Program-made: the position numbers and the translations under genes | Assembly: GCF_003687725.1 (NCBI RefSeq) | Contig: NZ_RDOJ01000002.1 | Coordinates: forward strand, 187,249-251,248 | DNA from: Faecalibacter macacae | Lineage (GTDB): Bacteria; Bacteroidota; Bacteroidia; Flavobacteriales; Weeksellaceae | DNA length: 64,000 bases | Direction: 5' to 3' | In this document: positions 1-64,000 of the stretch, piece by piece | How the letters are laid out: each line of letters begins with the position of its first letter | Position numbering within the stretch: the stretch's first letter is position 1 | Notes under the pieces: model-generated | Told to the model about the DNA's origin: nothing | Databases searched by the model: none | What the model saw: only the letters and a program-made list of their open reading frames with translations

Positions 1-29
1 AATTAATATTTATCTAGAATTATTCAATA

Positions 30-1334
30 TTACATAGGTTCTTCACCATTAAATGTAACTATGAACGCATTTCTAAATCCTTTTTTCTGTACTGCTTCTA
101 AAGTTTTTTGAGCCGCATCTAAAGTTTTATCTATTCCAAAATAATAATTGAACATCCCTCCATTCTTAACTCTCAATACATTAGACAATCCGTTAAATCT
201 TTCATCACGCTCTTTATATTTCTTGTTTGAAGACATAAATAAAACGCGATAATTTTTCTGACCTTCTAGTTTTTTATTTAAATCAAACTCGACAATTTCT
301 GCCTTATTGAATCCTTTACGTTTAACTGAATTCAATAAATCATCAGCACGAGACTGTAAATTTGTATTTCCGTAGTAATAAATATATTTATTCCCGTCTT
401 GTACAATTTCTACATCTGTTAATCCTTTTAACTGCGGTGCTGTAACTGTATATTTTAAAGTTGTTTCTAAAAATTTAATTTTTAAGGCTTTTCCTTCTAA
501 TGGTTTTTCAACTGGTTTAGCTTTTGGTTTTTCATCTTCTTCGATAATTCCTGAACGACGATCAAATTCTTTCTTATACTCTTTAAAAGCTTTATATAAA
601 GATTCCGTTGAAGCTTGTTTCCCTTCGTTTGATGCTAAATACGTTCCTTCATCATGATTAGAAATAAAACCTAACTCTACTAAAACTGATGGAGAAGCAT
701 TCCCTCGTAATACGTGAAAATTTGCTTGTTTTACTCCTCGACTATGACGTCCTTGTTCTTTTGTAAACTTTGTTTCTACCAAATCAGCAAAACGAATCGA
801 TTGCTCTTTGTAAGCTGCATTCATAATTTCGAATGCAATTACTGCTTCAGGATCTTTTGGATTAAATTTCTCGTATCGAGCCTGATCTTTTTCTAAGAAA
901 ATAACCGAGTTCTCAGCTCTGGAAACTTCATCCGTTTCACTCATTCTATTTAATCCCATCACGAAAGTTTCTGTTCCGTAAGCAGAAGTGTTTTTAGCAG
1001 AATTACAGTGAACTGAAATAAATAAATTAGCTTTATTATCATTCGAAATTCGAGTTCTTTCATACAATTCTAAGAAAACATCGGTTTTTCTAGTATATAC
1101 TACTTTAACATCTGGATGATTTTTTTCTATTAATGATCCAAATCTTAAAACAACATCTAATGCGATATTTTTCTCTAAATCAGCCACTCCTCTAGCCCCA
1201 GCATCCTTTCCTCCATGGCCGGCATCTAACACAACAACAAAATTGGTCTTTTTTTGTGCAAATGAAACTGAAGAAAAAAGCAACATCATAGCAAAAAATA
1301 GATACTTTTGTATGTTAATCATTTTTAATCTCAT
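30..1334 (-). CDS. N-acetylmuramoyl-L-alanine amidase (Amidase_3 family) with SPOR-like C-terminus
   Basis: Predicted periplasmic peptidoglycan amidase that cuts the MurNAc-L-Ala bond, as AmiA/B/C do in cell separation. An N-terminal signal peptide ends near SVSFAQ. The catalytic domain (about residues 30-260) shows the zinc-site motifs LDAGHGG and SVHCNS and the late VELGF glutamate. After a linker, residues about 310-434 hold two similar stretches (GNKYIYYYG... and GGMFNYYFG...) ending in KKGF, which look like paired SPOR-type repeats. The start could also be the ATG at 1322. It is divergent from lptD with a very short gap, so two envelope genes share one control region. Family call is firm; the exact role in division is inferred. 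Confidence 0.92.
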   Translation of the reverse strand: MRLKMINIQKYLFFAMMLLFSSVSFAQKKTNFVVVLDAGHGGKDAGARGVADLEKNIALDVVLRFGSLIEKNHPDVKVVYTRKTDVFLELYERTRISNDNKANLFISVHCNSAKNTSAYGTETFVMGLNRMSETDEVSRAENSVIFLEKDQARYEKFNPKDPEAVIAFEIMNAAYKEQSIRFADLVETKFTKEQGRHSRGVKQANFHVLRGNASPSVLVELGFISNHDEGTYLASNEGKQASTESLYKAFKEYKKEFDRRSGIIEEDEKPKAKPVEKPLEGKALKIKFLETTLKYTVTAPQLKGLTDVEIVQDGNKYIYYYGNTNLQSRADDLLNSVKRKGFNKAEIVEFDLNKKLEGQKNYRVLFMSSNKKYKERDERFNGLSNVLRVKNGGMFNYYFGIDKTLDAAQKTLEAVQKKGFRNAFIVTFNGEEPM

Positions 1335-1356
1335 ACTGTAGGATTGTTTTTTTGAT

Positions 1357-1364
1357 TAATTTTG
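1357..1364 (+). promoter_or_regulatory. -7 element TAATTTTG upstream of lptD
   Basis: The eight bases match the Bacteroidota -7 consensus TAnnTTTG. I see no clear -33 TTG at the right distance. It overlaps the first possible TTG start of the lptD frame, which argues for a start further downstream. Confidence 0.4.
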
Positions 1365-1394
1365 ACGCAATTTATAAAAAATAAGTTTTTCAAT

Positions 1395-4022
1395 TTGTTT
1401 ACAAACGCATTTAAATCCATATTATTTTTAAGTCCGGCCATGGTTTGTACTATAACTTTTGGTCAGATAACTGAAAATAATACAAATAAAGATAACTCTA
1501 AAATAATTACAGATAGTATAAAATTAGATACTGTTATTAATGTAAAGAAAGAACAATTAGAGTTTATCGTGGATAGGGAGTCTGAAGACGAAAGACATGA
1601 TCTTAAAAAACGTACATCATATTTTTTACGCAATGCTCGCGTAACATATGGTGATATGTCTATATACGCTGATTACATTGAATTGAATTGGAACACTGGT
1701 GATGTGTATGCCGAAGGAAAAAGAGATTCTATCGGTCAGATAATTGAACCTACAAAATTTGTTCAAGGTCAACAAGAATTTACGCAAGATGCATTTAAAG
1801 TTAACTTTAAAACTAAAGTTGGAATTGCATACAATGTGCGTATGACTGAAGGTGAAGGTGTAATTACAGCTGATAAAGTAAAACGTGTAAACGACTCTAT
1901 TATGTATATGAATAGAGCCGAGTATACAACAGATAGTTACTTTAAAGATGGTAAAACGTCAGATAGAGATTATTTCATTCGTACATCTCCAGGGAAACTT
2001 ATAAATAATGGCGAAAATAAAACATTAATTGCAGGTCCTACGCAAATGTTTATTTACGACATTCCTACTCCGTTAGTTGCACCATTTGCATACATACCAT
2101 TAGGTAGTAAAAGATCGGCAGGTATATTAATGCCTAAACCTGGTGAAAGATCTGATTTAGGATTTTTTATTGAAGGAATTGGATTTTACGTTCCTATTGG
2201 GGAATATTGGGATATCAAATTAACTGGTGATATCTATACTAAAGGAAGTTGGGGATTGAGAACTGAAAGTATGTATAAAAAGAATTATAGATACAATGGT
2301 GGTTTTTCTGCAAGTTTCGAAAAAAGAATTACTGGTATTAAAGGCTTAACATCTGGAAATAATACTTTTAACAAAAATGATTTATTCCACGTTTCTTGGA
2401 GACATCAACAAGATCCAAAGTCAAATCCTTACACTAACTTTAATGCTAATGTAAATTTCTCTAGTTCTAAATTTTATCAAAACTCGATTAACACACAGTT
2501 TATTCAAAATAATCAAGTTTATACCAACAATATAAATTCGTCTATTACTTTAAATAAAAAATTTAAAGATTCACCATTCTCTGCTACTTTAAGTATGAAT
2601 CATTCGCAGCAGATGAATCAAAACCAAAATGTAAATACTGAAAATCTAAATAATAACATCACATTAACTGCACCAAGTTTAAATGTTAATATGTCACGAA
2701 TTTATCCTTTTGCTCCAAAAGCGGGTGCTAAGAAAGGATTAATTCAGAATTTAGGTATTGATTACACCTTAAGAGGTGCAAACGAAATTAGAACAAACGA
2801 TAAAGATATTTTCACAAAAACAATGTGGGAAGAACAATCTCGTATTGGAACAAACCAAAGGATGAATTTAACATCTGGTGTTACTTTATTTAACTATTTC
2901 CCTTTTAGTTTTTCATCTACTTACAACGAAGTTTGGAGTGATCGTAAAATCCAAAGAATTTACAATCCTTTAAACCAAAGAACTTCTGATAATGTTATTA
3001 AAGGATTTAACGCTTATCGTACGTTTAATGTTTCAGCTAATATTTCTACTAATGTTTACGGAACATTCTTAAACTCGAACAAAGAAGCCAAAATTCAAGG
3101 AATCCGTCACGTATTAAGCCCTATGGTTGGTTATTCCTTCAATCCTAATTTCCAAGATCCATCTTGGGGGTATTACCAATCGTATGAAGGTGCTAATATG
3201 GAGGAGATTTGGTACAATCAATACGAACAAGCATTATACGGAATTTCAGTCCCTCAGTTATCTAATAGTTTAACATTTAGTTTACTAAATAATTTAGAAA
3301 TGAAAGTTAAAGACGAGAACGACCCTAAAGGTGTGAAGAAAGTTAAAATCTTCGAATCTTTAAACTTCTCGACAGCATATAATTTCTCAGCTACAAGTTT
3401 TAGACTTGCACCAATTACAATGTCTGGTAACACAAGTTTCTTAGACAGAAAAGTAAATGTTCAATTCTCTGGTCAATTTAATCCATACAAATTAATATTC
3501 GAACCTGGAAAAGACACAGGAAAATATATTGATGAATTAGCATTACCTCGTTTAACAAATTTCCAAGTTGGAACAGGATATACATTTGACAATTCAACTT
3601 TTGGTGGAAAAAAATTCGACGAGAAAAATTACTCAAAACGAGGAAGTATTCGTGACGAAAACTTTTACTACGACGATAAAAATTATGCTCATTTTGCTAT
3701 TCCATGGAGTGTTAGCGCTAACTTAGCCTACTCTTACAATAAAGGATCTAATAGAAATGGGAAAAGCACTGGGACAGTTAATTTAAATGGAAAAATTAAA
3801 CCTACACCATACTGGGATATCTCAGCAATGACAACTTACGATTTCATCGAAAATGAATTCACGATGTTAAATCTTAACTTCGAAAGAGATTTACGAAGCT
3901 TTAAGATGTCTTTCAACTGGGTCCCGATGGGTAGATATAAATACTATGGTTTTATGATTCAAATAAAATCATCTATCTTAAGTGACTTAAAATACAACGA
4001 TAGATCACGATCTAGATTTTAA
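1395..4022 (+). CDS. lptD: LPS-assembly outer membrane protein LptD
   Basis: Outer-membrane barrel that inserts lipopolysaccharide into the outer leaflet, the terminal part of the Lpt pathway. After a signal peptide, an OstA/LptA-like periplasmic domain (about residues 40-200, with NARVTYGDMSIYADYIELNW) is followed by the long beta-barrel rich in aromatic/polar alternation, ending SRSRF. At about 875 aa the size fits Bacteroidota LptD. The frame is open from a TTG at 1362, but that codon lies inside a TAATTTTG -7 box, so I prefer the TTG at 1395; an ATG at 1440 would destroy the signal peptide. First gene of an apparent operon with ridA, a membrane protein and pdxA. Function is confident, start is not. 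Confidence 0.88.
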   Translation: MFTNAFKSILFLSPAMVCTITFGQITENNTNKDNSKIITDSIKLDTVINVKKEQLEFIVDRESEDERHDLKKRTSYFLRNARVTYGDMSIYADYIELNWNTGDVYAEGKRDSIGQIIEPTKFVQGQQEFTQDAFKVNFKTKVGIAYNVRMTEGEGVITADKVKRVNDSIMYMNRAEYTTDSYFKDGKTSDRDYFIRTSPGKLINNGENKTLIAGPTQMFIYDIPTPLVAPFAYIPLGSKRSAGILMPKPGERSDLGFFIEGIGFYVPIGEYWDIKLTGDIYTKGSWGLRTESMYKKNYRYNGGFSASFEKRITGIKGLTSGNNTFNKNDLFHVSWRHQQDPKSNPYTNFNANVNFSSSKFYQNSINTQFIQNNQVYTNNINSSITLNKKFKDSPFSATLSMNHSQQMNQNQNVNTENLNNNITLTAPSLNVNMSRIYPFAPKAGAKKGLIQNLGIDYTLRGANEIRTNDKDIFTKTMWEEQSRIGTNQRMNLTSGVTLFNYFPFSFSSTYNEVWSDRKIQRIYNPLNQRTSDNVIKGFNAYRTFNVSANISTNVYGTFLNSNKEAKIQGIRHVLSPMVGYSFNPNFQDPSWGYYQSYEGANMEEIWYNQYEQALYGISVPQLSNSLTFSLLNNLEMKVKDENDPKGVKKVKIFESLNFSTAYNFSATSFRLAPITMSGNTSFLDRKVNVQFSGQFNPYKLIFEPGKDTGKYIDELALPRLTNFQVGTGYTFDNSTFGGKKFDEKNYSKRGSIRDENFYYDDKNYAHFAIPWSVSANLAYSYNKGSNRNGKSTGTVNLNGKIKPTPYWDISAMTTYDFIENEFTMLNLNFERDLRSFKMSFNWVPMGRYKYYGFMIQIKSSILSDLKYNDRSRSRF

Positions 4023-4036
4023 AAATATAACGCATT

Positions 4037-4420
4037 ATGAAAAAAGAAATTATTTATACTTCTAAAGCTCCAGAAGCTATCGGACCATATTCACAAGGTG
4101 TTAAATACAATGGATTTGTTTACACTTCGGGGCAAATTCCATTTAACGTAGAAGCTGGCGCATTGGTTACTACAGGAATTAAAGATGAAGTACACCAAGT
4201 AATGAAAAATGTAAAATCTATTTTAGAAGCTGCAGGTACATCTGTAGACCAAATTGTAAAAACAACAATTTTCTTAAAAGATTTAAACGATTTTAATGAT
4301 GTAAACGAAGTTTACGCTTCTTACTTTACAGATACAAATTATCCAGCGCGTGAGTGTGTAGAAGTTGCACGTTTGCCACGCGATGTTAATGTTGAAATTT
4401 CTGTTATTGCTATTGCATAA
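4037..4420 (+). CDS. ridA: RidA family protein (reactive intermediate deaminase)
   Basis: Small cytosolic Rid/YjgF/UK114 protein of 127 aa, the usual family length. It hydrolyses reactive enamine/imine intermediates produced by PLP-dependent dehydratases. Family landmarks are visible: APEAIGPYSQ near the N-terminus, YTSGQIP, and the substrate-binding arginine in PARECVEVARLP near residue 105. It starts 14 nt after the lptD stop and is followed by a membrane-protein gene, so it is probably co-transcribed. The presence of pdxA two genes on (PLP biosynthesis) is a suggestive metabolic link, but this is only context. Confidence 0.93.
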   Translation: MKKEIIYTSKAPEAIGPYSQGVKYNGFVYTSGQIPFNVEAGALVTTGIKDEVHQVMKNVKSILEAAGTSVDQIVKTTIFLKDLNDFNDVNEVYASYFTDTNYPARECVEVARLPRDVNVEISVIAIA

Positions 4421-4441
4421 CAGAAACCCCAAACAAAAAAT

Positions 4442-4921
4442 ATGTTAAAAGACAAGACTGTTTTAAGAAATGTAATCGGTGTAGTTTTAGGACTACTGGT
4501 TGTATATCTTATTGTTAATGCCGGCATTACTGTAAATGCTTATAAATTAGGTTGGGAAGACGAAGCTGTTTTTCCTGAATGGAGACATATCATCAAATAC
4601 TTCTCTAAAGGAGCTGGAAAAGCTTATGAAGTTAATTTCTTTGGTATGATGTTATTATCATCTGGAATAGCTGCATTAGGCGGAGGCATCGTAACCGCTT
4701 TAATTGTAAAAAGAGCTAAACAAGCATATTCTATGCTAATTGGATTCATTTTATTATTAGTAGCTTTTGGAGATGTAATTTTCACTCCATACCACCCAAC
4801 TTGGTACGAGATTGCAATTTGTCCAGTATTATTCTTATTTTCATGGATTGGAGGTTTAATAATTGATATTATTTACAAACAATTCTTTAGAAAAAAGAAA
4901 CCAACAGCACAATCATTCTAA
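4442..4921 (+). CDS. hypothetical four-helix membrane protein
   Basis: A 159-residue protein that I cannot assign to a named family. Four hydrophobic segments are visible: residues about 10-30, 68-90, 97-115 and 125-148, followed by a basic tail (FRKKK). The loop between helices 1 and 2 contains charged and aromatic residues (EDEAVFPEWRHIIKYFSKG). It sits between ridA and pdxA with short gaps of 21 and 9 nt, so it should be part of the lptD-pdxA transcript. No catalytic motif is evident, and no function is proposed. Confidence 0.75.
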   Translation: MLKDKTVLRNVIGVVLGLLVVYLIVNAGITVNAYKLGWEDEAVFPEWRHIIKYFSKGAGKAYEVNFFGMMLLSSGIAALGGGIVTALIVKRAKQAYSMLIGFILLLVAFGDVIFTPYHPTWYEIAICPVLFLFSWIGGLIIDIIYKQFFRKKKPTAQSF

Positions 4922-4930
4922 TTTTAAATT

Positions 4931-6004
4931 ATGTCTGAAAAAGATAGAAAAATCCGTGTAGCTATATCTATTGGTGATTACAACGGAATTGGTATAGAAA
5001 TAATTTTAAAAACATTAAAAGAAAAAGAAATTACAGAATTATTCACACCTGTAATTTTTGCTTCAACAAAATTATTATCGCACCAAAAAGATAAATTAAA
5101 CTTAGATCGTATTAACTTTCAAGGAATCCAAGATGCAAGTCAAATTGTAGATGGAAAAATTAACGTAGTTAACCTTTGGAAAGACACAATCGAAGTACAA
5201 TTTGGTAAAGTAACTAAAACCGCAGGAGAACACGCTTTTCAATCATTAAAAGCTGCTGCACAATCTGTAACAGATGGTTTTACAGATGTATTAGTAACTG
5301 CACCAATAAACAAAGACAACATACAATCAGAAGAGTTCAAATTCCCTGGACATACAGAATATTTAGGTGAAGTTTGGGGCGGATTCCCATTGATGTTTAT
5401 GGTAGCTGAAAAAATTAAAGTTGGTTTAGTAACTCAACACGTGCCTGTTTCTAAAATAGCTCAAGGAATTACTAAAAAATCTGTTTACAGTAAAATTCAG
5501 CAAATTCATAAAAGTTTAGTTGAGGATTATACAGTTCAAAAACCAAAAATTGCAGTATTAGGTTTAAACCCTCACGCTGGCGATAATGGATTATTAGGAA
5601 CTGAAGAGCAAGATATTATTATTCCAGCGATAGAACGTTGTAAAAAGGAAGATAAGCTAGTTTATGGACCATACTCTGCTGACAGCTTCTTTACTTCTGA
5701 TAATTTAGAAGTTTTTGATGCTGTTTTAGCTATGTACCACGATCAAGGCTTAATCCCTTTCAAAACAATTGCCTTTGATGAAGGTGTAAACTACACAGCT
5801 GGTTTAAAATATGTAAGAACATCTCCAGACCATGGCGTTGCATATAACATCGCTGGTAAAGGAATTGCAAATGAAGAATCATTTAAAGAAGCAGTATATT
5901 TAGCATTAGATTTATTTAAAAATCGTTTAGATTACGCTGAATTAACTAAAAACGTTCTTCAACACATTCCTTTAAAATTAGAAAAAGGAGATAATAAAGA
6001 ATAA
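4931..6004 (+). CDS. pdxA: 4-hydroxythreonine-4-phosphate dehydrogenase PdxA
   Basis: Cytosolic enzyme of the DXP-dependent pyridoxal phosphate pathway. It oxidises 4-phosphohydroxy-L-threonine with NAD, and the product decarboxylates and condenses with deoxyxylulose phosphate via PdxJ. The 357-aa length is normal. Diagnostic motifs are GDYNGIGIEI at the N-terminus, TAPINKDNI, the metal-binding FPGHTEYL and MYHDQGLIPFK, and TSPDHGVAYNIAGKG near the C-terminus. It is the last gene of the apparent lptD operon; the next gene has its own -7 box. Confidence 0.95.
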   Translation: MSEKDRKIRVAISIGDYNGIGIEIILKTLKEKEITELFTPVIFASTKLLSHQKDKLNLDRINFQGIQDASQIVDGKINVVNLWKDTIEVQFGKVTKTAGEHAFQSLKAAAQSVTDGFTDVLVTAPINKDNIQSEEFKFPGHTEYLGEVWGGFPLMFMVAEKIKVGLVTQHVPVSKIAQGITKKSVYSKIQQIHKSLVEDYTVQKPKIAVLGLNPHAGDNGLLGTEEQDIIIPAIERCKKEDKLVYGPYSADSFFTSDNLEVFDAVLAMYHDQGLIPFKTIAFDEGVNYTAGLKYVRTSPDHGVAYNIAGKGIANEESFKEAVYLALDLFKNRLDYAELTKNVLQHIPLKLEKGDNKE

Positions 6005-6052
6005 AAAAATAAAATAACTAAGCAAACGATATTTATTTTAAATAAAATATGT

Positions 6053-6060
6053 TATCTTTG
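6053..6060 (+). promoter_or_regulatory. -7 promoter element TATCTTTG for yceD-rpmF
   Basis: Exact match to TAnnTTTG followed by CA, as seen in other promoters of this window. It ends 16 nt before the yceD start, leaving a very short leader. No clean -33 TTG is visible. Confidence 0.6.
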
Positions 6061-6076
6061 CAAACCTTTTCGTGGT

Positions 6077-6646
6077 ATGGACAAAATGAAAAATTACACC
6101 ATTGTATTCTCTAGTTTACCTTTTGGGCCAACAGATTTTACATACGAAATATCACAATCGTTCTTTGATTTGTTTGAAATTGAGACAGATTTTGAAAACC
6201 CTGTAATCAATGTTGATTTAAATTTCGAAAAAAAATCAACAATGTTAGAGCTGTTTTTCAGTATAAATGGAAAAATAACTGTACCATGTGATATAACAGG
6301 TGAAAATTTTGATCAAAAAATTTCGAATGAAGCTAAATTAATTGTTAAATTTGGCGACGAATTTGATGACACAGATAGTGAAATTTGGATTATCCCTCGA
6401 GATGAATACGAATTAAACATAATGCAAATCTTATATGAATTGATTATGTTATCATTCCCTGTAAAAAGAGTACATCCTGATGTTTTAGAAGGTAATATCG
6501 ATCCTGAAATCTCTAATTTATTAGACGAATATAGTATATACGATATCAGCCAACTAGAAGATAATGATGAAAACAACGATGACGATGACGACAATGATGA
6601 CAATATCGACCCACGTTGGGCAAAATTGAAAGATTTAAAACCGTAG
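6077..6646 (+). CDS. YceD family (DUF177) protein, 23S rRNA accumulation protein
   Basis: DUF177/YceD protein, a family typically encoded directly before rpmF and linked to 23S rRNA accumulation and ribosome assembly. At 189 aa it is of usual size. The domain core includes CDITGENF in the middle, although the usual CxxC-type spacing is reduced to a single cysteine. The C-terminus carries a striking Asp/Asn-rich stretch (residues about 165-180) before a conserved-looking DPRWAKLKDL tail. It has its own -7 box and is followed 46 nt later by rpmF. Family call rests on both sequence and gene order. Confidence 0.88.
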   Translation: MDKMKNYTIVFSSLPFGPTDFTYEISQSFFDLFEIETDFENPVINVDLNFEKKSTMLELFFSINGKITVPCDITGENFDQKISNEAKLIVKFGDEFDDTDSEIWIIPRDEYELNIMQILYELIMLSFPVKRVHPDVLEGNIDPEISNLLDEYSIYDISQLEDNDENNDDDDDNDDNIDPRWAKLKDLKP

Positions 6647-6692
6647 GGTTTTTAGTAATAATATATAAAGAAATAAAAAAAAGTAGTTAGAT

Positions 6693-6890
6693 ATGGCACA
6701 TCCTAAGAGAAGACAGTCGTCAACAAGAAGAGATAAACGTAGAACACACTACAAAATCGAAGCTCCACAATTAGCTATCGATTCTACAACAGGTGAAGCT
6801 CACTTATACCACAGAGCACACTGGTCTGACGGAAAATTATACTACAAAGGTAAAGTAGTATTAGAAAAAGTACAAGAAGTTACTGAATAA
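6693..6890 (+). CDS. rpmF: 50S ribosomal protein L32
   Basis: Small basic ribosomal protein of 65 aa. The MAHPKRRQS start and KRRTHYK region are diagnostic of L32. No zinc-binding cysteine pairs are present, so this is the cysteine-free (C-minus) form. It follows yceD and ends at a strong terminator, so yceD-rpmF forms a two-gene unit. Confidence 0.97.
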
Positions 6891-6911
6891 TAGAGTCTTA
6901 GAAAGATTTTC

Positions 6912-6950
6912 AAGCTGTTTCTTAATAAAGAAGCAGCTTTTTTATTTTTA
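6912..6950 (+). terminator. Rho-independent terminator after rpmF
   Basis: A 12-bp stem (AAGCTG TTT CTT pairing with AAG AAG CAGCTT, with one G-U) closes a four-base AATA loop and is followed by a long T-rich tract. It separates rpmF from accB. Confidence 0.85.
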
Positions 6951-6955
6951 TTTAA

Positions 6956-6963
6956 TACCTTTG
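6956..6963 (+). promoter_or_regulatory. -7 promoter element TACCTTTG for accB-accC
   Basis: Matches TAnnTTTG right after the rpmF terminator, about 55 nt upstream of the accB ATG. No -33 match is seen because the terminator T-tract occupies that position. Confidence 0.45.
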
Positions 6964-7018
6964 GTTAACATTTTATTAAAAATAACGTAAAATACGAATT
7001 TAAAAACCGCATTATATT

Positions 7019-7501
7019 ATGGATATTAAAGACATTCAAAATTTAATCAGATTTGTGTCTAAAGCTGAAGTTGCTGAAGTTAGCATTAAACAAGAAGACA
7101 TTGAAATCAAAATTAAAACTTTACACGGAATTTCTAACCAACCAGTAGCTCAAACTTACTACGTACCACAACCAGGTCAAGCTCCAGTTGCTCCTGCTGC
7201 AGCTCCTGCTCCAGTTGCTTCTACAGAAACATCTGCTACTGCTACTGAAGAGAACAGTAACTACATTACTGTAAAATCTCCAATGATTGGAACATTCTAC
7301 CGTGCATCAGGTCCAGGTAAAGATCCATTCATTAGTGTTGGTGATACTATCGCTCCAGGAAAAGTATTATGTATTGTGGAGGCTATGAAATTATTTAACG
7401 AAATTGAATCAGAAGTTTCTGGTAAAATCGTTAAAATTTTAATTGACGATGCTACTCCTGTAGAATACGATCAACCTTTATTCTTAGTAGACCCTTCTTA
7501 A
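7019..7501 (+). CDS. accB: acetyl-CoA carboxylase biotin carboxyl carrier protein
   Basis: BCCP subunit of acetyl-CoA carboxylase, which carries biotin between the carboxylase and carboxyltransferase sites in the first committed step of fatty-acid synthesis. The N-terminal domain (about 1-45) is followed by an Ala/Pro-rich flexible linker (about 50-80) and the biotinyl domain with EAMKLFNEIE; the lysine near residue 124 is the biotinylation site. The length of 160 aa is normal. It is paired with accC after a 16-nt gap. Confidence 0.97.
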   Translation: MDIKDIQNLIRFVSKAEVAEVSIKQEDIEIKIKTLHGISNQPVAQTYYVPQPGQAPVAPAAAPAPVASTETSATATEENSNYITVKSPMIGTFYRASGPGKDPFISVGDTIAPGKVLCIVEAMKLFNEIESEVSGKIVKILIDDATPVEYDQPLFLVDPS

Positions 7502-7517
7502 TCTATAACATTTAGCT

Positions 7518-8876
7518 ATGTTTAAAAAGATATTAATAGCAAATAGAGGAGAAATTGCAATGCGTGTTATTCGTACTGCAAAAGAAATGGGTATTAAAAC
7601 TGTTGCAGTTTACTCAAAAGCTGACGAAACTTCTTTACACGTTCGTTTTGCTGACGAAGCAGTATGTATCGGTCCTGCACAAAGTAAAGATTCTTACTTA
7701 AAAATGGCGAATATTATCGCTGCTGCTGAAATTACAGACGCAGATGCTATTCACCCAGGATACGGTTTCTTATCAGAAAACGCAACATTCTCTAAAATTT
7801 GTCAATCGCACGGAATTAAATTTATTGGAGCTTCTCCAGAGCACATCGACCGTATGGGAGATAAAGCTAATGCGAAAGCTACAATGAAAGAAGCCGGAGT
7901 TCCTGTTGTTCCAGGATCTGAAGGTTTATTAGATAGTTACGAACAAGCCTTAGAAATTGCAAAGGAAATTAAATTCCCTGTAATGTTAAAAGCTACTGCC
8001 GGTGGTGGAGGTAAAGGTATGCGTGCTGTTTGGAAAGAAGAAGAATTATTACACGCTTGGGAATCTGCTCGTCAAGAAGCTGCTGCAGCATTCGGAAACG
8101 ACGGAATGTACATGGAAAAATTAATCGAGGAACCTCGCCATGTTGAAATCCAAGTTGCTGGAGATAAATTTGGAAAAGCTTGCCACTTATCAGAGCGTGA
8201 TTGTTCTATCCAACGTCGTAATCAAAAATTAGTTGAAGAAACTCCTTCTCCAATTATGACTGATGAATTACGTGAGCGCATGGGAACAGCTGCTGTAAAA
8301 GCTGCTGAATACATCGGTTACGAAGGTGTTGGTACAATTGAATTCTTAGTTGATAAACATGGAGATTTCTACTTTATGGAAATGAATACTCGTATACAAG
8401 TAGAACACCCAATCACAGAGCAAGTAACAGGTTTCGATTTAGTTCGCGAACAAATTATGTTAGCTGCTGGTGAAGCAATCTCTGGTAAAAACTATTATCC
8501 ACAAATGCACTCAATCGAGTGTCGTATTAACGCAGAAGATCCTTATTCTGACTTCCGTCCATCTCCAGGTATGATTACATCAATCAATATCCCTGGTGGA
8601 AATGGAGTTCGTGTAGATACTCACGTTTACGCAGGATATGTAATTCCTCCTCACTACGATTCTATGATTGCTAAATTAATCACGACTGCACAAACTCGTG
8701 AAGAAGCAATTCAGAAAATGAAACGTGCTTTAGGTGAATTTTACATCGAAGGAATTAAAACTACAATTCCATTCCACTTACAGTTAATGGATGATCCAGA
8801 TTTTATTGCTGGAAACTACACAACTAAGTTTATGGAAGACTTCAATCTAGACCCTTCTTACGCAGAAATGGATTAA
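7518..8876 (+). CDS. accC: acetyl-CoA carboxylase biotin carboxylase subunit
   Basis: ATP-grasp enzyme that carboxylates the biotin of AccB using bicarbonate and ATP. The 452-aa length is typical. Visible motifs are [17 protein letters not shown] at the N-terminus, [10 protein letters not shown], the glycine-rich ATP loop [12 protein letters not shown], the [11 protein letters not shown] active-site block (about residue 293), and the biotin carboxylase C-terminal domain with ECRINAEDP. It ends the accBC unit before a textbook terminator. Confidence 0.98.
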
Positions 8877-8898
8877 AATATAAATCCTTTAAATACAT

Positions 8899-8931
8899 AA
8901 AGTTCGATAACTTCGGTTATCGAACTTTTTT
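8899..8931 (+). terminator. Rho-independent terminator after accC with UUCG tetraloop
   Basis: A perfect 13-bp stem (AAAGTTCGATAAC with its complement) capped by a C(TTCG)G loop and followed by a T run. Confidence 0.93.
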
Positions 8932-9035
8932 ATTACCATTAAATCTATTTATAAATATACACTTTCAGATAAAATAATATTCCTAATTAATCTACTGAAT
9001 TTAATCGTAACACTTTACTATTCATATAAAATTTG

Positions 9036-9043
9036 TACATTTG
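9036..9043 (+). promoter_or_regulatory. -7 promoter element TACATTTG for tig-clpP
   Basis: Exact TAnnTTTG match followed by CG, 19 nt upstream of the tig ATG. It rules out the upstream in-frame TTG at 9033 as a start, because that codon lies in the promoter. Confidence 0.65.
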
Positions 9044-9062
9044 CGAACCAAATTTTAGGAAG

Positions 9063-10385
9063 ATGAATATTACTAGAAATACAACAGACAACTTATCTGC
9101 AGTAATCTCAATTACTTTAGCTAAAGCAGATTATCAAGAAAAAGTAGATAACGTATTAAATCAATACAGAAAAACTGCTTCTATTAAAGGTTTCCGTAAA
9201 GGACAAGTACCAATGAGTTTTGTTAAAAAACAATATGGTGACGCAGTAGTTTTTGATACAGTAAACGAATTATTACAAAAATCAGTTACTGAATACATCA
9301 ACGAAGAAAAATTATCAATTTTAGGAAATCCAATTCCAGTAATTAAAGATGCTATCGATTGGAATGCTGAAGAATTAACTTTTGATTTCGAAATTGGTTT
9401 AGCTCCAGAATTTGACGTTGATTTATCTAAAATTGAAGTTGAATCTTTAAAAGTAGCTGTTGCTGACGAAGAAGTTCAAAAATATGTTGATAATTTCTCT
9501 CAACGTTTTGGATCATTAAAATCTTTAGAAGCTGCTGAAGAAGGAGCTATCTTAAAAGTTGATCAAGCTGTAAACGGTGAAGAAGCTAAAGCATCTTTCA
9601 TCCGTATCGAAGACTTAAAAGATGCATCTGCATTTATCGGTAAAAAAGTTGGTGATATAGTTGAAGTTAACTCTAAAGATATCTACGATACTGCAGAAGA
9701 AGCTACACAAAACTTAGGAACTGAAGTTTCTGAAGAAGGTGTTAATATTTCTATTACAATCAAAGAAATCAATACAGTTGCTAAAGCTGAAGTAAACCAA
9801 GAATTATTTGATAAAGTATACGGAGAAGGTGCAGTTGATTCTGAAGAAGCTTTCCGTAACAAAATTAAAGAAGAGTCTGAAAACATGTACAACAAAGAAG
9901 CTGATAAACAAATTATCAACGACGTTGTTGCTGCTTTATTAGAAAACACTTCTTTCGAATTACCAAAAGAATTCTTAACTAAATGGTTAACTTTCTCTAA
10001 CGAGCAAATCACTTCTGAAGAGCAAGCTGCTGAGGAATTAGCTAAAATGGAAAAATCTTTACGTTACCAATTAATCGAAGCTAAAATTGCTGAAGTTAAT
10101 AACGTAGAAGTTAATGCAGAAGAAGTTAAAGAAGCTGCTGTAGTTGCAATTAAAGAGCAATTAAAAATGTACGGACAAACTTCTATTCCAGAAGAAAGTA
10201 TGAACCAAATCATCGCTGGTGCATTATCTAACCAAGAAGAATACAACCGTTTATCTTACCAAGTATTCACAGACAAAATGTTAGCTATCTTCAAAGAAAA
10301 CGTTAAGTTAAACGAGAAAGAAGTTACATTTGACGAGTTTGTAGAAATTATTACAAAAAAGAACGAAGAATTAGCAGAAGCTTAA
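9063..10385 (+). CDS. tig: trigger factor (ribosome-associated chaperone)
   Basis: Ribosome-docked chaperone that shields nascent chains at the exit tunnel. The N-terminal ribosome-binding domain shows the signature GFRKGQVPMSFVKKQYG (about residues 45-60). The PPIase-like middle domain (about 150-240) is degenerate, as usual in Bacteroidota trigger factors. The long acidic helical C-terminal domain follows. I chose the ATG at 9063 (MNITRNTTDN); the frame is open to a TTG at 9033, but that overlaps the -7 box. It lies 46 nt upstream of clpP with no terminator, the classic chaperone-protease arrangement. Confidence 0.95.
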   Translation: MNITRNTTDNLSAVISITLAKADYQEKVDNVLNQYRKTASIKGFRKGQVPMSFVKKQYGDAVVFDTVNELLQKSVTEYINEEKLSILGNPIPVIKDAIDWNAEELTFDFEIGLAPEFDVDLSKIEVESLKVAVADEEVQKYVDNFSQRFGSLKSLEAAEEGAILKVDQAVNGEEAKASFIRIEDLKDASAFIGKKVGDIVEVNSKDIYDTAEEATQNLGTEVSEEGVNISITIKEINTVAKAEVNQELFDKVYGEGAVDSEEAFRNKIKEESENMYNKEADKQIINDVVAALLENTSFELPKEFLTKWLTFSNEQITSEEQAAEELAKMEKSLRYQLIEAKIAEVNNVEVNAEEVKEAAVVAIKEQLKMYGQTSIPEESMNQIIAGALSNQEEYNRLSYQVFTDKMLAIFKENVKLNEKEVTFDEFVEIITKKNEELAEA

Positions 10386-10431
10386 TTGAATTCTAAAAAA
10401 ATTCTTTACCTTTCTTTAAAATAAAATAATA

Positions 10432-11097
10432 ATGAAAAACGCTGGAGAAGAATTTAAAAAATACGCGTTGCTAGATAAAGGAATTAGTAGTTTACATATG
10501 GAAAGCTACATCCAAAATACAACGCCATACATTGTTGAGGAGAGAAAATTAAACGTTGCACAAATGGATGTTTTCTCAAGATTAATGATGGATAGAATTA
10601 TCTTTTTAGGAACTGCAATTGATGATCAAATCGCAAATATCATTCAAGCACAGTTATTATTCTTAGAAAGTGTTGATTCTACAAAAGATATCCAAATTTA
10701 TGTTAACTCTCCTGGTGGAGGTGTTTACGCAGGTTTAGGTATCTACGATACAATGCAATTAATTAAACCAGATGTTGCAACAATTTGTACAGGTATGGCC
10801 GCTTCTATGGGAGCAGTTCTATTATGTGCAGGTGCAGCTGGTAAACGTTCTGCATTAAAACACTCAAGAGTTATGATTCACCAACCATTAGGTGGTGCTC
10901 AAGGTCAGGCTACAGATATGGAAATTACTTTAAAAGAAATTTTAAAGTTAAAAACAGAATTATATGATATTCTATCTCACCATTCAGGTCAAACTTTCGA
11001 GCAGATCGAAAAAGATGGTGAACGTGATTATTGGATGACTTCACAGGAAGCAAAAGAATACGGAATGATTGACGAAGTCTTGTTACCTCGCAAATAA
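10432..11097 (+). CDS. clpP: ATP-dependent Clp protease proteolytic subunit
   Basis: Serine protease that forms the tetradecameric proteolytic chamber fed by ClpX. The catalytic triad is recognisable: Ser125 in MAASMG, His150 in VMIHQPLGG, and Asp near 199 in GERDYW. The 221-aa length includes a roughly 30-residue N-terminal extension before the conserved TPYIVEER region, which is common in Flavobacteriia. Co-transcribed with tig by position; clpX follows behind a terminator and its own promoter. Confidence 0.97.
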
Positions 11098-11119
11098 TTT
11101 AATATTCAAAAATAACATA

Positions 11120-11156
11120 AAAAGGCAACTCGAAATTCGAGTTGCCTTTTTTCTTT
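11120..11156 (+). terminator. Rho-independent terminator after clpP
   Basis: Long perfect inverted repeat AAAGGCAACTCGAA / TTCGAGTTGCCTTT followed by a T-rich tract. Confidence 0.93.
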
Positions 11157-11211
11157 TATTGCAAACAATGTAATTTTATAAAATCAATCACTTAAATTTT
11201 AATTTTTTACG

Positions 11212-11219
11212 TAACTTTG
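11212..11219 (+). promoter_or_regulatory. -7 promoter element TAACTTTG for clpX
   Basis: Exact TAnnTTTG match between the clpP terminator and clpX. The upstream in-frame TTG at 11217 lies inside it and cannot be the start if this box is used. Confidence 0.6.
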
Positions 11220-11243
11220 TACATTGTAATAAACAGTATTAAA

Positions 11244-12398
11244 TTGGAAGAAAACAAGTGTTCGTTCTGTGGGAAAAGCAGAAATGATGTAAATATTTTA
11301 GTTTCAGGAGTAGAAGGAAATATTTGTGATAATTGTATCGAACAAGCTCATGGCATTGTTCTTGAGGATAAGAAATTCAACACAGATAATGAATTAATAC
11401 AACCTCTTGCTTTAAAATCTCCAAAAGAGATTAAAGAATTCTTAGATGATTATGTGATTGGACAAGATCAAGCTAAAAAAATTCTTTCAGTAGCTGTATA
11501 CAATCATTACAAACGAGTTTTAAATGAAGCAAAGTCTAATAACGAAGTTGAAATTGACAAATCTAATGTTATTTTAGTTGGTGAAACCGGTAGTGGAAAA
11601 ACATTATTAGCTAAAACAATTGCTAAATTATTAAATGTTCCATTTGCAATAGTTGACGCAACTGTATTAACAGAAGCTGGATATGTAGGTGAAGATGTCG
11701 AGAGTATTTTAACTCGCTTATTACAAGCAGCTGATTACAATGTTGAATTAGCTGAAAAAGGTATCGTTTTTATTGACGAAGTTGATAAAATTGCACGTAA
11801 ATCAGATAACCCATCAATTACAAGAGATGTTTCTGGTGAAGGTGTACAACAAGCTTTACTTAAGATATTAGAAGGAGCTGTTGTAAATGTTCCACCAAAA
11901 GGAGGACGTAAACATCCAGACCAAAAATTTGTTGAAGTAAACACTAAAGATATCTTATTTATTGCTGGTGGTGCTTTTTCTGGTATAGAAAAACATATTG
12001 CTGATCGTTTAAAGAAACATGTTATTGGATTCAAAAACGAAGATACAAAAGAAGTACAAAATCTTTTAGATGAAGTAAACTCTATGGATTTAAAAAACTT
12101 TGGTATTATACCTGAATTAATTGGGCGTTTACCAATCATTACTTTCTTAAAACCATTGGACAAAGAAGCTATGAAAGCAATTTTAACAGAGCCTAAAAAT
12201 GCATTGTTAAAACAATATCAAAAATTATTTGAATTAGATGGAAAAGAGCTAATTATTAGTGAAGAAACTATAGACAAAATAGTTGATAGAGCGAATGAAT
12301 TAGGTCTAGGTGCAAGAGGATTAAGATCAGTTACAGAAGAACTGTTTACAGATTTAATGTATAACATTGACGAACTTCCTAAAAAAGTTTCAGTTTAA
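11244..12398 (+). CDS. clpX: ATP-dependent Clp protease ATP-binding subunit ClpX
   Basis: AAA+ unfoldase that delivers substrates to ClpP. The N-terminal C4 zinc-binding domain (CSFCG and CDNC) is followed by the AAA+ core with Walker A GETGSGKT, the GYVGEDVE pore loop, Walker [10 protein letters not shown], the GGRKHPDQ (RKH) loop and a sensor-2 GARGLR. The start is placed at TTG 11244 ([10 protein letters not shown]), which fits ClpX N-termini; the longer frame to 11217 runs into the -7 box. Its own promoter suggests that it can be regulated separately from tig-clpP. Confidence 0.96.
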
Positions 12399-12408
12399 TT
12401 AACTGAAA

Positions 12409-12440
12409 TTGTTTAATTTAAAATTTACTTTTTATATTTG
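12409..12440 (+). promoter_or_regulatory. promoter TTG-N21-TATATTTG for the T9SS cargo gene
   Basis: The -33 TTG at 12409-12411 and -7 TATATTTG at 12433-12440 are 21 nt apart, matching the Bacteroidota primary sigma consensus. The start codon lies 43 nt downstream. Confidence 0.75.
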
Positions 12441-12483
12441 CAAGAATATAGCATAATACAAAACCTCTTAAACGATTGAATAT

Positions 12484-14586
12484 ATGAAAAAGAATTTACT
12501 AACTTTATCTCTTTTCGCATCTGTTTTAACATATGCACAAGATACTTATATTGGCAAAAATGCTATTGTAAAAGTACAGCCAAATACTTTATTTTATCAT
12601 GGTGGAAATGTTACTTTAAGCGAAGCTTCTTCTGAAGTAGTTAAGAACGAAGGTAATATAAAAATACAAGGTAATTATACTAACAATTCAGATCCTTCAA
12701 CAAAAGGAAAAGAATTCATTAATGTATGGACTGATAATAATAACTATGGACAATTAATAATTTCTCAAGATAAAATTACAACTGGATTAGTTGCTATGGA
12801 GAGAAGTTTACCTAAAATTGATCAGATAGATGAATATATTTTAGCACTACCTTTTAAAGGAACTGCAAAAAATGTCTATGAATCTATTACTAATTTTCAA
12901 CTTTCAAATTCTGCTATCACACCAACGTTCATAGGAGATTGTACATTAAATACAGCATGTAATACTCGTTATAATCAAACATTTATGACTTGGGATAACA
13001 GTGAAACTGAATTTGATGCTGTTGTTGCAAGTGATTTAATTAATCCTATTAACAGATATTTAATCAATTCTAGACAAGGATCTGATTTCAAAAATATCAT
13101 CAATCAAATAAAATCAAATATTTCAACTGGAATTCAAAAAGTTTCATTTAGTGGTATTCCTTCTAATAATAATTTAACAGAGCACATTATATCTGGATTA
13201 AAAGGAGGTTCATTAAGTCACGAAGATAAAACTTATTTAGAATGGAAAAATGAAATTAATAATTATAGAGAATCATATGATTCTTATTTAGGTAATCAAC
13301 AAAATAATAGTAACAATAGTAAATTATACGGAAAAAATTTACACAGATTAGCAAATCCCTATACTTCAAATATTGATTTAAGTGATATTAATATAGGAAA
13401 TTCTTGGATTTATTTTTCAAATGATAATTCTAAAACACCAACAGCTGTTTATGATGGTGCACTTAGATTTAGAATTTATAAATTAGCTAATGACTTTAGT
13501 ATTACTTGGAATTCACAAAATGGAAATACAAGTACTAGTACTACAAATACAACTTTTAGCGCTTACTTAAGCAAGGATACCTCATCAAGTAATCCTCAAC
13601 CATTTTTTTGGACTGGATCATCTGAAGCTTTATTAATTAAACCATATGAAACATTCTATGTAGATTACTATGCTATTAATAGAGTTGGTAATGGAAATAC
13701 TAGAATTGTTACAGCTGATGTTAATTTAGGAGATAAACAAAAAACTTTTTTAAAATCTTATCCAGGTACAACTCCAGGTATGCCTCCTGCAGGAACTTAT
13801 TCTAGAAACGTTGAACAAAAAGATTTTTTAAACAACGAAGAATTAAAAGCTAAAGGATTAGTTACAGATTTTGATTTCACTCAATTAGAATTATTTTTAA
13901 GCGAAAATTCAACTTTAAAAGGTAATGCTGCATATTTGTTAAATGCAAATTTTATGCAAACAGGAAATGAAACATCTACAAAACAAGCTAATAATAATAT
14001 CTTCTTTTACGAAGAAAATGAAAATGGAGATGTAATTTTAGATGCAGAAACAATTTCAAATTCATTCAACTCTGAAGATTATATTGGTAAACCATTAAGA
14101 ATAGGATTTAAAAATTTAGATAACGGAAACGAATATAATATGAATATGAATTTATATGAATATTCAATTCTTAATAAAGTAAGTGATTTAAATTTAGGAC
14201 GTTATTATTTATTAGATAAATTAAAAAATACTGTAACTGAAGTTGATGCTTCAACGCAAATTACATTTGTAGCAGATGATAATATTAATAATAGATTTGA
14301 ATTTTATTGGAATGAAGCTCCAAGAACATTATCTACAAATGATTTATCAAAAGGAGCTACATACATTTATAAAAATAATTCAAATCAATTAATTAGATTT
14401 GAAAATAATAATACAACTGCTAAAGTTGAAATATATGATGTTACAGGTAAATTAATAAATGTAACAAATGATGTTAAAACAAGCATTGATCATAAATTAA
14501 ATTTATCTAATGTTCCAAATATATATGTAGTTGTCATTACTTATAAAGATGGAAAAGTAGTTACTAAAAAAACAATTAACAAATAA
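12484..14586 (+). CDS. secreted protein with T9SS type A C-terminal sorting domain
   Basis: A 700-aa exported protein. The N-terminus is a signal peptide (MKKNLLTLSLFASVLTYAQ). The body is Asn/Thr/Ser-rich with no enzymatic motif that I recognise, including a region near residues 40-70 that resembles the start of surface-repeat proteins. The last 70 residues (IRFENNNTTAKVEIYDVTGKLI, then NLSNVPNIYVVVITY) match the T9SS type A (Por secretion) sorting domain. Cargo is exported by Sec, then passed through the type IX translocon, and the tail is cleaved. It sits 9 nt upstream of a tiny membrane-tagged protein gene. Function of the mature part is unknown. Confidence 0.88.
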   Translation: MKKNLLTLSLFASVLTYAQDTYIGKNAIVKVQPNTLFYHGGNVTLSEASSEVVKNEGNIKIQGNYTNNSDPSTKGKEFINVWTDNNNYGQLIISQDKITTGLVAMERSLPKIDQIDEYILALPFKGTAKNVYESITNFQLSNSAITPTFIGDCTLNTACNTRYNQTFMTWDNSETEFDAVVASDLINPINRYLINSRQGSDFKNIINQIKSNISTGIQKVSFSGIPSNNNLTEHIISGLKGGSLSHEDKTYLEWKNEINNYRESYDSYLGNQQNNSNNSKLYGKNLHRLANPYTSNIDLSDINIGNSWIYFSNDNSKTPTAVYDGALRFRIYKLANDFSITWNSQNGNTSTSTTNTTFSAYLSKDTSSSNPQPFFWTGSSEALLIKPYETFYVDYYAINRVGNGNTRIVTADVNLGDKQKTFLKSYPGTTPGMPPAGTYSRNVEQKDFLNNEELKAKGLVTDFDFTQLELFLSENSTLKGNAAYLLNANFMQTGNETSTKQANNNIFFYEENENGDVILDAETISNSFNSEDYIGKPLRIGFKNLDNGNEYNMNMNLYEYSILNKVSDLNLGRYYLLDKLKNTVTEVDASTQITFVADDNINNRFEFYWNEAPRTLSTNDLSKGATYIYKNNSNQLIRFENNNTTAKVEIYDVTGKLINVTNDVKTSIDHKLNLSNVPNIYVVVITYKDGKVVTKKTINK

Positions 14587-14595
14587 ACCTAACTT

Positions 14596-14838
14596 ATGAA
14601 ATCTATATTTAAATTATTAACTATATTTACTGTATTAATTTTTCATAGCCCATTTGTCTATGGGAATGATTGTGGAGATGGATGGGAATGTGATGGAGAA
14701 AATCCACCAACACCAGGACAAGGTTCCGGAACTCAAAAAGTACCACTAGATGATTATGCTGGTTTATTACTTGCTACAGGTGTTTTAGCAGCAGGAGTTA
14801 TTTATTATAATAAAGAAAAACAAATTATTAAAAAATAA
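14596..14838 (+). CDS. small exported protein with C-terminal PID-CTERM-like membrane segment
   Basis: An 80-residue protein with a signal peptide (residues 1-23) and a short Gly/Pro/Asp-rich mature part with two cysteines (DCGDGWEC). A C-terminal tripartite tail follows: a VPLDDY motif, a hydrophobic helix (about 57-73) and a lysine-rich end. This layout resembles the short PID-CTERM/sorting-tag proteins of Bacteroidota, but the family assignment is from memory and uncertain. It is tightly coupled to the upstream T9SS cargo gene and followed by a terminator. A partner or anchor role for the cargo protein is speculation. Confidence 0.7.
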   Translation: MKSIFKLLTIFTVLIFHSPFVYGNDCGDGWECDGENPPTPGQGSGTQKVPLDDYAGLLLATGVLAAGVIYYNKEKQIIKK

Positions 14839-14849
14839 TAGTATTTTTA

Positions 14850-14880
14850 AAACCTCAATCAAATGATTGAGGTTTTTTTA
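14850..14880 (+). terminator. Rho-independent terminator between the small exported protein and the thioredoxin gene
   Basis: An 11-bp perfect stem AACCTCAATCA / TGATTGAGGTT followed by seven T. Only about 14 nt remain before the next start codon. Confidence 0.9.
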
Positions 14881-14893
14881 ATTATAACAAACT

Positions 14894-16192
14894 ATGAAAA
14901 AATACTTATTACTACCATTAGTTTTAATAGGTGCAAATACATTTGCTCAATTTAGTATTAATGGCCAAATAGGAAACTATTCTAATAAACCAGTATTAGT
15001 TAAAATTTTCGAAAATGGTTCTCCTAAAACGATTAATACTGTAAAAACAGATCACAATGGTAACTTTACTACTAAAGTTCCGGTTAAGTACAATGGTATC
15101 GTAAAATTAGAAACTCCTGCAGGTGGCGCGATTTCTGTATTATCAGACAATGAAAATATTAAATTCTCTACTGTATATGGGGAACAAATTCAGACAGGAT
15201 TAAAAGTTACGGAAGGTAAAGCTCAAACAGAATATAATAAATTGCAACAATTAGTTCCACTAAATGAACTAAATGCATCTATTTTTCCGCATATCAAAAA
15301 TATTTACAATCCAAATGATCCATTTTATAAAGCCATAGAAACTGAAGAAAAAAGAATCAATGATTTAAATAAAAATCAATCTATATCTTCACCTCTAGTT
15401 AATTATATTTCAGGATTAGAAGCATTAGTAAAAGAATCAAAAACAAATTTAAGCGAAGCTTCTGCTAATAAGATATTAACTCATATTCAGAATGATGATG
15501 ATCGCTTAGAAAACTCAAGTTATTTACCTGAATTAGCTTTTGCTTACATCAATTATCAATTTTCTAAATCACCAAATGATACTCCAGAAAACAACTTGCA
15601 AAAAGCGACTGAAGTTTTATTAGAAAAAGGAAATATTGAAACAGAAAGAGGTCAAAACATCTTATCAACAATTTTCACTTTAGTTCCTGAAGCAAATTTT
15701 CCTAACTTTTACTCAAGTTATAAATCAAAAGTAAATAGTTTAACTTGTAAAATAACGGACGATTTAAAGAAAAAAGTTAGCGGAGCTAATACAATTAAAA
15801 TTGGTGACAAAGCTCCAGATATAAAATTTGAAACTCCTGTAAAAGGGAAGAAAAGTTTATATGACATTAAAGCTTCTGAAAAGCTTGTTGTATTTTGGGC
15901 CTCTTGGTGTCCTGCTTGTAACAAGGAATTACCTTATATCAAAGAATATTACACAGAATTCAAGAAAAAAGGTGGTGAAATAATTGCGATTTCATTAGAT
16001 TTTGATCAAACAGAATTTAATAATGCTACTAAAGATTTAGGATGGTACAACTATACAGATTTATTACGCTGGGATTCTCCAATTGCTGAATCATACAATG
16101 TAGATTCTACACCTACAATTTTCCTACTAGACAAGGATAATAAAATTGTACAGAAAGTTGGTCACATAACAGAATTACAATCTTCTAAATAA
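14894..16192 (+). CDS. TlpA-like periplasmic thioredoxin-family protein
   Basis: Exported thiol-disulfide oxidoreductase, 432 aa. A signal peptide (residues 1-18, ending TFAQ) precedes a DUF4369-like beta domain (about 20-120) and a helical middle region. A C-terminal AhpC/TSA-TlpA thioredoxin fold (about 295-430) follows, with the active site WASWCPAC and the cis-proline loop VDSTPTIFLLD. Such proteins keep periplasmic cysteines reduced or serve cytochrome maturation; the specific substrate here is unknown. It begins almost immediately after a terminator with no obvious -7 box, so expression may depend on read-through from the T9SS cargo promoter. Confidence 0.88.
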   Translation: MKKYLLLPLVLIGANTFAQFSINGQIGNYSNKPVLVKIFENGSPKTINTVKTDHNGNFTTKVPVKYNGIVKLETPAGGAISVLSDNENIKFSTVYGEQIQTGLKVTEGKAQTEYNKLQQLVPLNELNASIFPHIKNIYNPNDPFYKAIETEEKRINDLNKNQSISSPLVNYISGLEALVKESKTNLSEASANKILTHIQNDDDRLENSSYLPELAFAYINYQFSKSPNDTPENNLQKATEVLLEKGNIETERGQNILSTIFTLVPEANFPNFYSSYKSKVNSLTCKITDDLKKKVSGANTIKIGDKAPDIKFETPVKGKKSLYDIKASEKLVVFWASWCPACNKELPYIKEYYTEFKKKGGEIIAISLDFDQTEFNNATKDLGWYNYTDLLRWDSPIAESYNVDSTPTIFLLDKDNKIVQKVGHITELQSSK

Positions 16193-16198
16193 AACTAT

Positions 16199-16228
16199 AA
16201 ATGGCTTCAAATTGAAGCCATTTTTTAT
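16199..16228. terminator. bidirectional terminator between convergent thioredoxin and nuclease genes
   Basis: Stem AATGGCTTC / GAAGCCATT with an AT loop and T-rich flank on the plus strand. On the minus side the hairpin begins about 3 nt past the nuclease-gene stop, so it can serve both converging genes. Confidence 0.8.
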
Positions 16229-17586
16229 TCTATAATTATTATTTGATTCTCCTTTGCTTTAAAAAGATAATTTCTAATTATCGCTTTGATATCTGGTCGC
16301 TCTTCAGCTACCGTCATTATCTTTTTTATGCGTTCTACTGAATTTATTTGATGATGATATTCATAATATCCATATCCAACAAAAACATTGTTTTCGATAA
16401 AAATAAATGATTTTTCAATACCTTCTCTACCTTTACTTACAATTAAGAAACTATCTGAAGGATATTTGGTCTTATCTACTATTTCTTTAAGACGTAAATT
16501 ATAATCTACTTTATTTTCCTCTCCTATACATACACCTTTACATGTATCAACGGTATATCCAAAACAAGAATCAGCATTTTTAATTCCTTTATTGATCTTC
16601 TGACAAAGATGGTAATCACTTATAATTTTTTCTAAATTATATTCAGCCTCTTCTTTAGTTCTATACGATAAAAAAGGTTCACTTCTTCTCCCCTTACCTG
16701 GTTCTAATCTTGAAAAAGTACTTTTATTCTCTCTAAAATAAATACCAAATTGGTATAAATGTTTATTAGAGATATCAAGATTTAAATAAGGTTTAATTTT
16801 CAGAATTTCATTAATTTCTTTAATAGAAGCTAATAAATTACTACCTGTCAATTCAAATTTAATATCTTTTGTATATCGTTTTATACGATTATTTCTTAAA
16901 GATTTTGATGTAAAGATTTGATTAACTGCTTGTGCTATATTTATACTTTTACCTATATAAATTATTTGCTTTTTAGAATTATATAAATAATATAATCCCG
17001 GTTTATTTGGTAAATCCTGAACAAGTTTTTCATACTTATTATTCACTTTTTTAGGAAACTTTATCCCTGACTTTTTAGTGATTATTTTCTGATTATCTTT
17101 ATCCAAAAGCATCTTAAATAAAGCAATAGTTGCTCTTGCGTCTCCAGAAGCTCTATGTCTATCAGTTACAATAATTCCTAAAGAGTCACATAATTTACCT
17201 AACGAATACGAAGGCATTCCTGGTATTAATGTTTCTGCATATTCAAAAGTATCAATCCAATCTTTTTCGTATTGGTAACCTAAACGATTAAACTCTTGAT
17301 TTAACATTCGATAATCAAAAGTAACGTTATGACCTACCAAAGTACAGTCTTCCGTAATCTCTACGATACGTTTGGCTACTTCATGAAATTTTGGAGCAGT
17401 CTTAACCATCTTTTCCGTAATATTTGTTAATTTCTGTACAAACGGATCTATTTTCCTTTCTGGATTAATTAACGAAATAAATTGGTCAACGATTTCTTCA
17501 CCATCAAATTTGTAAATAGCAATTTCAATAATCGACTCTTCACCAACTTTTCCCCCTGTCGCTTCTATATCTAAAATTGCGTACAC
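16225..17586 (-). CDS. DnaQ-like 3'-5' exonuclease fused to a GIY-YIG (UvrC/Cho-like) domain
   Basis: A 453-aa two-domain nuclease. Residues 1-170 form a DEDDh exonuclease: motif I LDIEATGG, motif II GHNVTFDYRML and motif III HRASGDAR with the catalytic His/Asp. Residues about 195-275 form a GIY-YIG domain with PGLYYLYN, IYIGKS and a conserved Glu in the SIKEINEI helix. A C-terminal UvrC-like cysteine region follows (CFGYTVDTCKGVCIGEE). The fusion is common in Bacteroidota and is often annotated as a DNA polymerase III epsilon homologue, but it is more likely a repair nuclease. It lies 6 nt downstream of the HerA-like gene, probably co-transcribed. Confidence 0.88.
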   Translation of the reverse strand: MYAILDIEATGGKVGEESIIEIAIYKFDGEEIVDQFISLINPERKIDPFVQKLTNITEKMVKTAPKFHEVAKRIVEITEDCTLVGHNVTFDYRMLNQEFNRLGYQYEKDWIDTFEYAETLIPGMPSYSLGKLCDSLGIIVTDRHRASGDARATIALFKMLLDKDNQKIITKKSGIKFPKKVNNKYEKLVQDLPNKPGLYYLYNSKKQIIYIGKSINIAQAVNQIFTSKSLRNNRIKRYTKDIKFELTGSNLLASIKEINEILKIKPYLNLDISNKHLYQFGIYFRENKSTFSRLEPGKGRRSEPFLSYRTKEEAEYNLEKIISDYHLCQKINKGIKNADSCFGYTVDTCKGVCIGEENKVDYNLRLKEIVDKTKYPSDSFLIVSKGREGIEKSFIFIENNVFVGYGYYEYHHQINSVERIKKIMTVAEERPDIKAIIRNYLFKAKENQIIIIE

Positions 17587-17592
17587 TACTTA

Positions 17593-19134
17593 TTATTTTT
17601 TTCCTTTTAAAGCATTCATCAAAAGCTTCATCCCCCAATCAATTAACTTACGAGTTGCTGTACGGCTAACATCACGAACCATTTTATTATCAGTCCAATC
17701 TGTTTGCTTTGCAGTCGTTTGTCTTCCTGAAGAAGTTGTTTTTGATGTTTTTTGTGATGTTACAGCTTGCGCTTGTTCTTCTAATTTTTGTTGTAGTATT
17801 TCGTTTGCAGAATGTCTATCAATTGATTGTTCGTATTTTTTTACTAATTGAGATTTTGATACAATCATATCAATCTCATCTTGTGTTAATACGTCCATTC
17901 TCGAATTAGGAGAACGCATATGCGTATATGCTAATGGTGTTGGAATTCCTTTCTCATCCAAAGCTGTGATGAATGCCTCACCAATACCTAATTGGGTGAT
18001 AACCTCATCTGCTTTATAATATGTGGTTATTGGATAATTTTCTACTGCTTTCTGAATTTCTTTACGATCTTTTGCCGTAAATCCACGTAAAGCATGTTGT
18101 ATTTTTAAACCTAATTGACCTAAAACTCCGTCCGGAACATCGCCAGGTACTTGAGTCACAAAGATTAAACCAATACCTTTTGAACGAATTAATTTTACGA
18201 TAGTTTCAATTTGATTCAATAAAGATTTTGTTGCTTCTTTAAAAATCAAATGTGCTTCATCAATAAAAATAACAAGTTTTGGTTTATCTGCATCACCCGC
18301 TTCAGGTAACTGAGTATAAATTTTGTTTAATAAACTCAACATAAAAGTCGAAAACAAATTAGGATAATTTTGTATATCAATTAATCGGATAATATTAACC
18401 AATCCTAATCCATCTTTTGTTTGTAACAAGTCGTGAATATCAAAACTTGGCTCTCCGAAAAATTTTGAAGCACCTTGTTGTTCTAATGCTACAATTTTAC
18501 GAAGAATTGCTCCTAACGAAGCTGGAGCAATTGAACCGTAACTCATGTTTAGTTCTGCCTTACCTTCTTTAGAATCTGTTACATATTGTAAAACTCTGCG
18601 AATATCTTCTAAATCTATTAATGGAAGATTTCTGTCTTCACAATATTTAAATATAATAGAAATTATACTTTCTTGAGTTTCGTTTAATTCTAATATTTTA
18701 CTGAACAAAACGGGCCCAAAATCAGTAACTGTAGCTCGTAATTGAACTCCAGGTTCATTTGAAATTGTTAATAATTCAGTTGGATTTCCTTTTGGTTCAA
18801 AAGGAATATTTAATGCTTCGTGACGAGCACGAATGTTTTCATCATCAATTTTTCCTGCAGCTGCAATTCCTGATAAATCGCCTTTAATATCCATTAATAA
18901 AGTTGGAACACCTTTTAATGATAATTGTTCTGCTACAATTTGTAAAGATTTTGTTTTACCTGTTCCTGTTGCACCTCCAATTAAACCATGACGATTTAAT
19001 GTTTTTAAGGCAACAGCAATTTCAGCTTCTTCTACAATCTCTCCATCCAATTTGGCTTTACCTAATACTATCTTATCATTTTTATAAGTATATCTTGATT
19101 GTATTTCTTGTACAAAATCTTCTCTTTTAGACAT
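17593..19134 (-). CDS. HerA-like/YjgR family ATPase (DUF853)
   Basis: A 513-aa cytosolic P-loop ATPase of the HerA/FtsK superfamily, DUF853 (YjgR) branch. Walker A is GGATGTGKTKS near residue 58, Walker B is LVIFIDEAHLIF near 290, and an arginine/sensor region GLIFVTQVPGDVP follows. A Ser/Thr/Gln-rich linker (about 450-480) precedes the basic C-terminus. The family's biochemical role is poorly defined; a motor or helicase function on DNA is inferred from relatives. It sits next to an exonuclease/GIY-YIG gene, which hints at DNA processing. Confidence 0.88.
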   Translation of the reverse strand: MSKREDFVQEIQSRYTYKNDKIVLGKAKLDGEIVEEAEIAVALKTLNRHGLIGGATGTGKTKSLQIVAEQLSLKGVPTLLMDIKGDLSGIAAAGKIDDENIRARHEALNIPFEPKGNPTELLTISNEPGVQLRATVTDFGPVLFSKILELNETQESIISIIFKYCEDRNLPLIDLEDIRRVLQYVTDSKEGKAELNMSYGSIAPASLGAILRKIVALEQQGASKFFGEPSFDIHDLLQTKDGLGLVNIIRLIDIQNYPNLFSTFMLSLLNKIYTQLPEAGDADKPKLVIFIDEAHLIFKEATKSLLNQIETIVKLIRSKGIGLIFVTQVPGDVPDGVLGQLGLKIQHALRGFTAKDRKEIQKAVENYPITTYYKADEVITQLGIGEAFITALDEKGIPTPLAYTHMRSPNSRMDVLTQDEIDMIVSKSQLVKKYEQSIDRHSANEILQQKLEEQAQAVTSQKTSKTTSSGRQTTAKQTDWTDNKMVRDVSRTATRKLIDWGMKLLMNALKGKK

Positions 19135-19163
19135 ATTGATGATTTTTATATTTAAAGATAAAA

Positions 19164-20207
19164 CTAATTATGAAGTTTATAACTTATTATTACAGGAAAA
19201 TGATCAGAAAATTTCTTTCGAATCACCTTTGCTTCAATAACCTCAAAAGGTTTTGAATGAAACATATAATCAATTCTTATCGGAAATTTAAACCCATGGA
19301 AAGTAGTTCCATTTCCTTCACCAGCTTGGATATATGAATCAGATAAAAATGAATTTAATGTTTCATATTCATAGGACCCTGGTGTAGAATTTAAATCTGA
19401 GGCTAATAATATTGGATGTGGTGATTTTTTAATGAAAGGAACTAATTCACGAAGTCTTTTTTCGTGCATTACCATTCCTCTAATTAGCTTTGATTCAATT
19501 TTTTTACTTGACTCTTCTATTTCTTCTGCTGTATTAGACTTAATAATATCTTTTACCAATGCTTTATCAATATACATTGGTTCCATATATAAATTTATTA
19601 CTCTTATTGTATCAAATCCTAAATCTATATCAAAATATGCTGCATGACCACTTAAATTACCTTCTGTTTGTTTAATTTCATTAGTCTTAATTATAGGATA
19701 TTTACTGTGAATAGATAGTAAATCATAATATTCAGAATAATAACCTTCTAGTTTATCTTCTTTCCATTTTTTTTGCTGATTTTCTCTACTTTCTTGAAGA
19801 AGAATAATATCAGTCAAATTATTTTCAATTAGCTCAAAAGTTCCATCTTCTTTAAAACCATGAGTATTAAATGTCATCACAGATAAGTTTGCAACTTCTT
19901 TTGATTGCTTACTAAAATTATGAATCGGATACGATAAATAAATTGGATAAAATGTTCCTGATGACAAAATAAGAACCAAAATAAAGTGGCGCCAAGAAAA
20001 CAATAACCAATACAATAAAAATAAAACAACTACGAAAAAAATGATTGGATAACCAATCGAAATAAAGTTGAAATAAGGAATTTGAACTGGAGTAAAAATT
20101 TTGTTTAAATATATAGTGTACGCGACAAGTAATACTATAAAATTTATAGTAAGCACTAATCTATTGAAATAATTCAATTTAAATTTATCGCGACTAAAAA
20201 CACCCAT
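19164..20207 (-). CDS. membrane-anchored endonuclease/exonuclease/phosphatase family protein
   Basis: A 347-aa protein. Three hydrophobic segments (about residues 15-35, 45-68 and 72-90) are followed by an EEP (DNase I-like) domain with MTFNTHGF, LLQESREN, the ASDLNSTPG catalytic block and the terminal SDHFPVI. The domain includes both phosphodiesterases and nucleases, so the substrate cannot be named; the membrane anchor points to an extracytoplasmic or lipid-linked substrate. It starts 1 nt after the second rhomboid gene, in the mutL-rhomboid-rhomboid-EEP order common in Flavobacteriia. Confidence 0.88.
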   Translation of the reverse strand: MGVFSRDKFKLNYFNRLVLTINFIVLLVAYTIYLNKIFTPVQIPYFNFISIGYPIIFFVVVLFLLYWLLFSWRHFILVLILSSGTFYPIYLSYPIHNFSKQSKEVANLSVMTFNTHGFKEDGTFELIENNLTDIILLQESRENQQKKWKEDKLEGYYSEYYDLLSIHSKYPIIKTNEIKQTEGNLSGHAAYFDIDLGFDTIRVINLYMEPMYIDKALVKDIIKSNTAEEIEESSKKIESKLIRGMVMHEKRLRELVPFIKKSPHPILLASDLNSTPGSYEYETLNSFLSDSYIQAGEGNGTTFHGFKFPIRIDYMFHSKPFEVIEAKVIRKKFSDHFPVIISYKLHN

Positions 20208-20208
20208 T

Positions 20209-21078
20209 TTATCTACCTTCCTTAAACAAGAAATCTTTTTCTTCTTTAGATAAACTCTCGTAACCTGAACGAGAAATTTTATCTAATATAGTATTTATTT
20301 TTTTTTGTTTTTCTACTTTTTGATCATTAAAATCGTAATCATTTTTCGGTACATTATCCGAAGTTGAATTCGAATAATTCTTATATGTTTTAAAATTTGT
20401 TTTCTTTTCTTTCTTCGAAATAACGCCTCCCAAACTTTGAATGAAGTTACCTAAAAAATCGTTTCCTTTTTCAAATTGTTTCATATATAAATAACCAAAA
20501 GCCATTCCGCCTAAATGCGAAATACTTCCACCCATATTACTTCCTTTTAATATAATTTGAAGTAAATCCATTACCAAGAAAAAATATCCAAAATATAATA
20601 TTGGAAAACTTGAAGGGATTAAAACTAATCGAACTGGCATTTTAGGATTATAACTAATTACAGCAAATAATAAAGTATAAATCGCTGCCGAACTTCCCGC
20701 CAAAAGACTTGTTGTTTTTATTGGAAAAACTAAAAACGCTAAACCTCCTGCTAATCCCCCAAAGATGTAAAATGTTAATAAATCTTTATCTCGGAAAAAT
20801 CTTAAAAACAATTGACCGATGAAATACAATAAAATCATATTCATAACCAATTGCCAAAGATCAAAATGTAACCAAGTATAGGTTAATAATGACCAAGGTT
20901 GTGTAATATAATTTTCTTCTAATCGAGGTAATCTTAACCAATTACTAATCGTATTACCTGCAAAATAATCTATTAACCACAAAGAGAAAAATATTACAAC
21001 ATTGATATAAATAATCTTTGTTGTAATATTTCCTGTTTTATATTTTAATTTTAAATCGTCTAAAATTCCGTTTATCAT
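20209..21078 (-). CDS. rhomboid family intramembrane serine protease (second copy)
   Basis: A six-helix membrane protease. The nucleophile Ser lies in LLAGSSAAIYT and the catalytic His in ISHLGGMAFGYLY. WSLLTYTWLHFDLWQLVMN supplies the usual oxyanion-region helix. A hydrophilic C-terminal tail of about 70 residues ends in SKEEKDFLFKEGR. The frame is open to 21144, overlapping the preceding rhomboid, but the ATG at 21078 (MINGILDD) leaves a 13-nt gap and a natural N-terminus. The GSSA motif deviates from the GxSG of its neighbour, so activity is likely but less certain. Confidence 0.88.
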   Translation of the reverse strand: MINGILDDLKLKYKTGNITTKIIYINVVIFFSLWLIDYFAGNTISNWLRLPRLEENYITQPWSLLTYTWLHFDLWQLVMNMILLYFIGQLFLRFFRDKDLLTFYIFGGLAGGLAFLVFPIKTTSLLAGSSAAIYTLLFAVISYNPKMPVRLVLIPSSFPILYFGYFFLVMDLLQIILKGSNMGGSISHLGGMAFGYLYMKQFEKGNDFLGNFIQSLGGVISKKEKKTNFKTYKNYSNSTSDNVPKNDYDFNDQKVEKQKKINTILDKISRSGYESLSKEEKDFLFKEGR

Positions 21079-21091
21079 AAACTTTACAGTC

Positions 21092-21856
21092 TTAATTTCT
21101 TCGGTATAAATTTTTCTTCCAATTTCGAATGAATAAGAAACCAATTAAAGCTCCACCTAAATGTGCAAAGTGAGCCACGTTATTCCAATCATAATTTTTT
21201 ACTCCTAAGAACAATTCTATGAAAATTAATATCGGAATAAAATATTTCGCTTTAACTCCAACTGGAAAAAATATCAAGGCTAATTTTGCATCTGGATATA
21301 AAACTGCAAACGCTATCAATAAGCCATAAATTGCTCCAGATGCACCAACCATTGGTGTTGTATATTGCTGAGCTAATGCAATTGCATTTGCATTATTTGC
21401 TACCTGAGCTGTAGTTTGGTTTATCAATTCGCGATGAATATTTAATTTCGAGGCATTATATACTTCAGATAATGAAATTCCATCAGCTTCAACTAGTTTT
21501 TGTAATTGACTAATTTCAATGTAATTCACTAAATTGAATAAAAAGAAACCTCCAAAACCTGCAAAAAGATACAATTTGAAAAAGTTTTTTTGCCCTATTG
21601 TACTTTCAACCGTAGATCCAAATGACCAAAGCGCAAACATATTGAATAATATGTGTGAGATTTCTGGATAGCTTGCATGCATAAACATATGCGTAACGAT
21701 TTGCCAGCTCTCAAAATTTGGTGAACCTGGATAAAACGCACCTAAAATCACAGATAAGTCTATTCCTTTCGATTGAAAAACAATCGACGCTAAAAAGAAT
21801 AATCCATTAATTATCAATAAATTTTTGGTAATAGTAGGAATTGGTTGTCCGATCAT
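21092..21856 (-). CDS. rhomboid family intramembrane serine protease (first copy)
   Basis: A 254-aa integral membrane serine protease with six predicted helices. The catalytic dyad is Ser in MVGASGAIYGLL and His in AHFAHLGGALIGF. HILFNMFALWSFG carries the conserved Asn-containing helix that stabilises the oxyanion. A lumenal loop insertion (about residues 105-150) precedes the Ser helix. It lies 2 nt downstream of mutL and upstream of a second, clearly divergent rhomboid. Substrates are unknown. Confidence 0.93.
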   Translation of the reverse strand: MIGQPIPTITKNLLIINGLFFLASIVFQSKGIDLSVILGAFYPGSPNFESWQIVTHMFMHASYPEISHILFNMFALWSFGSTVESTIGQKNFFKLYLFAGFGGFFLFNLVNYIEISQLQKLVEADGISLSEVYNASKLNIHRELINQTTAQVANNANAIALAQQYTTPMVGASGAIYGLLIAFAVLYPDAKLALIFFPVGVKAKYFIPILIFIELFLGVKNYDWNNVAHFAHLGGALIGFLFIRNWKKNLYRRN

Positions 21857-21858
21857 AA

Positions 21859-23685
21859 CTATTGTAATATTTTTTCAACCTCAGTTGTATTCATTTGCAC
21901 AAAAATTGGTCGTCCATAAGGCGAATAATTTGGGTTAGGCAATCTAAATAATTCTTCAACTAAAGATGTTGCTTGTTCTTCTTTTAAAGTTGTTCCTTTC
22001 TTCACAGCTGCATTTTTTGCTAAGATTTTAGCAAATGACTGATCTAGTTCTAATGTTTCTTTGAAATCTAATTCGTCAATAAAATCCATAAAGATAGAAA
22101 CAACGTCTTCTTGTTGCACATCAACCGGAATTGCGTTAATCTGAATTGCTTCTTCATCTAAAGAAATATCAAATCCAAAACTTAACAATTGGCTTTCTAC
22201 ATCAATTAATTTCTGACGATCATTAGGAGATAAATCCAATTCAATCGGAAAAAGCATTTGTTGTACTAATGCATTATCGCGTTTTGAGTGAATGAATTTT
22301 TCGAACAAAATCTTTTGATGTGCTCTATGCTGGTCTATAATTAATAATTCTCCACGATATTCAACAATCAAATATTTACTTTGCCACTGAATCACTTTAA
22401 AATGTTCAGTTTGTCCAACTTCAGACTCAAATAATTGATTCGTTTGTTCAAAATTTGATTCAAAAACTTGATGCGCATGATTATTTTCAATCTCCAACTC
22501 TACTGCATCATTATAAAAATCCATTGTCGATTTTATCGCAGACGGTTTTGGCGCTCTGTAATGATTATCATTAGAAAATGGATTAAAACTTTGATCTACA
22601 GAAATTTCAGGCATTTTAATATCTGCATCCTCTTTCGCTGATGGAATAAAAGCCCAGTTTGGATCTTGTTCAAAATCCAACGAAGGAATTACATTAAATT
22701 GACCTAATGCATGTTTTACAGCTGCTCTAATAATTGTATAAATTAAAGCTTCGTCCTCAAACTTAATTTCTGTTTTTGTTGGATGAATATTGATATCAAT
22801 TCGCGCTGGATCTAACTCTAAATACATAAAGTAAGAAGGTTGATATCCCGCAGGTAGTAATTCTTCGAAAGCATCACATAATGCATTGTGTAGATATGGA
22901 CTACGAATGAATCTATTATTGACAAAGAAAAATTGTTCACCTCTCGATTTTTTAGCGGCATCAGGTTTCCCTACATAACCTTTGATTTTTACAATCTCGG
23001 TATCTTCCTCTACAGAAATAATCTGAGAACCCAATTTTTTACCAAAAATCTGAACAATTCGTTGTTTTAAATTTCCTGCTTTTAAATGATAAATTTCTGA
23101 ATCATTATGATGTAAATAGAAACTTACATTTTCATGAGCTAAAGCGATACGCTGAAATTCATCCTGAATATGTCTAAATTCAACTTGATTTGATTTTAAG
23201 AAATTTCTTCTAGCCGGAACATTATAAAATAAGTTCTTTACAGAAATAGAAGTCCCTGTAGCACACACAACAGGATCTTGATTGCGAACTTCTCCACCTT
23301 CAATGATCAATTGTGTTCCTAACTCATCAATTTCACGCTTTGTTTTTGTTTCAACCTGAGCAACAGCTGCGATTGAAGCTAAAGCTTCACCTCTAAAACC
23401 TTTGGTATGGATAGAAAATATATCTTCGGTAGTTTTAATTTTAGAAGTTGCATGACGTTCGTAAGCCATTCTTACGTCTGTCACACTCATTCCACCACCG
23501 TTATCTATAACTTGGATTAAACTTCTACCAGCGTCTTTACATATTAATTGAACTGTTGTAGCACCTGCATCAACTGCATTTTCAATTAACTCTTTCACGA
23601 CAGAAGATGGGCGTTGAACCACTTCTCCTGCTGCAATTTGATTTGCTACGTGATCTGGCAGTAATTGAATAATATCATTCATCAT
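21859..23685 (-). CDS. mutL: DNA mismatch repair protein MutL
   Basis: GHKL ATPase that links mismatch recognition by MutS to strand removal. The N-terminal motifs are intact: IAAGEVVQRPSSVVKELIENAVDAGA, DNGGGM, and TKGFRGEALASIAAV. The C-terminal dimerisation domain is present, but the endonuclease motif reads DQHRAHQKILFE, with Gln where the metal-binding Glu of DQHA(x)2E(x)4E should be. The later ACR and CPHGRP motifs read AKNAAVK and SPYGRP. The protein therefore looks endonuclease-deficient. The first ATG of MMND is used; the second is equally possible. It heads the rhomboid/EEP operon. Confidence 0.96.
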   Translation of the reverse strand: MMNDIIQLLPDHVANQIAAGEVVQRPSSVVKELIENAVDAGATTVQLICKDAGRSLIQVIDNGGGMSVTDVRMAYERHATSKIKTTEDIFSIHTKGFRGEALASIAAVAQVETKTKREIDELGTQLIIEGGEVRNQDPVVCATGTSISVKNLFYNVPARRNFLKSNQVEFRHIQDEFQRIALAHENVSFYLHHNDSEIYHLKAGNLKQRIVQIFGKKLGSQIISVEEDTEIVKIKGYVGKPDAAKKSRGEQFFFVNNRFIRSPYLHNALCDAFEELLPAGYQPSYFMYLELDPARIDINIHPTKTEIKFEDEALIYTIIRAAVKHALGQFNVIPSLDFEQDPNWAFIPSAKEDADIKMPEISVDQSFNPFSNDNHYRAPKPSAIKSTMDFYNDAVELEIENNHAHQVFESNFEQTNQLFESEVGQTEHFKVIQWQSKYLIVEYRGELLIIDQHRAHQKILFEKFIHSKRDNALVQQMLFPIELDLSPNDRQKLIDVESQLLSFGFDISLDEEAIQINAIPVDVQQEDVVSIFMDFIDELDFKETLELDQSFAKILAKNAAVKKGTTLKEEQATSLVEELFRLPNPNYSPYGRPIFVQMNTTEVEKILQ

Positions 23686-23734
23686 TCTTCCTAAAGAAAT
23701 ATTTTTTCGATTCTTCTTTAAAATCTACTTTCTA

Positions 23735-23742
23735 CAAATATA
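23735..23742 (-). promoter_or_regulatory. -7 promoter element TATATTTG for mutL operon
   Basis: CAAATATA on the plus strand reads TATATTTG toward mutL, giving a leader of about 45 nt. No clear -33 element. Confidence 0.5.
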
Positions 23743-23800
23743 CGAACAATTCTAATTTTTAAACTAAATCTACTTGCTCTTATAGGTTGTAAAAAATAAA

Positions 23801-25300
23801 TTAACTGTTTTTTATTATTTCGTTTACTTGATCAAATTCTTTATCAATCTCTGTTTGATCTTGTTTAGTAACCAATGAAACTAAAATAATTGACACAAAA
23901 GAGCTGATAAATCCAGGAATCATTTCGTACCAATCTTTAAAAGAATGATCCATGTAAACCCATGATAAGACAACTGTAGCACCAACAATCATTCCAACTA
24001 ATGCACCTTGCCAAGTTGTCTTGCGCCAAAGTAAAGAAAGTAAAATTATTGGTCCAAAAGCGGCTCCAAATCCTGCCCAAGCATTACCCACAAGATTTAA
24101 AATAGAATCTTTTGGTGTGATTGATAAAGCCAGAGAAATAACAGCTACAATTAATACAGAAACTCTACTTGCTATCAACAATTGTTTTGATGTTGCTTTT
24201 TTGTTTAAAAATGCTTTATAAATATCTTCAGTTAAAGAACTTGAAGTAACTAATAATTGAGATGAAATTGTACTCATTACCGCTGCTAAAATTGCAGACA
24301 ATAAGAATCCTGAAATTAATGGATGAAACAAAACACGAGAAAAATAGATGAAAATTGTTTCTGCATCAGTTTTAGATGTATCAAATAATGACATCGTCGA
24401 TTGATCCAATTTTAATAAATAAGCAATACCTACTAAACCTACTAATAAAGCACCACCAACAGTAAAAATCATCCAAGTAATCCCAATACGTCTTGCTTTA
24501 GTTAAATCAGAAACTTTGTCAATCGCCATGAAACGAACCAAAATATGAGGTTGGCCAAAATATCCTAATCCCCAAGCTAAAAGTGAAAAAATACCAACTG
24601 TTGTAGTTCCCGTAAACAAATCCAAATAATTAGGACCTTTAGAGTCGATTAATTGATAGGTTTCTCCTACTCCTCCAATTTCAAGAATAGTTACGATTGG
24701 TACAATTACTAAAGCTAAAACCATAATTGTTCCTTGTACAAAATCAGTTAGAGAAACCGCTAAAAAACCACCTAAAAAAGTATATAAAACCACTACAATA
24801 CTTGTAACAAATAATCCTGTCATATAGTTCATTCCGAAAGCGGATTCAAATAATTTTCCTCCTGCAACCATCCCAGATGATGTATAAAGTGTAAAGAAAA
24901 CTAAGATTAATACAGATGAAACAATTTTTAGTAAATGCGTTTTGTCTTTGAAACGATTCTCGAAAAAAACAGGTATTGTAATAGAATTCCCCGAAACTTC
25001 GGTGTAAACTCTTAATCTTGGTGCTACGATTATGTAATTCATAAAAGCACCAAAAGTTAATCCTATTGCAATCCAAGAAGCCGATAATCCTGTAAAATAC
25101 ATGGCACCTGGCAATCCCATTAACAACCATCCACTCATATCTGCTGCTCCCGCTGATAAGGCTGTAACAGCTGCTCCCATTTTTCTTCCACCGATTAAGA
25201 ATTCTTCAGAATTTGATGTCGATTTTTTGTACGAATACAAACCAATTCCAATCATCAAAGCTAAATAAATTCCTATCGAGACAATTTCATAAATATCCAT
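23801..25300 (-). CDS. putP: sodium/proline symporter PutP
   Basis: Inner-membrane Na+/solute symporter of the SSS family, 499 aa with about 13 hydrophobic helices. The PutP-type signature is in the N-terminal third (EEFLIGGRKMGAAVTALSAG then ADMSGWLLMGLPG, with the Na+-coordinating helix 1 region). GFGAAFGPIILLSLLWRK lies near the C-terminus. It imports proline as carbon/nitrogen source or osmolyte. It is monocistronic, transcribed toward mutL, and divergent from the DUF255 gene with a gap of about 80 nt. Proline specificity is inferred from overall similarity to PutP. Confidence 0.92.
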   Translation of the reverse strand: MDIYEIVSIGIYLALMIGIGLYSYKKSTSNSEEFLIGGRKMGAAVTALSAGAADMSGWLLMGLPGAMYFTGLSASWIAIGLTFGAFMNYIIVAPRLRVYTEVSGNSITIPVFFENRFKDKTHLLKIVSSVLILVFFTLYTSSGMVAGGKLFESAFGMNYMTGLFVTSIVVVLYTFLGGFLAVSLTDFVQGTIMVLALVIVPIVTILEIGGVGETYQLIDSKGPNYLDLFTGTTTVGIFSLLAWGLGYFGQPHILVRFMAIDKVSDLTKARRIGITWMIFTVGGALLVGLVGIAYLLKLDQSTMSLFDTSKTDAETIFIYFSRVLFHPLISGFLLSAILAAVMSTISSQLLVTSSSLTEDIYKAFLNKKATSKQLLIASRVSVLIVAVISLALSITPKDSILNLVGNAWAGFGAAFGPIILLSLLWRKTTWQGALVGMIVGATVVLSWVYMDHSFKDWYEMIPGFISSFVSIILVSLVTKQDQTEIDKEFDQVNEIIKNS

Positions 25301-25378
25301 TTATAGCGTAATTTTTAACTAAGATAAAGTTTTTAAAGTTCTTTATTTGTCGGAAATTTAAATTTCTAATTTTTGAAC

Positions 25379-27382
25379 ATGAATTTTCAACAAAATAATC
25401 TTAAATCAGCGACAAGTCCTTATTTAAAACAGCACGAAAACAATCCCGTTTGGTGGCAATCTTGGAACGATGAAGTTTTAGCTTATTCTCAAGAAGTTAA
25501 TAAACCTTTATTAATTTCAATTGGATATTCTGCTTGTCATTGGTGTCATGTCATGGAGCATCAATCTTTCGAAAATGAGGAAGTTGCGCAAGTAATGAAT
25601 GATCATTTTGTTTGTATTAAAATTGATCGTGAAGAACGCCCTGATTTGGATGCGTTGTACATGAATGTTTCACAATTAATTCATCAATCAGGTGGTTGGC
25701 CTCTGAATGTTTTTGCCTTGCCTGACGGTAGACCTTTTTATGGCGGAACTTATTTCCCAAAGCATCAATGGACAGAATTATTGGATAATATTCAACAAAT
25801 GTATCATCACAATTATTCAAAAACGTTAGAATATGTTCATTCTATTGCGGATGGATTGACGAAAATGGAAACAATTGATTTAAAATCTAATTCTATTTTT
25901 ACAAAAACTAAAATTCAAGAAACCTTCGATTTCTGGAAACAACAATTTGATGATGAATGGGGCGGATTTAATCGTGCACCAAAGTTTATGTTGCCAAATG
26001 CATGGGAATCGATTCTTCGTTATGGTGTTCAAACCAAAGACGAAGATTTATTGATTCAGACAAAAATAACATTAGATCGAATGGCTTTTGGAGGAATTTA
26101 CGATCAATTAAAAGGTGGATTTTCTCGTTATTCTGTTGATCCGTATTGGAAAGTTCCTCACTTCGAAAAAATGCTTTACGATAATGGACAACTTCTTTCG
26201 CTGTATGCCAATGCCTACAAAGTTTTTGGAGAAGCAGAATATAAAAATGTAATTGATGAAACCGTTTCTTGGTTAAAAGATGAAATGCTTTCGCCAGAAA
26301 ATGCATTTTATGCAGCAATCGATGCCGATTCGGAAGGTGAAGAAGGTAAATATTATGTTTGGAATTCGAACGAATTAGAACAAATTTTAGAGGATGATTT
26401 TCCGATTTTCAAAAAATATTACAATGTTGATGGTTTTGGTGAATGGGAACATGGTAATAATATTTTGATGCGATTAACTGATGATGAAGATTTCTGTGAT
26501 AAAAATTCAATTTCATTGGATGAATTACAACAAAAAGTAAAAGCTTGGAAATCGATTTTGAATCCGATTCGTGAAGCGAGAATTAAACCTCATCGTGATG
26601 AAAAGATTTTAACTTCATGGAATGCAATAACAGCAAAAGGTTTGTGTGATGCTTATCAAGCTACTCAAAATCAAGAATATTTAGAATTAGCAGAAAATGC
26701 GATTCAATTTATTCTAACTAAACAATGGAATGGTGAAACTTTATTCCGAAATTATAAAGATAATCAAACAACAATTCCAGGTTTCTTAGACGATTATGCT
26801 TTATTAATTGAAGCTTTACTCAAATTATTTAAAACAACATCTCATCAAAATTATTTAGATAAAGCGCAGGATATTACTGAACAAGTTTTTAATCAATTTT
26901 ATAATCATAAAAATAAAATGTTTGCTTACAAATCTCATTACGATACGCCTTTGGTAAACGAAACTTTTGAAATTTATGACAATGTAATTTCATCTTCAAA
27001 TTCGATAATGGCAAATAATTTATTCAAATTAGGAAAAATTTTAAGTCAAGAACATTATATAGAACAAGCCAAACAAATGTTGAATAATATCGAAGAAAAA
27101 ATTCATAATTATCCAACTGGATTTGCGAATTGGATTCAGTTGTATTTGAATTTTAGTCACGATTTTAAAGAAATTGTCATTGTTGGTGATGAAGCGAATG
27201 ATTTTTTAAAACAAATCAACTCCTATTATATTCCAAATGCGATATTCGTTGCTTCTGAAATTGAAAATCTTGAAATTACTCAAAATCGTTTGATTAAAGG
27301 AAAAACTGGAATTCATATTTGCGAGAATTATGCATGTCAAATGCCTGTTTATTCTGTTGAAGAAGCGTTGGAGGTGATTTAG
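25379..27382 (+). CDS. DUF255 thioredoxin-domain protein (YyaL/SSP411 family)
   Basis: A 667-aa cytosolic protein of the spermatogenesis-associated protein 20/YyaL family. The N-terminal thioredoxin-like DUF255 domain (about 1-160) has the CHWCHVMEHQSF motif typical of the family. A long (alpha/alpha)6 N-acylglucosamine-epimerase-like domain follows, with RAPKFMLP, VPHFEKMLYDN and KILTSWNA. The biochemical role is unknown. The frame is open 6 nt upstream to a TTG, but the ATG at 25379 (MNFQQNNLK) is preferred. Confidence 0.92.
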   Translation: MNFQQNNLKSATSPYLKQHENNPVWWQSWNDEVLAYSQEVNKPLLISIGYSACHWCHVMEHQSFENEEVAQVMNDHFVCIKIDREERPDLDALYMNVSQLIHQSGGWPLNVFALPDGRPFYGGTYFPKHQWTELLDNIQQMYHHNYSKTLEYVHSIADGLTKMETIDLKSNSIFTKTKIQETFDFWKQQFDDEWGGFNRAPKFMLPNAWESILRYGVQTKDEDLLIQTKITLDRMAFGGIYDQLKGGFSRYSVDPYWKVPHFEKMLYDNGQLLSLYANAYKVFGEAEYKNVIDETVSWLKDEMLSPENAFYAAIDADSEGEEGKYYVWNSNELEQILEDDFPIFKKYYNVDGFGEWEHGNNILMRLTDDEDFCDKNSISLDELQQKVKAWKSILNPIREARIKPHRDEKILTSWNAITAKGLCDAYQATQNQEYLELAENAIQFILTKQWNGETLFRNYKDNQTTIPGFLDDYALLIEALLKLFKTTSHQNYLDKAQDITEQVFNQFYNHKNKMFAYKSHYDTPLVNETFEIYDNVISSSNSIMANNLFKLGKILSQEHYIEQAKQMLNNIEEKIHNYPTGFANWIQLYLNFSHDFKEIVIVGDEANDFLKQINSYYIPNAIFVASEIENLEITQNRLIKGKTGIHICENYACQMPVYSVEEALEVI

Positions 27383-27406
27383 ATTTCACTATTGAAATTT
27401 TAAAAC

Positions 27407-27519
27407 CGTCAGTTCGAATGAAAATCTTTGATTTTCGTATCGAGAACCTGAACAAAAATTAGTCTAACTTCTCGATACGATTTTCTTATTCTTCGAAACG
27501 AAAATCACTCGAAGTGACG
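27407..27519. repeat. pair of REP-like palindromic elements in inverted orientation
   Basis: Copy A (27407-27451, plus) begins CGTCAGTTCGAATGA and ends TCGTATCGAGAACCTGA. Copy B (27465-27519, minus) begins CGTCACTTCGAGTGA and ends TCGTATCGAGAAGTTA. Both contain internal complementary GAAAATC/GATTTTC arms. The two together can fold into a large cruciform or hairpin in the gap between the DUF255 gene and tag. The style is that of dispersed intergenic repeats in Flavobacteriia; dispersal in this genome cannot be seen from one window. Confidence 0.65.
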
Positions 27520-27541
27520 AATTAATATTAATCTATAACTA

Positions 27542-28102
27542 ATGGAAACACGTTGCGCTTGGGTGACAAAAGATCAAATCTATATTGATTATCATGATAA
27601 AGAATGGGGAAAACCAGTTTATGACGATAAAACGTTATTTGAATTTCTGATATTAGAAAGTTTTCAAGCAGGATTAAGTTGGTTAACAATTTTAAAAAAA
27701 CGAGAAAATTTCAGAAATGCCTTTGATAATTTTGATGTAGAAAAAGTAGCTAAATACACTGAAAATAAAGTTGAGGAATTAGTAAAGAATGAAGGAATCA
27801 TCCGACACCGAGGAAAAATAAATGCAGCGATTAACAACGCTAAATTATTTATTGAAATTCAAGAAGAATTTGGTTCATTTTCAACTTTTATGTGGAATTA
27901 TGTCAATCATCAACCGATTATTAATCATCCAAAAACAATTAAAGAAGTTCCTGTTACAACTGAACTTTCTGATCTAATCGCAAAAGATTTGAAAAAACGA
28001 GGTTTTAAATTCTTTGGTTCAACGATTATTTACGCACATATGCAAGCAACCGGAATGGTAAATGATCATACCATGGATTGCTTTTGTTGTGCTAATAAAT
28101 AG
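27542..28102 (+). CDS. tag: DNA-3-methyladenine glycosylase I
   Basis: Base-excision repair glycosylase that removes 3-methyladenine from alkylated DNA. The 186-aa length is normal. Zinc-binding residues of Tag are all visible: Cys5 in TRCAW, His in DYHDKEWG, and the C-terminal His and Cys in DHTMDCFCC. The catalytic Glu lies in LESFQAGLSW. It starts right after the REP-like repeats, and its promoter was not identified. Confidence 0.96.
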   Translation: METRCAWVTKDQIYIDYHDKEWGKPVYDDKTLFEFLILESFQAGLSWLTILKKRENFRNAFDNFDVEKVAKYTENKVEELVKNEGIIRHRGKINAAINNAKLFIEIQEEFGSFSTFMWNYVNHQPIINHPKTIKEVPVTTELSDLIAKDLKKRGFKFFGSTIIYAHMQATGMVNDHTMDCFCCANK

Positions 28103-28161
28103 TTTAAATTACTATTTTATTATCACTTAAACTTTTGGATATTTGCCGAAAATTATACAAC

Positions 28162-29052
28162 ATGAAAATTGAATTAAAATACTGGATCATCCTAGGTGTT
28201 TTAGCCTTAACTTGGGGAAGTTCTTTTATCTTAATCAAACAAGGTTTAGTCGCTTATACACCCTATCAAGTTGGTGCTTTACGATTAACTATTGCGGGAG
28301 GAGTTTTAGCTATATGGGGAATTCCTAGTTTATTTAAAATTCCTAAAAAGAAATTACCATATGTTGCTTTAGCTGGACTTTGTGGAAATTTTGTACCAAT
28401 GTTTTTATTTCCGATGGCACAAACACATGTAACAAGTTCTATGGCCGGAATTTTAGATTCTTTAGTTCCGCTATTTATCTTATTATTTGGTGCATTATTT
28501 TTTAACCAAAAAGGAACAAAAAATCAAATTATTGGAGCTTCTATCGGTTTTTTAGGAGCTATTTTATTAGTAGGAAGCGATGCGTTAAATGGCGATAATA
28601 GTTTATATCATTGCATGTTAATCGTACTTGCAACAGCCTTATACGGATTAAACAGTTTAATTTTAACAACTTATCTTAATGATGTTCCATCGTTCCAATT
28701 ATCCTCATCATTATTCACAATTTGGTTATTACCTTCTGTAATTATTTTATTCTTTTCAGGATTTTTTGATGTATTCGAAGGGACGCAACAACAATGGCAA
28801 AGCCTTGGATTTGTAACCATTTTAGGATTAATGGGAACAGCATTAGCGATGATTTTATTCTACAAATTAATACAAGCAACAGGATCGATGTTTTCTTCGA
28901 TGGTAACCTATTTAATGCCAATTATCTCTGTTTTTTGGGGAGTTGTTGTTGGAGAAAAAATCACAATGCTACATATCCTTGGATTCGTAATGATACTTTC
29001 TGGAGTTTATTTGACTCAAAAATCAGATAAAAAAGAAATTGAAACAACATAA
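28162..29052 (+). CDS. EamA/DMT family transporter
   Basis: Inner-membrane protein of the drug/metabolite transporter superfamily, about 296 aa with ten hydrophobic helices arranged as two EamA repeats. The repeats are marked by LTWGSSFILIKQGL near the N-terminus and by MVTYLMPIISVFWGVVVGEK in repeat 2. Substrate cannot be predicted; DMT members export amino acids or metabolites. The frame is open to a TTG at 28135 but that overlaps a GGATATTTG promoter-like stretch, so ATG 28162 is used. It is followed by a terminator. Confidence 0.88.
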   Translation: MKIELKYWIILGVLALTWGSSFILIKQGLVAYTPYQVGALRLTIAGGVLAIWGIPSLFKIPKKKLPYVALAGLCGNFVPMFLFPMAQTHVTSSMAGILDSLVPLFILLFGALFFNQKGTKNQIIGASIGFLGAILLVGSDALNGDNSLYHCMLIVLATALYGLNSLILTTYLNDVPSFQLSSSLFTIWLLPSVIILFFSGFFDVFEGTQQQWQSLGFVTILGLMGTALAMILFYKLIQATGSMFSSMVTYLMPIISVFWGVVVGEKITMLHILGFVMILSGVYLTQKSDKKEIETT

Positions 29053-29082
29053 AAAAAGCGTTCTTCGGTACGCTTTTTTCTT
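29052..29082 (+). terminator. terminator after the EamA transporter
   Basis: Stem AAAAAAGCGT / ACGCTTTTTT around a TTCG-containing loop, followed by T-rich sequence. Confidence 0.8.
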
Positions 29083-29195
29083 ATCTATATATTTTAAAAA
29101 TATTTGTTTCAAATTTATTAAATAAGAAATTATTATATTTAAATAAGAAAAATTATAGTTATTGATTTCTCGAACTATATAAAACTTTTAAACAT

Positions 29196-29777
29196 ATGAA
29201 ATATTTTATTTCTTTATTCCTTCTACACATTTCATATTTGTGTTTTTCTCAAAACAAAAATATAATTATTCAAAATAATGTAAATAATAAAGTTTATTTG
29301 GTACGAGATAAAAAATCTACATTATACACAAAACTTTCAGATTTTTCTGAATTTGATGTAGTTTATGATAAAAATGATGTAACTAACGGTAGAAATACAA
29401 AATGGATAAAGGTAGAAAAATATCAAAATAAGTACGTTTTATACATTCCATGTGATTCCCAATACGAAAGAAAATTTATTATTGAAAACTTTCATCTAAA
29501 AATTAAAATGGGAGAAATCGAAAAATACAAGCATCTTAAACATGGAAATTTAGGTCAGAATGGATTTTACGGGGAATATGAAATGGATACTGTTTCTAAG
29601 AATAAATTTTCACTAAAAACTAAAGTTATTAATCAAGAACCGTTGGTTTATCAAGTTGAATTTTCTTTCAATAATAATACATTTAAAGAAAATTATATTA
29701 AGATTGATAACATTAGGGATTTTGATATTATATATAACCAATGTAGAAATAATAAAGTGGATGAATTTAAGTTTTAA
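29196..29777 (+). CDS. hypothetical secreted protein
   Basis: A 193-residue protein of no recognised family. It has a clear signal peptide (MKYFISLFLLHISYLCFSQ) and a Lys/Asn-rich mature part with beta-strand-like alternation and no catalytic motif. The base composition is more AT-rich than its neighbours. It stands alone between two terminators and is convergent with the SGNH-like gene, so it looks like a single-gene unit. Function unknown. Confidence 0.6.
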   Translation: MKYFISLFLLHISYLCFSQNKNIIIQNNVNNKVYLVRDKKSTLYTKLSDFSEFDVVYDKNDVTNGRNTKWIKVEKYQNKYVLYIPCDSQYERKFIIENFHLKIKMGEIEKYKHLKHGNLGQNGFYGEYEMDTVSKNKFSLKTKVINQEPLVYQVEFSFNNNTFKENYIKIDNIRDFDIIYNQCRNNKVDEFKF

Positions 29778-29817
29778 TCATCATTCAAATTATTAACATA
29801 AATAATATTACACAATA

Positions 29818-29852
29818 AAAAATGCCTTTTATTAGAAAGGCATTTTTATTTT
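29818..29852. terminator. bidirectional terminator between convergent genes
   Basis: A perfect 12-bp stem AAAAATGCCTTT / AAAGGCATTTTT with T-rich flanks on the plus strand and A-rich sequence upstream, serving both converging genes. Confidence 0.85.
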
Positions 29853-30789
29853 ATTTAATAAAAGGCTTCAAATCTTCGGCTAATTGCCTAGTAAATTCGT
29901 CCGCTCCTTTATTATTTAAATGGGTTGTATTGTAAAACCACTTTTGCTGATAACTGATTGAATCATCCGAATAATCTAACAATGGTAAATTATACTTTGA
30001 TAAAGTTTTTTTATAACGATTTACAATTTCACCGCGATTCAACATATAATCTTGCCCTTTGTAAAATTCAGGTGCAATCGTAAAAATCAATTGAATATTT
30101 TCCTCTTTACATTTCTTGATCAACTCTTCCATCAATGGATAAACTTCATGATCAAATTCAGCATCTTTCGCTTTTAAAGTAGCCCAATTCACATTCCAAG
30201 CTCTATCGTAAGATTTAAACCCTTTTGTTCTGAAATCACCACTTTTATTCAACTTCTCTTTATCTGATTTCTTTATTTCGTCTTGCCAATATTTCTGATC
30301 TTCGTATCGATAAAACGGAATAACATAATTTTTCCAATCCGAATCTTCATATTCTTTTAAGTACGAATACAATTTATAATTCCATAACATAAACGGAACA
30401 TATTGATTGGGTTGAAAAACTTCATCAATGTGAGAAAAAGAAAAAGTATCTAAATTCCAAACAATCGTTTTTGGATGTTGATTGTGATCTAAATATTTCA
30501 GAAAACGATAATATTGCATCTTGAATTTACTTCCATTCAAACCTAAATTATGCGTTTTCATTTGTAACGAATCTTCTAAAATTTGGGGATTGATATGAAT
30601 CATCGCACGAGAAGAACCAAAAACAGCTAAATCTACATTTATTTCACCTTTGTTTACATGATCCCATTCCTGAACTTCGCCACTAAAAAGTGCTTTTTTC
30701 TTTAATGAATTTGAATAGATTAAATCGCCTATTCCGGCTAAAAAATAAATGGCTACCATAGCAGCCACAATATATTTGATGTATTTCAT
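29851..30789 (-). CDS. SGNH-hydrolase-like membrane-anchored protein
   Basis: A 312-aa protein with one N-terminal membrane segment (about residues 5-22) and an extracytoplasmic domain. The pattern resembles SGNH/GDSL hydrolases: the nucleophile Ser in AVFGSSRAMIHINP, Asn in NLGLNGS, and a late catalytic-like His in YNTTHLNNKGADEF. Such domains deacylate or acylate cell-surface glycans or lipids, but the substrate is unknown. It is the third gene of a tight SDR-GNAT-SGNH operon (1-nt gap). Confidence 0.68.
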   Translation of the reverse strand: MKYIKYIVAAMVAIYFLAGIGDLIYSNSLKKKALFSGEVQEWDHVNKGEINVDLAVFGSSRAMIHINPQILEDSLQMKTHNLGLNGSKFKMQYYRFLKYLDHNQHPKTIVWNLDTFSFSHIDEVFQPNQYVPFMLWNYKLYSYLKEYEDSDWKNYVIPFYRYEDQKYWQDEIKKSDKEKLNKSGDFRTKGFKSYDRAWNVNWATLKAKDAEFDHEVYPLMEELIKKCKEENIQLIFTIAPEFYKGQDYMLNRGEIVNRYKKTLSKYNLPLLDYSDDSISYQQKWFYNTTHLNNKGADEFTRQLAEDLKPFIK

Positions 30790-30790
30790 T

Positions 30791-31246
30791 TTACTTTCTC
30801 AACATTTCGATGTGTGGAATATCATCTTCTAAATATTCTTCAGAAACCTGTTCAAAACCGAAAGATTCATAAAAAGCTTTTAAATACAATTGAGCTGAAA
30901 TTCGGATGGATGATGTAAACAATCTATTTTCTATGGTTTGAATTGAATATTCAATCAATTGTTTTCCTAATCCCATTCCACGAACTTTGTCACTTGACAC
31001 TACTCGACCAATTGACGGCTCGTTATCGTAAGAAATTCCTTTCGGAACAATACGAGAATATGCAACAACTTCTTCACTAATTGTAGCCCAAAGATGTCCA
31101 CATTTCAAATCTTTCCCATCAGCATCTTGGTAAATGCAATCTTGTTCAATCACAAAAACTTCGTTTCGTAATTGAATGATTTGATATAATTCTTTGGCTG
31201 TTAATTCAACAAACAATTTATAATGCCAAATTACTTTCCCCTCCAT
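30791..31246 (-). CDS. GNAT family N-acetyltransferase (ElaA-like)
   Basis: A 151-aa acetyltransferase of the ElaA branch. QLRNEVFVIEQDCIYQDADGKD near the N-terminus is the ElaA signature, and SDKVRGMGLGKQLIEY is the acetyl-CoA-binding R/QxxGxG/A loop. The acceptor is unknown. The gene start overlaps the SDR stop codon by 1 nt (TAATG), implying translational coupling, and the SGNH-like gene follows after 1 nt. Confidence 0.9.
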   Translation of the reverse strand: MEGKVIWHYKLFVELTAKELYQIIQLRNEVFVIEQDCIYQDADGKDLKCGHLWATISEEVVAYSRIVPKGISYDNEPSIGRVVSSDKVRGMGLGKQLIEYSIQTIENRLFTSSIRISAQLYLKAFYESFGFEQVSEEYLEDDIPHIEMLRK

Positions 31247-32046
31247 TAATCTAACTTTGAATATTTAGCAATAATATTTTCGAAAACCTTTTGTGGTAAA
31301 ATACTCTTTAAAGTCACAGAGAATTTCTGCATTGTTTTACCAATATAATAATGTGGTTTTGTATTTTTTTGATTCATGATTCCTTCAATAATCGGAATTA
31401 AATCTTCAGTTGGAGTTCCTAATTGCACCTCGTGATCGATATCCGCAACCATTGCATCGTATTTCTTTTTGTAAAAATTAGATACAAATGTTTTTACTCG
31501 ACCTTCTGCAATATTCGTTTTAATATCACCAAAGTTTAGCGTTGCAATTTCAACACCTGTATTACGATTTTCTAAACGTGCAGATTCTACCAAACGATCA
31601 ATCATCGCTTTCGATGCAGAATAATACCCTCTAAAAGGCAAACCGTTGTTACTCGCTATCGAAGAAACATTTAATATATGACCAGACTTTTGCTCTCGCA
31701 TAGCTGGCAATACTTCTTGCATTGTAAATAAAGTTCCGTAAACATTTACATTAAGCACCTTTTCGATATCCTCTTTCGAAGCATCCTCAACAGCACCTAA
31801 CATTCCTACACCAGCATTATTTATCAAAACATCAATTCGGTTATTCGTTTCTGATAAAATTTGCTGAAAAGTTTGTTTTACATTCTCTTTATCTGAAACA
31901 TCTGTCGGAATATGAGTAAACTTTTCCTGACCTTTCTTTGTACGAGATAATCCATATACAGTATGTCCTTTATCGTGAAAATAGTTGGCCAATGTTAATC
32001 CAACTCCAGACGAAGTTCCTGTAATAACAATAACTTTTGCTTGCAT
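31246..32046 (-). CDS. SDR family oxidoreductase
   Basis: A classical short-chain dehydrogenase/reductase of 266 aa. The Rossmann NAD(P) loop is TGTSSGVG (residues about 8-15), NNAGVG lies near 87, and the catalytic Ser with YSASK (YxxxK) is near 150. The substrate cannot be predicted from sequence. It is the first gene of the three-gene minus-strand operon and divergent from the flippase-like membrane protein gene. Confidence 0.92.
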   Translation of the reverse strand: MQAKVIVITGTSSGVGLTLANYFHDKGHTVYGLSRTKKGQEKFTHIPTDVSDKENVKQTFQQILSETNNRIDVLINNAGVGMLGAVEDASKEDIEKVLNVNVYGTLFTMQEVLPAMREQKSGHILNVSSIASNNGLPFRGYYSASKAMIDRLVESARLENRNTGVEIATLNFGDIKTNIAEGRVKTFVSNFYKKKYDAMVADIDHEVQLGTPTEDLIPIIEGIMNQKNTKPHYYIGKTMQKFSVTLKSILPQKVFENIIAKYSKLD

Positions 32047-32065
32047 TTAAATCTAAAATTTTAAA

Positions 32066-32073
32066 CAAAACTA
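32066..32073 (-). promoter_or_regulatory. -7 element TAGTTTTG for the SDR operon
   Basis: CAAAACTA on the plus strand reads TAGTTTTG toward the SDR gene, about 20 nt upstream of its start. Confidence 0.4.
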
Positions 32074-32133
32074 AGGAATATCAAACAATTAATTGAATTG
32101 AAATATTTTTTAATAGGATTATTGAAGAAACTC

Positions 32134-32141
32134 TACATTTG
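32134..32141 (+). promoter_or_regulatory. -7 element TACATTTG for the flippase-like gene
   Basis: Exact TAnnTTTG match 14 nt upstream of the ATG. No -33 TTG at proper spacing. Confidence 0.5.
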
Positions 32142-32155
32142 TATTTGAATTTTGA

Positions 32156-33061
32156 ATGAATAAAACATTGAATCAGAAAACTAAAAAATATATCGTTACT
32201 GGATTAAAACTTGCCATAAGTTTTATATTAATCTATTATGTATTTTTTGTCAAATTACACATTTTCGACATTTTAGCGAATTACAAAAATGCCAATTGGT
32301 TTTATATTTTAATTGCAGTTGTTCTTTATGTGATTTCGCAAGCATTATCCGTATTTCGATTAGATTACTATTTCCGTGACATCGATTTAGACCTATCCTA
32401 TATATCCAATGTCCGCTTGTATTTTTTAGGAATGTTCTATAATACATTTGTTCCTGGCGGAATCGGCGGTGATGCATATAAAGTTTATGTATTGAATAAA
32501 AATTATAAAATCAGTTTAAAAGAAATTTCACAAGCAGTGTTTTTAGATAAAATCATTGGTTTATCAGCTATGCTTTTAATTATCATATTTTTAGTTTATT
32601 TATCTAACTTAACAGATTACCCAATTATTCAATACGGCGCATTAGGCAGTTCTTTAATTGGATTTATCGCTGTACCGATCATTCTTGGAATCATCTTCCC
32701 TAAACATAAGAAAACATTCTTCAATTCGATGATTTATTCTATCGTTTTACAATTGATCCAAGTCGGAATGTTATATTTTGTTTTAGAAGGATTAAATATT
32801 CAACCAGAAAATTTCAGCATTTATTTATTGATATTTTTAGTATCAGGAATTCTATCAATTATATCTTTTAGTGGATTCGGAATCCGAGAAGTTGTGTTTA
32901 TGTATGCTGCTAATCGATTTAATTTTGACGAAACTTTAGCAACAAGTGCTGCTTTTATGTTCTCGGTTATTACAATTTCGATTGCTTTTATCGGAATAAT
33001 TTACCTATTTAAGGGTGTGAAAATAGAAGAGAAGAAAAAAAGAATAAAAATTTCTGAATAA
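32156..33061 (+). CDS. flippase-like (UPF0104/LPG synthase TM-type) membrane protein
   Basis: A 301-aa integral membrane protein with about eight hydrophobic helices. The signature MFYNTFVPGGIGGDAYKVY (residues about 85-103) and GFGIREVVF near 242 are typical of the lysylphosphatidylglycerol synthase transmembrane/AglD-like family (PF03706). Members are thought to flip or transfer lipid-linked groups, but the substrate is unknown. It is monocistronic with its own -7 box. Confidence 0.88.
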   Translation: MNKTLNQKTKKYIVTGLKLAISFILIYYVFFVKLHIFDILANYKNANWFYILIAVVLYVISQALSVFRLDYYFRDIDLDLSYISNVRLYFLGMFYNTFVPGGIGGDAYKVYVLNKNYKISLKEISQAVFLDKIIGLSAMLLIIIFLVYLSNLTDYPIIQYGALGSSLIGFIAVPIILGIIFPKHKKTFFNSMIYSIVLQLIQVGMLYFVLEGLNIQPENFSIYLLIFLVSGILSIISFSGFGIREVVFMYAANRFNFDETLATSAAFMFSVITISIAFIGIIYLFKGVKIEEKKKRIKISE

Positions 33062-33140
33062 TTTTTAAAAAATATTCTACTGAAATAAAATCAGTTAAGA
33101 AAAAAGCTTGAAATTTTATTGATTTTTTTCAATTCAAGTA

Positions 33141-33171
33141 TTTGGATTATTCAAAAACAGCCCTATATTTG
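33141..33171 (+). promoter_or_regulatory. consensus promoter TTTG-N19-TATATTTG for the tRNA-Val array
   Basis: -33 TTTG at 33141-33144 and -7 TATATTTG at 33164-33171 are exactly 19 nt apart, the textbook Bacteroidota arrangement. The first tRNA begins 15 nt downstream. Confidence 0.88.
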
Positions 33172-33186
33172 CAATCCAATTACGAA

Positions 33187-33261
33187 GGTCCCTTAGCTCA
33201 GTTGGTTCAGAGCACCTGCCTTACAAGCAGGGGGTCACTGGTTCGAATCCAGTAGGGACCA
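33187..33261 (+). tRNA. tRNA-Val (anticodon TAC), copy 1
   Basis: A 75-nt cloverleaf: acceptor GGTCCCT/AGGGACC, D stem GCTC/GAGC, anticodon stem CCTGC/GCAGG with loop CTTACAA, T stem ACTGG/CCAGT and discriminator A. The anticodon TAC reads GTA/GTG valine codons. The CCA end is not encoded. Confidence 0.97.
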
Positions 33262-33303
33262 CAAAAAGACAATTAGAAAGTCTTTTAAATAAAATTCTAA
33301 ATT

Positions 33304-33378
33304 GGTCCCTTAGCTCAGTTGGTTCAGAGCACCTGCCTTACAAGCAGGGGGTCACTGGTTCGAATCCAGTAGGGACCA
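33304..33378 (+). tRNA. tRNA-Val (anticodon TAC), copy 2
   Basis: Identical in sequence to copy 1, with the same cloverleaf and anticodon. Confidence 0.97.
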
Positions 33379-33421
33379 CAAAAAGACAATAGAAAGTCTT
33401 TCAAATAAAATTCTAAAACAA

Positions 33422-33496
33422 GGTCCCTTAGCTCAGTTGGTTCAGAGCACCTGCCTTACAAGCAGGGGGTCACTGGTTCGAATCCAGTAGGGACCA
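33422..33496 (+). tRNA. tRNA-Val (anticodon TAC), copy 3
   Basis: Identical in sequence to copies 1 and 2. Confidence 0.97.
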
Positions 33497-33538
33497 CAAA
33501 AAGACATTAGTAAGTCTTTTAAATAAAATTCTAAATTA

Positions 33539-33613
33539 GGTCCCTTAGCTCAGTTGGTTCAGAGCACCTGCCTTACAAGCAGGGGGTCACTGGTTCGAAT
33601 CCAGTAGGGACCA
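33539..33613 (+). tRNA. tRNA-Val (anticodon TAC), copy 4
   Basis: Identical in sequence to the other three copies and followed directly by the array terminator. Confidence 0.97.
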
Positions 33614-33619
33614 CAGCAT

Positions 33620-33656
33620 AAAAATCCTTTCAAGTAACTTGAAAGGATTTTTTTAT
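33620..33656 (+). terminator. terminator of the tRNA-Val array
   Basis: Perfect stem AAAATCCTTTCAAG / CTTGAAAGGATTTT with a TAA loop and following T run. Confidence 0.93.
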
Positions 33657-33687
33657 ACACTTTTACTTAGTATTCGTTTTGTTTAAA

Positions 33688-34053
33688 TTATTTTTCAAAT
33701 TTATTAAACATAAAAATAAATTTATCATTCTCATTAATTAAGATAAGCGAATCTGAATATGCTTTTTTTATTACAATATCGCCTTCTTTAGCTATATGAT
33801 CAAAAATATTTCCTTTGTTTAATTTTTCATCAGAATAAGGTGAAAAAACAAAATTTCTATTATTTACTAATGTTATTCTAGTACCATTTGTACCTGCGGT
33901 TATTGATTTTAGTTTTGAATATATAGAGGTTGAATAAAATAATTCAAATTCCTTTTTACCTGCTTGTCTATTTCTAATTTGTATCCAAATAATCAATGGA
34001 CAAATAATTAGTAAAGCAAAAAATATTATTTTAAATCTATTTTTCATTCTCAT
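33688..34053 (-). CDS. hypothetical membrane-anchored protein
   Basis: About 121 aa from the ATG at 34053 (MRMKNRFK) or 34047. One N-terminal membrane helix (FKIIFFALLIICPLIIWI) precedes a soluble domain of about 90 residues with a Lys/Asn/Ile-rich composition. The frame extends upstream to a TTG at 34101, but that overlaps the lspA terminator, so the shorter form is preferred. No family recognised. It lies between the tRNA array and lspA and is probably a recent single gene. Confidence 0.55.
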   Translation of the reverse strand: MRMKNRFKIIFFALLIICPLIIWIQIRNRQAGKKEFELFYSTSIYSKLKSITAGTNGTRITLVNNRNFVFSPYSDEKLNKGNIFDHIAKEGDIVIKKAYSDSLILINENDKFIFMFNKFEK

Positions 34054-34074
34054 ATTTTCTATCCTAAATATAAC

Positions 34075-34108
34075 AAAAAAATCCCTCACAATTACTTGCA
34101 AGGGATTT
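34075..34108 (-). terminator. terminator after lspA
   Basis: On the minus strand, AAATCCCT pairs with AGGGATTT around a 14-nt loop and is followed by a T run, immediately after the lspA stop. Confidence 0.75.
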
Positions 34109-34114
34109 AATATT

Positions 34115-34759
34115 TTAAAACTTCATTTTCTCACCAGAATCGGTAATAAAAGCTTTGTTTCTAAAAATAAAGAGTGCAAAACCTCCGATTGAAATTGCGG
34201 TATCTGCAATATTAAAAACAGGCTGAAAGAACTTGTAGTGCTTTCCTCCAATGAATGGAATCCAACTTGGCCAATCAAATTCAACCAAAGGGAAATAAAG
34301 CATATCTACGACGCAACCAGTTAACCAACCTGAATAGCCAGAAAAATTCATTTCTGCTAATCCTGGATATCCAACCCATCCGCCGAACATATTATCCCAT
34401 GTAGTTCCTTTATCGAACATTACACCATAAAAAACGCAATCTACTACGTTTCCTATTGCTCCTGCTAAAACTAATGCTGCAGGAACTAGAAAATAATTAT
34501 TCGAAATTTTCTTCGCCCAATCTTTAATTAGATAAATAATAAATCCAATTAAAATTACGCGTAAAACGGTTAAAACAATTTTTCCTGTAACACCACCAAA
34601 CTCCATTCCGTATGCCATTCCTGGATTTTCTACGAAGGCGATTTTGAACCAGCTAAACACTTCCACATCCTCGCCTAAGTAAAAATTAGTTTTGACATAT
34701 ATTTTTGATATTTGATCTATAATTAAGACCAATAAAGTAATCAAAAAGACTTTCTTCAA
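34115..34759 (-). CDS. lspA: lipoprotein signal peptidase (signal peptidase II)
   Basis: Inner-membrane aspartyl protease that removes the signal peptide from diacylated prolipoproteins. The catalytic aspartates are visible in GAIGNVVDCVFYG and FNIADTAISIG, and VENPGMAYG matches the family's N-terminal motif. At 214 aa it is longer than E. coli LspA because of a periplasmic insertion (about residues 110-165), usual in Bacteroidota. It is the third gene of ileS-dksA-like-lspA, with a 9-nt gap. Confidence 0.96.
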   Translation of the reverse strand: MKKVFLITLLVLIIDQISKIYVKTNFYLGEDVEVFSWFKIAFVENPGMAYGMEFGGVTGKIVLTVLRVILIGFIIYLIKDWAKKISNNYFLVPAALVLAGAIGNVVDCVFYGVMFDKGTTWDNMFGGWVGYPGLAEMNFSGYSGWLTGCVVDMLYFPLVEFDWPSWIPFIGGKHYKFFQPVFNIADTAISIGGFALFIFRNKAFITDSGEKMKF

Positions 34760-34768
34760 AATATTATT

Positions 34769-35152
34769 TTAACGTTGTAAATTCTTCGCTTCGATACTTA
34801 AAGTTGCGTGAGGAACTAATTTTAAACGTTCAGGATTAATTAATTTACCTGTTACGCGACAAATTCCGTACGTTTTGTTCTCGATTCGAATTAATGCATT
34901 TTTTAAATCTCTGATAAATTTTTCTTGACGAGAAGCTAATTGAGCATTTTGCTCTTTGCTCATAGTTTCAGACCCTTCTTCAAAAGCTTTGAATGTTGGA
35001 GATGTATCATCTGTTCCATTTGAACTATCGTTCATATAAGCTTCTTTTAAAAGTTCATAATCACGAATAGCTTGATCTAATTTCTCTTGAATTAAAACTC
35101 TAAATTCTTCTAACTCTTTATCAGAATATCTCACTCTTTCGTCTGTAGTCAT
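34769..35152 (-). CDS. TraR/DksA family zinc-finger-like protein
   Basis: A 127-aa DksA-like regulator. A coiled-coil N-terminal half (about residues 12-85) leads to the C-terminal block YGICRVTGKLINPERLKLVPHA typical of Bacteroidota DksA homologues. Only one of the four zinc-ligand cysteines remains, so the finger is degenerate and probably metal-free. DksA proteins modulate RNA polymerase with ppGpp; whether this one does is inferred. Between ileS (6-nt gap) and lspA. Confidence 0.88.
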   Translation of the reverse strand: MTTDERVRYSDKELEEFRVLIQEKLDQAIRDYELLKEAYMNDSSNGTDDTSPTFKAFEEGSETMSKEQNAQLASRQEKFIRDLKNALIRIENKTYGICRVTGKLINPERLKLVPHATLSIEAKNLQR

Positions 35153-35158
35153 ATGCGT

Positions 35159-38100
35159 TTACTTTTTTAGTACCGCAATAACTGTATCTATACCATTAAT
35201 TTCAACTGCTTGTCCATTTTCTACAGTTTCTACTATTTCTAGCTCTTCTGTTAATGTTTCTGAACAGATGTAATCTTTGTTACCTTCAACAGCTTTTACG
35301 ATAGGTTCATCATTTTTTAATAATAGTTTTATTTTATCGGTTACTTCAAGTCCAGTTTCTTTACGTAAGTTTTGTACACGATTTACAATTTCACGCGCGA
35401 TACCTTCATTGATTAATTCTTCAGATAATTGTAAATCTAATGCTACCGTTAATGTAGCGTTTGATGCAACTGTCCATCCTGGAATATCTTTAGTAGAAAT
35501 TTCAAAATCTTCTACTTCTAAAGTATAAGTTTTATTGTCGATTACCAAATCAATTTTCCCTTCAGTCTCTAATTTAACAATTTCATCATTTGATAATTGC
35601 GCAGTAGCTGAAGAAATAGCTTTCATATCTTTACCGAACTTAGGTCCTAATGTTTTAAAGTTTGGTTTAATAGATTTAACTAATAAACTTGATGCTTCTT
35701 CGTTCGTTAATAATTGAATCTCCTTAACGTTAACCTCTTGTTTTAATAATTCTGTAATTGATTCTAATTTTTGCTTCATCGAATCGTTTAATACAGGAAT
35801 AATTACTTTTTGTAACGGCTGACGTACTTTGTTATCGCTTAATTTACGTAAAGATAAAATCATACTTGTCGCTGTTTGCGCTAAGTGAGTTTGCTCTTCT
35901 AAACCTGCTTTAATTAACGATTCATCCACAGTTGGGAATAATGCTAAGTGTACAGATTCTGCAGCATTTTTACCAGTTGCAGCATTTAAATCTTTGTATA
36001 AACGATCCATAAAGAATGGAGCAATTGGCGATCCTAAAATTGAAACAGTTTCTAATACTGTGTACAATGTTTGGTAAGCAGAGATCTTGTCTTTAGAGTA
36101 CTCTCCTCTCCAGAAACGTCTTCTTGATAAACGAATGTGCCAGTTTGATAAATTATCAATCACAAATTCTTGAATCGCACGAGCCGCTTTAGTTGGTTCG
36201 TATTCTGCTAAATAAGCATCAACTTTCTTTGTTAATGTATTTAATTCAGATAAAATCCACTGATCTAATTCAGCACGCTCTTCAACTGGAATTTCTTCTT
36301 CAGCGTAAGTAAATCCATCAACATTTGCATATAAAGCAAAGAATGAATAGGTATTGTATAATGTACCGAATAATTTACGACGAACCTCATCAACACCAGC
36401 TAAATCGAATTTTAAGTTTTCCCATGGTTGAGCATTTGCAATCATGTACCAACGTGTAGCATCTGGTCCATAAGTTGCTAATGTTTCGAATGGATCTACT
36501 GCATTTCCTAAACGTTTAGACATTTTTTGTCCGTTTTTATCTAATACTAAACCATTAGAAACAACGTTTTTGTATGCTTTAGAATCGAAAACTAATGTTC
36601 CAATTGCATGTAAAGTATAGAACCAACCACGTGTTTGATCTACTCCTTCAGCAATAAAATCTGCTGGATACATTGTTCCGTTATCGATTAATTCTTTATT
36701 CTCGAATGGATAGTGAACTTGCGCATAAGGCATTGCACCAGAATCGAACCAAACGTCAATTAAGTCAGCCTCACGTTTCATTGGTTTTCCTGAAGCAGCA
36801 ACTAAAACAACCTCATCTACTACATTTTTATGTAAGTCGATTAAGTCGTAATTTTCATCAGACATATCTCCAATTTTGAAACCTTCGAATGGATTAGATG
36901 TCATGAAACCAGCTGCGATAGATTTTTCAATTTCAGCAACTAATTCTTCAACAGATCCAACTACAGTAACTTCGTCACCTTCCTCAGTTCTCCAAATTGG
37001 TAATGGAATTCCCCAGTAACGAGAACGAGATAAATTCCAATCATTTGCATTTTCTAACCAATTCCCGAAACGACCTTCACCTGTAGCTTTAGGTTTCCAG
37101 TTGATTTCTTTGTTTAATTCAACCATACGATCTTTAACATCAGTAACTTTGATGAACCAAGAATCTAATGGGTAATATAAAATTGGCTTATCAGTACGCC
37201 AACAGTGTGGGTAACTGTGTTTATATTTCTCTACTTTGAAAGCTTGATTACGCTCTTTTAATAAAATTGCGATTTCAACATCAACCGATCTTTCTGGCTC
37301 TTGACCTTCATCATAGTATTCGTTTTTCACGTATTTTCCTCCGAAACCTTCACCTAAAGTTTCAACAAAACGACCTTGTAGGTCTACTAATGGAACAGCG
37401 TTACCGTTCTCATCTAAAACTAACATTGCTGGAACACCTGCATCTTTAGCAACTTTCGCATCATCCGCACCAAAAGTTGGAGCTGTGTGTACGATACCAG
37501 TACCGTCTTCTGTAGTAACGAAATCTCCAGGGATTACTTGGAATGCTTTTTCTGCATCTTCGTAAGGTAAAGCCCAAGGTAATAATTGCTCGTATTGCGC
37601 TCCTACTAAATCAGCACCTTTGTACTCAGCTAAAATACGGTAAGGAATTGTTTTGTTTCCTGCAGCGTAAACTGTGAAATCTTCTTCAGTTTCAGCTAAG
37701 AAGTATGGTTTACTAAATTGTTTACCAACTAATGGTTTTCCTAAGATAACTTTCATTGGCTCGAAAGTATATTGGTTGAAAGTTTCAACTAATACATAAT
37801 CGATTTTTGGTCCAACTGTTAAAGCAGTATTTGATGGTAAAGTCCATGGTGTAGTTGTCCAAGCTAAGAAGTAAACATCTCCATCAATAGCTTTTAATAA
37901 ATCTGAAGTTTCTTTCTTCGCTTTGAACTGAGCTACAATTGTGGTATCTGTAACATCTTTGTATGTACCAGGTTGGTTTAATTCGTGAGAAGATAAACCT
38001 GTACCTGCTTTTGGAGAATATGGTTGGATTGTGTATCCTTTATATAACAAATCTTTGTTATAAATTTGTTGTAATAACCACCAAACCGACTCCATATATT

Positions 38101-38566
38101 TTGGCTTGTATGTGATGTATGGGTCGTTCATATCAACCCAATATCCCATTTTTTCAGTTAAATCGTTCCACAAATCTGTGTAACGCATCACTGTATTTTT
38201 ACAAGCTTCGTTATATTCAGTAATCGAAATTTTAGATCCGATATCTTCTTTTGTAATTCCTAATTCTTTCTCAGTACCTAATTCTACAGGTAATCCGTGC
38301 GTATCCCAACCCGCTTTACGGAAAACTTGTTTCCCTTTTAACGTTTGGTAACGACAAAATATATCTTTGATAGAACGTGCTAATACGTGGTGAATTCCTG
38401 GCTTTCCGTTTGCAGAAGGTGGCCCTTCGTAAAAAACGTATGAATCATTTCCTTCACGAGACGTAATACTTTTCTCAAAAACATTATTTTCTTTCCAATC
38501 TTGTAAAGTATCATTTGCGACTTGTACTAAGTCTAAGTGCTTATATTCTTTGAATTTATTTGCCAT
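35159..38566 (-). CDS. ileS: isoleucyl-tRNA synthetase
   Basis: Class Ia aminoacyl-tRNA synthetase charging tRNA-Ile. At 1135 aa it is the long, eukaryote-like (type 2) form. The HIGH-type motif is GKPGIHHVLARSIKD (about 54-68) and KMSKS reads KNGQKMSKRLGN (about residue 685). The CP1 editing domain lies between (TTPWTLPSNTAL). The C-terminal region lacks the zinc-finger cysteines of type 1 enzymes. Type 2 IleRS commonly has reduced mupirocin sensitivity, a family-level statement not testable here. It is the first gene of the ileS-dksA-like-lspA operon. Confidence 0.97.
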   Translation of the reverse strand: MANKFKEYKHLDLVQVANDTLQDWKENNVFEKSITSREGNDSYVFYEGPPSANGKPGIHHVLARSIKDIFCRYQTLKGKQVFRKAGWDTHGLPVELGTEKELGITKEDIGSKISITEYNEACKNTVMRYTDLWNDLTEKMGYWVDMNDPYITYKPKYMESVWWLLQQIYNKDLLYKGYTIQPYSPKAGTGLSSHELNQPGTYKDVTDTTIVAQFKAKKETSDLLKAIDGDVYFLAWTTTPWTLPSNTALTVGPKIDYVLVETFNQYTFEPMKVILGKPLVGKQFSKPYFLAETEEDFTVYAAGNKTIPYRILAEYKGADLVGAQYEQLLPWALPYEDAEKAFQVIPGDFVTTEDGTGIVHTAPTFGADDAKVAKDAGVPAMLVLDENGNAVPLVDLQGRFVETLGEGFGGKYVKNEYYDEGQEPERSVDVEIAILLKERNQAFKVEKYKHSYPHCWRTDKPILYYPLDSWFIKVTDVKDRMVELNKEINWKPKATGEGRFGNWLENANDWNLSRSRYWGIPLPIWRTEEGDEVTVVGSVEELVAEIEKSIAAGFMTSNPFEGFKIGDMSDENYDLIDLHKNVVDEVVLVAASGKPMKREADLIDVWFDSGAMPYAQVHYPFENKELIDNGTMYPADFIAEGVDQTRGWFYTLHAIGTLVFDSKAYKNVVSNGLVLDKNGQKMSKRLGNAVDPFETLATYGPDATRWYMIANAQPWENLKFDLAGVDEVRRKLFGTLYNTYSFFALYANVDGFTYAEEEIPVEERAELDQWILSELNTLTKKVDAYLAEYEPTKAARAIQEFVIDNLSNWHIRLSRRRFWRGEYSKDKISAYQTLYTVLETVSILGSPIAPFFMDRLYKDLNAATGKNAAESVHLALFPTVDESLIKAGLEEQTHLAQTATSMILSLRKLSDNKVRQPLQKVIIPVLNDSMKQKLESITELLKQEVNVKEIQLLTNEEASSLLVKSIKPNFKTLGPKFGKDMKAISSATAQLSNDEIVKLETEGKIDLVIDNKTYTLEVEDFEISTKDIPGWTVASNATLTVALDLQLSEELINEGIAREIVNRVQNLRKETGLEVTDKIKLLLKNDEPIVKAVEGNKDYICSETLTEELEIVETVENGQAVEINGIDTVIAVLKK

Positions 38567-38602
38567 GAATTCTGAGTTTATTTCTTTCTAAATCAAGGTT
38601 TG

Positions 38603-38610
38603 CGAATATA
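38603..38610 (-). promoter_or_regulatory. possible -7 element TATATTCG for ileS
   Basis: Reads TATATTCGCAAAC toward ileS, one base off TAnnTTTG but with the same CA extension as confirmed-looking boxes here. Confidence 0.3.
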
Positions 38611-38779
38611 AGGAAAAATGCGCAATTATGATAAATTTTGAAGTTTTTATATTGTTTTCAGCCTGTGAATTCTAAATTTAAAAATATTTCAATCATTTAC
38701 TCTAAAATCTTTAATTTTTAGAGAAATATTTTAGCAATTTTGTATAAACTATTAAAAATTCATTTTATCTATTGTGAAT

Positions 38780-40399
38780 ATGAAAAAAATACTGAATTTC
38801 ATTTTATTAGCTCTTATAATGTTCCAGCTTTTGAGCTGTAGTAACAATAAAGATTATGTAGAAATGATTCCAGCGGACATTGATTTTGTAATACAAATCA
38901 ACCCAAAATCTATTGCTAAAAAAGGAAACTTTGAAAATATTGAACAATACAATCTTGCAAAGTTAGCATTAACAGAAATTAATAATGCAGATCCAGCTTT
39001 GAAGGAAATGATTTCTTTAATTAAAAAATCTCCTACAGATGCTGGCGTAGATATTATTTCGCCGATTTACATCTTTGGTAAGAAACTTAACAATAAATTA
39101 ATTGTTACTCTTGCTATGAATATGAATGATAAAAGTGAGTTTGAAGCACAATTAAAAACCATTTATAAATCGGTTTATAAGCAAGATATTTCTTTTGTTG
39201 ACGAAAATAATTACACTTTTATTAAAGGCAATAAAAAACCATATTTAGCTTGGAATAAGAAGCAATTTATGTTTATCGCTGGCGAATATGGAACTCCGAC
39301 ATCCGATCTAAATTCTTTTTTTGAAGATTTAATTAAAAATGAAAATTCGTTAATTGATAATATTAGTTTTGCTGATTTTTTAAAAAACACACAAGATGTT
39401 AATATTTGGTACACAGGAAATTTTACAAAGTATTTTTCTAACAAAACAAATCCATCAGAAAACAATTTAGACTTTTCTAAAAGTGCTTGGGCTACTTACC
39501 TTTCATTCAACGATGATAATATTAGTTTTACTCAAAAATTTCATCCAGATCCAGCTACAAAAATAGAATTAGAGAAACGCCCAATGTGGAAATCAAAAAT
39601 CAACACAGATTTTTACAAATATTTTCCTGAAAGAAGTTATGCTAATATTTCTATTGGTGCTTATCCTGCAAATACGAGATATATTCTTAATAATAAAAAT
39701 ATAATTTCAGATTTTTTAAATGAATATACTATCGACTACACAATACTAGAAAATAGTTTTGAAGGCGAAGCTTTATTTAGTATATATGATTTTGAAAGCG
39801 CTAAATCTTTTAGTGTAAATGATTATTTTGGTAAAAAAGAAACTTTTGAAAAGACTATTATTATTCCACAATTTATTTTAGCTGGAAGAATGAAAAACAA
39901 AGACTTTTACAATCATTTTATTTCAAACTTCGGAAAAGGAATAGTTAGTCATGGAAATTATCATTCGTTAAAAATCAACACGAATCAATCTATATATTTC
40001 TCTTTTAACAACAACATTATGTTTGTGACAAATAATCAAATCCAAGTAAATAATTTCGCTTTGAATCGTGTAAGTAAAAATAATTTTATACAATCGCCCT
40101 TCTCCTCAGGTGCTAAAAATTCGATGTTTGCGAATGTTAATTTAAACTTGGAAGATTATCCGAATGATGTGAAGAATTATTTTATTAAAAACTCACCGAT
40201 TCCAATTACAAATGAAATGGAAAAATTTATTAGTCAATTTTCTAAAATAGAATTTAAAGTAACGGACGAATACACTAAAACTGGAAATTTACAACTTAAG
40301 AAAAGTGATGTAAATTCTTTGGAGACAATATTATTATTCTTAGATCAAACCTATTCAGTTTATTCAAATCCAGGTATTTTATCAAATGGAAGTAATTAA
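38780..40399 (+). CDS. DUF4836 family lipoprotein
   Basis: A 539-aa Bacteroidota lipoprotein. The signal peptide ends in the lipobox LLSCS, with Cys near residue 21. The mature N-terminus (YVEMIPADIDFVIQINP) and the pattern of two related halves are typical of DUF4836. No enzymatic motif is evident. The start is the ATG at 38780, with a GTG six bases upstream as alternative. The 3' end overlaps the ABC ATPase gene by 14 nt, so the lipoprotein is translationally coupled to an ABC transporter and may act as its periplasmic or outer-membrane partner. Confidence 0.82.
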   Translation: MKKILNFILLALIMFQLLSCSNNKDYVEMIPADIDFVIQINPKSIAKKGNFENIEQYNLAKLALTEINNADPALKEMISLIKKSPTDAGVDIISPIYIFGKKLNNKLIVTLAMNMNDKSEFEAQLKTIYKSVYKQDISFVDENNYTFIKGNKKPYLAWNKKQFMFIAGEYGTPTSDLNSFFEDLIKNENSLIDNISFADFLKNTQDVNIWYTGNFTKYFSNKTNPSENNLDFSKSAWATYLSFNDDNISFTQKFHPDPATKIELEKRPMWKSKINTDFYKYFPERSYANISIGAYPANTRYILNNKNIISDFLNEYTIDYTILENSFEGEALFSIYDFESAKSFSVNDYFGKKETFEKTIIIPQFILAGRMKNKDFYNHFISNFGKGIVSHGNYHSLKINTNQSIYFSFNNNIMFVTNNQIQVNNFALNRVSKNNFIQSPFSSGAKNSMFANVNLNLEDYPNDVKNYFIKNSPIPITNEMEKFISQFSKIEFKVTDEYTKTGNLQLKKSDVNSLETILLFLDQTYSVYSNPGILSNGSN

Positions 40400-41030
40400 A
40401 ATTAAAAATATTATCCCTCATCCTTTAAAAGATTTTGGATTTGATGAATCTGAAGTTTGGAACAATGAAATTGAGTTCGAAAAAGGAAACTATTATCAAA
40501 TTGTCGCTCATTCAGGAGTTGGAAAATCAACATTAATTAATATCATTTACGGAGATAGAAAGGATTATGACGGAAATGTATTATTTAATACTAAAGATAT
40601 CTCAAAACTAAAATCGAATGATTGGAACGAAATAAGAAAAACAAAATTATCTTATGTATTCCAAGGTTTACATTTATTTGAAGAATTAACGCTTTTAGAG
40701 AATATCCAACTGAAAAATGGATTAACCAATCACGCAACAGAAAATGAGATTAAAAATTGGATTGAAGCTGTTGGTTTATCAAAACATTTAAACCAAAAAG
40801 CTGTTCATCTTTCTTATGGGCAACGACAACGAATTGCTGTGATACGTGCTTTTTGTCAACCATTTGACTTTATACTTTTAGACGAACCTTTTAGTCATTT
40901 AGATGATATCAATCAATCGCTTTTAATGGATTTAATTGAAATTGAAGCAAAGAAAAATAAAGCAGGAATAATCCTAACAAGTTTACAACAAATAGAAGAT
41001 CAACGATTAAATCATGTCATTAAGCTCTAA
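40386..41030 (+). CDS. ABC transporter ATP-binding protein (LolD/MacB/FtsE-like)
   Basis: A 214-aa ABC ATPase. Walker A is AHSGVGKST, the Q-loop YVFQGLHLFEELT, the signature LSYGQRQR and Walker B FILLDEPFSHLDD. Size and pairing with an FtsX-like permease place it among the LolD/MacB/FtsE-type mechanotransmission transporters rather than importers. The N-terminus is unusual, with a PLKDFGFDESEVWNN insert before the P-loop. It overlaps the lipoprotein gene upstream (14 nt) and the permease gene downstream (17 nt). Confidence 0.9.
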   Translation: MEVIKIKNIIPHPLKDFGFDESEVWNNEIEFEKGNYYQIVAHSGVGKSTLINIIYGDRKDYDGNVLFNTKDISKLKSNDWNEIRKTKLSYVFQGLHLFEELTLLENIQLKNGLTNHATENEIKNWIEAVGLSKHLNQKAVHLSYGQRQRIAVIRAFCQPFDFILLDEPFSHLDDINQSLLMDLIEIEAKKNKAGIILTSLQQIEDQRLNHVIKL

Positions 41031-42222
41031 TCAACTTTTACAAAAAATCGTTCGAAAAGAAATCAGTTTTACTCGAATGATTACCTTTTTTATCTTTACA
41101 ATTATTGGTTTTTACATTCTAATTTTAGCGAATGTTTTATACTTCGATTTTGCTAAAAACTTTACAAAAGATAGTAGTATTTGGAAATCGAATTATATCG
41201 TTTTAAATAAAAAAATATCAACATTAGGAACATTAACAGGTAGCAAACCTACTTTTGATTCTGATGAGATTGAATATCTAAAAACTCAAACATTTGTTGA
41301 AGAAATTGGTACTTTTAAATCGAGTTTATTTCCTGTAAAATTACAAGTTGGTGGTGTTGCTGGAATTAGAGGTTTTTCGACAGATTTATTTTTTGAATCT
41401 GTTCCTGAACAATTTATTGATGTTGATAACGAACAATGGAAGTGGAATGAAGGTGATGAATTTATCCCAATAATAATTCCTAAAAGTTATTTGAATTTAT
41501 ACAATTTCGGATTTGCTTCGAGCCAAGGATTACCACAAGTATCAGAAAGTTTATTTACAAAAATCCCGTTTCAGTTGGTAATTGGTAAAGGTGAAAATCA
41601 GAAAGTTTACCAAGCAAGAATTGTTGATTTTACTACAAAAATTAACACGATTTTAGTTCCTGAAAATTATTTAGATTGGGCGAATAAGAATTTTGCTCCA
41701 AATCAACTTTCAGAACCATCAAGAGTTATTGTACAAACATCAAACGATGGTGAAGAAAACTACTCAGCTTTTTTTGAAGAGCAGAACTACGACATCAACA
41801 AAGATGAATTAAAAAATAACGAATTAACATCTTATCTTAAATTAGCTTTCAGTTTAGTTTTATTAATTGGTGGAATTATTGTTTTTGCAGCAATTTGGTT
41901 GATGATAATTAATTTTCAGTTATTAATTGAAAAGAACAAACATAAAATTAAAGATTTATCTCTGATTGGATTTTCTAAAAATCAATTGAGTAAACCATAT
42001 CTGAAAATGATGACATTTTTTATCTTCTTAGGTTTTATCTTTAGTTTACCACTTGTTTATTATACGGTTAACTATATTAAATCAAAAATAGGAAATTTTA
42101 TAGTGATTGAAAATTCATCATTTATAGAAGTTATTATAGGAAGTATAGTTGTATTATTAATAATAATAATTGTTAATTCAACAATATTAAATAGAACAAT
42201 CAACAGAATTATCTCTCAATAA
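41014..42222 (+). CDS. FtsX-like ABC transporter permease
   Basis: A 402-aa permease. One N-terminal membrane helix (about residues 22-45) is followed by a large extracytoplasmic domain (about 50-270) and three C-terminal helices (about 275-300, 330-355 and 370-392). This is the four-helix MacB/FtsX topology, with a single permease subunit expected to dimerise. It overlaps the ATPase gene by 17 nt and ends at a terminator, completing a three-gene lipoprotein-ATPase-permease unit. Substrate unknown; envelope lipoprotein or small-molecule extrusion are candidate roles. Confidence 0.85.
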   Translation: MSLSSNQLLQKIVRKEISFTRMITFFIFTIIGFYILILANVLYFDFAKNFTKDSSIWKSNYIVLNKKISTLGTLTGSKPTFDSDEIEYLKTQTFVEEIGTFKSSLFPVKLQVGGVAGIRGFSTDLFFESVPEQFIDVDNEQWKWNEGDEFIPIIIPKSYLNLYNFGFASSQGLPQVSESLFTKIPFQLVIGKGENQKVYQARIVDFTTKINTILVPENYLDWANKNFAPNQLSEPSRVIVQTSNDGEENYSAFFEEQNYDINKDELKNNELTSYLKLAFSLVLLIGGIIVFAAIWLMIINFQLLIEKNKHKIKDLSLIGFSKNQLSKPYLKMMTFFIFLGFIFSLPLVYYTVNYIKSKIGNFIVIENSSFIEVIIGSIVVLLIIIIVNSTILNRTINRIISQ

Positions 42223-42254
42223 AAAAAGGCACTCCAAGAGTGCCTTTACTTTTA
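42222..42254 (+). terminator. terminator after the ABC permease
   Basis: Perfect 10-bp stem AAAGGCACTC / GAGTGCCTTT with CAA loop; T-rich downstream and A-rich upstream, so it may also serve the opposing beta-barrel gene. Confidence 0.88.
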
Positions 42255-42279
42255 TGTTATAAAAATTAATCCTAATTGA

Positions 42280-42927
42280 TTAGAATGAATATCCAACTCC
42301 GAATGTAAACCCATGGTTCTTCGCATCGAAATTAGCGTTACTTTTAAATGTATCTTGTAATCCTAAATAGTATCTAGCACCTACATTTACATTATCTGTA
42401 ATATTATATCCAATACCACCAACAACTCCAAAATCTACTTTTTCTACATTATCAGAGATATCAGTTTTAGTTTCAGAAATAATATTTTCTCCTGCTATAT
42501 TAGTATCAAATTTAGCTTTATTAGAAGCATAAATATTAAAACCTACTTGAGGTCCAACCTCGAAATTAAATCGAGATTCACCTGGGTAAATTTTTAATAA
42601 TACAGGAACTTGAATATAATCTAATGTTGTTGAATTTGAATATGTTTGAGTGATATTTTGAGAATTAATCATCTCATTTTTATACTTCGCTCCAACTCTT
42701 GCATAATTTACCTCTGGCTGAATAGCTAACGTTTGATTAATTGGAATGTGGTAGTACAAACCTGCAGACCATCCTAATTTAAAATCATCATCATTTACAT
42801 CGTCTCCTAAGAAAGACGTAACATTTGCACTTGTTTTAATACCTAATTGAGGTGTCTCTGTTTTCTCTTGAGCATTAACTCCTACCATACCAACTAACCC
42901 TGCTGCTACAAAAAATAACTTTTTCAT
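42280..42927 (-). CDS. PorT-like outer membrane beta-barrel protein
   Basis: A 215-aa exported protein with signal peptide MKKLFFVAAGLVGMVGVNAQ and about eight amphipathic strands, ending in the C-terminal aromatic YSF expected of outer-membrane barrels. LGIKTSANVTSFLGDD and YIQVPVLLKIYPG are typical of the PorT/OMP_b-brl_2 family. The signal peptide is almost identical to that of the barrel gene at 43845-44372, indicating paralogy. It is preceded by a sigma-54-like -24/-12 element rather than a TAnnTTTG box. Probably a small porin or surface barrel; ligand unknown. Confidence 0.85.
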   Translation of the reverse strand: MKKLFFVAAGLVGMVGVNAQEKTETPQLGIKTSANVTSFLGDDVNDDDFKLGWSAGLYYHIPINQTLAIQPEVNYARVGAKYKNEMINSQNITQTYSNSTTLDYIQVPVLLKIYPGESRFNFEVGPQVGFNIYASNKAKFDTNIAGENIISETKTDISDNVEKVDFGVVGGIGYNITDNVNVGARYYLGLQDTFKSNANFDAKNHGFTFGVGYSF

Positions 42928-42964
42928 TTTGTTTGATTTTTGAATTTAGATTCGTGGTATAATT

Positions 42965-42981
42965 TTCAATTGCTGTGCCAA
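42965..42981 (-). promoter_or_regulatory. sigma-54-like promoter TTGGCAC-N5-TTGAA for the beta-barrel gene
   Basis: On the minus strand TTGGCACAGCAATTGAA places GG and the -12 G exactly at the spacing of the sigma-54 consensus TGGCACG-N4-TTGC; the -12 C is replaced by A. The predicted transcription start lies about 25-30 nt upstream of the start codon. Confidence 0.5.
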
Positions 42982-43033
42982 AAAATGTTAAACATAATAA
43001 AAAGAAATTCAAAAAATTGATTTACAAATAAAT

Positions 43034-43069
43034 AAAAAGTTGGTTATAATTAATTATAACCAACTTTTT
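43034..43069. terminator. perfect 36-nt palindromic terminator
   Basis: AAAAAGTTGGTTATAATT and its exact complement directly follow the 43083-43577 gene on the minus strand, with a flanking T/A tract. Confidence 0.85.
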
Positions 43070-43082
43070 ATTATTATTTATT

Positions 43083-43577
43083 TTAAAAATTATAAGCTAG
43101 TCCTGCTCCAATTGAAGCAACTTGACCTATAGAATATCGAACTCCTTTATAATGTAAATAGAAATTGAAATCATCAGAATAATGATAACCTACTTTTGGA
43201 GTAAAATAATGCGAACCTGAACCATTTTTAGTTTGATTAAATGCATAACCTAAATCAGCAGCAATGTAAAATTTTTTATAAACATCTAATTCAGCTGAAG
43301 CACCTACAAATAAATATTGAAACCCTCTATCCTGAGGTATATGAGATGCTTTATTTAATACAGTATGATCATAACCTATGGAACCACCCACTCTAAAAAA
43401 ATTCTCTATTTTGCCTAAATAACCAACTGAAACTCCATAATTAAAATTAGAATCATTTGAAAGTAATCCTACCGGAACACCTAAATACCCATTTACCTGA
43501 ATTCCAATCTTTTCTCTTTTCTGACCAAAAGAACATGTTGAATATATTAATAATAAAATTAATCCTATTTTTTTCAT
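43083..43577 (-). CDS. small outer membrane beta-barrel protein
   Basis: A 164-aa exported protein with a short signal peptide ending CSFGQ, alternating strands (YGVSVGYLG, FRVGGSIGYDH, FYIAADLGYAF) and C-terminal GAGLAYNF. It resembles the neighbour at 43845-44372 in strand order (IGYDH, ADLGYAF, PKVGY), so the two are likely paralogues. Its upstream region shows neither a sigma-54-like element nor a convincing -7 box. Function unknown; probably a surface barrel. Confidence 0.78.
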   Translation of the reverse strand: MKKIGLILLLIYSTCSFGQKREKIGIQVNGYLGVPVGLLSNDSNFNYGVSVGYLGKIENFFRVGGSIGYDHTVLNKASHIPQDRGFQYLFVGASAELDVYKKFYIAADLGYAFNQTKNGSGSHYFTPKVGYHYSDDFNFYLHYKGVRYSIGQVASIGAGLAYNF

Positions 43578-43787
43578 AACCTAACCTATAAACCGAGTCA
43601 AAAATATTTTTTAAAAAACATTTGATTGACAGATCTTTAATAGATAATTATATGAACCATATATTAAATAAATTATACATTTTATTAATTAGATATTTAC
43701 TCAATTAATAAACGTTTAAATGTGTATTATAAAACATAATCAATAAATTATAATAGAATACCTTATCCGACATTTAAATACTTATAT

Positions 43788-43821
43788 AAAAAAAATAAGA
43801 CTATCCTTTCGGATAGTCTTA
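43788..43821 (-). terminator. terminator of the 43845-44372 beta-barrel gene
   Basis: On the minus strand an 11-bp stem TAAGACTATCC / GGATAGTCTTA with a four-base loop is followed by eight T. Confidence 0.9.
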
Positions 43822-43844
43822 TCATTATTTTAATGAATTTCTAA

Positions 43845-44372
43845 TTAGAATTTGTAAGCAAAACCTACAGAAACTGCATTGAATTTGTAATCTACGTAAT
43901 CATTATTTTCTGGACCTGCACTAATACCTTTATAACCTGCATATAAATCCCAAGTTGCTGCAGAGTAACCAATTTTTGGTTGGTAAAATAAACCACCTTC
44001 AACTCCGTCAGTTGTAGCAAATGCATATCCTAAATCAGCTCCAATAAATAAGTTGTTGTTAAACTCATATTTAGCAGTTGCAGCTAATGGAATAAAACCA
44101 TAATCTTCACCTTTGTTAGTAAAACGCTGTCCTGCAATTACATAATCATAATCTTTACCGATAAAGTGATCGTAACCAACTTTAGCTCCTAACTTGAAGT
44201 TATCTGCTACTGGGTGTAAGTACGCTAAATCAACACCAATATTGAAAGAAGAAACATCTGATGTATCACCAACTGGAATACCTACGTGTACTGTTCCCTC
44301 AACACCTGTTTGAGCATTTACTCCTACTAAACCAACTGCTGCGAAAGCAGCTGCAAAAAATAACTTTTTCAT
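43845..44372 (-). CDS. outer membrane beta-barrel protein
   Basis: A 175-aa exported protein. The signal peptide (MKKLFFAAAFAAVGLVGVNAQ) matches that of the barrel at 42280-42927. The mature part has eight likely strands (VHVGIPVG, FNIGVDLAYL, LGAKVGYDH, FIGADLGYAF, QPKIGYSA, VGFAYKF) with the terminal Phe. Strand order links it to the 43083-43577 protein. It has two candidate promoters: a sigma-54-like element at 44442-44458 and a TAGATTTG box at 44394-44401. Function unknown. Confidence 0.82.
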   Translation of the reverse strand: MKKLFFAAAFAAVGLVGVNAQTGVEGTVHVGIPVGDTSDVSSFNIGVDLAYLHPVADNFKLGAKVGYDHFIGKDYDYVIAGQRFTNKGEDYGFIPLAATAKYEFNNNLFIGADLGYAFATTDGVEGGLFYQPKIGYSAATWDLYAGYKGISAGPENNDYVDYKFNAVSVGFAYKF

Positions 44373-44393
44373 GTTTTCTATAATTTATTTTTT

Positions 44394-44401
44394 CAAATCT
44401 A
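44394..44401 (-). promoter_or_regulatory. -7-like element TAGATTTG upstream of the beta-barrel gene
   Basis: CAAATCTA on the plus strand reads TAGATTTG toward the gene, 21 nt from its start. No -33 TTG at the right distance, so it may be incidental. Confidence 0.3.
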
Positions 44402-44441
44402 TTTTAAAGTAATCTATCATTTTGATTACACTATATACTTT

Positions 44442-44458
44442 TTCAAGTTACGTGCCAA
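44442..44458 (-). promoter_or_regulatory. sigma-54-like promoter TTGGCACG-N4-TTGAA for the beta-barrel gene
   Basis: Minus strand TTGGCACGTAACTTGAA matches TGGCACG-N4-TTGC in every position except the last C. It has the same architecture as the element upstream of the barrel gene at 42280-42927. Confidence 0.55.
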
Positions 44459-44531
44459 GTTTTACAAAATTGTCAAAAATATTTAAAAAACATTTATCAT
44501 TAATATATTATATTTTGATTTTCAGTTAAAT

Positions 44532-44561
44532 AAAAAAGGGATTCTTTTAAGAATCCCTTTT
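44532..44561 (-). terminator. terminator of the DUF2723 gene
   Basis: Stem AAAAGGGATTCTT / AAGAATCCCTTTT with T-rich sequence beyond it on the minus strand, just past the stop codon. Confidence 0.85.
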
Positions 44562-44578
44562 AAAAATATTGTTTTTTC

Positions 44579-47500
44579 CTATTGGCCAACAATTTTATAT
44601 AAAATATCTTGTTGCTTTTTCGCATAAATTGTATCAACTTCTGCAGCAACACCAATTAAATCATTTAAGAAATTTAATTGATTCATTAATCTTGTTTCTT
44701 CGTTTTGATCAACTTTACCATCAGCAATCACCTCTTGATACATTGCTTCAAATTCTGCTTTTAATGGACCATAATCTTTTTCGAAACGAGCTAAAGCTTT
44801 ATCTTTTTCTCCTTTATCAGAAATTGCAGAAACTTCATTAAATAATGCCATCATCAAATCACTCTTTGCACTTGCAACATCACGAGAAACTGTATTTCTG
44901 TTTCCGATAGATAATGTATTAAAGAAAGTAATTTTAGCATTTGCATGTTTACGAACGTATGCGAATAACTCTTGAGCTTTCTTTTCTTCACCTACTTTTA
45001 AATATAATCCAGCAATACGACTTACACCATAACCAACATCGTACTGAGTCCAAGCTGGTATATCATTCATTATTTTATCCAATACTTTAATAGCTTCAGC
45101 TTTTTTACCGGCTTTTAATAAATCGTCAGCTAAACGAACAGCTACATTTCTGTAAGAAGAAGTATAAGCACGTTCTGTAATACTAAATGAAGCCTTAGGA
45201 TTTTCGAATCCTGAAGATTTAAATGAATAGAAAATTCTTGATAATTCATTTAAATTCGCTCCACCAATAACTCCACCTTTTCCAAATTCATTGTAAATAG
45301 GTACAAATTTGTAAGTAAGACCTGTATTTTGTAAATAATCGTTTAAATAGAATGTATTTGAAGGATCTGAAACTCCTCCACCACTAAAATAAATTGGACG
45401 ATCCCAATTATAATTAGCTAACATAGAAATCATCATTAAATCACTTTTATATAATGTAGATTTCTTAATATCTATAACAATTTCATCTACCATACTAGCA
45501 GCATCTTCTTTTGCTACGATTCCGTATTTCACAGCATTTGCTTTATTTACAGGAATCTTAATTTTACTAACAGGTAAGAAATTAACTGGTCCAACTTGAT
45601 ATCCAAAATAATCTGCTAATGCTTTCTTTTCCTCAGATTTATTATCTAAAATAAAATCAATTGCTTCTTTAGCAGTCATTGTATCATTCGTAATGAATTT
45701 TTCTAATGGAGCTAAATTTTTATAAACTGATAAAATTTGATTAAGATCTAATTCCGGATCAACTAAAAATTGTTGTGCTTGTTCTGGAGACATTGTCGCT
45801 AACTGCGATAAATGAATTTTCTCTCCGTTAGGACCTTCTTTTGTAAACGAGTTTAATTGATCTACTACATTTCTAATAGAACCAGCTACCATAAAGATAT
45901 TATCATTCGTTCCACTTTGGAAATCCGATGTTTTTAAATTCGTTGGTAATCCTGGTGCGTTATATGTACGACGTAATAATTGCTCTAAATTCCAAGGCGA
46001 AGCTGCTAGTGTTAAATTCGCAATTTTCACATCTTCACGGAAGTTTTCAGTTTCTTGAAGTCCCCACAATGGATAAGTATCATTATCTCCGTAAACAAAT
46101 AAAATTGCATTTTTATCTAACGGATTGATATAGTTGTAAGCTAATGAATAGGCAACTGAACGCTCTGAACGATCGTGATCATCCCAATTTTGGAATCCCA
46201 TTAATACTGGAATACCTGCTAATACAGCCACTAAACCACCTGCTAATCCAGGAGTAAGTTCCTTTTTTGTTGCCTTCTTTACAGCAAAGTAAATTCCTTG
46301 CACACCTAAACCACACCATATTGCAAAAGCAAAAAATGAACTTACTAAGGCATAGTCACGTTCACGAGGCTCGAAAGGTTTTACAGATGTATAAATAATA
46401 ATACCTACACTTGTTAAAAAGAATAAGGATAAAATTGCCCACCAGTTTACAAAGTTTCTGTTTAATTGAACAAACATTCCGATTAAACCTAAGAATAATG
46501 GTAACATGTAATAAACATTTGTTCCATCATTTTTGTATTCATCTGGTAACATTGTTTGATCACCTAATCTTGGATTATCAATAAAAGAAAATCCAGAAAT
46601 CCAGTTTCCTTTTGTTACTTCAAAATTTCCCTCTAAATCATTTTGACGACCAGAGAAATTCCACATAAAATAACGTAAGAACATGTATCCAACTTGGTAA
46701 TCTAAAAAGTAGTTAACTTGTTGTAAAAGCGTTGGAGATTCAATATCTAAAATTTCATTGTATTTTCTTAAATCAGCAATTTTTAATTGTTTAGATTCTT
46801 TACGAGACATTAACTCTGCGTAAGCTTGTTGCGCACCTTCATCATTATAATATGCTGCGTTTAATGAAAATTCAGGAAAACCGTAAACTGCTGCATAGTT
46901 TTCCATTACGTTAGGATCTGGATTAAACATTTTAGGGAAAAATTTCATGTACTTATCATTATATACATAATCGATACGATCTGAAACCTTTACATATTGT
47001 CCAATTCTATTATCCTTTACATAATCTGTACCTGTTACAACCCTTTCGTAATTTCCGTTCGCATCCTTATTGATTCCATCATTAGCAATATGAGCCGTAT
47101 AAACAGGTCCATACATTACAGGCCAAGAACCATATTGCTCACGATTAAAATAATCCAATACTCCTAACGCAGTATCAGGATCATTTAAATTCATATGTGG
47201 ATTTGCATTGGCACGAATCGGAATTACAAGCCAACAAGAGAATCCAACTAACATAAAAGTTACACACCATGCGATAGTATTAACTAATGCTGATCCGTAT
47301 TTTTTAGATAATTTGAAAACACCATATAAAAATCCAATTAAAATGATTGAAGCGATTATAGATCCTGAATGGAATGGCATTCCTAAATTGTTAACAACGT
47401 AAATCTCTGTTTTACCAAAGAAAGTCATGGTAACTGGGAAAATAATTTTAAATGTAAAAGCTAAAATCGCTACAGTAATAATATTAGCGATGATAAAACT

Positions 47501-48175
47501 TTTCACAGTGAATTTATGTTTTCTTGCATAGTAAACGTAACAAACTAATGGTACTGCTAAAATTGCCATTAAGTGAACACCAATCGAAAGACCTATGAAT
47601 AAAGCAATTACAACTAACCATTTATTACCACGTTCAGTATCAGCTACTGGATCCCATTTTGTAATTAACCAAACGATTACAGCTGTAAAGAAAGAAGACA
47701 TAGCGTATACCTCACCTTCTACTGCTGAAAACCAAAACGTATCACTCAACATAAAAATAGCAGCACCAATAAGCCCGCTTCCTAAAGTGATTAATTTTTG
47801 AGTTTGATTTAATTCAAACGAATCTACAGATATATTGATATCTTTTTGATTGATAAACATTTTTCTGGCGAAATACGTAATTGTCCAAAATAAGAACAAA
47901 ATCGTACCCGCACTAAATAATGCTGAAGTTGAATTAATTAATATTGCATATTTACCTCCGTCTCCAAAAGATAAACCAGCCCAAACTGCTCCAAATAATT
48001 GAAACAAAGCGGCTCCTGGAGCATGCGTAACTCCTAATTTGGCTGAGGATACAATATACTCACCACAATCCCATAAACTTAGGTGGCGTTCCATCGTCAT
48101 TAAATAAACGACAGCTGCTATAGCAAACATGATCCAACCTAAGATATTATTCCATTTTTTGAATTTAATATCCAT
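44579..48175 (-). CDS. DUF2723 family multi-pass membrane protein (TMEM260-like)
   Basis: A very large membrane protein of 1198 aa. The N-terminal half holds about ten to twelve helices and the DUF2723 landmark RHLSLWDCGEYIVSSAKLGVTHAPG (acidic residues in the first loop). The C-terminal half is soluble, with a helical repeat-like region (AIKVLDKIMNDIP... EKKAQELFAYVRKH). Its eukaryotic relative TMEM260 is a protein O-mannosyltransferase, and the acidic first loop fits a GT-C-type glycosyltransferase fold. A role in Bacteroidota protein O-glycosylation is an inference. Monocistronic, divergent from guaB. Confidence 0.82.
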   Translation of the reverse strand: MDIKFKKWNNILGWIMFAIAAVVYLMTMERHLSLWDCGEYIVSSAKLGVTHAPGAALFQLFGAVWAGLSFGDGGKYAILINSTSALFSAGTILFLFWTITYFARKMFINQKDINISVDSFELNQTQKLITLGSGLIGAAIFMLSDTFWFSAVEGEVYAMSSFFTAVIVWLITKWDPVADTERGNKWLVVIALFIGLSIGVHLMAILAVPLVCYVYYARKHKFTVKSFIIANIITVAILAFTFKIIFPVTMTFFGKTEIYVVNNLGMPFHSGSIIASIILIGFLYGVFKLSKKYGSALVNTIAWCVTFMLVGFSCWLVIPIRANANPHMNLNDPDTALGVLDYFNREQYGSWPVMYGPVYTAHIANDGINKDANGNYERVVTGTDYVKDNRIGQYVKVSDRIDYVYNDKYMKFFPKMFNPDPNVMENYAAVYGFPEFSLNAAYYNDEGAQQAYAELMSRKESKQLKIADLRKYNEILDIESPTLLQQVNYFLDYQVGYMFLRYFMWNFSGRQNDLEGNFEVTKGNWISGFSFIDNPRLGDQTMLPDEYKNDGTNVYYMLPLFLGLIGMFVQLNRNFVNWWAILSLFFLTSVGIIIYTSVKPFEPRERDYALVSSFFAFAIWCGLGVQGIYFAVKKATKKELTPGLAGGLVAVLAGIPVLMGFQNWDDHDRSERSVAYSLAYNYINPLDKNAILFVYGDNDTYPLWGLQETENFREDVKIANLTLAASPWNLEQLLRRTYNAPGLPTNLKTSDFQSGTNDNIFMVAGSIRNVVDQLNSFTKEGPNGEKIHLSQLATMSPEQAQQFLVDPELDLNQILSVYKNLAPLEKFITNDTMTAKEAIDFILDNKSEEKKALADYFGYQVGPVNFLPVSKIKIPVNKANAVKYGIVAKEDAASMVDEIVIDIKKSTLYKSDLMMISMLANYNWDRPIYFSGGGVSDPSNTFYLNDYLQNTGLTYKFVPIYNEFGKGGVIGGANLNELSRIFYSFKSSGFENPKASFSITERAYTSSYRNVAVRLADDLLKAGKKAEAIKVLDKIMNDIPAWTQYDVGYGVSRIAGLYLKVGEEKKAQELFAYVRKHANAKITFFNTLSIGNRNTVSRDVASAKSDLMMALFNEVSAISDKGEKDKALARFEKDYGPLKAEFEAMYQEVIADGKVDQNEETRLMNQLNFLNDLIGVAAEVDTIYAKKQQDILYKIVGQ

Positions 48176-48249
48176 TTTTCAATAAACTATCTTGCGAAAT
48201 TAAGATAAAAATATTGAAAATAATTTTATCTTAATTGTTTTTAGTATAA

Positions 48250-48281
48250 TTTGATAAATTAATCTTTATGCTTTATATTTG
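48250..48281 (+). promoter_or_regulatory. consensus promoter TTTG-N20-TATATTTG for guaB
   Basis: -33 TTTG at 48250-48253 and -7 TATATTTG at 48274-48281 are 20 nt apart; the guaB ATG is 14 nt further on. Confidence 0.85.
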
Positions 48282-48295
48282 CACTGCAAAAAGCA

Positions 48296-49756
48296 ATGCC
48301 TTTAACAGACAAAATACTTCAAACTGGCTATACTTTTGACGATGTGTTATTAGTACCTGCCTTTTCAGAGATTTTACCGAACCAAGTATCTCTGCAAACA
48401 CGTTTCACAGACAACATTACCTTAAATGTTCCTATCGTATCAGCTGCGATGGACACAGTATCAGAAGCTCGTTTAGCGATCGCTTTAGCTCGTGAAGGTG
48501 GATTATCTTTTATCCACAAGAACATGTCTATAGAAGAACAAGCGAATGAAATAGATATGGTAAAACGTTCTGAAAACGGAATGATTTCTGACCCAATCAC
48601 ATTAACTAGAAAACATACTTTACGTGATGCAGTTGCATTAATGGAGAAATATAAAATTTCTGGTTTACCTGTAATTGAAGAAAATCGTACATTAGTTGGT
48701 ATCATCACAAACCGTGATATCCGTTACCAAGTAAATTTTGATCAATTAATTGAAGATGTAATGACAAAAGAAAATATCATTACTTCTGGAATTGATACAG
48801 ATTTATTAAAAGCTAAGTCTATTTTATCACAATATAGAATTGAAAAATTACCAATCGTTGACGAATACAATAAATTAATTGGTTTAATCACAATTAAAGA
48901 TATTGACAACTTAACTGAATTCCCTAATGCATGTAAAGATTCTCAAGGTCGTTTACGTGTTGGTGCAGGTGTTGGTGTTGGTGCAGATACTTTAGAGCGT
49001 GTACAAGCTTTAGTTAACAAAGGTGTTGATATAGTTGCTTTAGATTCAGCTCACGGACATTCTGCTGGAGTTATTAATAAAGTTGCTGAAGTTCGTAACG
49101 CCTTTCCTCTTTTAGATATTGTTGGTGGAAATATTGTAACAGCTGATGCAGCAAAAGCATTAATTGACGCCGGTGCAAATGCTTTAAAAGTTGGTGTTGG
49201 ACCAGGATCTATTTGTACAACTCGTGTTGTAGCTGGTGTTGGTGTTCCTCAGTTATCTGCAATTCATGATGTATATTCATATGCGAAAACAAGAAATGTT
49301 TCTGTAATTGGTGATGGTGGTATTAAATTATCTGGTGATATTGTAAAAGCAGTTGCTGCTGGTGCTAACTTAGTTATGTTAGGTAGTTTATTTGCTGGTA
49401 CTGACGAAGCTCCTGGTGAAGAAATTATTTTCCAAGGACGTAAATTTAAAGCATACCAAGGAATGGGTTCTTTAGCTGCAATGAAACGTGGTTCTAAAGA
49501 TCGTTACTTTCAATCAGATGCAAACAAATTAGTTCCAGAAGGGATTGAAGGTCGTGTTCCTCACAAAGGATCTATCGCAGATGTTGTTTACCAATTATGT
49601 GGTGGTTTAAGAGCTGGTATGGGATACTGTGGTACTCCAACTATCCAAGATTTAATTGAAAACGGTAAATTCGTTAAAATTACTGGTGCTGGTTTACACG
49701 AATCACATCCACACGATGTAGTTATTACAAAAGAAGCTCCAAACTATTCAAATTAA
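48296..49756 (+). CDS. guaB: IMP dehydrogenase
   Basis: Cytosolic enzyme converting IMP to XMP with NAD, the rate-limiting step of GMP synthesis. The 486-aa protein starts [13 protein letters not shown] and carries two CBS repeats (about residues 95-205). The active-site loop [19 protein letters not shown] has the catalytic Cys, then [14 protein letters not shown] and the flap GSKDRYFQ follow. It has a strong upstream promoter. An IS3 element lies 11 nt beyond the stop, separating it from the hairpin at 51161-51190 that looks like its original terminator. Confidence 0.98.
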
Positions 49757-49816
49757 TAGTTTAGAAATGTAACGTCCTGAAAAAATGATACAGGATTAGA
49801 CCAATAAAATTTTATT

Positions 49817-50662
49817 TTAAACAGTACATATATTCGTATTTGTACTGTTTTTCTTTTTGTACGATTTTGGTATTAAATCTTGTTGTTGGTGCATTTGCAT
49901 CGGTGTTAAATAATAGTTTGACAAATGCGGTCTGAACTCATTATAAATCTCTACGGTTTGTTTGACCAAAATCTTTCTTGTATTCAAATCTACATTAAAT
50001 TTATCAATATCATATTCCTGTTTTAAAATTCCATTGATTCTTTCGGCTATGGCATTCTCATAAGGATCTGATTCTTGTGTCTTACTACAACGTATTTTAT
50101 GCTTTTTCAATAGCTTTTGATAATCATCGGAACAATATTGTAAACCTCTGTCTGAGTGATGAATAATACTCTTCGGGTTTTCTTTTTTCAATGCCATTTT
50201 TAGAGCATTTAAACAAGATGCTGTAGCCAAAGAATCCGACACATCAAAGCCTACGATTTTCTTAGAATAAGCATCGGTTATCAAGCTTAAATAGGCTGGG
50301 TTTTCTCTGTTTCCCAAGTAAGTTATGTCTGATACCCAAACATTATTAGGCTTTTTGTATTGATAATCTTTAATCAAATTTTTATGTTTTTTAAAACGAT
50401 GATACGAATTGGTAGTTTTGTGATAACTTCTTTTGGGAATGATTAACAAATGGTTAGCTCTTAAGAAGTCAAAGAATTTGTCTCTGCCAATTCTTAAATT
50501 TTCAAGTTTCTCTTTCAAAAGAAAATACAGTTTCTTTCCACCCATTTTTGGATGAATCATTCGCAGCTCTGCTACCCAATCCACAACCTGCTGTGCATTT
50601 TGTTGCCGTTTTGCTCTTCGTTTCAAATGACGATAATAAACCTGTCGATCAACCCCGAACAA
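49817..50662 (-). CDS. IS3 family transposase OrfB
   Basis: Catalytic half of the IS3 transposase, 281 aa from a TTG. The DDE residues are present: Asp in WVSDITYLG, Asp in HSDRGLQYCS, and Glu in ENAIAERINGILK; the family-typical integrase core is intact. The frame continues upstream of the TTG through SFSCELFGV without a stop until the slippery site, so the natural product is probably the OrfAB fusion made by -1 frameshifting. Confidence 0.94.
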   Translation of the reverse strand: MFGVDRQVYYRHLKRRAKRQQNAQQVVDWVAELRMIHPKMGGKKLYFLLKEKLENLRIGRDKFFDFLRANHLLIIPKRSYHKTTNSYHRFKKHKNLIKDYQYKKPNNVWVSDITYLGNRENPAYLSLITDAYSKKIVGFDVSDSLATASCLNALKMALKKENPKSIIHHSDRGLQYCSDDYQKLLKKHKIRCSKTQESDPYENAIAERINGILKQEYDIDKFNVDLNTRKILVKQTVEIYNEFRPHLSNYYLTPMQMHQQQDLIPKSYKKKNSTNTNICTV

Positions 50663-50676
50663 TTCACAGGAGAAAC

Positions 50677-51105
50677 TTATGGTTTCTTTTTGTTCCCTTC
50701 GGAAAGATTCGATAGTTCGGGGGGTGAGTTTTTTCGTATATCAATTTGATATTCCTCTTCGGCAAGGTTAATCATCATATCGAAAATAATGGCTTTTTTA
50801 TCAGCCACATAAGCCTGTTTCTCAAGTAAAGCCTTCTGCTTTTGCAAAAGCTTTACTTGGGCTTCAAGCTCCATGATCTTTTGTTCTGGTGACTTTGGCA
50901 TATTAGAAGGCGTTTGGTTCTCCCAATCAAAGGTACCAAATTTTCTGAGCCAACTCACAACTGTGCTTCGAGATTGGATGCCATACTTACGGCAAGCACC
51001 CACAGTAGATAACTCCCCACGCTCGATTTCTTTTACAACACTCAACTTAAAAGACATACTGTAATCTCGCTGAGTACGTTTTACATAATTGCTTCTTTCT
51101 TCCAT
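50677..51105 (-). CDS. IS3 family transposase OrfA
   Basis: A 142-aa DNA-binding half. The N-terminal helix-turn-helix (MSFKLSVVKEIERGEL, GACRKYGI, TVVSWLRKFG) recognises the terminal repeats, and a leucine-zipper-like coiled coil (about 75-100, MELEAQVKLLQKQKALLEKQ) mediates dimerisation. The stop comes five codons after the likely frameshift site. Upstream ATG at 51105 gives MEERSNYVKR. Confidence 0.94.
   Translation of the reverse strand: MEERSNYVKRTQRDYSMSFKLSVVKEIERGELSTVGACRKYGIQSRSTVVSWLRKFGTFDWENQTPSNMPKSPEQKIMELEAQVKLLQKQKALLEKQAYVADKKAIIFDMMINLAEEEYQIDIRKNSPPELSNLSEGNKKKP
50686..50692 (-). promoter_or_regulatory. programmed -1 frameshift site (C AAA AAG) of the IS3 transposase
   Basis: In orfA the codons AAA AAG are followed shortly by TAA. 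A -1 slip on AAG to AAA puts ribosomes into the orfB frame at GAA ACC. The heptamer C AAA AAG is close to the A AAA AAG used by IS3 relatives. Confidence 0.6.
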
Positions 51106-51160
51106 AATAACGATTTCTTTTTTGTATCGCTATTTCAGGACGGGACAAAATATAATAATA

Positions 51161-51190
51161 AAAAGCCGTAGAAATTTCTACGGTTTTTTT
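51161..51190 (+). terminator. hairpin terminator beyond the IS, probably the original guaB terminator
   Basis: Stem CCGTAGAA / TTCTACGG with A-rich left and T-rich right flanks, on the far side of the IS3 element. No plus-strand gene other than guaB is nearby. Confidence 0.7.
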
Positions 51191-51225
51191 TATGTTTAAC
51201 AAATTCTGAATTTAATTCAATAAAA

Positions 51226-51252
51226 AAGACCTCTCCAATAAGGAGAGGTCTT
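51226..51252 (-). terminator. terminator of the susCD operon
   Basis: Perfect 11-bp stem AAGACCTCTCC / GGAGAGGTCTT with an AATAA loop; on the minus strand it is followed by T-rich sequence. Confidence 0.9.
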
Positions 51253-51283
51253 AATGTTATAATATTTTGACTAAGTCTTAATA

Positions 51284-52873
51284 TTAACGTGCGAAATATA
51301 ACTTAGAGTTAATTTCGTCACCGTTAGATAAACCAGCTGAAGCTGTTGTCCAGTTCGCTTTGTTTAATGTTTGTTGACCGATTGGGTATCTTACACGTCC
51401 TGGTATATCAGACGCAACTACGTTTCCAGACATTAATGGAGTAAATACATAAGTAGTTCCATCAGGTCTTGTTCCTGTAGCACCTGGCATTAATAAGATA
51501 GTTCCGTTTGGATAACCAGTTCTTCTGTACTCATTCCAAGATTCATCAGAATTTCCTAATAAAGCAATATACTTTTGATTTAAAACGTGCTCTTGAGTAG
51601 CAGCTGGTAATGTTGCAATGAAAGCAGTAATTTCTGCAGAATCAACACCCATTTTCTCCATACTTGCTTTAACACCAGCTTCGTAATTAGCTTGTGACCA
51701 ACCGTTTAATTCAGCTAAAATAAACTCAACCTCAGCGTATTCCATTAATACCTCAGCCTTATTAATTTTAGTATAGTTTGAATTAAAGAAGTTAATTGCA
51801 GACGACGAGAATACAGTTTCAACAGTTGGTAAACCGTAAGGCATACCTGTGTATTTAGTTAAGTCTCTTGATTGAGATTCTGAACCTGATTTAATCTCTG
51901 CAGCAGTTGATCCAATTGGAGCTGCTACTTTAAATAAACGAGGATCTAACCCATAAGAACCTTTCTCACCTTTTAATAATTGAACGAAAGTTCTATTTAC
52001 ATAGAAATCTGTACGATTATCTACATAGAATAATTTCCAAAATGGATTACCTTCTGCATCTGCAGATCCGAACGCGTGCGCTGCATTATCTGCATTAGAT
52101 GTAAATACTCCTGAAGCTAAAGCTTCATTAATATGAGTTTGTGCTGCTGGTAATTTATGTTTAATACGGTTAGCGATTCTTAAACGTAATGAATTAGCAA
52201 ATTTCTTCCATTTTGCAGCGTCACCATCATAAATGTTATCACCAGCTGTAAATACTTTATCTCCTACAACGATTTGATCAGCAGCTGCTTTTAATTCATT
52301 TAATATATCTTTATAAATCTCTTCCTGAGAAGCATATTTAGGATTAGTGTACGTCTCAATTTGTAATGCTTGGAAATCTGGATTATTTCTTTGTCCATAA
52401 GACCAGTAAGGAACATCTCCAAAGTGAGTTACTAAATTATCAAATGTATAAGCTAACATAATACGGCTAGCTGCGATTTGATTTTGGATATTTCCATAAG
52501 CTGCCATTTGACTAGCAGTTGATGGATCCTCTACACGTTGGATAATATCTTTATAGTTATTAGCTGTACGGTATAAGTATGTCCATCCATTTGTTGTTTG
52601 AGTATCTCTATATTGGTATTTATCCTCCTCGATATAGTTATTTTGAGCAGAATATTGCATCCATGGTAAAGACATACGTGCAGACCACCATCCATCACGT
52701 GTATAGTTCATTAAATATCTATTCGCACCATTAAAAATAGTGTAAGTCGGTACGATTTCTGGACTATTTGTATTTTCATTTATAGCCTCTAAGCCATTAT
52801 CACAAGATGTCAAAGTAGTTCCTACAGACACTCCTAATAATGTTAATAAGACTAATTTATTTATAACTTTCAT
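51284..52873 (-). CDS. SusD/RagB family nutrient-binding lipoprotein (SusD-like_2)
   Basis: A 529-aa outer-membrane lipoprotein with lipobox TLTSCDN (Cys about residue 24). The TPR-rich core, the WWSARMSLPWMQYSAQ aromatic stretch near the N-terminus and NSDESWNEYRRTGYPN near the C-terminus are typical of the SusD-like_2 (PF12771) group. It captures substrate at the cell surface and sits as a lid on its SusC partner, encoded 12 nt upstream. Substrate unknown; PF12771 pairs include peptide importers as well as glycan importers, and no hydrolase gene is adjacent. Confidence 0.92.
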   Translation of the reverse strand: MKVINKLVLLTLLGVSVGTTLTSCDNGLEAINENTNSPEIVPTYTIFNGANRYLMNYTRDGWWSARMSLPWMQYSAQNNYIEEDKYQYRDTQTTNGWTYLYRTANNYKDIIQRVEDPSTASQMAAYGNIQNQIAASRIMLAYTFDNLVTHFGDVPYWSYGQRNNPDFQALQIETYTNPKYASQEEIYKDILNELKAAADQIVVGDKVFTAGDNIYDGDAAKWKKFANSLRLRIANRIKHKLPAAQTHINEALASGVFTSNADNAAHAFGSADAEGNPFWKLFYVDNRTDFYVNRTFVQLLKGEKGSYGLDPRLFKVAAPIGSTAAEIKSGSESQSRDLTKYTGMPYGLPTVETVFSSSAINFFNSNYTKINKAEVLMEYAEVEFILAELNGWSQANYEAGVKASMEKMGVDSAEITAFIATLPAATQEHVLNQKYIALLGNSDESWNEYRRTGYPNGTILLMPGATGTRPDGTTYVFTPLMSGNVVASDIPGRVRYPIGQQTLNKANWTTASAGLSNGDEINSKLYFAR

Positions 52874-52885
52874 AACTAATTAGAA

Positions 52886-55800
52886 TTAAAATTGTAATTT
52901 AAGGTTCATACCATAAGTTCTAGTTGAAGGTAAAGATCCACCTTCTAAACCTTGAACGTTACCACTTCCTCCTGAAGCTTGTTCTGGATCGATATGTTTA
53001 TTATCTAATCCCCAAGTTCCTAAGTTTCTACCGAATGCAGAGATTACTACATTAGCAAAAGGTCCTCTGAATTTTTCTGGGAATGAATAAGATACCGTAA
53101 CCTCTCTTAACTTGATGTAATCAGCATCAAATACGTTTTGAGATGTTGGTCCTGCATAATAGTGTCCGAAATATGAATAAGCTGAAACATTAGTATCATT
53201 TTTTGTTACATTAGAAACAGTATATGTACCATCTCCATTGTTTACAACTGACCCTTTAACTCCATCAACTACAATCCCAGTCTCACGAATACCATTTGCC
53301 GCAGTTTCTTCTAACATACCTGAATACATACCAAACATATTAGTTACAGAGAAGTATTTACCTCCTTGTTGAACATCTACTAATGCAGATAAACTTACAT
53401 TTTTGTATGTAAAACTATTACGGATACCCATATTCCAATCTGGAATAATTGAACCTAAATTTTTAACTCCTGATGATAAATATAATCCATTAGCGCCTAC
53501 AACTTTATTTCCGTCAGCATCATAAATGAAATCAGTACCTCTAATTTGTCCATATTTCTCACCTACTGCAGCTACTAAAGTTGCTTTAAATGGAGCTGAT
53601 CCAATTGTAAGAGTTTCTAAATCACCGTATAATTCTGTAATTTCATTATCATTCTTAGAGAAGTTAACATTTACACCCCATTCGAAGTCATTTGTTCTAA
53701 CTGGAACGATGTTAACCATTGCTTCAATACCTTTGTTTACAGCCTTACCAGCGTTTAACATTTTTGATGTCACACCAGTTTCTGCACCCATTTGTACACC
53801 CATTACTAAATCAGAAGTTTCTTCTCTATAGTAAGTCACGTCAAAACCAAAACGGTTTTTGAACATTTGCATCTCAAGACCAACTTCAAAAGCTTCTTTA
53901 GTTTCTGGTTTTAAGAATTGATTCTTTTTAGATAAAGATGTTAAGAAATAAGGATCACCAATAAATGTAGAACCATTAAATGCATTGTTTTCGTAAACAT
54001 CTTTAATTTGTTGTATTGGTGCATCATTACCTGTTTTAGACCACCCAGCTCTAATCTTACCAAATTTTAACCATTGAGCATTAACTAATTGAGAGAATAC
54101 TAACGATCCTGTTACAGATGGATAGAAGAATGAGTTGTTGTCAACTGGTAAAGTTGAAGACCAATCGTTACGTGCTGTAGCTTCTAAAAAGAAAGTATCC
54201 ATGAATCCAAAAGATGCACTAGCAAAAACTGAATTTACACGTCTCTTCCATTTATTACTTGTAATTGAAGCTTGTTGAGCAGAGTTATTAATAGTATATA
54301 AACCTGGTACAATGAATCCACCATTTGTATTTGCTGATAAAGAAGTATACGTTTCGTGTCTTCTATTTACCCCTGCAAATGCATTAATACTAAAATCTCC
54401 CCATTTCTTGTCTAAGTGTAAACGACCTTCGTAGTTCATCTCAGTTTTATCACGAGTTGATTCTGAAAATCCAGCCTGAGCTTGAGATCCTTCTGCAACA
54501 ATTGAAGAAATATTTAATGTAGTGTTATCACCATAAATATTACCTACCGCGTATAATCCTGGTAAGATGTCGTATTTTAACTCAAAGTTTCCGTAAAAAC
54601 GGTCACGTTGATCTTTTGATGTGTTTTCGTATAAAATCCAGTATGGGTTATCTGAATATTTAGGAGTTGCATTATTCCAAGCAGTACGGTTCCAAGATTT
54701 TTGCTCTCCAGTAGAAGTTTTATAGTTTCTTAAACGACCATAATCTAATTGAACTTGTCCCCATTGATATAATTTTTGTGGAATTGAGTTATCACCATAT
54801 CCGAACTCTGGACGATTAAATCCATTTGTTCTTACATAAGTAATTCCTCCTTTTGCAGTTAATTTATCATTAAATTTTGTTGATAAATTTAAGTTTGCTG
54901 TTGTTCTCTTTAAACTTGAATTTGGTAAAATACCAGACTGATCTAAGTGAGATAAAGACATACGTGCTGATGTATTCTCATAAGATTTAGAGAAAGACAC
55001 AGAGTTTGTGTAAGCAATACCTGTTTTGTATAAATCTTTGTAACTCTTATTTGGTGTAGTCCAAGCTCTTGGAGTTAAATAATTTGAAGGATCTTCTAAA
55101 TCAAAAGCATCCCAATGTAAAACTTGTTGTCCGTCTAAACGAGGTCCCCAAGACTCATCAGCACCGTAATCTACAATACTAAAGTCTCTACCACCAATAT
55201 TTATTTGTTGGAAAGTTTCTTCAAATCCACCACCATACATCTGCTGTAATTTTGGTTGAATGTTCGTAGATTCGAAAGCAACACCTGTATTAAAAATAAT
55301 TTCGTCTCTACCTTTTTTAGCAGATTTTGTCGTGATCATAATTACACCATTATTCGCACGAGACCCGTATAATGCAGCAGCAGGACCACCTTTTAATACG
55401 TTTACAGTTTCTACATCATCTGGATTGATATCAAATGATCCATCTCCATAATCACGTCCACCTGAACCTGATTGTGTACTTGAAGCATTATAGTTTGAAT
55501 TATCCATTGGTACACCATCAACTACAATTAATGGTCTGTTTTCTCCTGTGATAGATCCAATACCACGTAAAACGATACGTGCAGAAGTACCTAATCCAGA
55601 AGGAGCCGTAATCTGAGCACCAGCTACATTACCTGATAAAGATTGTAATGCATTAGTTCCACGACCTTGAGAAATGATATCTCCTTTTACTTCTTGAGAA
55701 GCATATCCTAATGATTTTTTATCTCTTGTAATACCTAAAGCCGTTACAACTGCTTCTCCTAATGCAATATCTTCAGACGGTGCAAAAGAAACCGTATAAG

Positions 55801-56065
55801 AAGTTTGATCACCAACTACAATAGTTTGAGTAGGAAGCCCCATAGATTCTACGAAAAGATAGTCTCCTTTGTTTGCTTCCACAGAGAACGCACCGTTCTC
55901 GTCAGTGTAAACTTCTTTACCTCCAGAAGTTTTTACAACTGCGTCCATTACTGGAAGACCATCTGCGTCTTTAACAACTCCAGTAACAGTTTTTTCTTGA
56001 GCATACATAGAAGCACTTAATAGTAAACCTCCAAGTACAAACAAGTTTTTTAAATTTCTCCTCAT
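52886..56065 (-). CDS. SusC/RagA family TonB-linked outer membrane protein
   Basis: A 1059-aa TonB-dependent outer-membrane transporter. A signal peptide ending SASMYAQ is followed by the N-terminal CarboxypepD-like beta domain (about 22-100, GVVKDADGLPVMDAVVKT). The SusC plug follows, with SLSGNVAGAQIT, LRGIGSI and PLIVVDGVPMDN, then VNVLKGGPAAALYGSRANNGVIMITTK and the 22-strand barrel. It forms the transport half of a SusCD pair for an unidentified nutrient. No TonB box-independent regulation (sigma/anti-sigma) genes are next to it. It is divergent from rnhB with a short shared control region. Confidence 0.95.
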   Translation of the reverse strand: MRRNLKNLFVLGGLLLSASMYAQEKTVTGVVKDADGLPVMDAVVKTSGGKEVYTDENGAFSVEANKGDYLFVESMGLPTQTIVVGDQTSYTVSFAPSEDIALGEAVVTALGITRDKKSLGYASQEVKGDIISQGRGTNALQSLSGNVAGAQITAPSGLGTSARIVLRGIGSITGENRPLIVVDGVPMDNSNYNASSTQSGSGGRDYGDGSFDINPDDVETVNVLKGGPAAALYGSRANNGVIMITTKSAKKGRDEIIFNTGVAFESTNIQPKLQQMYGGGFEETFQQINIGGRDFSIVDYGADESWGPRLDGQQVLHWDAFDLEDPSNYLTPRAWTTPNKSYKDLYKTGIAYTNSVSFSKSYENTSARMSLSHLDQSGILPNSSLKRTTANLNLSTKFNDKLTAKGGITYVRTNGFNRPEFGYGDNSIPQKLYQWGQVQLDYGRLRNYKTSTGEQKSWNRTAWNNATPKYSDNPYWILYENTSKDQRDRFYGNFELKYDILPGLYAVGNIYGDNTTLNISSIVAEGSQAQAGFSESTRDKTEMNYEGRLHLDKKWGDFSINAFAGVNRRHETYTSLSANTNGGFIVPGLYTINNSAQQASITSNKWKRRVNSVFASASFGFMDTFFLEATARNDWSSTLPVDNNSFFYPSVTGSLVFSQLVNAQWLKFGKIRAGWSKTGNDAPIQQIKDVYENNAFNGSTFIGDPYFLTSLSKKNQFLKPETKEAFEVGLEMQMFKNRFGFDVTYYREETSDLVMGVQMGAETGVTSKMLNAGKAVNKGIEAMVNIVPVRTNDFEWGVNVNFSKNDNEITELYGDLETLTIGSAPFKATLVAAVGEKYGQIRGTDFIYDADGNKVVGANGLYLSSGVKNLGSIIPDWNMGIRNSFTYKNVSLSALVDVQQGGKYFSVTNMFGMYSGMLEETAANGIRETGIVVDGVKGSVVNNGDGTYTVSNVTKNDTNVSAYSYFGHYYAGPTSQNVFDADYIKLREVTVSYSFPEKFRGPFANVVISAFGRNLGTWGLDNKHIDPEQASGGSGNVQGLEGGSLPSTRTYGMNLKLQF

Positions 56066-56142
56066 CTGTTAAAACATTTTTAAAACTTATATAAACTTAT
56101 GATAAAGTTTAACAAGAACAAATTTTTTTTAAAACAAAATGT

Positions 56143-56150
56143 TAAATTTG
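56143..56150 (+). promoter_or_regulatory. -7 promoter element TAAATTTG for rnhB
   Basis: Exact TAnnTTTG match 17 nt before the ATG at 56168, supporting the shorter start. Confidence 0.5.
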
Positions 56151-56167
56151 TTAATAATATCAATAAA

Positions 56168-56764
56168 ATGGACAAAACTTTAACAAATCTTGAATTTGAA
56201 GTAGGTTGTGATGAAGCTGGAAGAGGTTGTTTAGCAGGTCCTGTAGTTGCAGCTGCAGTTATATTAAGTAAGGATTTTTCTAATAATATCATCAATGATT
56301 CCAAGAAGTTATCAGAAAAAAATAGAAATAATCTTAGATTATATATAGAGGAAAACGCTTTAGCTTGGGCAGTTGGAATCGTTTCACCTGAAGAAATTGA
56401 CAAAATTAACATTTTGAATGCAAGTTTTCTTGCAATGCATAGAGCATTAGATCAAATCAATGTTCCTTTAGATTTAATTGTTGTAGATGGTAACCGATTT
56501 AACAAATACAATGAAATTCCACACGAGTGTATTGTAAAAGGCGACGGAAAATATATGAATATTGCTGCTGCATCAATTTTAGCTAAAACTTATCGTGATG
56601 AAATCATGGATAATTTAGATGCTGAATTTCCTCAATACAATTGGAAGAAGAATAAAGCTTATCCTACAAAAGCACATCGTGAGGCTATTGCTCAATTCGG
56701 AACAACTCCACATCACAGACTTTCATTTAAGTTATTACCAGATCAATTAACTTTAGATTTATAA
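56168..56764 (+). CDS. rnhB: ribonuclease HII
   Basis: Cytosolic endonuclease that removes ribonucleotides from RNA-DNA hybrids. The metal-binding [11 protein letters not shown] motif is near residue 16, a second Asp lies in IVVDGN, and [17 protein letters not shown] follows. From the ATG at 56168 ([13 protein letters not shown]) the length is 198 aa, normal for the family. The frame is open to an ATG at 56099 but that lies upstream of the TAAATTTG box. Divergent from susC and followed by a terminator. Confidence 0.95.
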
Positions 56765-56778
56765 TCAGGTTTAAAATA

Positions 56779-56812
56779 AAAAAGGAGATTCAGATTTTGA
56801 ATCTCCTTTTCT
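56779..56812. terminator. bidirectional terminator between rnhB and coaD
   Basis: Stem AAAAGGAGATTCA / TGAATCTCCTTTT with T-rich right flank and A-rich left flank between convergent genes. Confidence 0.9.
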
Positions 56813-56831
56813 TATATATAATATAGTATAG

Positions 56832-57293
56832 CTATATTCTAACTACATCTGGAACTAAAATCGTATAGTTTCCTCCATTTCGCATAACATCTCTTACAAT
56901 ACTTGAAGAAATATAAGCTTTCCCCGAAGATGTTAATAAGAAAATCGTTTCGATATCGTGGTTTGTAATTGCACGATTAGTATGCGCAATTGCTTTTTCA
57001 AACTCAAAATCAGCAGGATTTCTTAAACCTCTTAAGATATAACTTGCATCTTTTTCTCTACAATAATCAACTGTCAATCCTTCATAAACATCAACTTCTA
57101 CATTATCAAATTTGGCGATAGATTGCGCAATAAATTCTTTACGTTGCTCTAAAGAAAACATATAATTCTTTGAAGAATTAGTACCAATTGCTACAATAAT
57201 TTTATCGAATAAAGGCGCTGCTCTTTCAATAATATCTAAATGTCCTAATGTAATTGGATCAAAAGATCCTGGAAAAACTGCTATTCTTGCCAT
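56832..57293 (-). CDS. coaD: phosphopantetheine adenylyltransferase
   Basis: Penultimate enzyme of coenzyme A biosynthesis, transferring AMP from ATP to 4'-phosphopantetheine. The 153-aa length is standard. The nucleotidyltransferase motif FPGSFDPITLGHLDII is at the N-terminus and the ISSSIVRDV motif near residue 127, with LRGLRNPADFEFE in between. It overlaps the ddl stop region by 13 nt, so ddl-coaD is a coupled pair. Confidence 0.97.
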   Translation of the reverse strand: MARIAVFPGSFDPITLGHLDIIERAAPLFDKIIVAIGTNSSKNYMFSLEQRKEFIAQSIAKFDNVEVDVYEGLTVDYCREKDASYILRGLRNPADFEFEKAIAHTNRAITNHDIETIFLLTSSGKAYISSSIVRDVMRNGGNYTILVPDVVRI

Positions 57294-58270
57294 GGTGATT
57301 TTCTATTAAGTGCTAATTCAATTTCACTATCCATTAAATCAGATAATTCAATTTTAGAATATGCTGCTTGTTGTGGAAAAATACTTGCTGGTGAAAAACC
57401 TGGTAAAGTATTCATCTCTATAAAATGAGGTTCTCCATCAACAATAATATATTCTGAACGAGAAAATCCTGTCATATTTAAAGAAGTATACGCACGTTTT
57501 GCAACTTCTTCTACTCTTTTCGTTACTTCGTCAGAAATACGAGCTGGTGTTATTTCTTGAGATTTCCCTTCATATTTAGCTTCATAATCAAAGAATTCAT
57601 TTTCAGAAACTATTTCCGTAATTCCGACAACTTTAGTTTCTCCTTGGTAATTTAAAACTCCAACTGAAACTTCAGTACCGTCTAAAAACGATTCAATTAA
57701 AACCTCTTTATCTTCTGCAAAAGCTTTATCTAAAGCAGCTGCAAATTCATCAGCAACTGAAACTTTAGAAATTCCTAAAGAAGAACCTGAACGATTTGGC
57801 TTAACAAAACAAGGTAAACCAACATTAGCAATGATATCTTTAATAGAATAATTTGTTCCTTTTTGGATATAAACCGATTTTGCGTGCGGAATTCCATATT
57901 TACTTAGTGCAGCAATACAATCTTTTTTATTGAATGTTAATGCTGATTGATAAAATGGACATCCAGTATATGGTAAACCAATTAACTCAAAATAAGCTTG
58001 TAAATACCCATCTTCACCTGGTGTACCATGAATTGTATTAAACACAACATCAAAATTTTGTTTAACACCATCTTTTATATAACTAAAATCTTCTTTATTA
58101 ATTGGGAATTTTTCAGCATCAATTTCAGCAAACCAACCTTCTTTTAAAATACGAACACGTGTTCTATTGTACTTTTCAGCATTTAAACTTGCGTAGATTA
58201 ATTCGCAACTTTTCAATGAAATAACGCTTTCATCTGAATAACCTCCTGCGACTACTGCTACTCTTAACAT
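57281..58270 (-). CDS. ddl: D-alanine--D-alanine ligase
   Basis: Cytosolic ATP-grasp enzyme making the D-Ala-D-Ala dipeptide of peptidoglycan precursors. The 329-aa length is normal. Motifs include VVAGGYSDESVISLKS at the N-terminus, FNTIHGTPGEDG, CFVKPNRSGSSLGISKV, and the C-terminal HFIEMNTLPGFSPASIFPQQ. The gene precedes and overlaps coaD, and is divergent from the PASTA protein gene with a TATATTTG box on each side. Confidence 0.97.
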   Translation of the reverse strand: MLRVAVVAGGYSDESVISLKSCELIYASLNAEKYNRTRVRILKEGWFAEIDAEKFPINKEDFSYIKDGVKQNFDVVFNTIHGTPGEDGYLQAYFELIGLPYTGCPFYQSALTFNKKDCIAALSKYGIPHAKSVYIQKGTNYSIKDIIANVGLPCFVKPNRSGSSLGISKVSVADEFAAALDKAFAEDKEVLIESFLDGTEVSVGVLNYQGETKVVGITEIVSENEFFDYEAKYEGKSQEITPARISDEVTKRVEEVAKRAYTSLNMTGFSRSEYIIVDGEPHFIEMNTLPGFSPASIFPQQAAYSKIELSDLMDSEIELALNRKSPWQE

Positions 58271-58290
58271 GATTAAAAATTAAATTTATT

Positions 58291-58298
58291 CAAATATA
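58291..58298 (-). promoter_or_regulatory. -7 element TATATTTG for ddl-coaD
   Basis: CAAATATA on the plus strand reads TATATTTG toward ddl, about 20 nt upstream of its ATG. Confidence 0.5.
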
Positions 58299-58334
58299 GA
58301 ACTTTGATAATAATCATTAATATTATTTTTAAAC

Positions 58335-58342
58335 TATATTTG
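58335..58342 (+). promoter_or_regulatory. -7 element TATATTTG for the PASTA protein-rluD unit
   Basis: Exact TAnnTTTG match 19 nt upstream of the ATG. No -33 TTG at 17-23 nt; one lies 28 nt away. Confidence 0.5.
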
Positions 58343-58361
58343 TACGTTATTAATTAGTACA

Positions 58362-59312
58362 ATGAATTCAGTAAAATCAATTCTTAAAGTCGTGCTTAAC
58401 GCAATTATAGTTGCAGCACTTTCTTACGGATTATACTATTTTGTATTCAATATTTGGTTATCAAGCTACACAAACCACGGAGAATCTGTGGAAGTACCTA
58501 ACTTATCAAGTATGAGTATACAACAAGCTACACAAACTTTAGACGAGTTAGGTTTAACTTACGAAGTTGACTCTGTTAACTTTGATCCAAAGATGAAACC
58601 TTACTCTATAATCGATTTTTATCCAAATTCACTTTCTAAAGTAAAAGAGGGTCGTCGTATTTTTATAAAAGCCAATCCAAAAACTTATCGTCCTGTTGAA
58701 TTACCAGATTTAGTCGGTAAATCTAAGCGTTTAGCTTTTACTCAATTAGATATTTCTGGATTAAAAATTGGTAATATTATTTATGAACCAGATTTAGCTA
58801 AAGACGCAGTTTTAAAAATATTATATAAAGGACAAATTATTAAACCTGGTACAGTTTTACCACGTTTTGCAGTTGTAGATTTAGTTCTTGGACGCGGTAT
58901 GTTAACAGGAGTTAGAACTCCTAACTTAGTTGGTTTAGATATAACATCAGCTAAGAACAGTATTAAAGAAAACTTCTTCGAATTAGGGCAAATTAAATTT
59001 ATTGGTAGCTCACAAGACACAATTGGAGCAAGAGTTGTATACCAATTCCCATTCGGTGGAGATGCTTACGATCAAGGTCAACCAATCGATATTTGGTTAT
59101 CAAACAAAACAATGAGCGAGATTAAAAATCAGCTAAAAATGTTAGACCGAGAGTACAAAAAATTTGACGAAGACACGATTCAAGGGAATCAATACCTTGA
59201 TATGTTAAATAAAAATAATCCTCAGCCTAAAGTGGAAGAAATTAAAGTAGAAGCATCTACTTCAACAGCTCCACAAGCACCAAAGGTTTCTGAAGAGATT
59301 ATTATCGAATAA
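58362..59312 (+). CDS. PASTA domain-containing membrane protein
   Basis: A 316-aa protein with a short cytoplasmic N-terminus, one membrane helix (about residues 10-33) and three PASTA domains (about 42-110, 113-185 and 187-258), marked by VEVPNLSSMSIQQA, VELPDLVGKSKRLA and VRTPNLVGLDITSA. A Lys/Glu-rich C-terminal tail follows. PASTA domains bind peptidoglycan stem peptides, but here there is no kinase or penicillin-binding domain. Its function is unknown, probably cell-wall sensing or septal localisation. It is followed 8 nt later by rluD. Confidence 0.9.
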   Translation: MNSVKSILKVVLNAIIVAALSYGLYYFVFNIWLSSYTNHGESVEVPNLSSMSIQQATQTLDELGLTYEVDSVNFDPKMKPYSIIDFYPNSLSKVKEGRRIFIKANPKTYRPVELPDLVGKSKRLAFTQLDISGLKIGNIIYEPDLAKDAVLKILYKGQIIKPGTVLPRFAVVDLVLGRGMLTGVRTPNLVGLDITSAKNSIKENFFELGQIKFIGSSQDTIGARVVYQFPFGGDAYDQGQPIDIWLSNKTMSEIKNQLKMLDREYKKFDEDTIQGNQYLDMLNKNNPQPKVEEIKVEASTSTAPQAPKVSEEIIIE

Positions 59313-59320
59313 AAAAAATA

Positions 59321-60418
59321 ATGACGGAAGATTTAGAATTAGACGAATTATTCGAACAAGATAACAATAAACTATACGAACATTTTTCAATAACGGTTGA
59401 CAAAGGTCAATCGTTATTGCGTATAGATAAGTTCTTAATGGTTCGTATAGAAAATGCAACAAGAAACAAAATTCAGCAAGCAGCTGAAAACGGAAATATT
59501 TTAGTGAATAACGAACCGGTAAAATCAAACTATAAGGTAAAACCAGGTGATTTTATTCAAATTATGCTAGAAACTCCTCCTCGTGAGAATGAAGTAATAG
59601 CAGAAGATATTCCATTACGTATTGTTTACGAAGACGACCAAGTTGTTGTCATCGATAAAGAACCAGGAATGGTTGTGCACCCAGGACATGGAAATTACAC
59701 AGGAACTTTAGTTAACGCTTTAAAATTCCATTTTGATAATTTACCTTCGATGTCAGATCAGATGGAACGTCCAGGTTTAGTTCACCGTATTGATAAAGAT
59801 ACTTCTGGTTTATTAGTTATTGCTAAAACAGAAGTTGCTATGACTTCTTTAGCAGAACAATTTGCAAACCACACAACAGATCGTTTATACAACGCTATTG
59901 TTTGGGGAGTTGTTGCCGAAGATAAAGGAACAATTACTGGTCATATTGGTCGTCACTTAAAAGATCGTATGCAAATGGCTGTTTTCCCTGACGGGGATCA
60001 AGGTAAACACGCCGTTACACACTACCAAGTAATTGAGAATTTCTCTTACGTTACTTTAGTAGAATGTAAATTAGAAACTGGTCGTACACACCAAATTCGT
60101 GCGCATTTTAAACATATTGGACATCCTTTATTTAATGATGCTCGTTACGGTGGAGATCGTATTTTAAAAGGAACAACATTTAACAAATACAAACAATTTG
60201 TAGATAACTGTTTCGCAGCATGTCCAAGACAAGCCTTACACGCTCGTACACTTGGATTTGATCACCCAACAACAGGAGAAAGATTATCTTTCGAATCGCC
60301 ATTACCAGCAGATATTGTTGATGTAATTGAACGTTGGAGAAACTACTCTGTCAATTCAGTTCACGCACAAGAACCGGATGAACCAATTGATAGAAATGCA
60401 AAAGAATTAAAAGATTAA
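59321..60418 (+). CDS. rluD: RluD-type 23S rRNA pseudouridine synthase
   Basis: RluA-family pseudouridine synthase of 365 aa. An acidic N-terminal extension (about 1-20) leads to the S4 RNA-binding domain (RIDKFLMVRIENATRNKIQ, about 43-90). The catalytic domain carries the nucleophile Asp in HRIDKDTSGLLVIAKT and GRTHQIRAHF. It modifies helix 69 uridines of 23S rRNA in RluD relatives; the exact targets here are inferred. It is co-transcribed with the PASTA gene and ends in a terminator. Confidence 0.92.
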   Translation: MTEDLELDELFEQDNNKLYEHFSITVDKGQSLLRIDKFLMVRIENATRNKIQQAAENGNILVNNEPVKSNYKVKPGDFIQIMLETPPRENEVIAEDIPLRIVYEDDQVVVIDKEPGMVVHPGHGNYTGTLVNALKFHFDNLPSMSDQMERPGLVHRIDKDTSGLLVIAKTEVAMTSLAEQFANHTTDRLYNAIVWGVVAEDKGTITGHIGRHLKDRMQMAVFPDGDQGKHAVTHYQVIENFSYVTLVECKLETGRTHQIRAHFKHIGHPLFNDARYGGDRILKGTTFNKYKQFVDNCFAACPRQALHARTLGFDHPTTGERLSFESPLPADIVDVIERWRNYSVNSVHAQEPDEPIDRNAKELKD

Positions 60419-60432
60419 TTCTATATATTTTG

Positions 60433-60463
60433 AAAAGCACTTCTTTTTGAGGTGCTTTTATTT
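60433..60463 (+). terminator. terminator after rluD
   Basis: Stem AAAAGCACTTC / GAGGTGCTTTT (one G-U) with T-rich downstream sequence. Confidence 0.85.
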
Positions 60464-60513
60464 CTTTAATTAATCAGATTAATACAACAATACTGATTAA
60501 CAAATTTTCAATA

Positions 60514-61740
60514 ATGAAATTCACTGAATTAAATATAATCGAACCAATTTTAAAGTCTATTGAAGAAGCTGGTTATACAGAACCAACTGATATTCAAAGA
60601 CAATCTATTCCTTTAGTTTTAGAAGGAAATGACATTATTGGTTGCGCACAAACAGGAACTGGAAAAACAGCATCTTTTGCAATTCCAATTCTACAAAATT
60701 TAACAAATACGCCAAGTAAAGGCAGAAAAGTTAGAACATTAATTTTAACGCCAACGCGTGAATTAGCGATTCAAATCAACGATAGTTTTAAATTATATGG
60801 TAAACATTTATCATTAAAACACATGGCTATTTTTGGTGGTGTTAATCAAAATCCACAAATCAATGCAATTAAAAATGGTGTTGATATTTTAATTGCTACT
60901 CCAGGTCGTTTATTGGATTTAATCGGACAAGGTCATTTAAAAATTAATCAAATTGAGATTTTTGTTTTAGATGAGGCTGATCGTATGTTAGATATGGGAT
61001 TTGTTCACGAAATCAAAAAGATTTTAGAAATCATCCCAAATCAAAGACAATCGTTGTTTTTCTCGGCTACAATGCCAAAGAACATTCGTAAATTTTCTCA
61101 TACTGTTTTAAATCGTCCAAAAGAAGTTAGTGTAACTCCTGTTTCTTCGACTGCTGAAACGGTTGAACAATTTGTTTACCATGTTGATAAAGACATGAAA
61201 GTTGCTTTATTGGTTAGCATTTTAAAAGAAAATCCAGACGATAGAACTTTAATATTTACACGTACAAAACACGGTGCAAATCGACTAGTTCGTCATTTGG
61301 AAAAAGCTGGAATTCCTTCTGCTGCAATCCATGGTGATAAATCTCAAAATGCGCGTCAAAAAGCTTTAAATAACTTCAAAGACGAAACGTTAAAAGTTTT
61401 GATTGCGACGGATATTGCTGCGCGTGGAATCGACATTGATCAATTACCTTATGTAATCAACTACGAATTACCAAACGTGCCTGAAACATATGTTCACCGT
61501 ATTGGTCGTACTGGTCGTGCAGGTCGCGAAGGAAAAGCTATTTCTTTATGTGCTGCAGACGAAAAAGGTGATTTAATGAACATCGAAAAGCTAATTGGAG
61601 CTTACGTTACAAATATTAAGACACCTAAAGAATTCCATAAAAAAGCAGAAACCGATGCAAAAGCGAAAAGTAAATCAAACGATTTTATCGCGAAAAAGCA
61701 ATTTTTCAAAAAGAAAAATGAAAGAGGAAGAAGACGTTAA
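60514..61740 (+). CDS. DEAD-box RNA helicase (RhlE-like)
   Basis: A 408-aa ATP-dependent RNA helicase. All canonical motifs are seen: Q-motif near residue 25, motif I AQTGTGKT, Ia PTRELA, Ib TPGR, II DEAD, III SAT, V TDIAARGIDI and VI HRIGRTGRAGR. A short basic tail (KKQFFKKKNERGRRR) replaces the long C-terminal extensions of DeaD, which favours an RhlE-type assignment. Likely in ribosome assembly or RNA turnover. It is monocistronic between two terminators. Confidence 0.93.
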   Translation: MKFTELNIIEPILKSIEEAGYTEPTDIQRQSIPLVLEGNDIIGCAQTGTGKTASFAIPILQNLTNTPSKGRKVRTLILTPTRELAIQINDSFKLYGKHLSLKHMAIFGGVNQNPQINAIKNGVDILIATPGRLLDLIGQGHLKINQIEIFVLDEADRMLDMGFVHEIKKILEIIPNQRQSLFFSATMPKNIRKFSHTVLNRPKEVSVTPVSSTAETVEQFVYHVDKDMKVALLVSILKENPDDRTLIFTRTKHGANRLVRHLEKAGIPSAAIHGDKSQNARQKALNNFKDETLKVLIATDIAARGIDIDQLPYVINYELPNVPETYVHRIGRTGRAGREGKAISLCAADEKGDLMNIEKLIGAYVTNIKTPKEFHKKAETDAKAKSKSNDFIAKKQFFKKKNERGRRR

Positions 61741-61758
61741 ACAACTTCTTACAATATA

Positions 61759-61790
61759 AAAAAGCACTTCAATCGAAGTGCTTTTTCTAT
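61759..61790. terminator. terminator between the DEAD-box helicase and the convergent beta-barrel gene
   Basis: Perfect 12-bp stem AAAAAGCACTTC / GAAGTGCTTTTT with AATC loop. Its stem resembles that of the rluD terminator. Confidence 0.92.
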
Positions 61791-62414
61791 TTATTTTATT
61801 TTGTAACTGATTCCTATTCCAACACTAAAATTTTTGATATATGAATATTCACTAAATTTTGTAATTCCCAAATCTGCTCTAAGACCTACATCTAATTTTT
61901 CATTAAGCTCATAACCGCCACCAAAGGCTATTGAAAATTGTAAGTTGTTAATATCTTCTAACTTACCTTCTATTTTAAGAATTTCATTAAATTTATCTTC
62001 CATCTTACCTTTTACTGAAATCAAATAAGCTAATTGAGGACCTAGTTCTACATAAATTTTACTTGGTTGATATCTTAATAAAAGTGGTAACTTTATTTGA
62101 TTTGTTTTATAATATTCATCAAACCTTGGGCGAGTACTTTCTGAATTTTCTATTCCTCCAAAATATTCTACTGTGGAAATATTTACATTATTAAATTGTT
62201 CATAAGAATAAAATAATTCTGGCTGTAAACTAAATCCATTTTTCATTTGAAGATTATAAAAACCTCCTATATAAAAACCAAACCTATTTTGATTATCGCC
62301 AATTTGAGCATCTTCAATCCCTGTTGTTTGGCCACCTAATTTAATTGAAAATTCGTGCTGAGCATAATTTAAAGTACTAAGAAATAATGTAGTTAGTGCG
62401 AGTAATAATTTCAT
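61791..62414 (-). CDS. outer membrane beta-barrel protein (porin family)
   Basis: A 207-aa exported protein. A signal peptide (MKLLLALTTLFLSTLNYAQ) is followed by alternating beta strands (FGFYIGGFYNLQ, LQPELFYSYEQF, LKLPLLLRYQPSKIYVELGPQ, FSIAFGGGYELNE, LDVGLRADLG) and C-terminal GIGISYKIK. The QIKLPLLLRYQPS block is typical of PorT/OMP_b-brl_2 proteins. Its upstream sequence contains a TACATTTG -7 box rather than the sigma-54-like element of the 42-44 kb barrels. Function unknown. Confidence 0.82.
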   Translation of the reverse strand: MKLLLALTTLFLSTLNYAQHEFSIKLGGQTTGIEDAQIGDNQNRFGFYIGGFYNLQMKNGFSLQPELFYSYEQFNNVNISTVEYFGGIENSESTRPRFDEYYKTNQIKLPLLLRYQPSKIYVELGPQLAYLISVKGKMEDKFNEILKIEGKLEDINNLQFSIAFGGGYELNEKLDVGLRADLGITKFSEYSYIKNFSVGIGISYKIK

Positions 62415-62430
62415 TTTAAGTGTTTATTAA

Positions 62431-62438
62431 CAAATGTA
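62431..62438 (-). promoter_or_regulatory. -7 element TACATTTG for the beta-barrel gene
   Basis: CAAATGTA on the plus strand reads TACATTTG toward the gene, 16 nt upstream of its ATG and overlapping the end region of the upstream symporter gene. Confidence 0.45.
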
Positions 62439-62448
62439 TAAAATAAAA

Positions 62449-63612
62449 TTAATTTACATCTTTTGCGTATTTATCAACCATCATACTCAAAGCTCCGTCC
62501 GAAGTAATATTACACGCTGTTCCGAAACTATCTTGTAATGCAAAAATTGTCAAAATTAACGCTACTCCTGCTTCATCAAATCCTAAAATATTAGAGATTA
62601 ATCCTAATGAAGCAACTACAGTTCCTCCTGGAACACCTGGCGCACCAACAGCGAAAACTCCTAATAATAAAACAAACATAACCATTGTTCCTAAATCTGG
62701 AATTGAACCATAAAGCACTTGTGAAACCGTCATTACAAAGAAAACTTCCGTTAAGACCGATCCACATAAGTGCGTATTCGAGAAAAATGGAATCGTGAAA
62801 TTCGCAATCTTTGGATTAATCACTTTACTACCATCTACGGCCTTTACCGCAACACCCAAAGTTGCTGCAGAAGACATCGTCCCAACTGCTGTTAAATATA
62901 CGGGAGGATAGTGTTTTAATAATTTAAAAGGATTTGTTTTATGATATGCTCCAGCGATTGAATACAATAATGTCATCCAAATTAGATGACCAACTATTAC
63001 AATCAATATAACTTTTAAGAATACGGGTAATTGTTTTTCTATAGAACCTTCATAGCTTAAAATTGCGAAGTTTGCTGCAATAAAAAAAGGTAAAATAGGA
63101 ATCAAAACTTTATTCACCATCAAAATTACAATATCCTTAAACTGATCGAAAATAATTTCTAATTGTTTTGCTTTCGTAATTAAAATTCCCATTCCGATCA
63201 TTAATGATAAAATTAAAGCAGTCATTACCGAAAAAATCGGTGGAATATCTAACTGAAATAAGATTTTCGGAATCTCTTTTAACGCATCAACCGATGTTGG
63301 AATCGATAAATTTTGTATTATTTGATAACCAGCAAACATTGAAAATAACCCTGCTCCAACTGAAGATAAATAAGCGATTCCTAATGAGAATCCTACAATT
63401 TTACCTGACCCTTCATTCAATTTCGTAATTGAAGAAACAATAAAACCGATCACGATTAACGGAACTAAAAAGAAAATTAATTGTCCTGTGAAATATTTTA
63501 TAGACAACACAATTTGTATTGTACTTTCGTTTAGGTAGTTTCCTAAAACCAACCCAGCAATTACGCCTAATATTAATTTAAATAATGTATTGCTAAATAT
63601 TTTTTGAATCAT
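62449..63612 (-). CDS. dicarboxylate/amino acid:cation symporter (DAACS family)
   Basis: Inner-membrane Na+ or H+ coupled symporter, about 387 aa with eight helices and two re-entrant loops. The substrate-site signatures GTMSSAATLGVAV and GAPGVPGGTVVASLGL match GltP/DctA/SstT relatives, and the conserved NITSDGALSMMVDK closes the C-terminus. Likely substrates are glutamate, aspartate, serine/threonine or C4-dicarboxylates; no residue decides among them. The frame opens at TTG 63621, but the ATG at 63612 (MIQKIFSN) fits better behind the TATATTTG box. Confidence 0.92.
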   Translation of the reverse strand: MIQKIFSNTLFKLILGVIAGLVLGNYLNESTIQIVLSIKYFTGQLIFFLVPLIVIGFIVSSITKLNEGSGKIVGFSLGIAYLSSVGAGLFSMFAGYQIIQNLSIPTSVDALKEIPKILFQLDIPPIFSVMTALILSLMIGMGILITKAKQLEIIFDQFKDIVILMVNKVLIPILPFFIAANFAILSYEGSIEKQLPVFLKVILIVIVGHLIWMTLLYSIAGAYHKTNPFKLLKHYPPVYLTAVGTMSSAATLGVAVKAVDGSKVINPKIANFTIPFFSNTHLCGSVLTEVFFVMTVSQVLYGSIPDLGTMVMFVLLLGVFAVGAPGVPGGTVVASLGLISNILGFDEAGVALILTIFALQDSFGTACNITSDGALSMMVDKYAKDVN

Positions 63613-63629
63613 TTCATGCAAATTTGCAT

Positions 63630-63637
63630 CAAATATA
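63630..63637 (-). promoter_or_regulatory. -7 element TATATTTG for the DAACS symporter
   Basis: CAAATATA on the plus strand reads TATATTTG toward the symporter, about 17 nt from the preferred ATG. Confidence 0.5.
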
Positions 63638-63763
63638 AACTCTATTAATTAAATAGACTTTATGTGTTTTAAGATTTTTTTATGAAATTTTAATTAAATA
63701 CAATCATGAAATGAATTCTGGATGAATTATCTGGTATTTTCATAGTTATCAACAAAAATCAAC

Positions 63764-63828
63764 GTCAATCTGAACTTGTTTCAGCTTCTCATCCTTTTGG
63801 TGCGATGCTATAATAAATTCAGGAAGAC
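63764..63828. repeat. REP-like imperfect palindrome
   Basis: The left arm (GTCAATCTGAACTTGTTTCAG...) and right arm (complement GTCTTCCTGAATTTATTATAG...) match at roughly two-thirds of 30 positions around a short CTTTT loop. The GTC..TCCTGAA..TTC theme is typical of dispersed intergenic palindromes in Flavobacteriia. It lies between the symporter and cinA. Confidence 0.55.
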
Positions 63829-63850
63829 ATAACCGAATTAACAATGATTT

Positions 63851-64000
63851 TTAATAATTCTCTCTAACAAATTGAATTGCCAAATTCAAGGCGTTATTCG
63901 AAACAATTTTTATAAAATCCTCACGATCCAAATACGGATAATAATATCTTTTATTGATTGTTTGCTTACCATCAGTTACCGAAACCCAAACCGTTCCAAC
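63851..64000 (-). CDS. cinA: competence/damage-inducible protein CinA, C-terminal fragment
   Basis: The minus strand from the window edge is open for 49 codons and ends with TAA at 63851-63853. The translation VGTVWVSVTDGKQTINKRY... and the terminal AIQFVRENY match the end of the CinA C-terminal (nicotinamide mononucleotide deamidase) domain, where KPVGTVWIAV is characteristic. The gene continues beyond base 64000. Short length keeps this call moderate. Confidence 0.68.
   Translation of the reverse strand, partial: VGTVWVSVTDGKQTINKRYYYPYLDREDFIKIVSNNALNLAIQFVRENY

What the first reader, a model, noticed from the sequence alone, without database searches (positions are those of the whole stretch)
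42965..44458. Two outer-membrane beta-barrel genes share a sigma-54-like -24/-12 promoter
Minus strand TTGGCACAGCAATTGAA (42965-42981) and TTGGCACGTAACTTGAA (44442-44458) lie upstream of two barrel genes that also share nearly the same signal peptide. Both have GG and G at the exact spacing of the RpoN consensus TGGCACG-N4-TTGC; only the final C is A in both, as TTGAA. Other non-coding TGGCAC occurrences were not noticed. This suggests a small RpoN regulon for envelope proteins, with the third barrel at 43083 left out.
Basis: partly seen in the sequence, partly recalled or inferred. Interest (0 to 1): 0.55.

Follow-up and report, generated by a model that had tools for sequence, protein, structure and literature searches.

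The report
Sigma-54 outer-membrane regulon with small RNA
Two outer-membrane protein genes in this flavobacterium share a conserved stress-type (sigma-54) switch, and the same switch drives a small RNA that looks built to shut off another outer-membrane protein gene lying in the same stretch of DNA.

Summary
In detail: TTGGCACN5TTGAA lies at 42965-42981 and 44442-44458 (minus) before two small barrel genes. In 13 genomes of the genus the motif precedes 13 of 13 barrel-1 and 12 of 13 barrel-2 genes and is the only clearly conserved upstream block. The genome has rpoN and two strong enhancer-binding proteins. The motif also precedes dnaK, grpE and lon, whose F. psychrophilum counterparts have mapped sigma-54-type promoters (PMC9723704). 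So the RpoN reading is supported; 'A for C' at -12 is normal here (39 promoters: A 32, G 3, T 2, C 2).

The larger result lies outside the coordinates. The same promoter drives a ~70-nt intergenic small RNA (hairpin, mostly unpaired linker, terminator), present in 14 of 14 genus genomes. In other genera hairpin and terminator sequences change while promoter and linker TCCTCATGTGTTA stay. The linker is complementary to the start codon of a SusC-like gene in this window (52886-56065), best of 406 gene starts sampled; the pairing is kept in all 11 orthologs seen. I infer a sigma-54 counterpart of the sigma-E/RybB/MicA circuit. Promoter and sRNA are well supported by comparison; repression of SusC is inferred and untested.

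The parts
44442..44458 (-). -24/-12 (sigma-54 type) promoter of barrel 1, TTGGCACGTAACTTGAA; expected +1 near 44431 (inferred)
   Evidence: conserved in 13 of 13 genus genomes
43845..44372 (-). barrel 1, 175 aa, OMP_b-brl, signal peptide
43794..43823 (-). terminator-like hairpin just after barrel 1, so probably monocistronic
42965..42981 (-). -24/-12 promoter of barrel 2, TTGGCACAGCAATTGAA; expected +1 near 42954 (inferred)
   Evidence: conserved in 12 of 13 genus genomes
42280..42927 (-). barrel 2, 215 aa, OMP_b-brl_2, signal peptide
42225..42247 (-). terminator-like hairpin after barrel 2
43083..43577 (-). third barrel-like gene, 164 aa, no motif upstream; not a member of the regulon
52886..56065 (-). 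SusC-like TonB-dependent outer-membrane protein, 1059 aa; predicted target of the sigma-54-driven small RNA (the sRNA gene is outside the window, at G000:C45:113737-113812 +)
56056..56072 (-). predicted sRNA pairing site over the start codon, TTAACAGATGAGGAGAA (start codon at 56065-56063)
51284..52873 (-). SusD-like partner gene next to the SusC-like gene

Best explanation
The two motifs are sigma-54 (RpoN) promoters of an envelope/protein-quality regulon. When one of the two enhancer-binding proteins is activated (by an unknown signal), RpoN polymerase transcribes two small outer-membrane barrels, chaperone and protease genes, other exported proteins, and a ~70-nt small RNA. The sRNA ends in an intrinsic terminator and exposes a mostly unpaired linker, UCCUCAUGUGUUA, which base-pairs across the start codon of a SusC-like outer-membrane transporter mRNA (target TTAACA.ATGAGGA) and blocks its translation. 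The cell thus makes small barrels and chaperones while cutting synthesis of a large OMP: the logic of the enteric sigma-E/RybB/MicA circuit, run by sigma-54. Shown by comparison: promoter motif and its conservation, regulators present, sRNA gene, its architecture and seed conservation, conserved complementarity to SusC. Inferred: use of RpoN at these promoters, the start sites, and translational repression. My weights: promoters sigma-54 0.9; real sRNA 0.93; SusC a real target 0.6.
For: Promoters. rpoN in 21 of 21 genomes (own + 20 relatives) and in 232 of 246 genomes drawn from the order, 191 of the 192 that are at least 90% complete and at most 5% contaminated; RpoN box ARRTIAKYRE kept; two strong activators, one in an operon with LptE. 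dnaK, grpE, lon behind the same motif, as in F. psychrophilum. sRNA: in 14 of 14 genus genomes with the promoter before it; the conserved block begins at the +1 expected from the motif, 16-18 nt from the TTG to TAAGATTTAG in 16 sequences; fold z -3.6; changes on both sides kept in 3 terminator pairs; promoter and TCCTCATGTGTTA kept in g102, g88, g37 and g96, while hairpin and terminator sequences change (partly in g88, wholly in g37 and g96) and the architecture is kept in the examples folded. Target: SusC best of 53 window starts (-19.6, next -14.6 kcal/mol) and of 406 starts in window plus a sample of the own genome; the 11 best of 204 starts in window plus stretches of 12 other genomes are 11 SusC orthologs; codons 2-9 invariant at 8 of 8 sites in 9 sequences against 14 of 33 in neighbouring genes (p = 0.004).
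Against: No transcript mapped in this genus; no expression data. The -12 C is absent in 37 of 39 promoters. No conserved upstream activator site was seen before either barrel or the sRNA. Not all intergenic motif matches fit the theme: one precedes a histidine-pathway (PRA-PH) gene and one (L105) no clear gene. Seed shuffling gives the SusC energy or better in 13 of 1000 trials, so energy alone is modest evidence. In another genus (G294, 35% of the genome sampled, 692 starts) no SusC with this start was seen and the best candidates differ. G004 and G011 showed no SusC ortholog in the stretch taken, and 2 of the 11 ortholog frames are short (351 and 740 aa).
Confidence: 0.75

Rival explanations
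1. The motif is not a sigma-54 promoter but the site of another factor (an ECF sigma factor or a transcription factor) that happens to resemble -24/-12.
For: The second base of the -12 GC doublet is A in 32 of 39 promoters and C in only 2; no upstream activator site found.
Against: GG and G invariant at exact sigma-54 spacing; same motif before dnaK, grpE, lon, known sigma-54-type genes in a relative; rpoN in 191 of 192 good genomes; sRNA conservation begins at the +1 that a -24/-12 promoter predicts.
Confidence: 0.08
2. Housekeeping promoters: barrel 1 is read from the TAnnTTTG box TAGATTTG (44394-44401), or from a sigma-70-like TTGGCA-N17-TATAGT, and the shared motif is incidental.
For: TAGATTTG fits the Bacteroidota -7 box; TTGGCA/TATAGT scores 10 of 12 in a consensus scan. 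A second promoter can coexist with the first.
Against: Neither the TAGATTTG nor the TATAGT is kept in the orthologs while TTGGCAN6TTG is invariant.
Confidence: 0.06
3. The sRNA is real and sigma-54-driven, but SusC is not its (main) target; the seed serves other start regions, such as other outer-membrane protein genes.
For: 13 of 1000 shuffled seeds do as well in the window; WAACACATGA is present at five other mechanical gene starts in the own genome (L160, L163, L166, L167, L169); in the G294 sample the best candidates include DUF6029, a TonB-receptor-like gene and Omp28, not this SusC.
Against: Best of 406 starts, 11 of 11 orthologs seen, frozen synonymous sites.
Confidence: 0.35
4. The conserved intergenic element is not an sRNA but a short peptide gene or a DNA site.
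For: The opposite strand reads a 17-codon frame.
Against: Promoter on one side and terminator on the other, stem changed but re-formed in other genera, conserved linker mostly unpaired.
Confidence: 0.03

Closest known systems
Sigma-54 regulon (motif SM4) of Flavobacterium psychrophilum, PMC9723704 (passages, section 15 part 1 of 2, and section 20 read)
   Same: -24/-12 promoters before dnaK, grpE-dnaJ, lon, groESL, exported proteins; includes one putative sRNA, Rfp36; an LptE operon with a sigma-54 activator (there under another motif, SM5)
Sigma-E-dependent OMP-repressing sRNAs RybB and MicA (PMC1804206, abstract start seen in a search listing; the rest recalled)
   Same: Envelope-stress sigma factor drives short sRNAs that pair near the start of OMP mRNAs
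   Different: Different sigma class (RpoN, needs an ATP-driven activator), different phylum, no sequence relation seen in Rfam search; repression here is predicted only
FoxJ, sigma-E-dependent sRNA of Fusobacterium nucleatum (PMC11005410, title and abstract start in a listing)
   Same: Shows that a sigma factor-sRNA envelope circuit exists outside enterics
   Different: Sigma-E, not sigma-54; described there as having mRNA activation activity
Comparative sigma-54 analyses PMC3162934 (title and abstract start in a listing) and PMC12316311 (passages read)
   Same: Sigma-54 tied to the bacterial exterior; chaperones enriched among predicted sigma-54 genes in Flavobacteriia
   Different: In the passages I saw, no barrel pair and no sRNA

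Membership tests
Sigma-54 (-24/-12) promoter | GG at -24 and G at -12, fixed spacing TGGCAC-N5-TTG | tested here: met
   13 of 13 and 12 of 13 genus genomes
Sigma-54 (-24/-12) promoter | GC doublet at -12 (C after TTG) | tested here: not met
   A in 32 of 39, C in 2. The C is frequent but not absolute in known sigma-54 promoters (recalled); dnaK, grpE and lon here lack it as well
Sigma-54 (-24/-12) promoter | rpoN in the genome, with DNA-binding box intact | tested here: met
Sigma-54 (-24/-12) promoter | AAA+ enhancer-binding protein in the genome | tested here: met
   two strong ones; one with Fis-type HTH, one receiver + AAA+ with no HTH hit
Sigma-54 (-24/-12) promoter | conserved upstream activator site | tested here: inconclusive
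   none visible in 120-160 bp upstream
Sigma-54 (-24/-12) promoter | RpoN-dependent start at the predicted base | not testable with these tools
   no transcript data for this genus at hand
OMP-repressing trans-acting sRNA (RybB/MicA type) | short intergenic RNA with own stress promoter and intrinsic terminator | tested here: met
   (sequence evidence only)
OMP-repressing trans-acting sRNA (RybB/MicA type) | conserved unpaired seed | tested here: met
   in some predicted folds 2-3 seed bases are paired
OMP-repressing trans-acting sRNA (RybB/MicA type) | seed complementary to OMP mRNA start regions, conserved | tested here: met
   for one SusC in one genus; not shown in a second genus
OMP-repressing trans-acting sRNA (RybB/MicA type) | sigma-E dependence | tested here: not met
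   promoter is -24/-12 type; hence 'works like', not 'is a member'
OMP-repressing trans-acting sRNA (RybB/MicA type) | lowers target protein in vivo | not testable with these tools
   none
Any Rfam 15 family | covariance-model match at gathering score | tested here: not met
   (L049) none; (L109, 301 bases) best E 0.024, 22 bits against a 50-bit cut-off

The most novel reading that the evidence does not exclude
Weeksellaceae have a family of sigma-54-driven small RNAs built to one plan (hairpin, exposed anti-start-codon seed, terminator), with a nearly fixed seed in some genera and in tandem arrays of 3 to about 10 copies with other seeds in others, that shut off outer-membrane protein translation: the Bacteroidota answer to the sigma-E sRNAs, wired to RpoN.
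Probability: 0.55. Interest if true: 0.78.

Novelty: new variant of a known kind. Interest (0 to 1): 0.62.

Why it matters
How Bacteroidota sense and relieve outer-membrane protein stress is, to my knowledge, poorly understood, and the sRNA papers on this phylum in my listing are mostly on gut Bacteroides (15 of 401 shown). A compact sigma-54 circuit with a defined sRNA, a defined target site and two co-induced barrels is directly testable with one deletion and one reporter, and would show that the sigma factor-sRNA-OMP logic has been assembled with a different sigma class.

Tried and rejected
Window-only statistics: no enrichment at up to 2 mismatches. Genome-wide count of the loose motif: no overall enrichment; only the position of the matches separates it from the control. 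Test by rpoN loss: not possible, since of 192 genomes at least 90% complete and at most 5% contaminated only one lacks it; the other 13 of 14 without a match are less complete. BLAST of the sRNA over 60 genomes of the order: only the own genome matches at full length; the other 9 rows, in 7 genomes, are 26-36 nt pieces with E 1e-4 to 0.007, taken as chance. Exact 18-mer in a Bacteroidales MAG (L157): no promoter, taken as chance. Consensus folding of the sRNA alignment also paired promoter columns with the seed; I left that helix out of the model because the promoter should not be in the transcript. Weak R1 hits in g10, g99 and a second place in the own genome (L223, L221, L225): no promoter in the scan and no seed in the alignments, so dropped; second places in G313 and G295 (L219, L220) show CUCAUAUGUU but no clear promoter and were not counted; weak hits whose alignments were not printed (such as L226, L228-L232) were not counted either. 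Change of the RpoN -12 contact as a reason for TTGA: the arginine recalled as K. pneumoniae R383 is conserved, so no explanation there. Seed matches WAACACATGA in the own genome: 13 non-self hits, 5 at mechanical ORF starts, no clear theme. Structure prediction of the barrels was not run.

Full report
WHAT WAS CHECKED. They precede two small outer-membrane barrels (Pfam OMP_b-brl, OMP_b-brl_2) with nearly the same signal peptide. Each barrel is followed by a terminator-like hairpin, so each is probably its own transcript. The third barrel-like gene between them has no motif, and an ORF at its place is seen in 4 of 13 genus genomes.

ORGANISM. Several of the 14 held genomes of its genus have sRNA loci identical, over the stretch printed, to those of named Empedobacter, Faecalibacter, Chishuiella and Algoriella records, so it belongs to that Weeksellaceae lineage. 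The second closest barrel-1 sequence (G012, 85%; the closest is G005, 97%) is from a genome whose sRNA locus equals that of Faecalibacter rhinopitheci; a Faecalibacter is my inference.

IS IT A SIGMA-54 PROMOTER? The genome has rpoN with the RpoN box intact, and two strong PF00158 proteins: an AAA+-Fis activator without receiver in an operon with LptE, and a receiver + AAA+ protein with no DNA-binding domain found. Four weaker PF00158 rows are probably other AAA+ proteins, since the same search rings in 14 of 14 control genomes. In 13 genus genomes the motif stands before barrel 1 in 13 and before barrel 2 in 12 (not in G011, which has two barrel-2-like ORFs); upstream alignments show TTGGCA[CT]N5TTG as the only clearly conserved block. 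A homolog in another family (G015) has TTGGCACATCATTTGAA 30 nt before its start. TTGGCACN5TTGNA beats its reversed control 48 to 10 in the 13 genus genomes and 21 to 2 in eight other genomes of the order. The looser motif is not enriched overall in the own genome (27 to 25), but 14 of 27 are intergenic against 0 of 25 controls. These 14 are the two barrels, dnaK, lon, a SIMPL-domain protein, DUF3108, DUF1232, DUF6702, a 4-TMS protein, a lipoprotein-like gene without Pfam hit, a PRA-PH gene, a small ORF (L100), the sRNA, and one place without a clear gene (L105); grpE has the motif too but was counted as coding because of an upstream ATG. In F. psychrophilum mapped sigma-54-type promoters precede dnaK, grpE-dnaJ and lon (PMC9723704 section 15 part 1). 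The base after TTG is A in 32, G in 3, T in 2 and C in 2 of 39 barrel and sRNA promoters (these were selected for TTGGCAN6TTG), so TTGA is the local -12 form.

THE SMALL RNA. One own-genome match (L007) has no gene reading on from it but ~70 nt and a terminator. The element is in 14 of 14 genus genomes and in Vaginella and Weeksella massiliensis records, each time with the promoter. In 16 sequences a block of 42 columns from ATAAGATTTAG to GTTAATTT is invariant, and it starts where a -24/-12 promoter would start transcription (position of +1 recalled): TAAGATTTAG lies 16-18 nt after the TTG, while the bases between are poorly conserved. It folds as hairpin, mostly open linker, terminator (z -3.6; no Rfam family at the gathering score). 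A covariance model over 197 family genomes matched 50 at E <= 0.01. I read promoter plus seed in the sequence of 29 genomes: 14 genus, 3 g102, 6 g88, 4 g37, 2 g96 (in one, L218, the first base of the promoter is C). Outside g1 and g102 hairpin and terminator sequences change, partly in g88 and wholly in g37 and g96, yet the hairpin-linker-terminator plan re-forms in the examples folded, and TCCTCATGTGTTA and the promoter stay. That is the pattern of a seed under selection. Genera g94, g86 and g96 also carry sigma-54-type RNAs of the same plan with other seeds: arrays of 4 (L215) and 3 (L217) units read in full, and 10 hits in 2.7 kb of L216, of which 3 alignments were printed. Weak hits without promoter or seed were dropped.

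THE TARGET. The seed is complementary to a start-codon region. Of 53 window gene starts the best duplex by far is the SusC-like gene at 52886-56065 (-19.6 against -14.6 kcal/mol). With 20 further stretches of the own genome it is best of 406 (next -16.2, median -7.1). Over 204 starts in the window and stretches of 12 other genus genomes the 11 best (-19.6 to -17.0) are 11 SusC orthologs; the stretches of G004 and G011 held none. Codons 2-9 of this gene are identical at 8 of 8 sites in 9 sequences against 14 of 33 in neighbouring genes (p = 0.004). In all 11 sequences codons 2-8 are identical, and in the first 12 codons 8 of 11 sites are, against 25 of 227 in the rest of the gene. Against: 13 of 1000 shuffled seeds reach the same energy in the window; in G294, with 35% sampled (692 starts), no such SusC was found, and the best candidates include other genes, among them DUF6029, a TonB-receptor-like gene and Omp28.

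MECHANISM. Known sigma-54 logic (recalled) demands an ATP-driven activator; the LptE-linked one is a natural candidate for sensing outer-membrane trouble, but this is inference. The best-supported picture is a sigma-54 envelope response that makes small barrels and chaperones and, through the sRNA, stops a large TonB-dependent OMP. It works like the sigma-E/RybB/MicA circuit and is not a member of it.

LITERATURE. A sigma-54-driven sRNA in flavobacteria has one precedent that I saw, Rfp36 (PMC9723704), whose sequence I could not see. Searching 'RpoN-dependent sRNA' and three variants gave one paper, on Enterobacteriaceae. Searches combining Bacteroidetes/SusC/sigma-54/small RNA (15 of 401 listed), Empedobacter/sRNA/RpoN (15 of 249), Bacteroides/RpoN/sRNA/outer membrane protein (5 of 5) and Elizabethkingia/Riemerella/Chryseobacterium/sRNA (15 of 2,397) showed no title on this RNA among those listed. 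Only open-licence papers are held, so a published description elsewhere is possible.

Noticed in passing
L216 356-2602 (-), L215 296-1020 (+), L217 200-540 (+): Tandem arrays of sigma-54-type promoter + hairpin + seed + terminator units (about 10, 4 and 3 copies) with seeds other than the one in the window's genus.
   Followed up: partly
L084 3948-5132 (+): NtrC-like activator with receiver and AAA+ domain but no DNA-binding domain hit; may act from solution.
   Followed up: no
L085 2775-6067 (-): Likely operon of a miaB-like gene, a sigma-54 activator without receiver, and LptE; the activator sits with lipopolysaccharide assembly.
   Followed up: partly
order-wide search: rpoN is kept in many genomes of 0.3-0.6 Mb (f16), where most regulators are expected to be lost; one 0.3-Mb genome (G247) lacks it.
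   Followed up: no
L048 1388-1517 (-): In another family (G015), TTGGCACACTGTTTGTA after a pgk-like gene is followed by ~85 nt and a terminator-like stem: a possible unrelated sigma-54-driven sRNA.
   Followed up: no
L237 1-435 (-) and 1007-2128 (+): Divergent DUF6029 and Omp28 genes in G294 both carry TTAACAC..ATGA at their starts, complementary to the sRNA seed.
   Followed up: partly
window 49820-51105 (-): Two ORFs that look like an IS3-type transposase pair downstream of the SusD-like gene (by eye, not tested).
   Followed up: no
L171, opposite strand of the sRNA: The antisense strand of the sRNA reads MRTKFTLLNLILLRYFN, resembling the SusC start; the sRNA may have arisen from an inverted copy of that start.
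   Followed up: no
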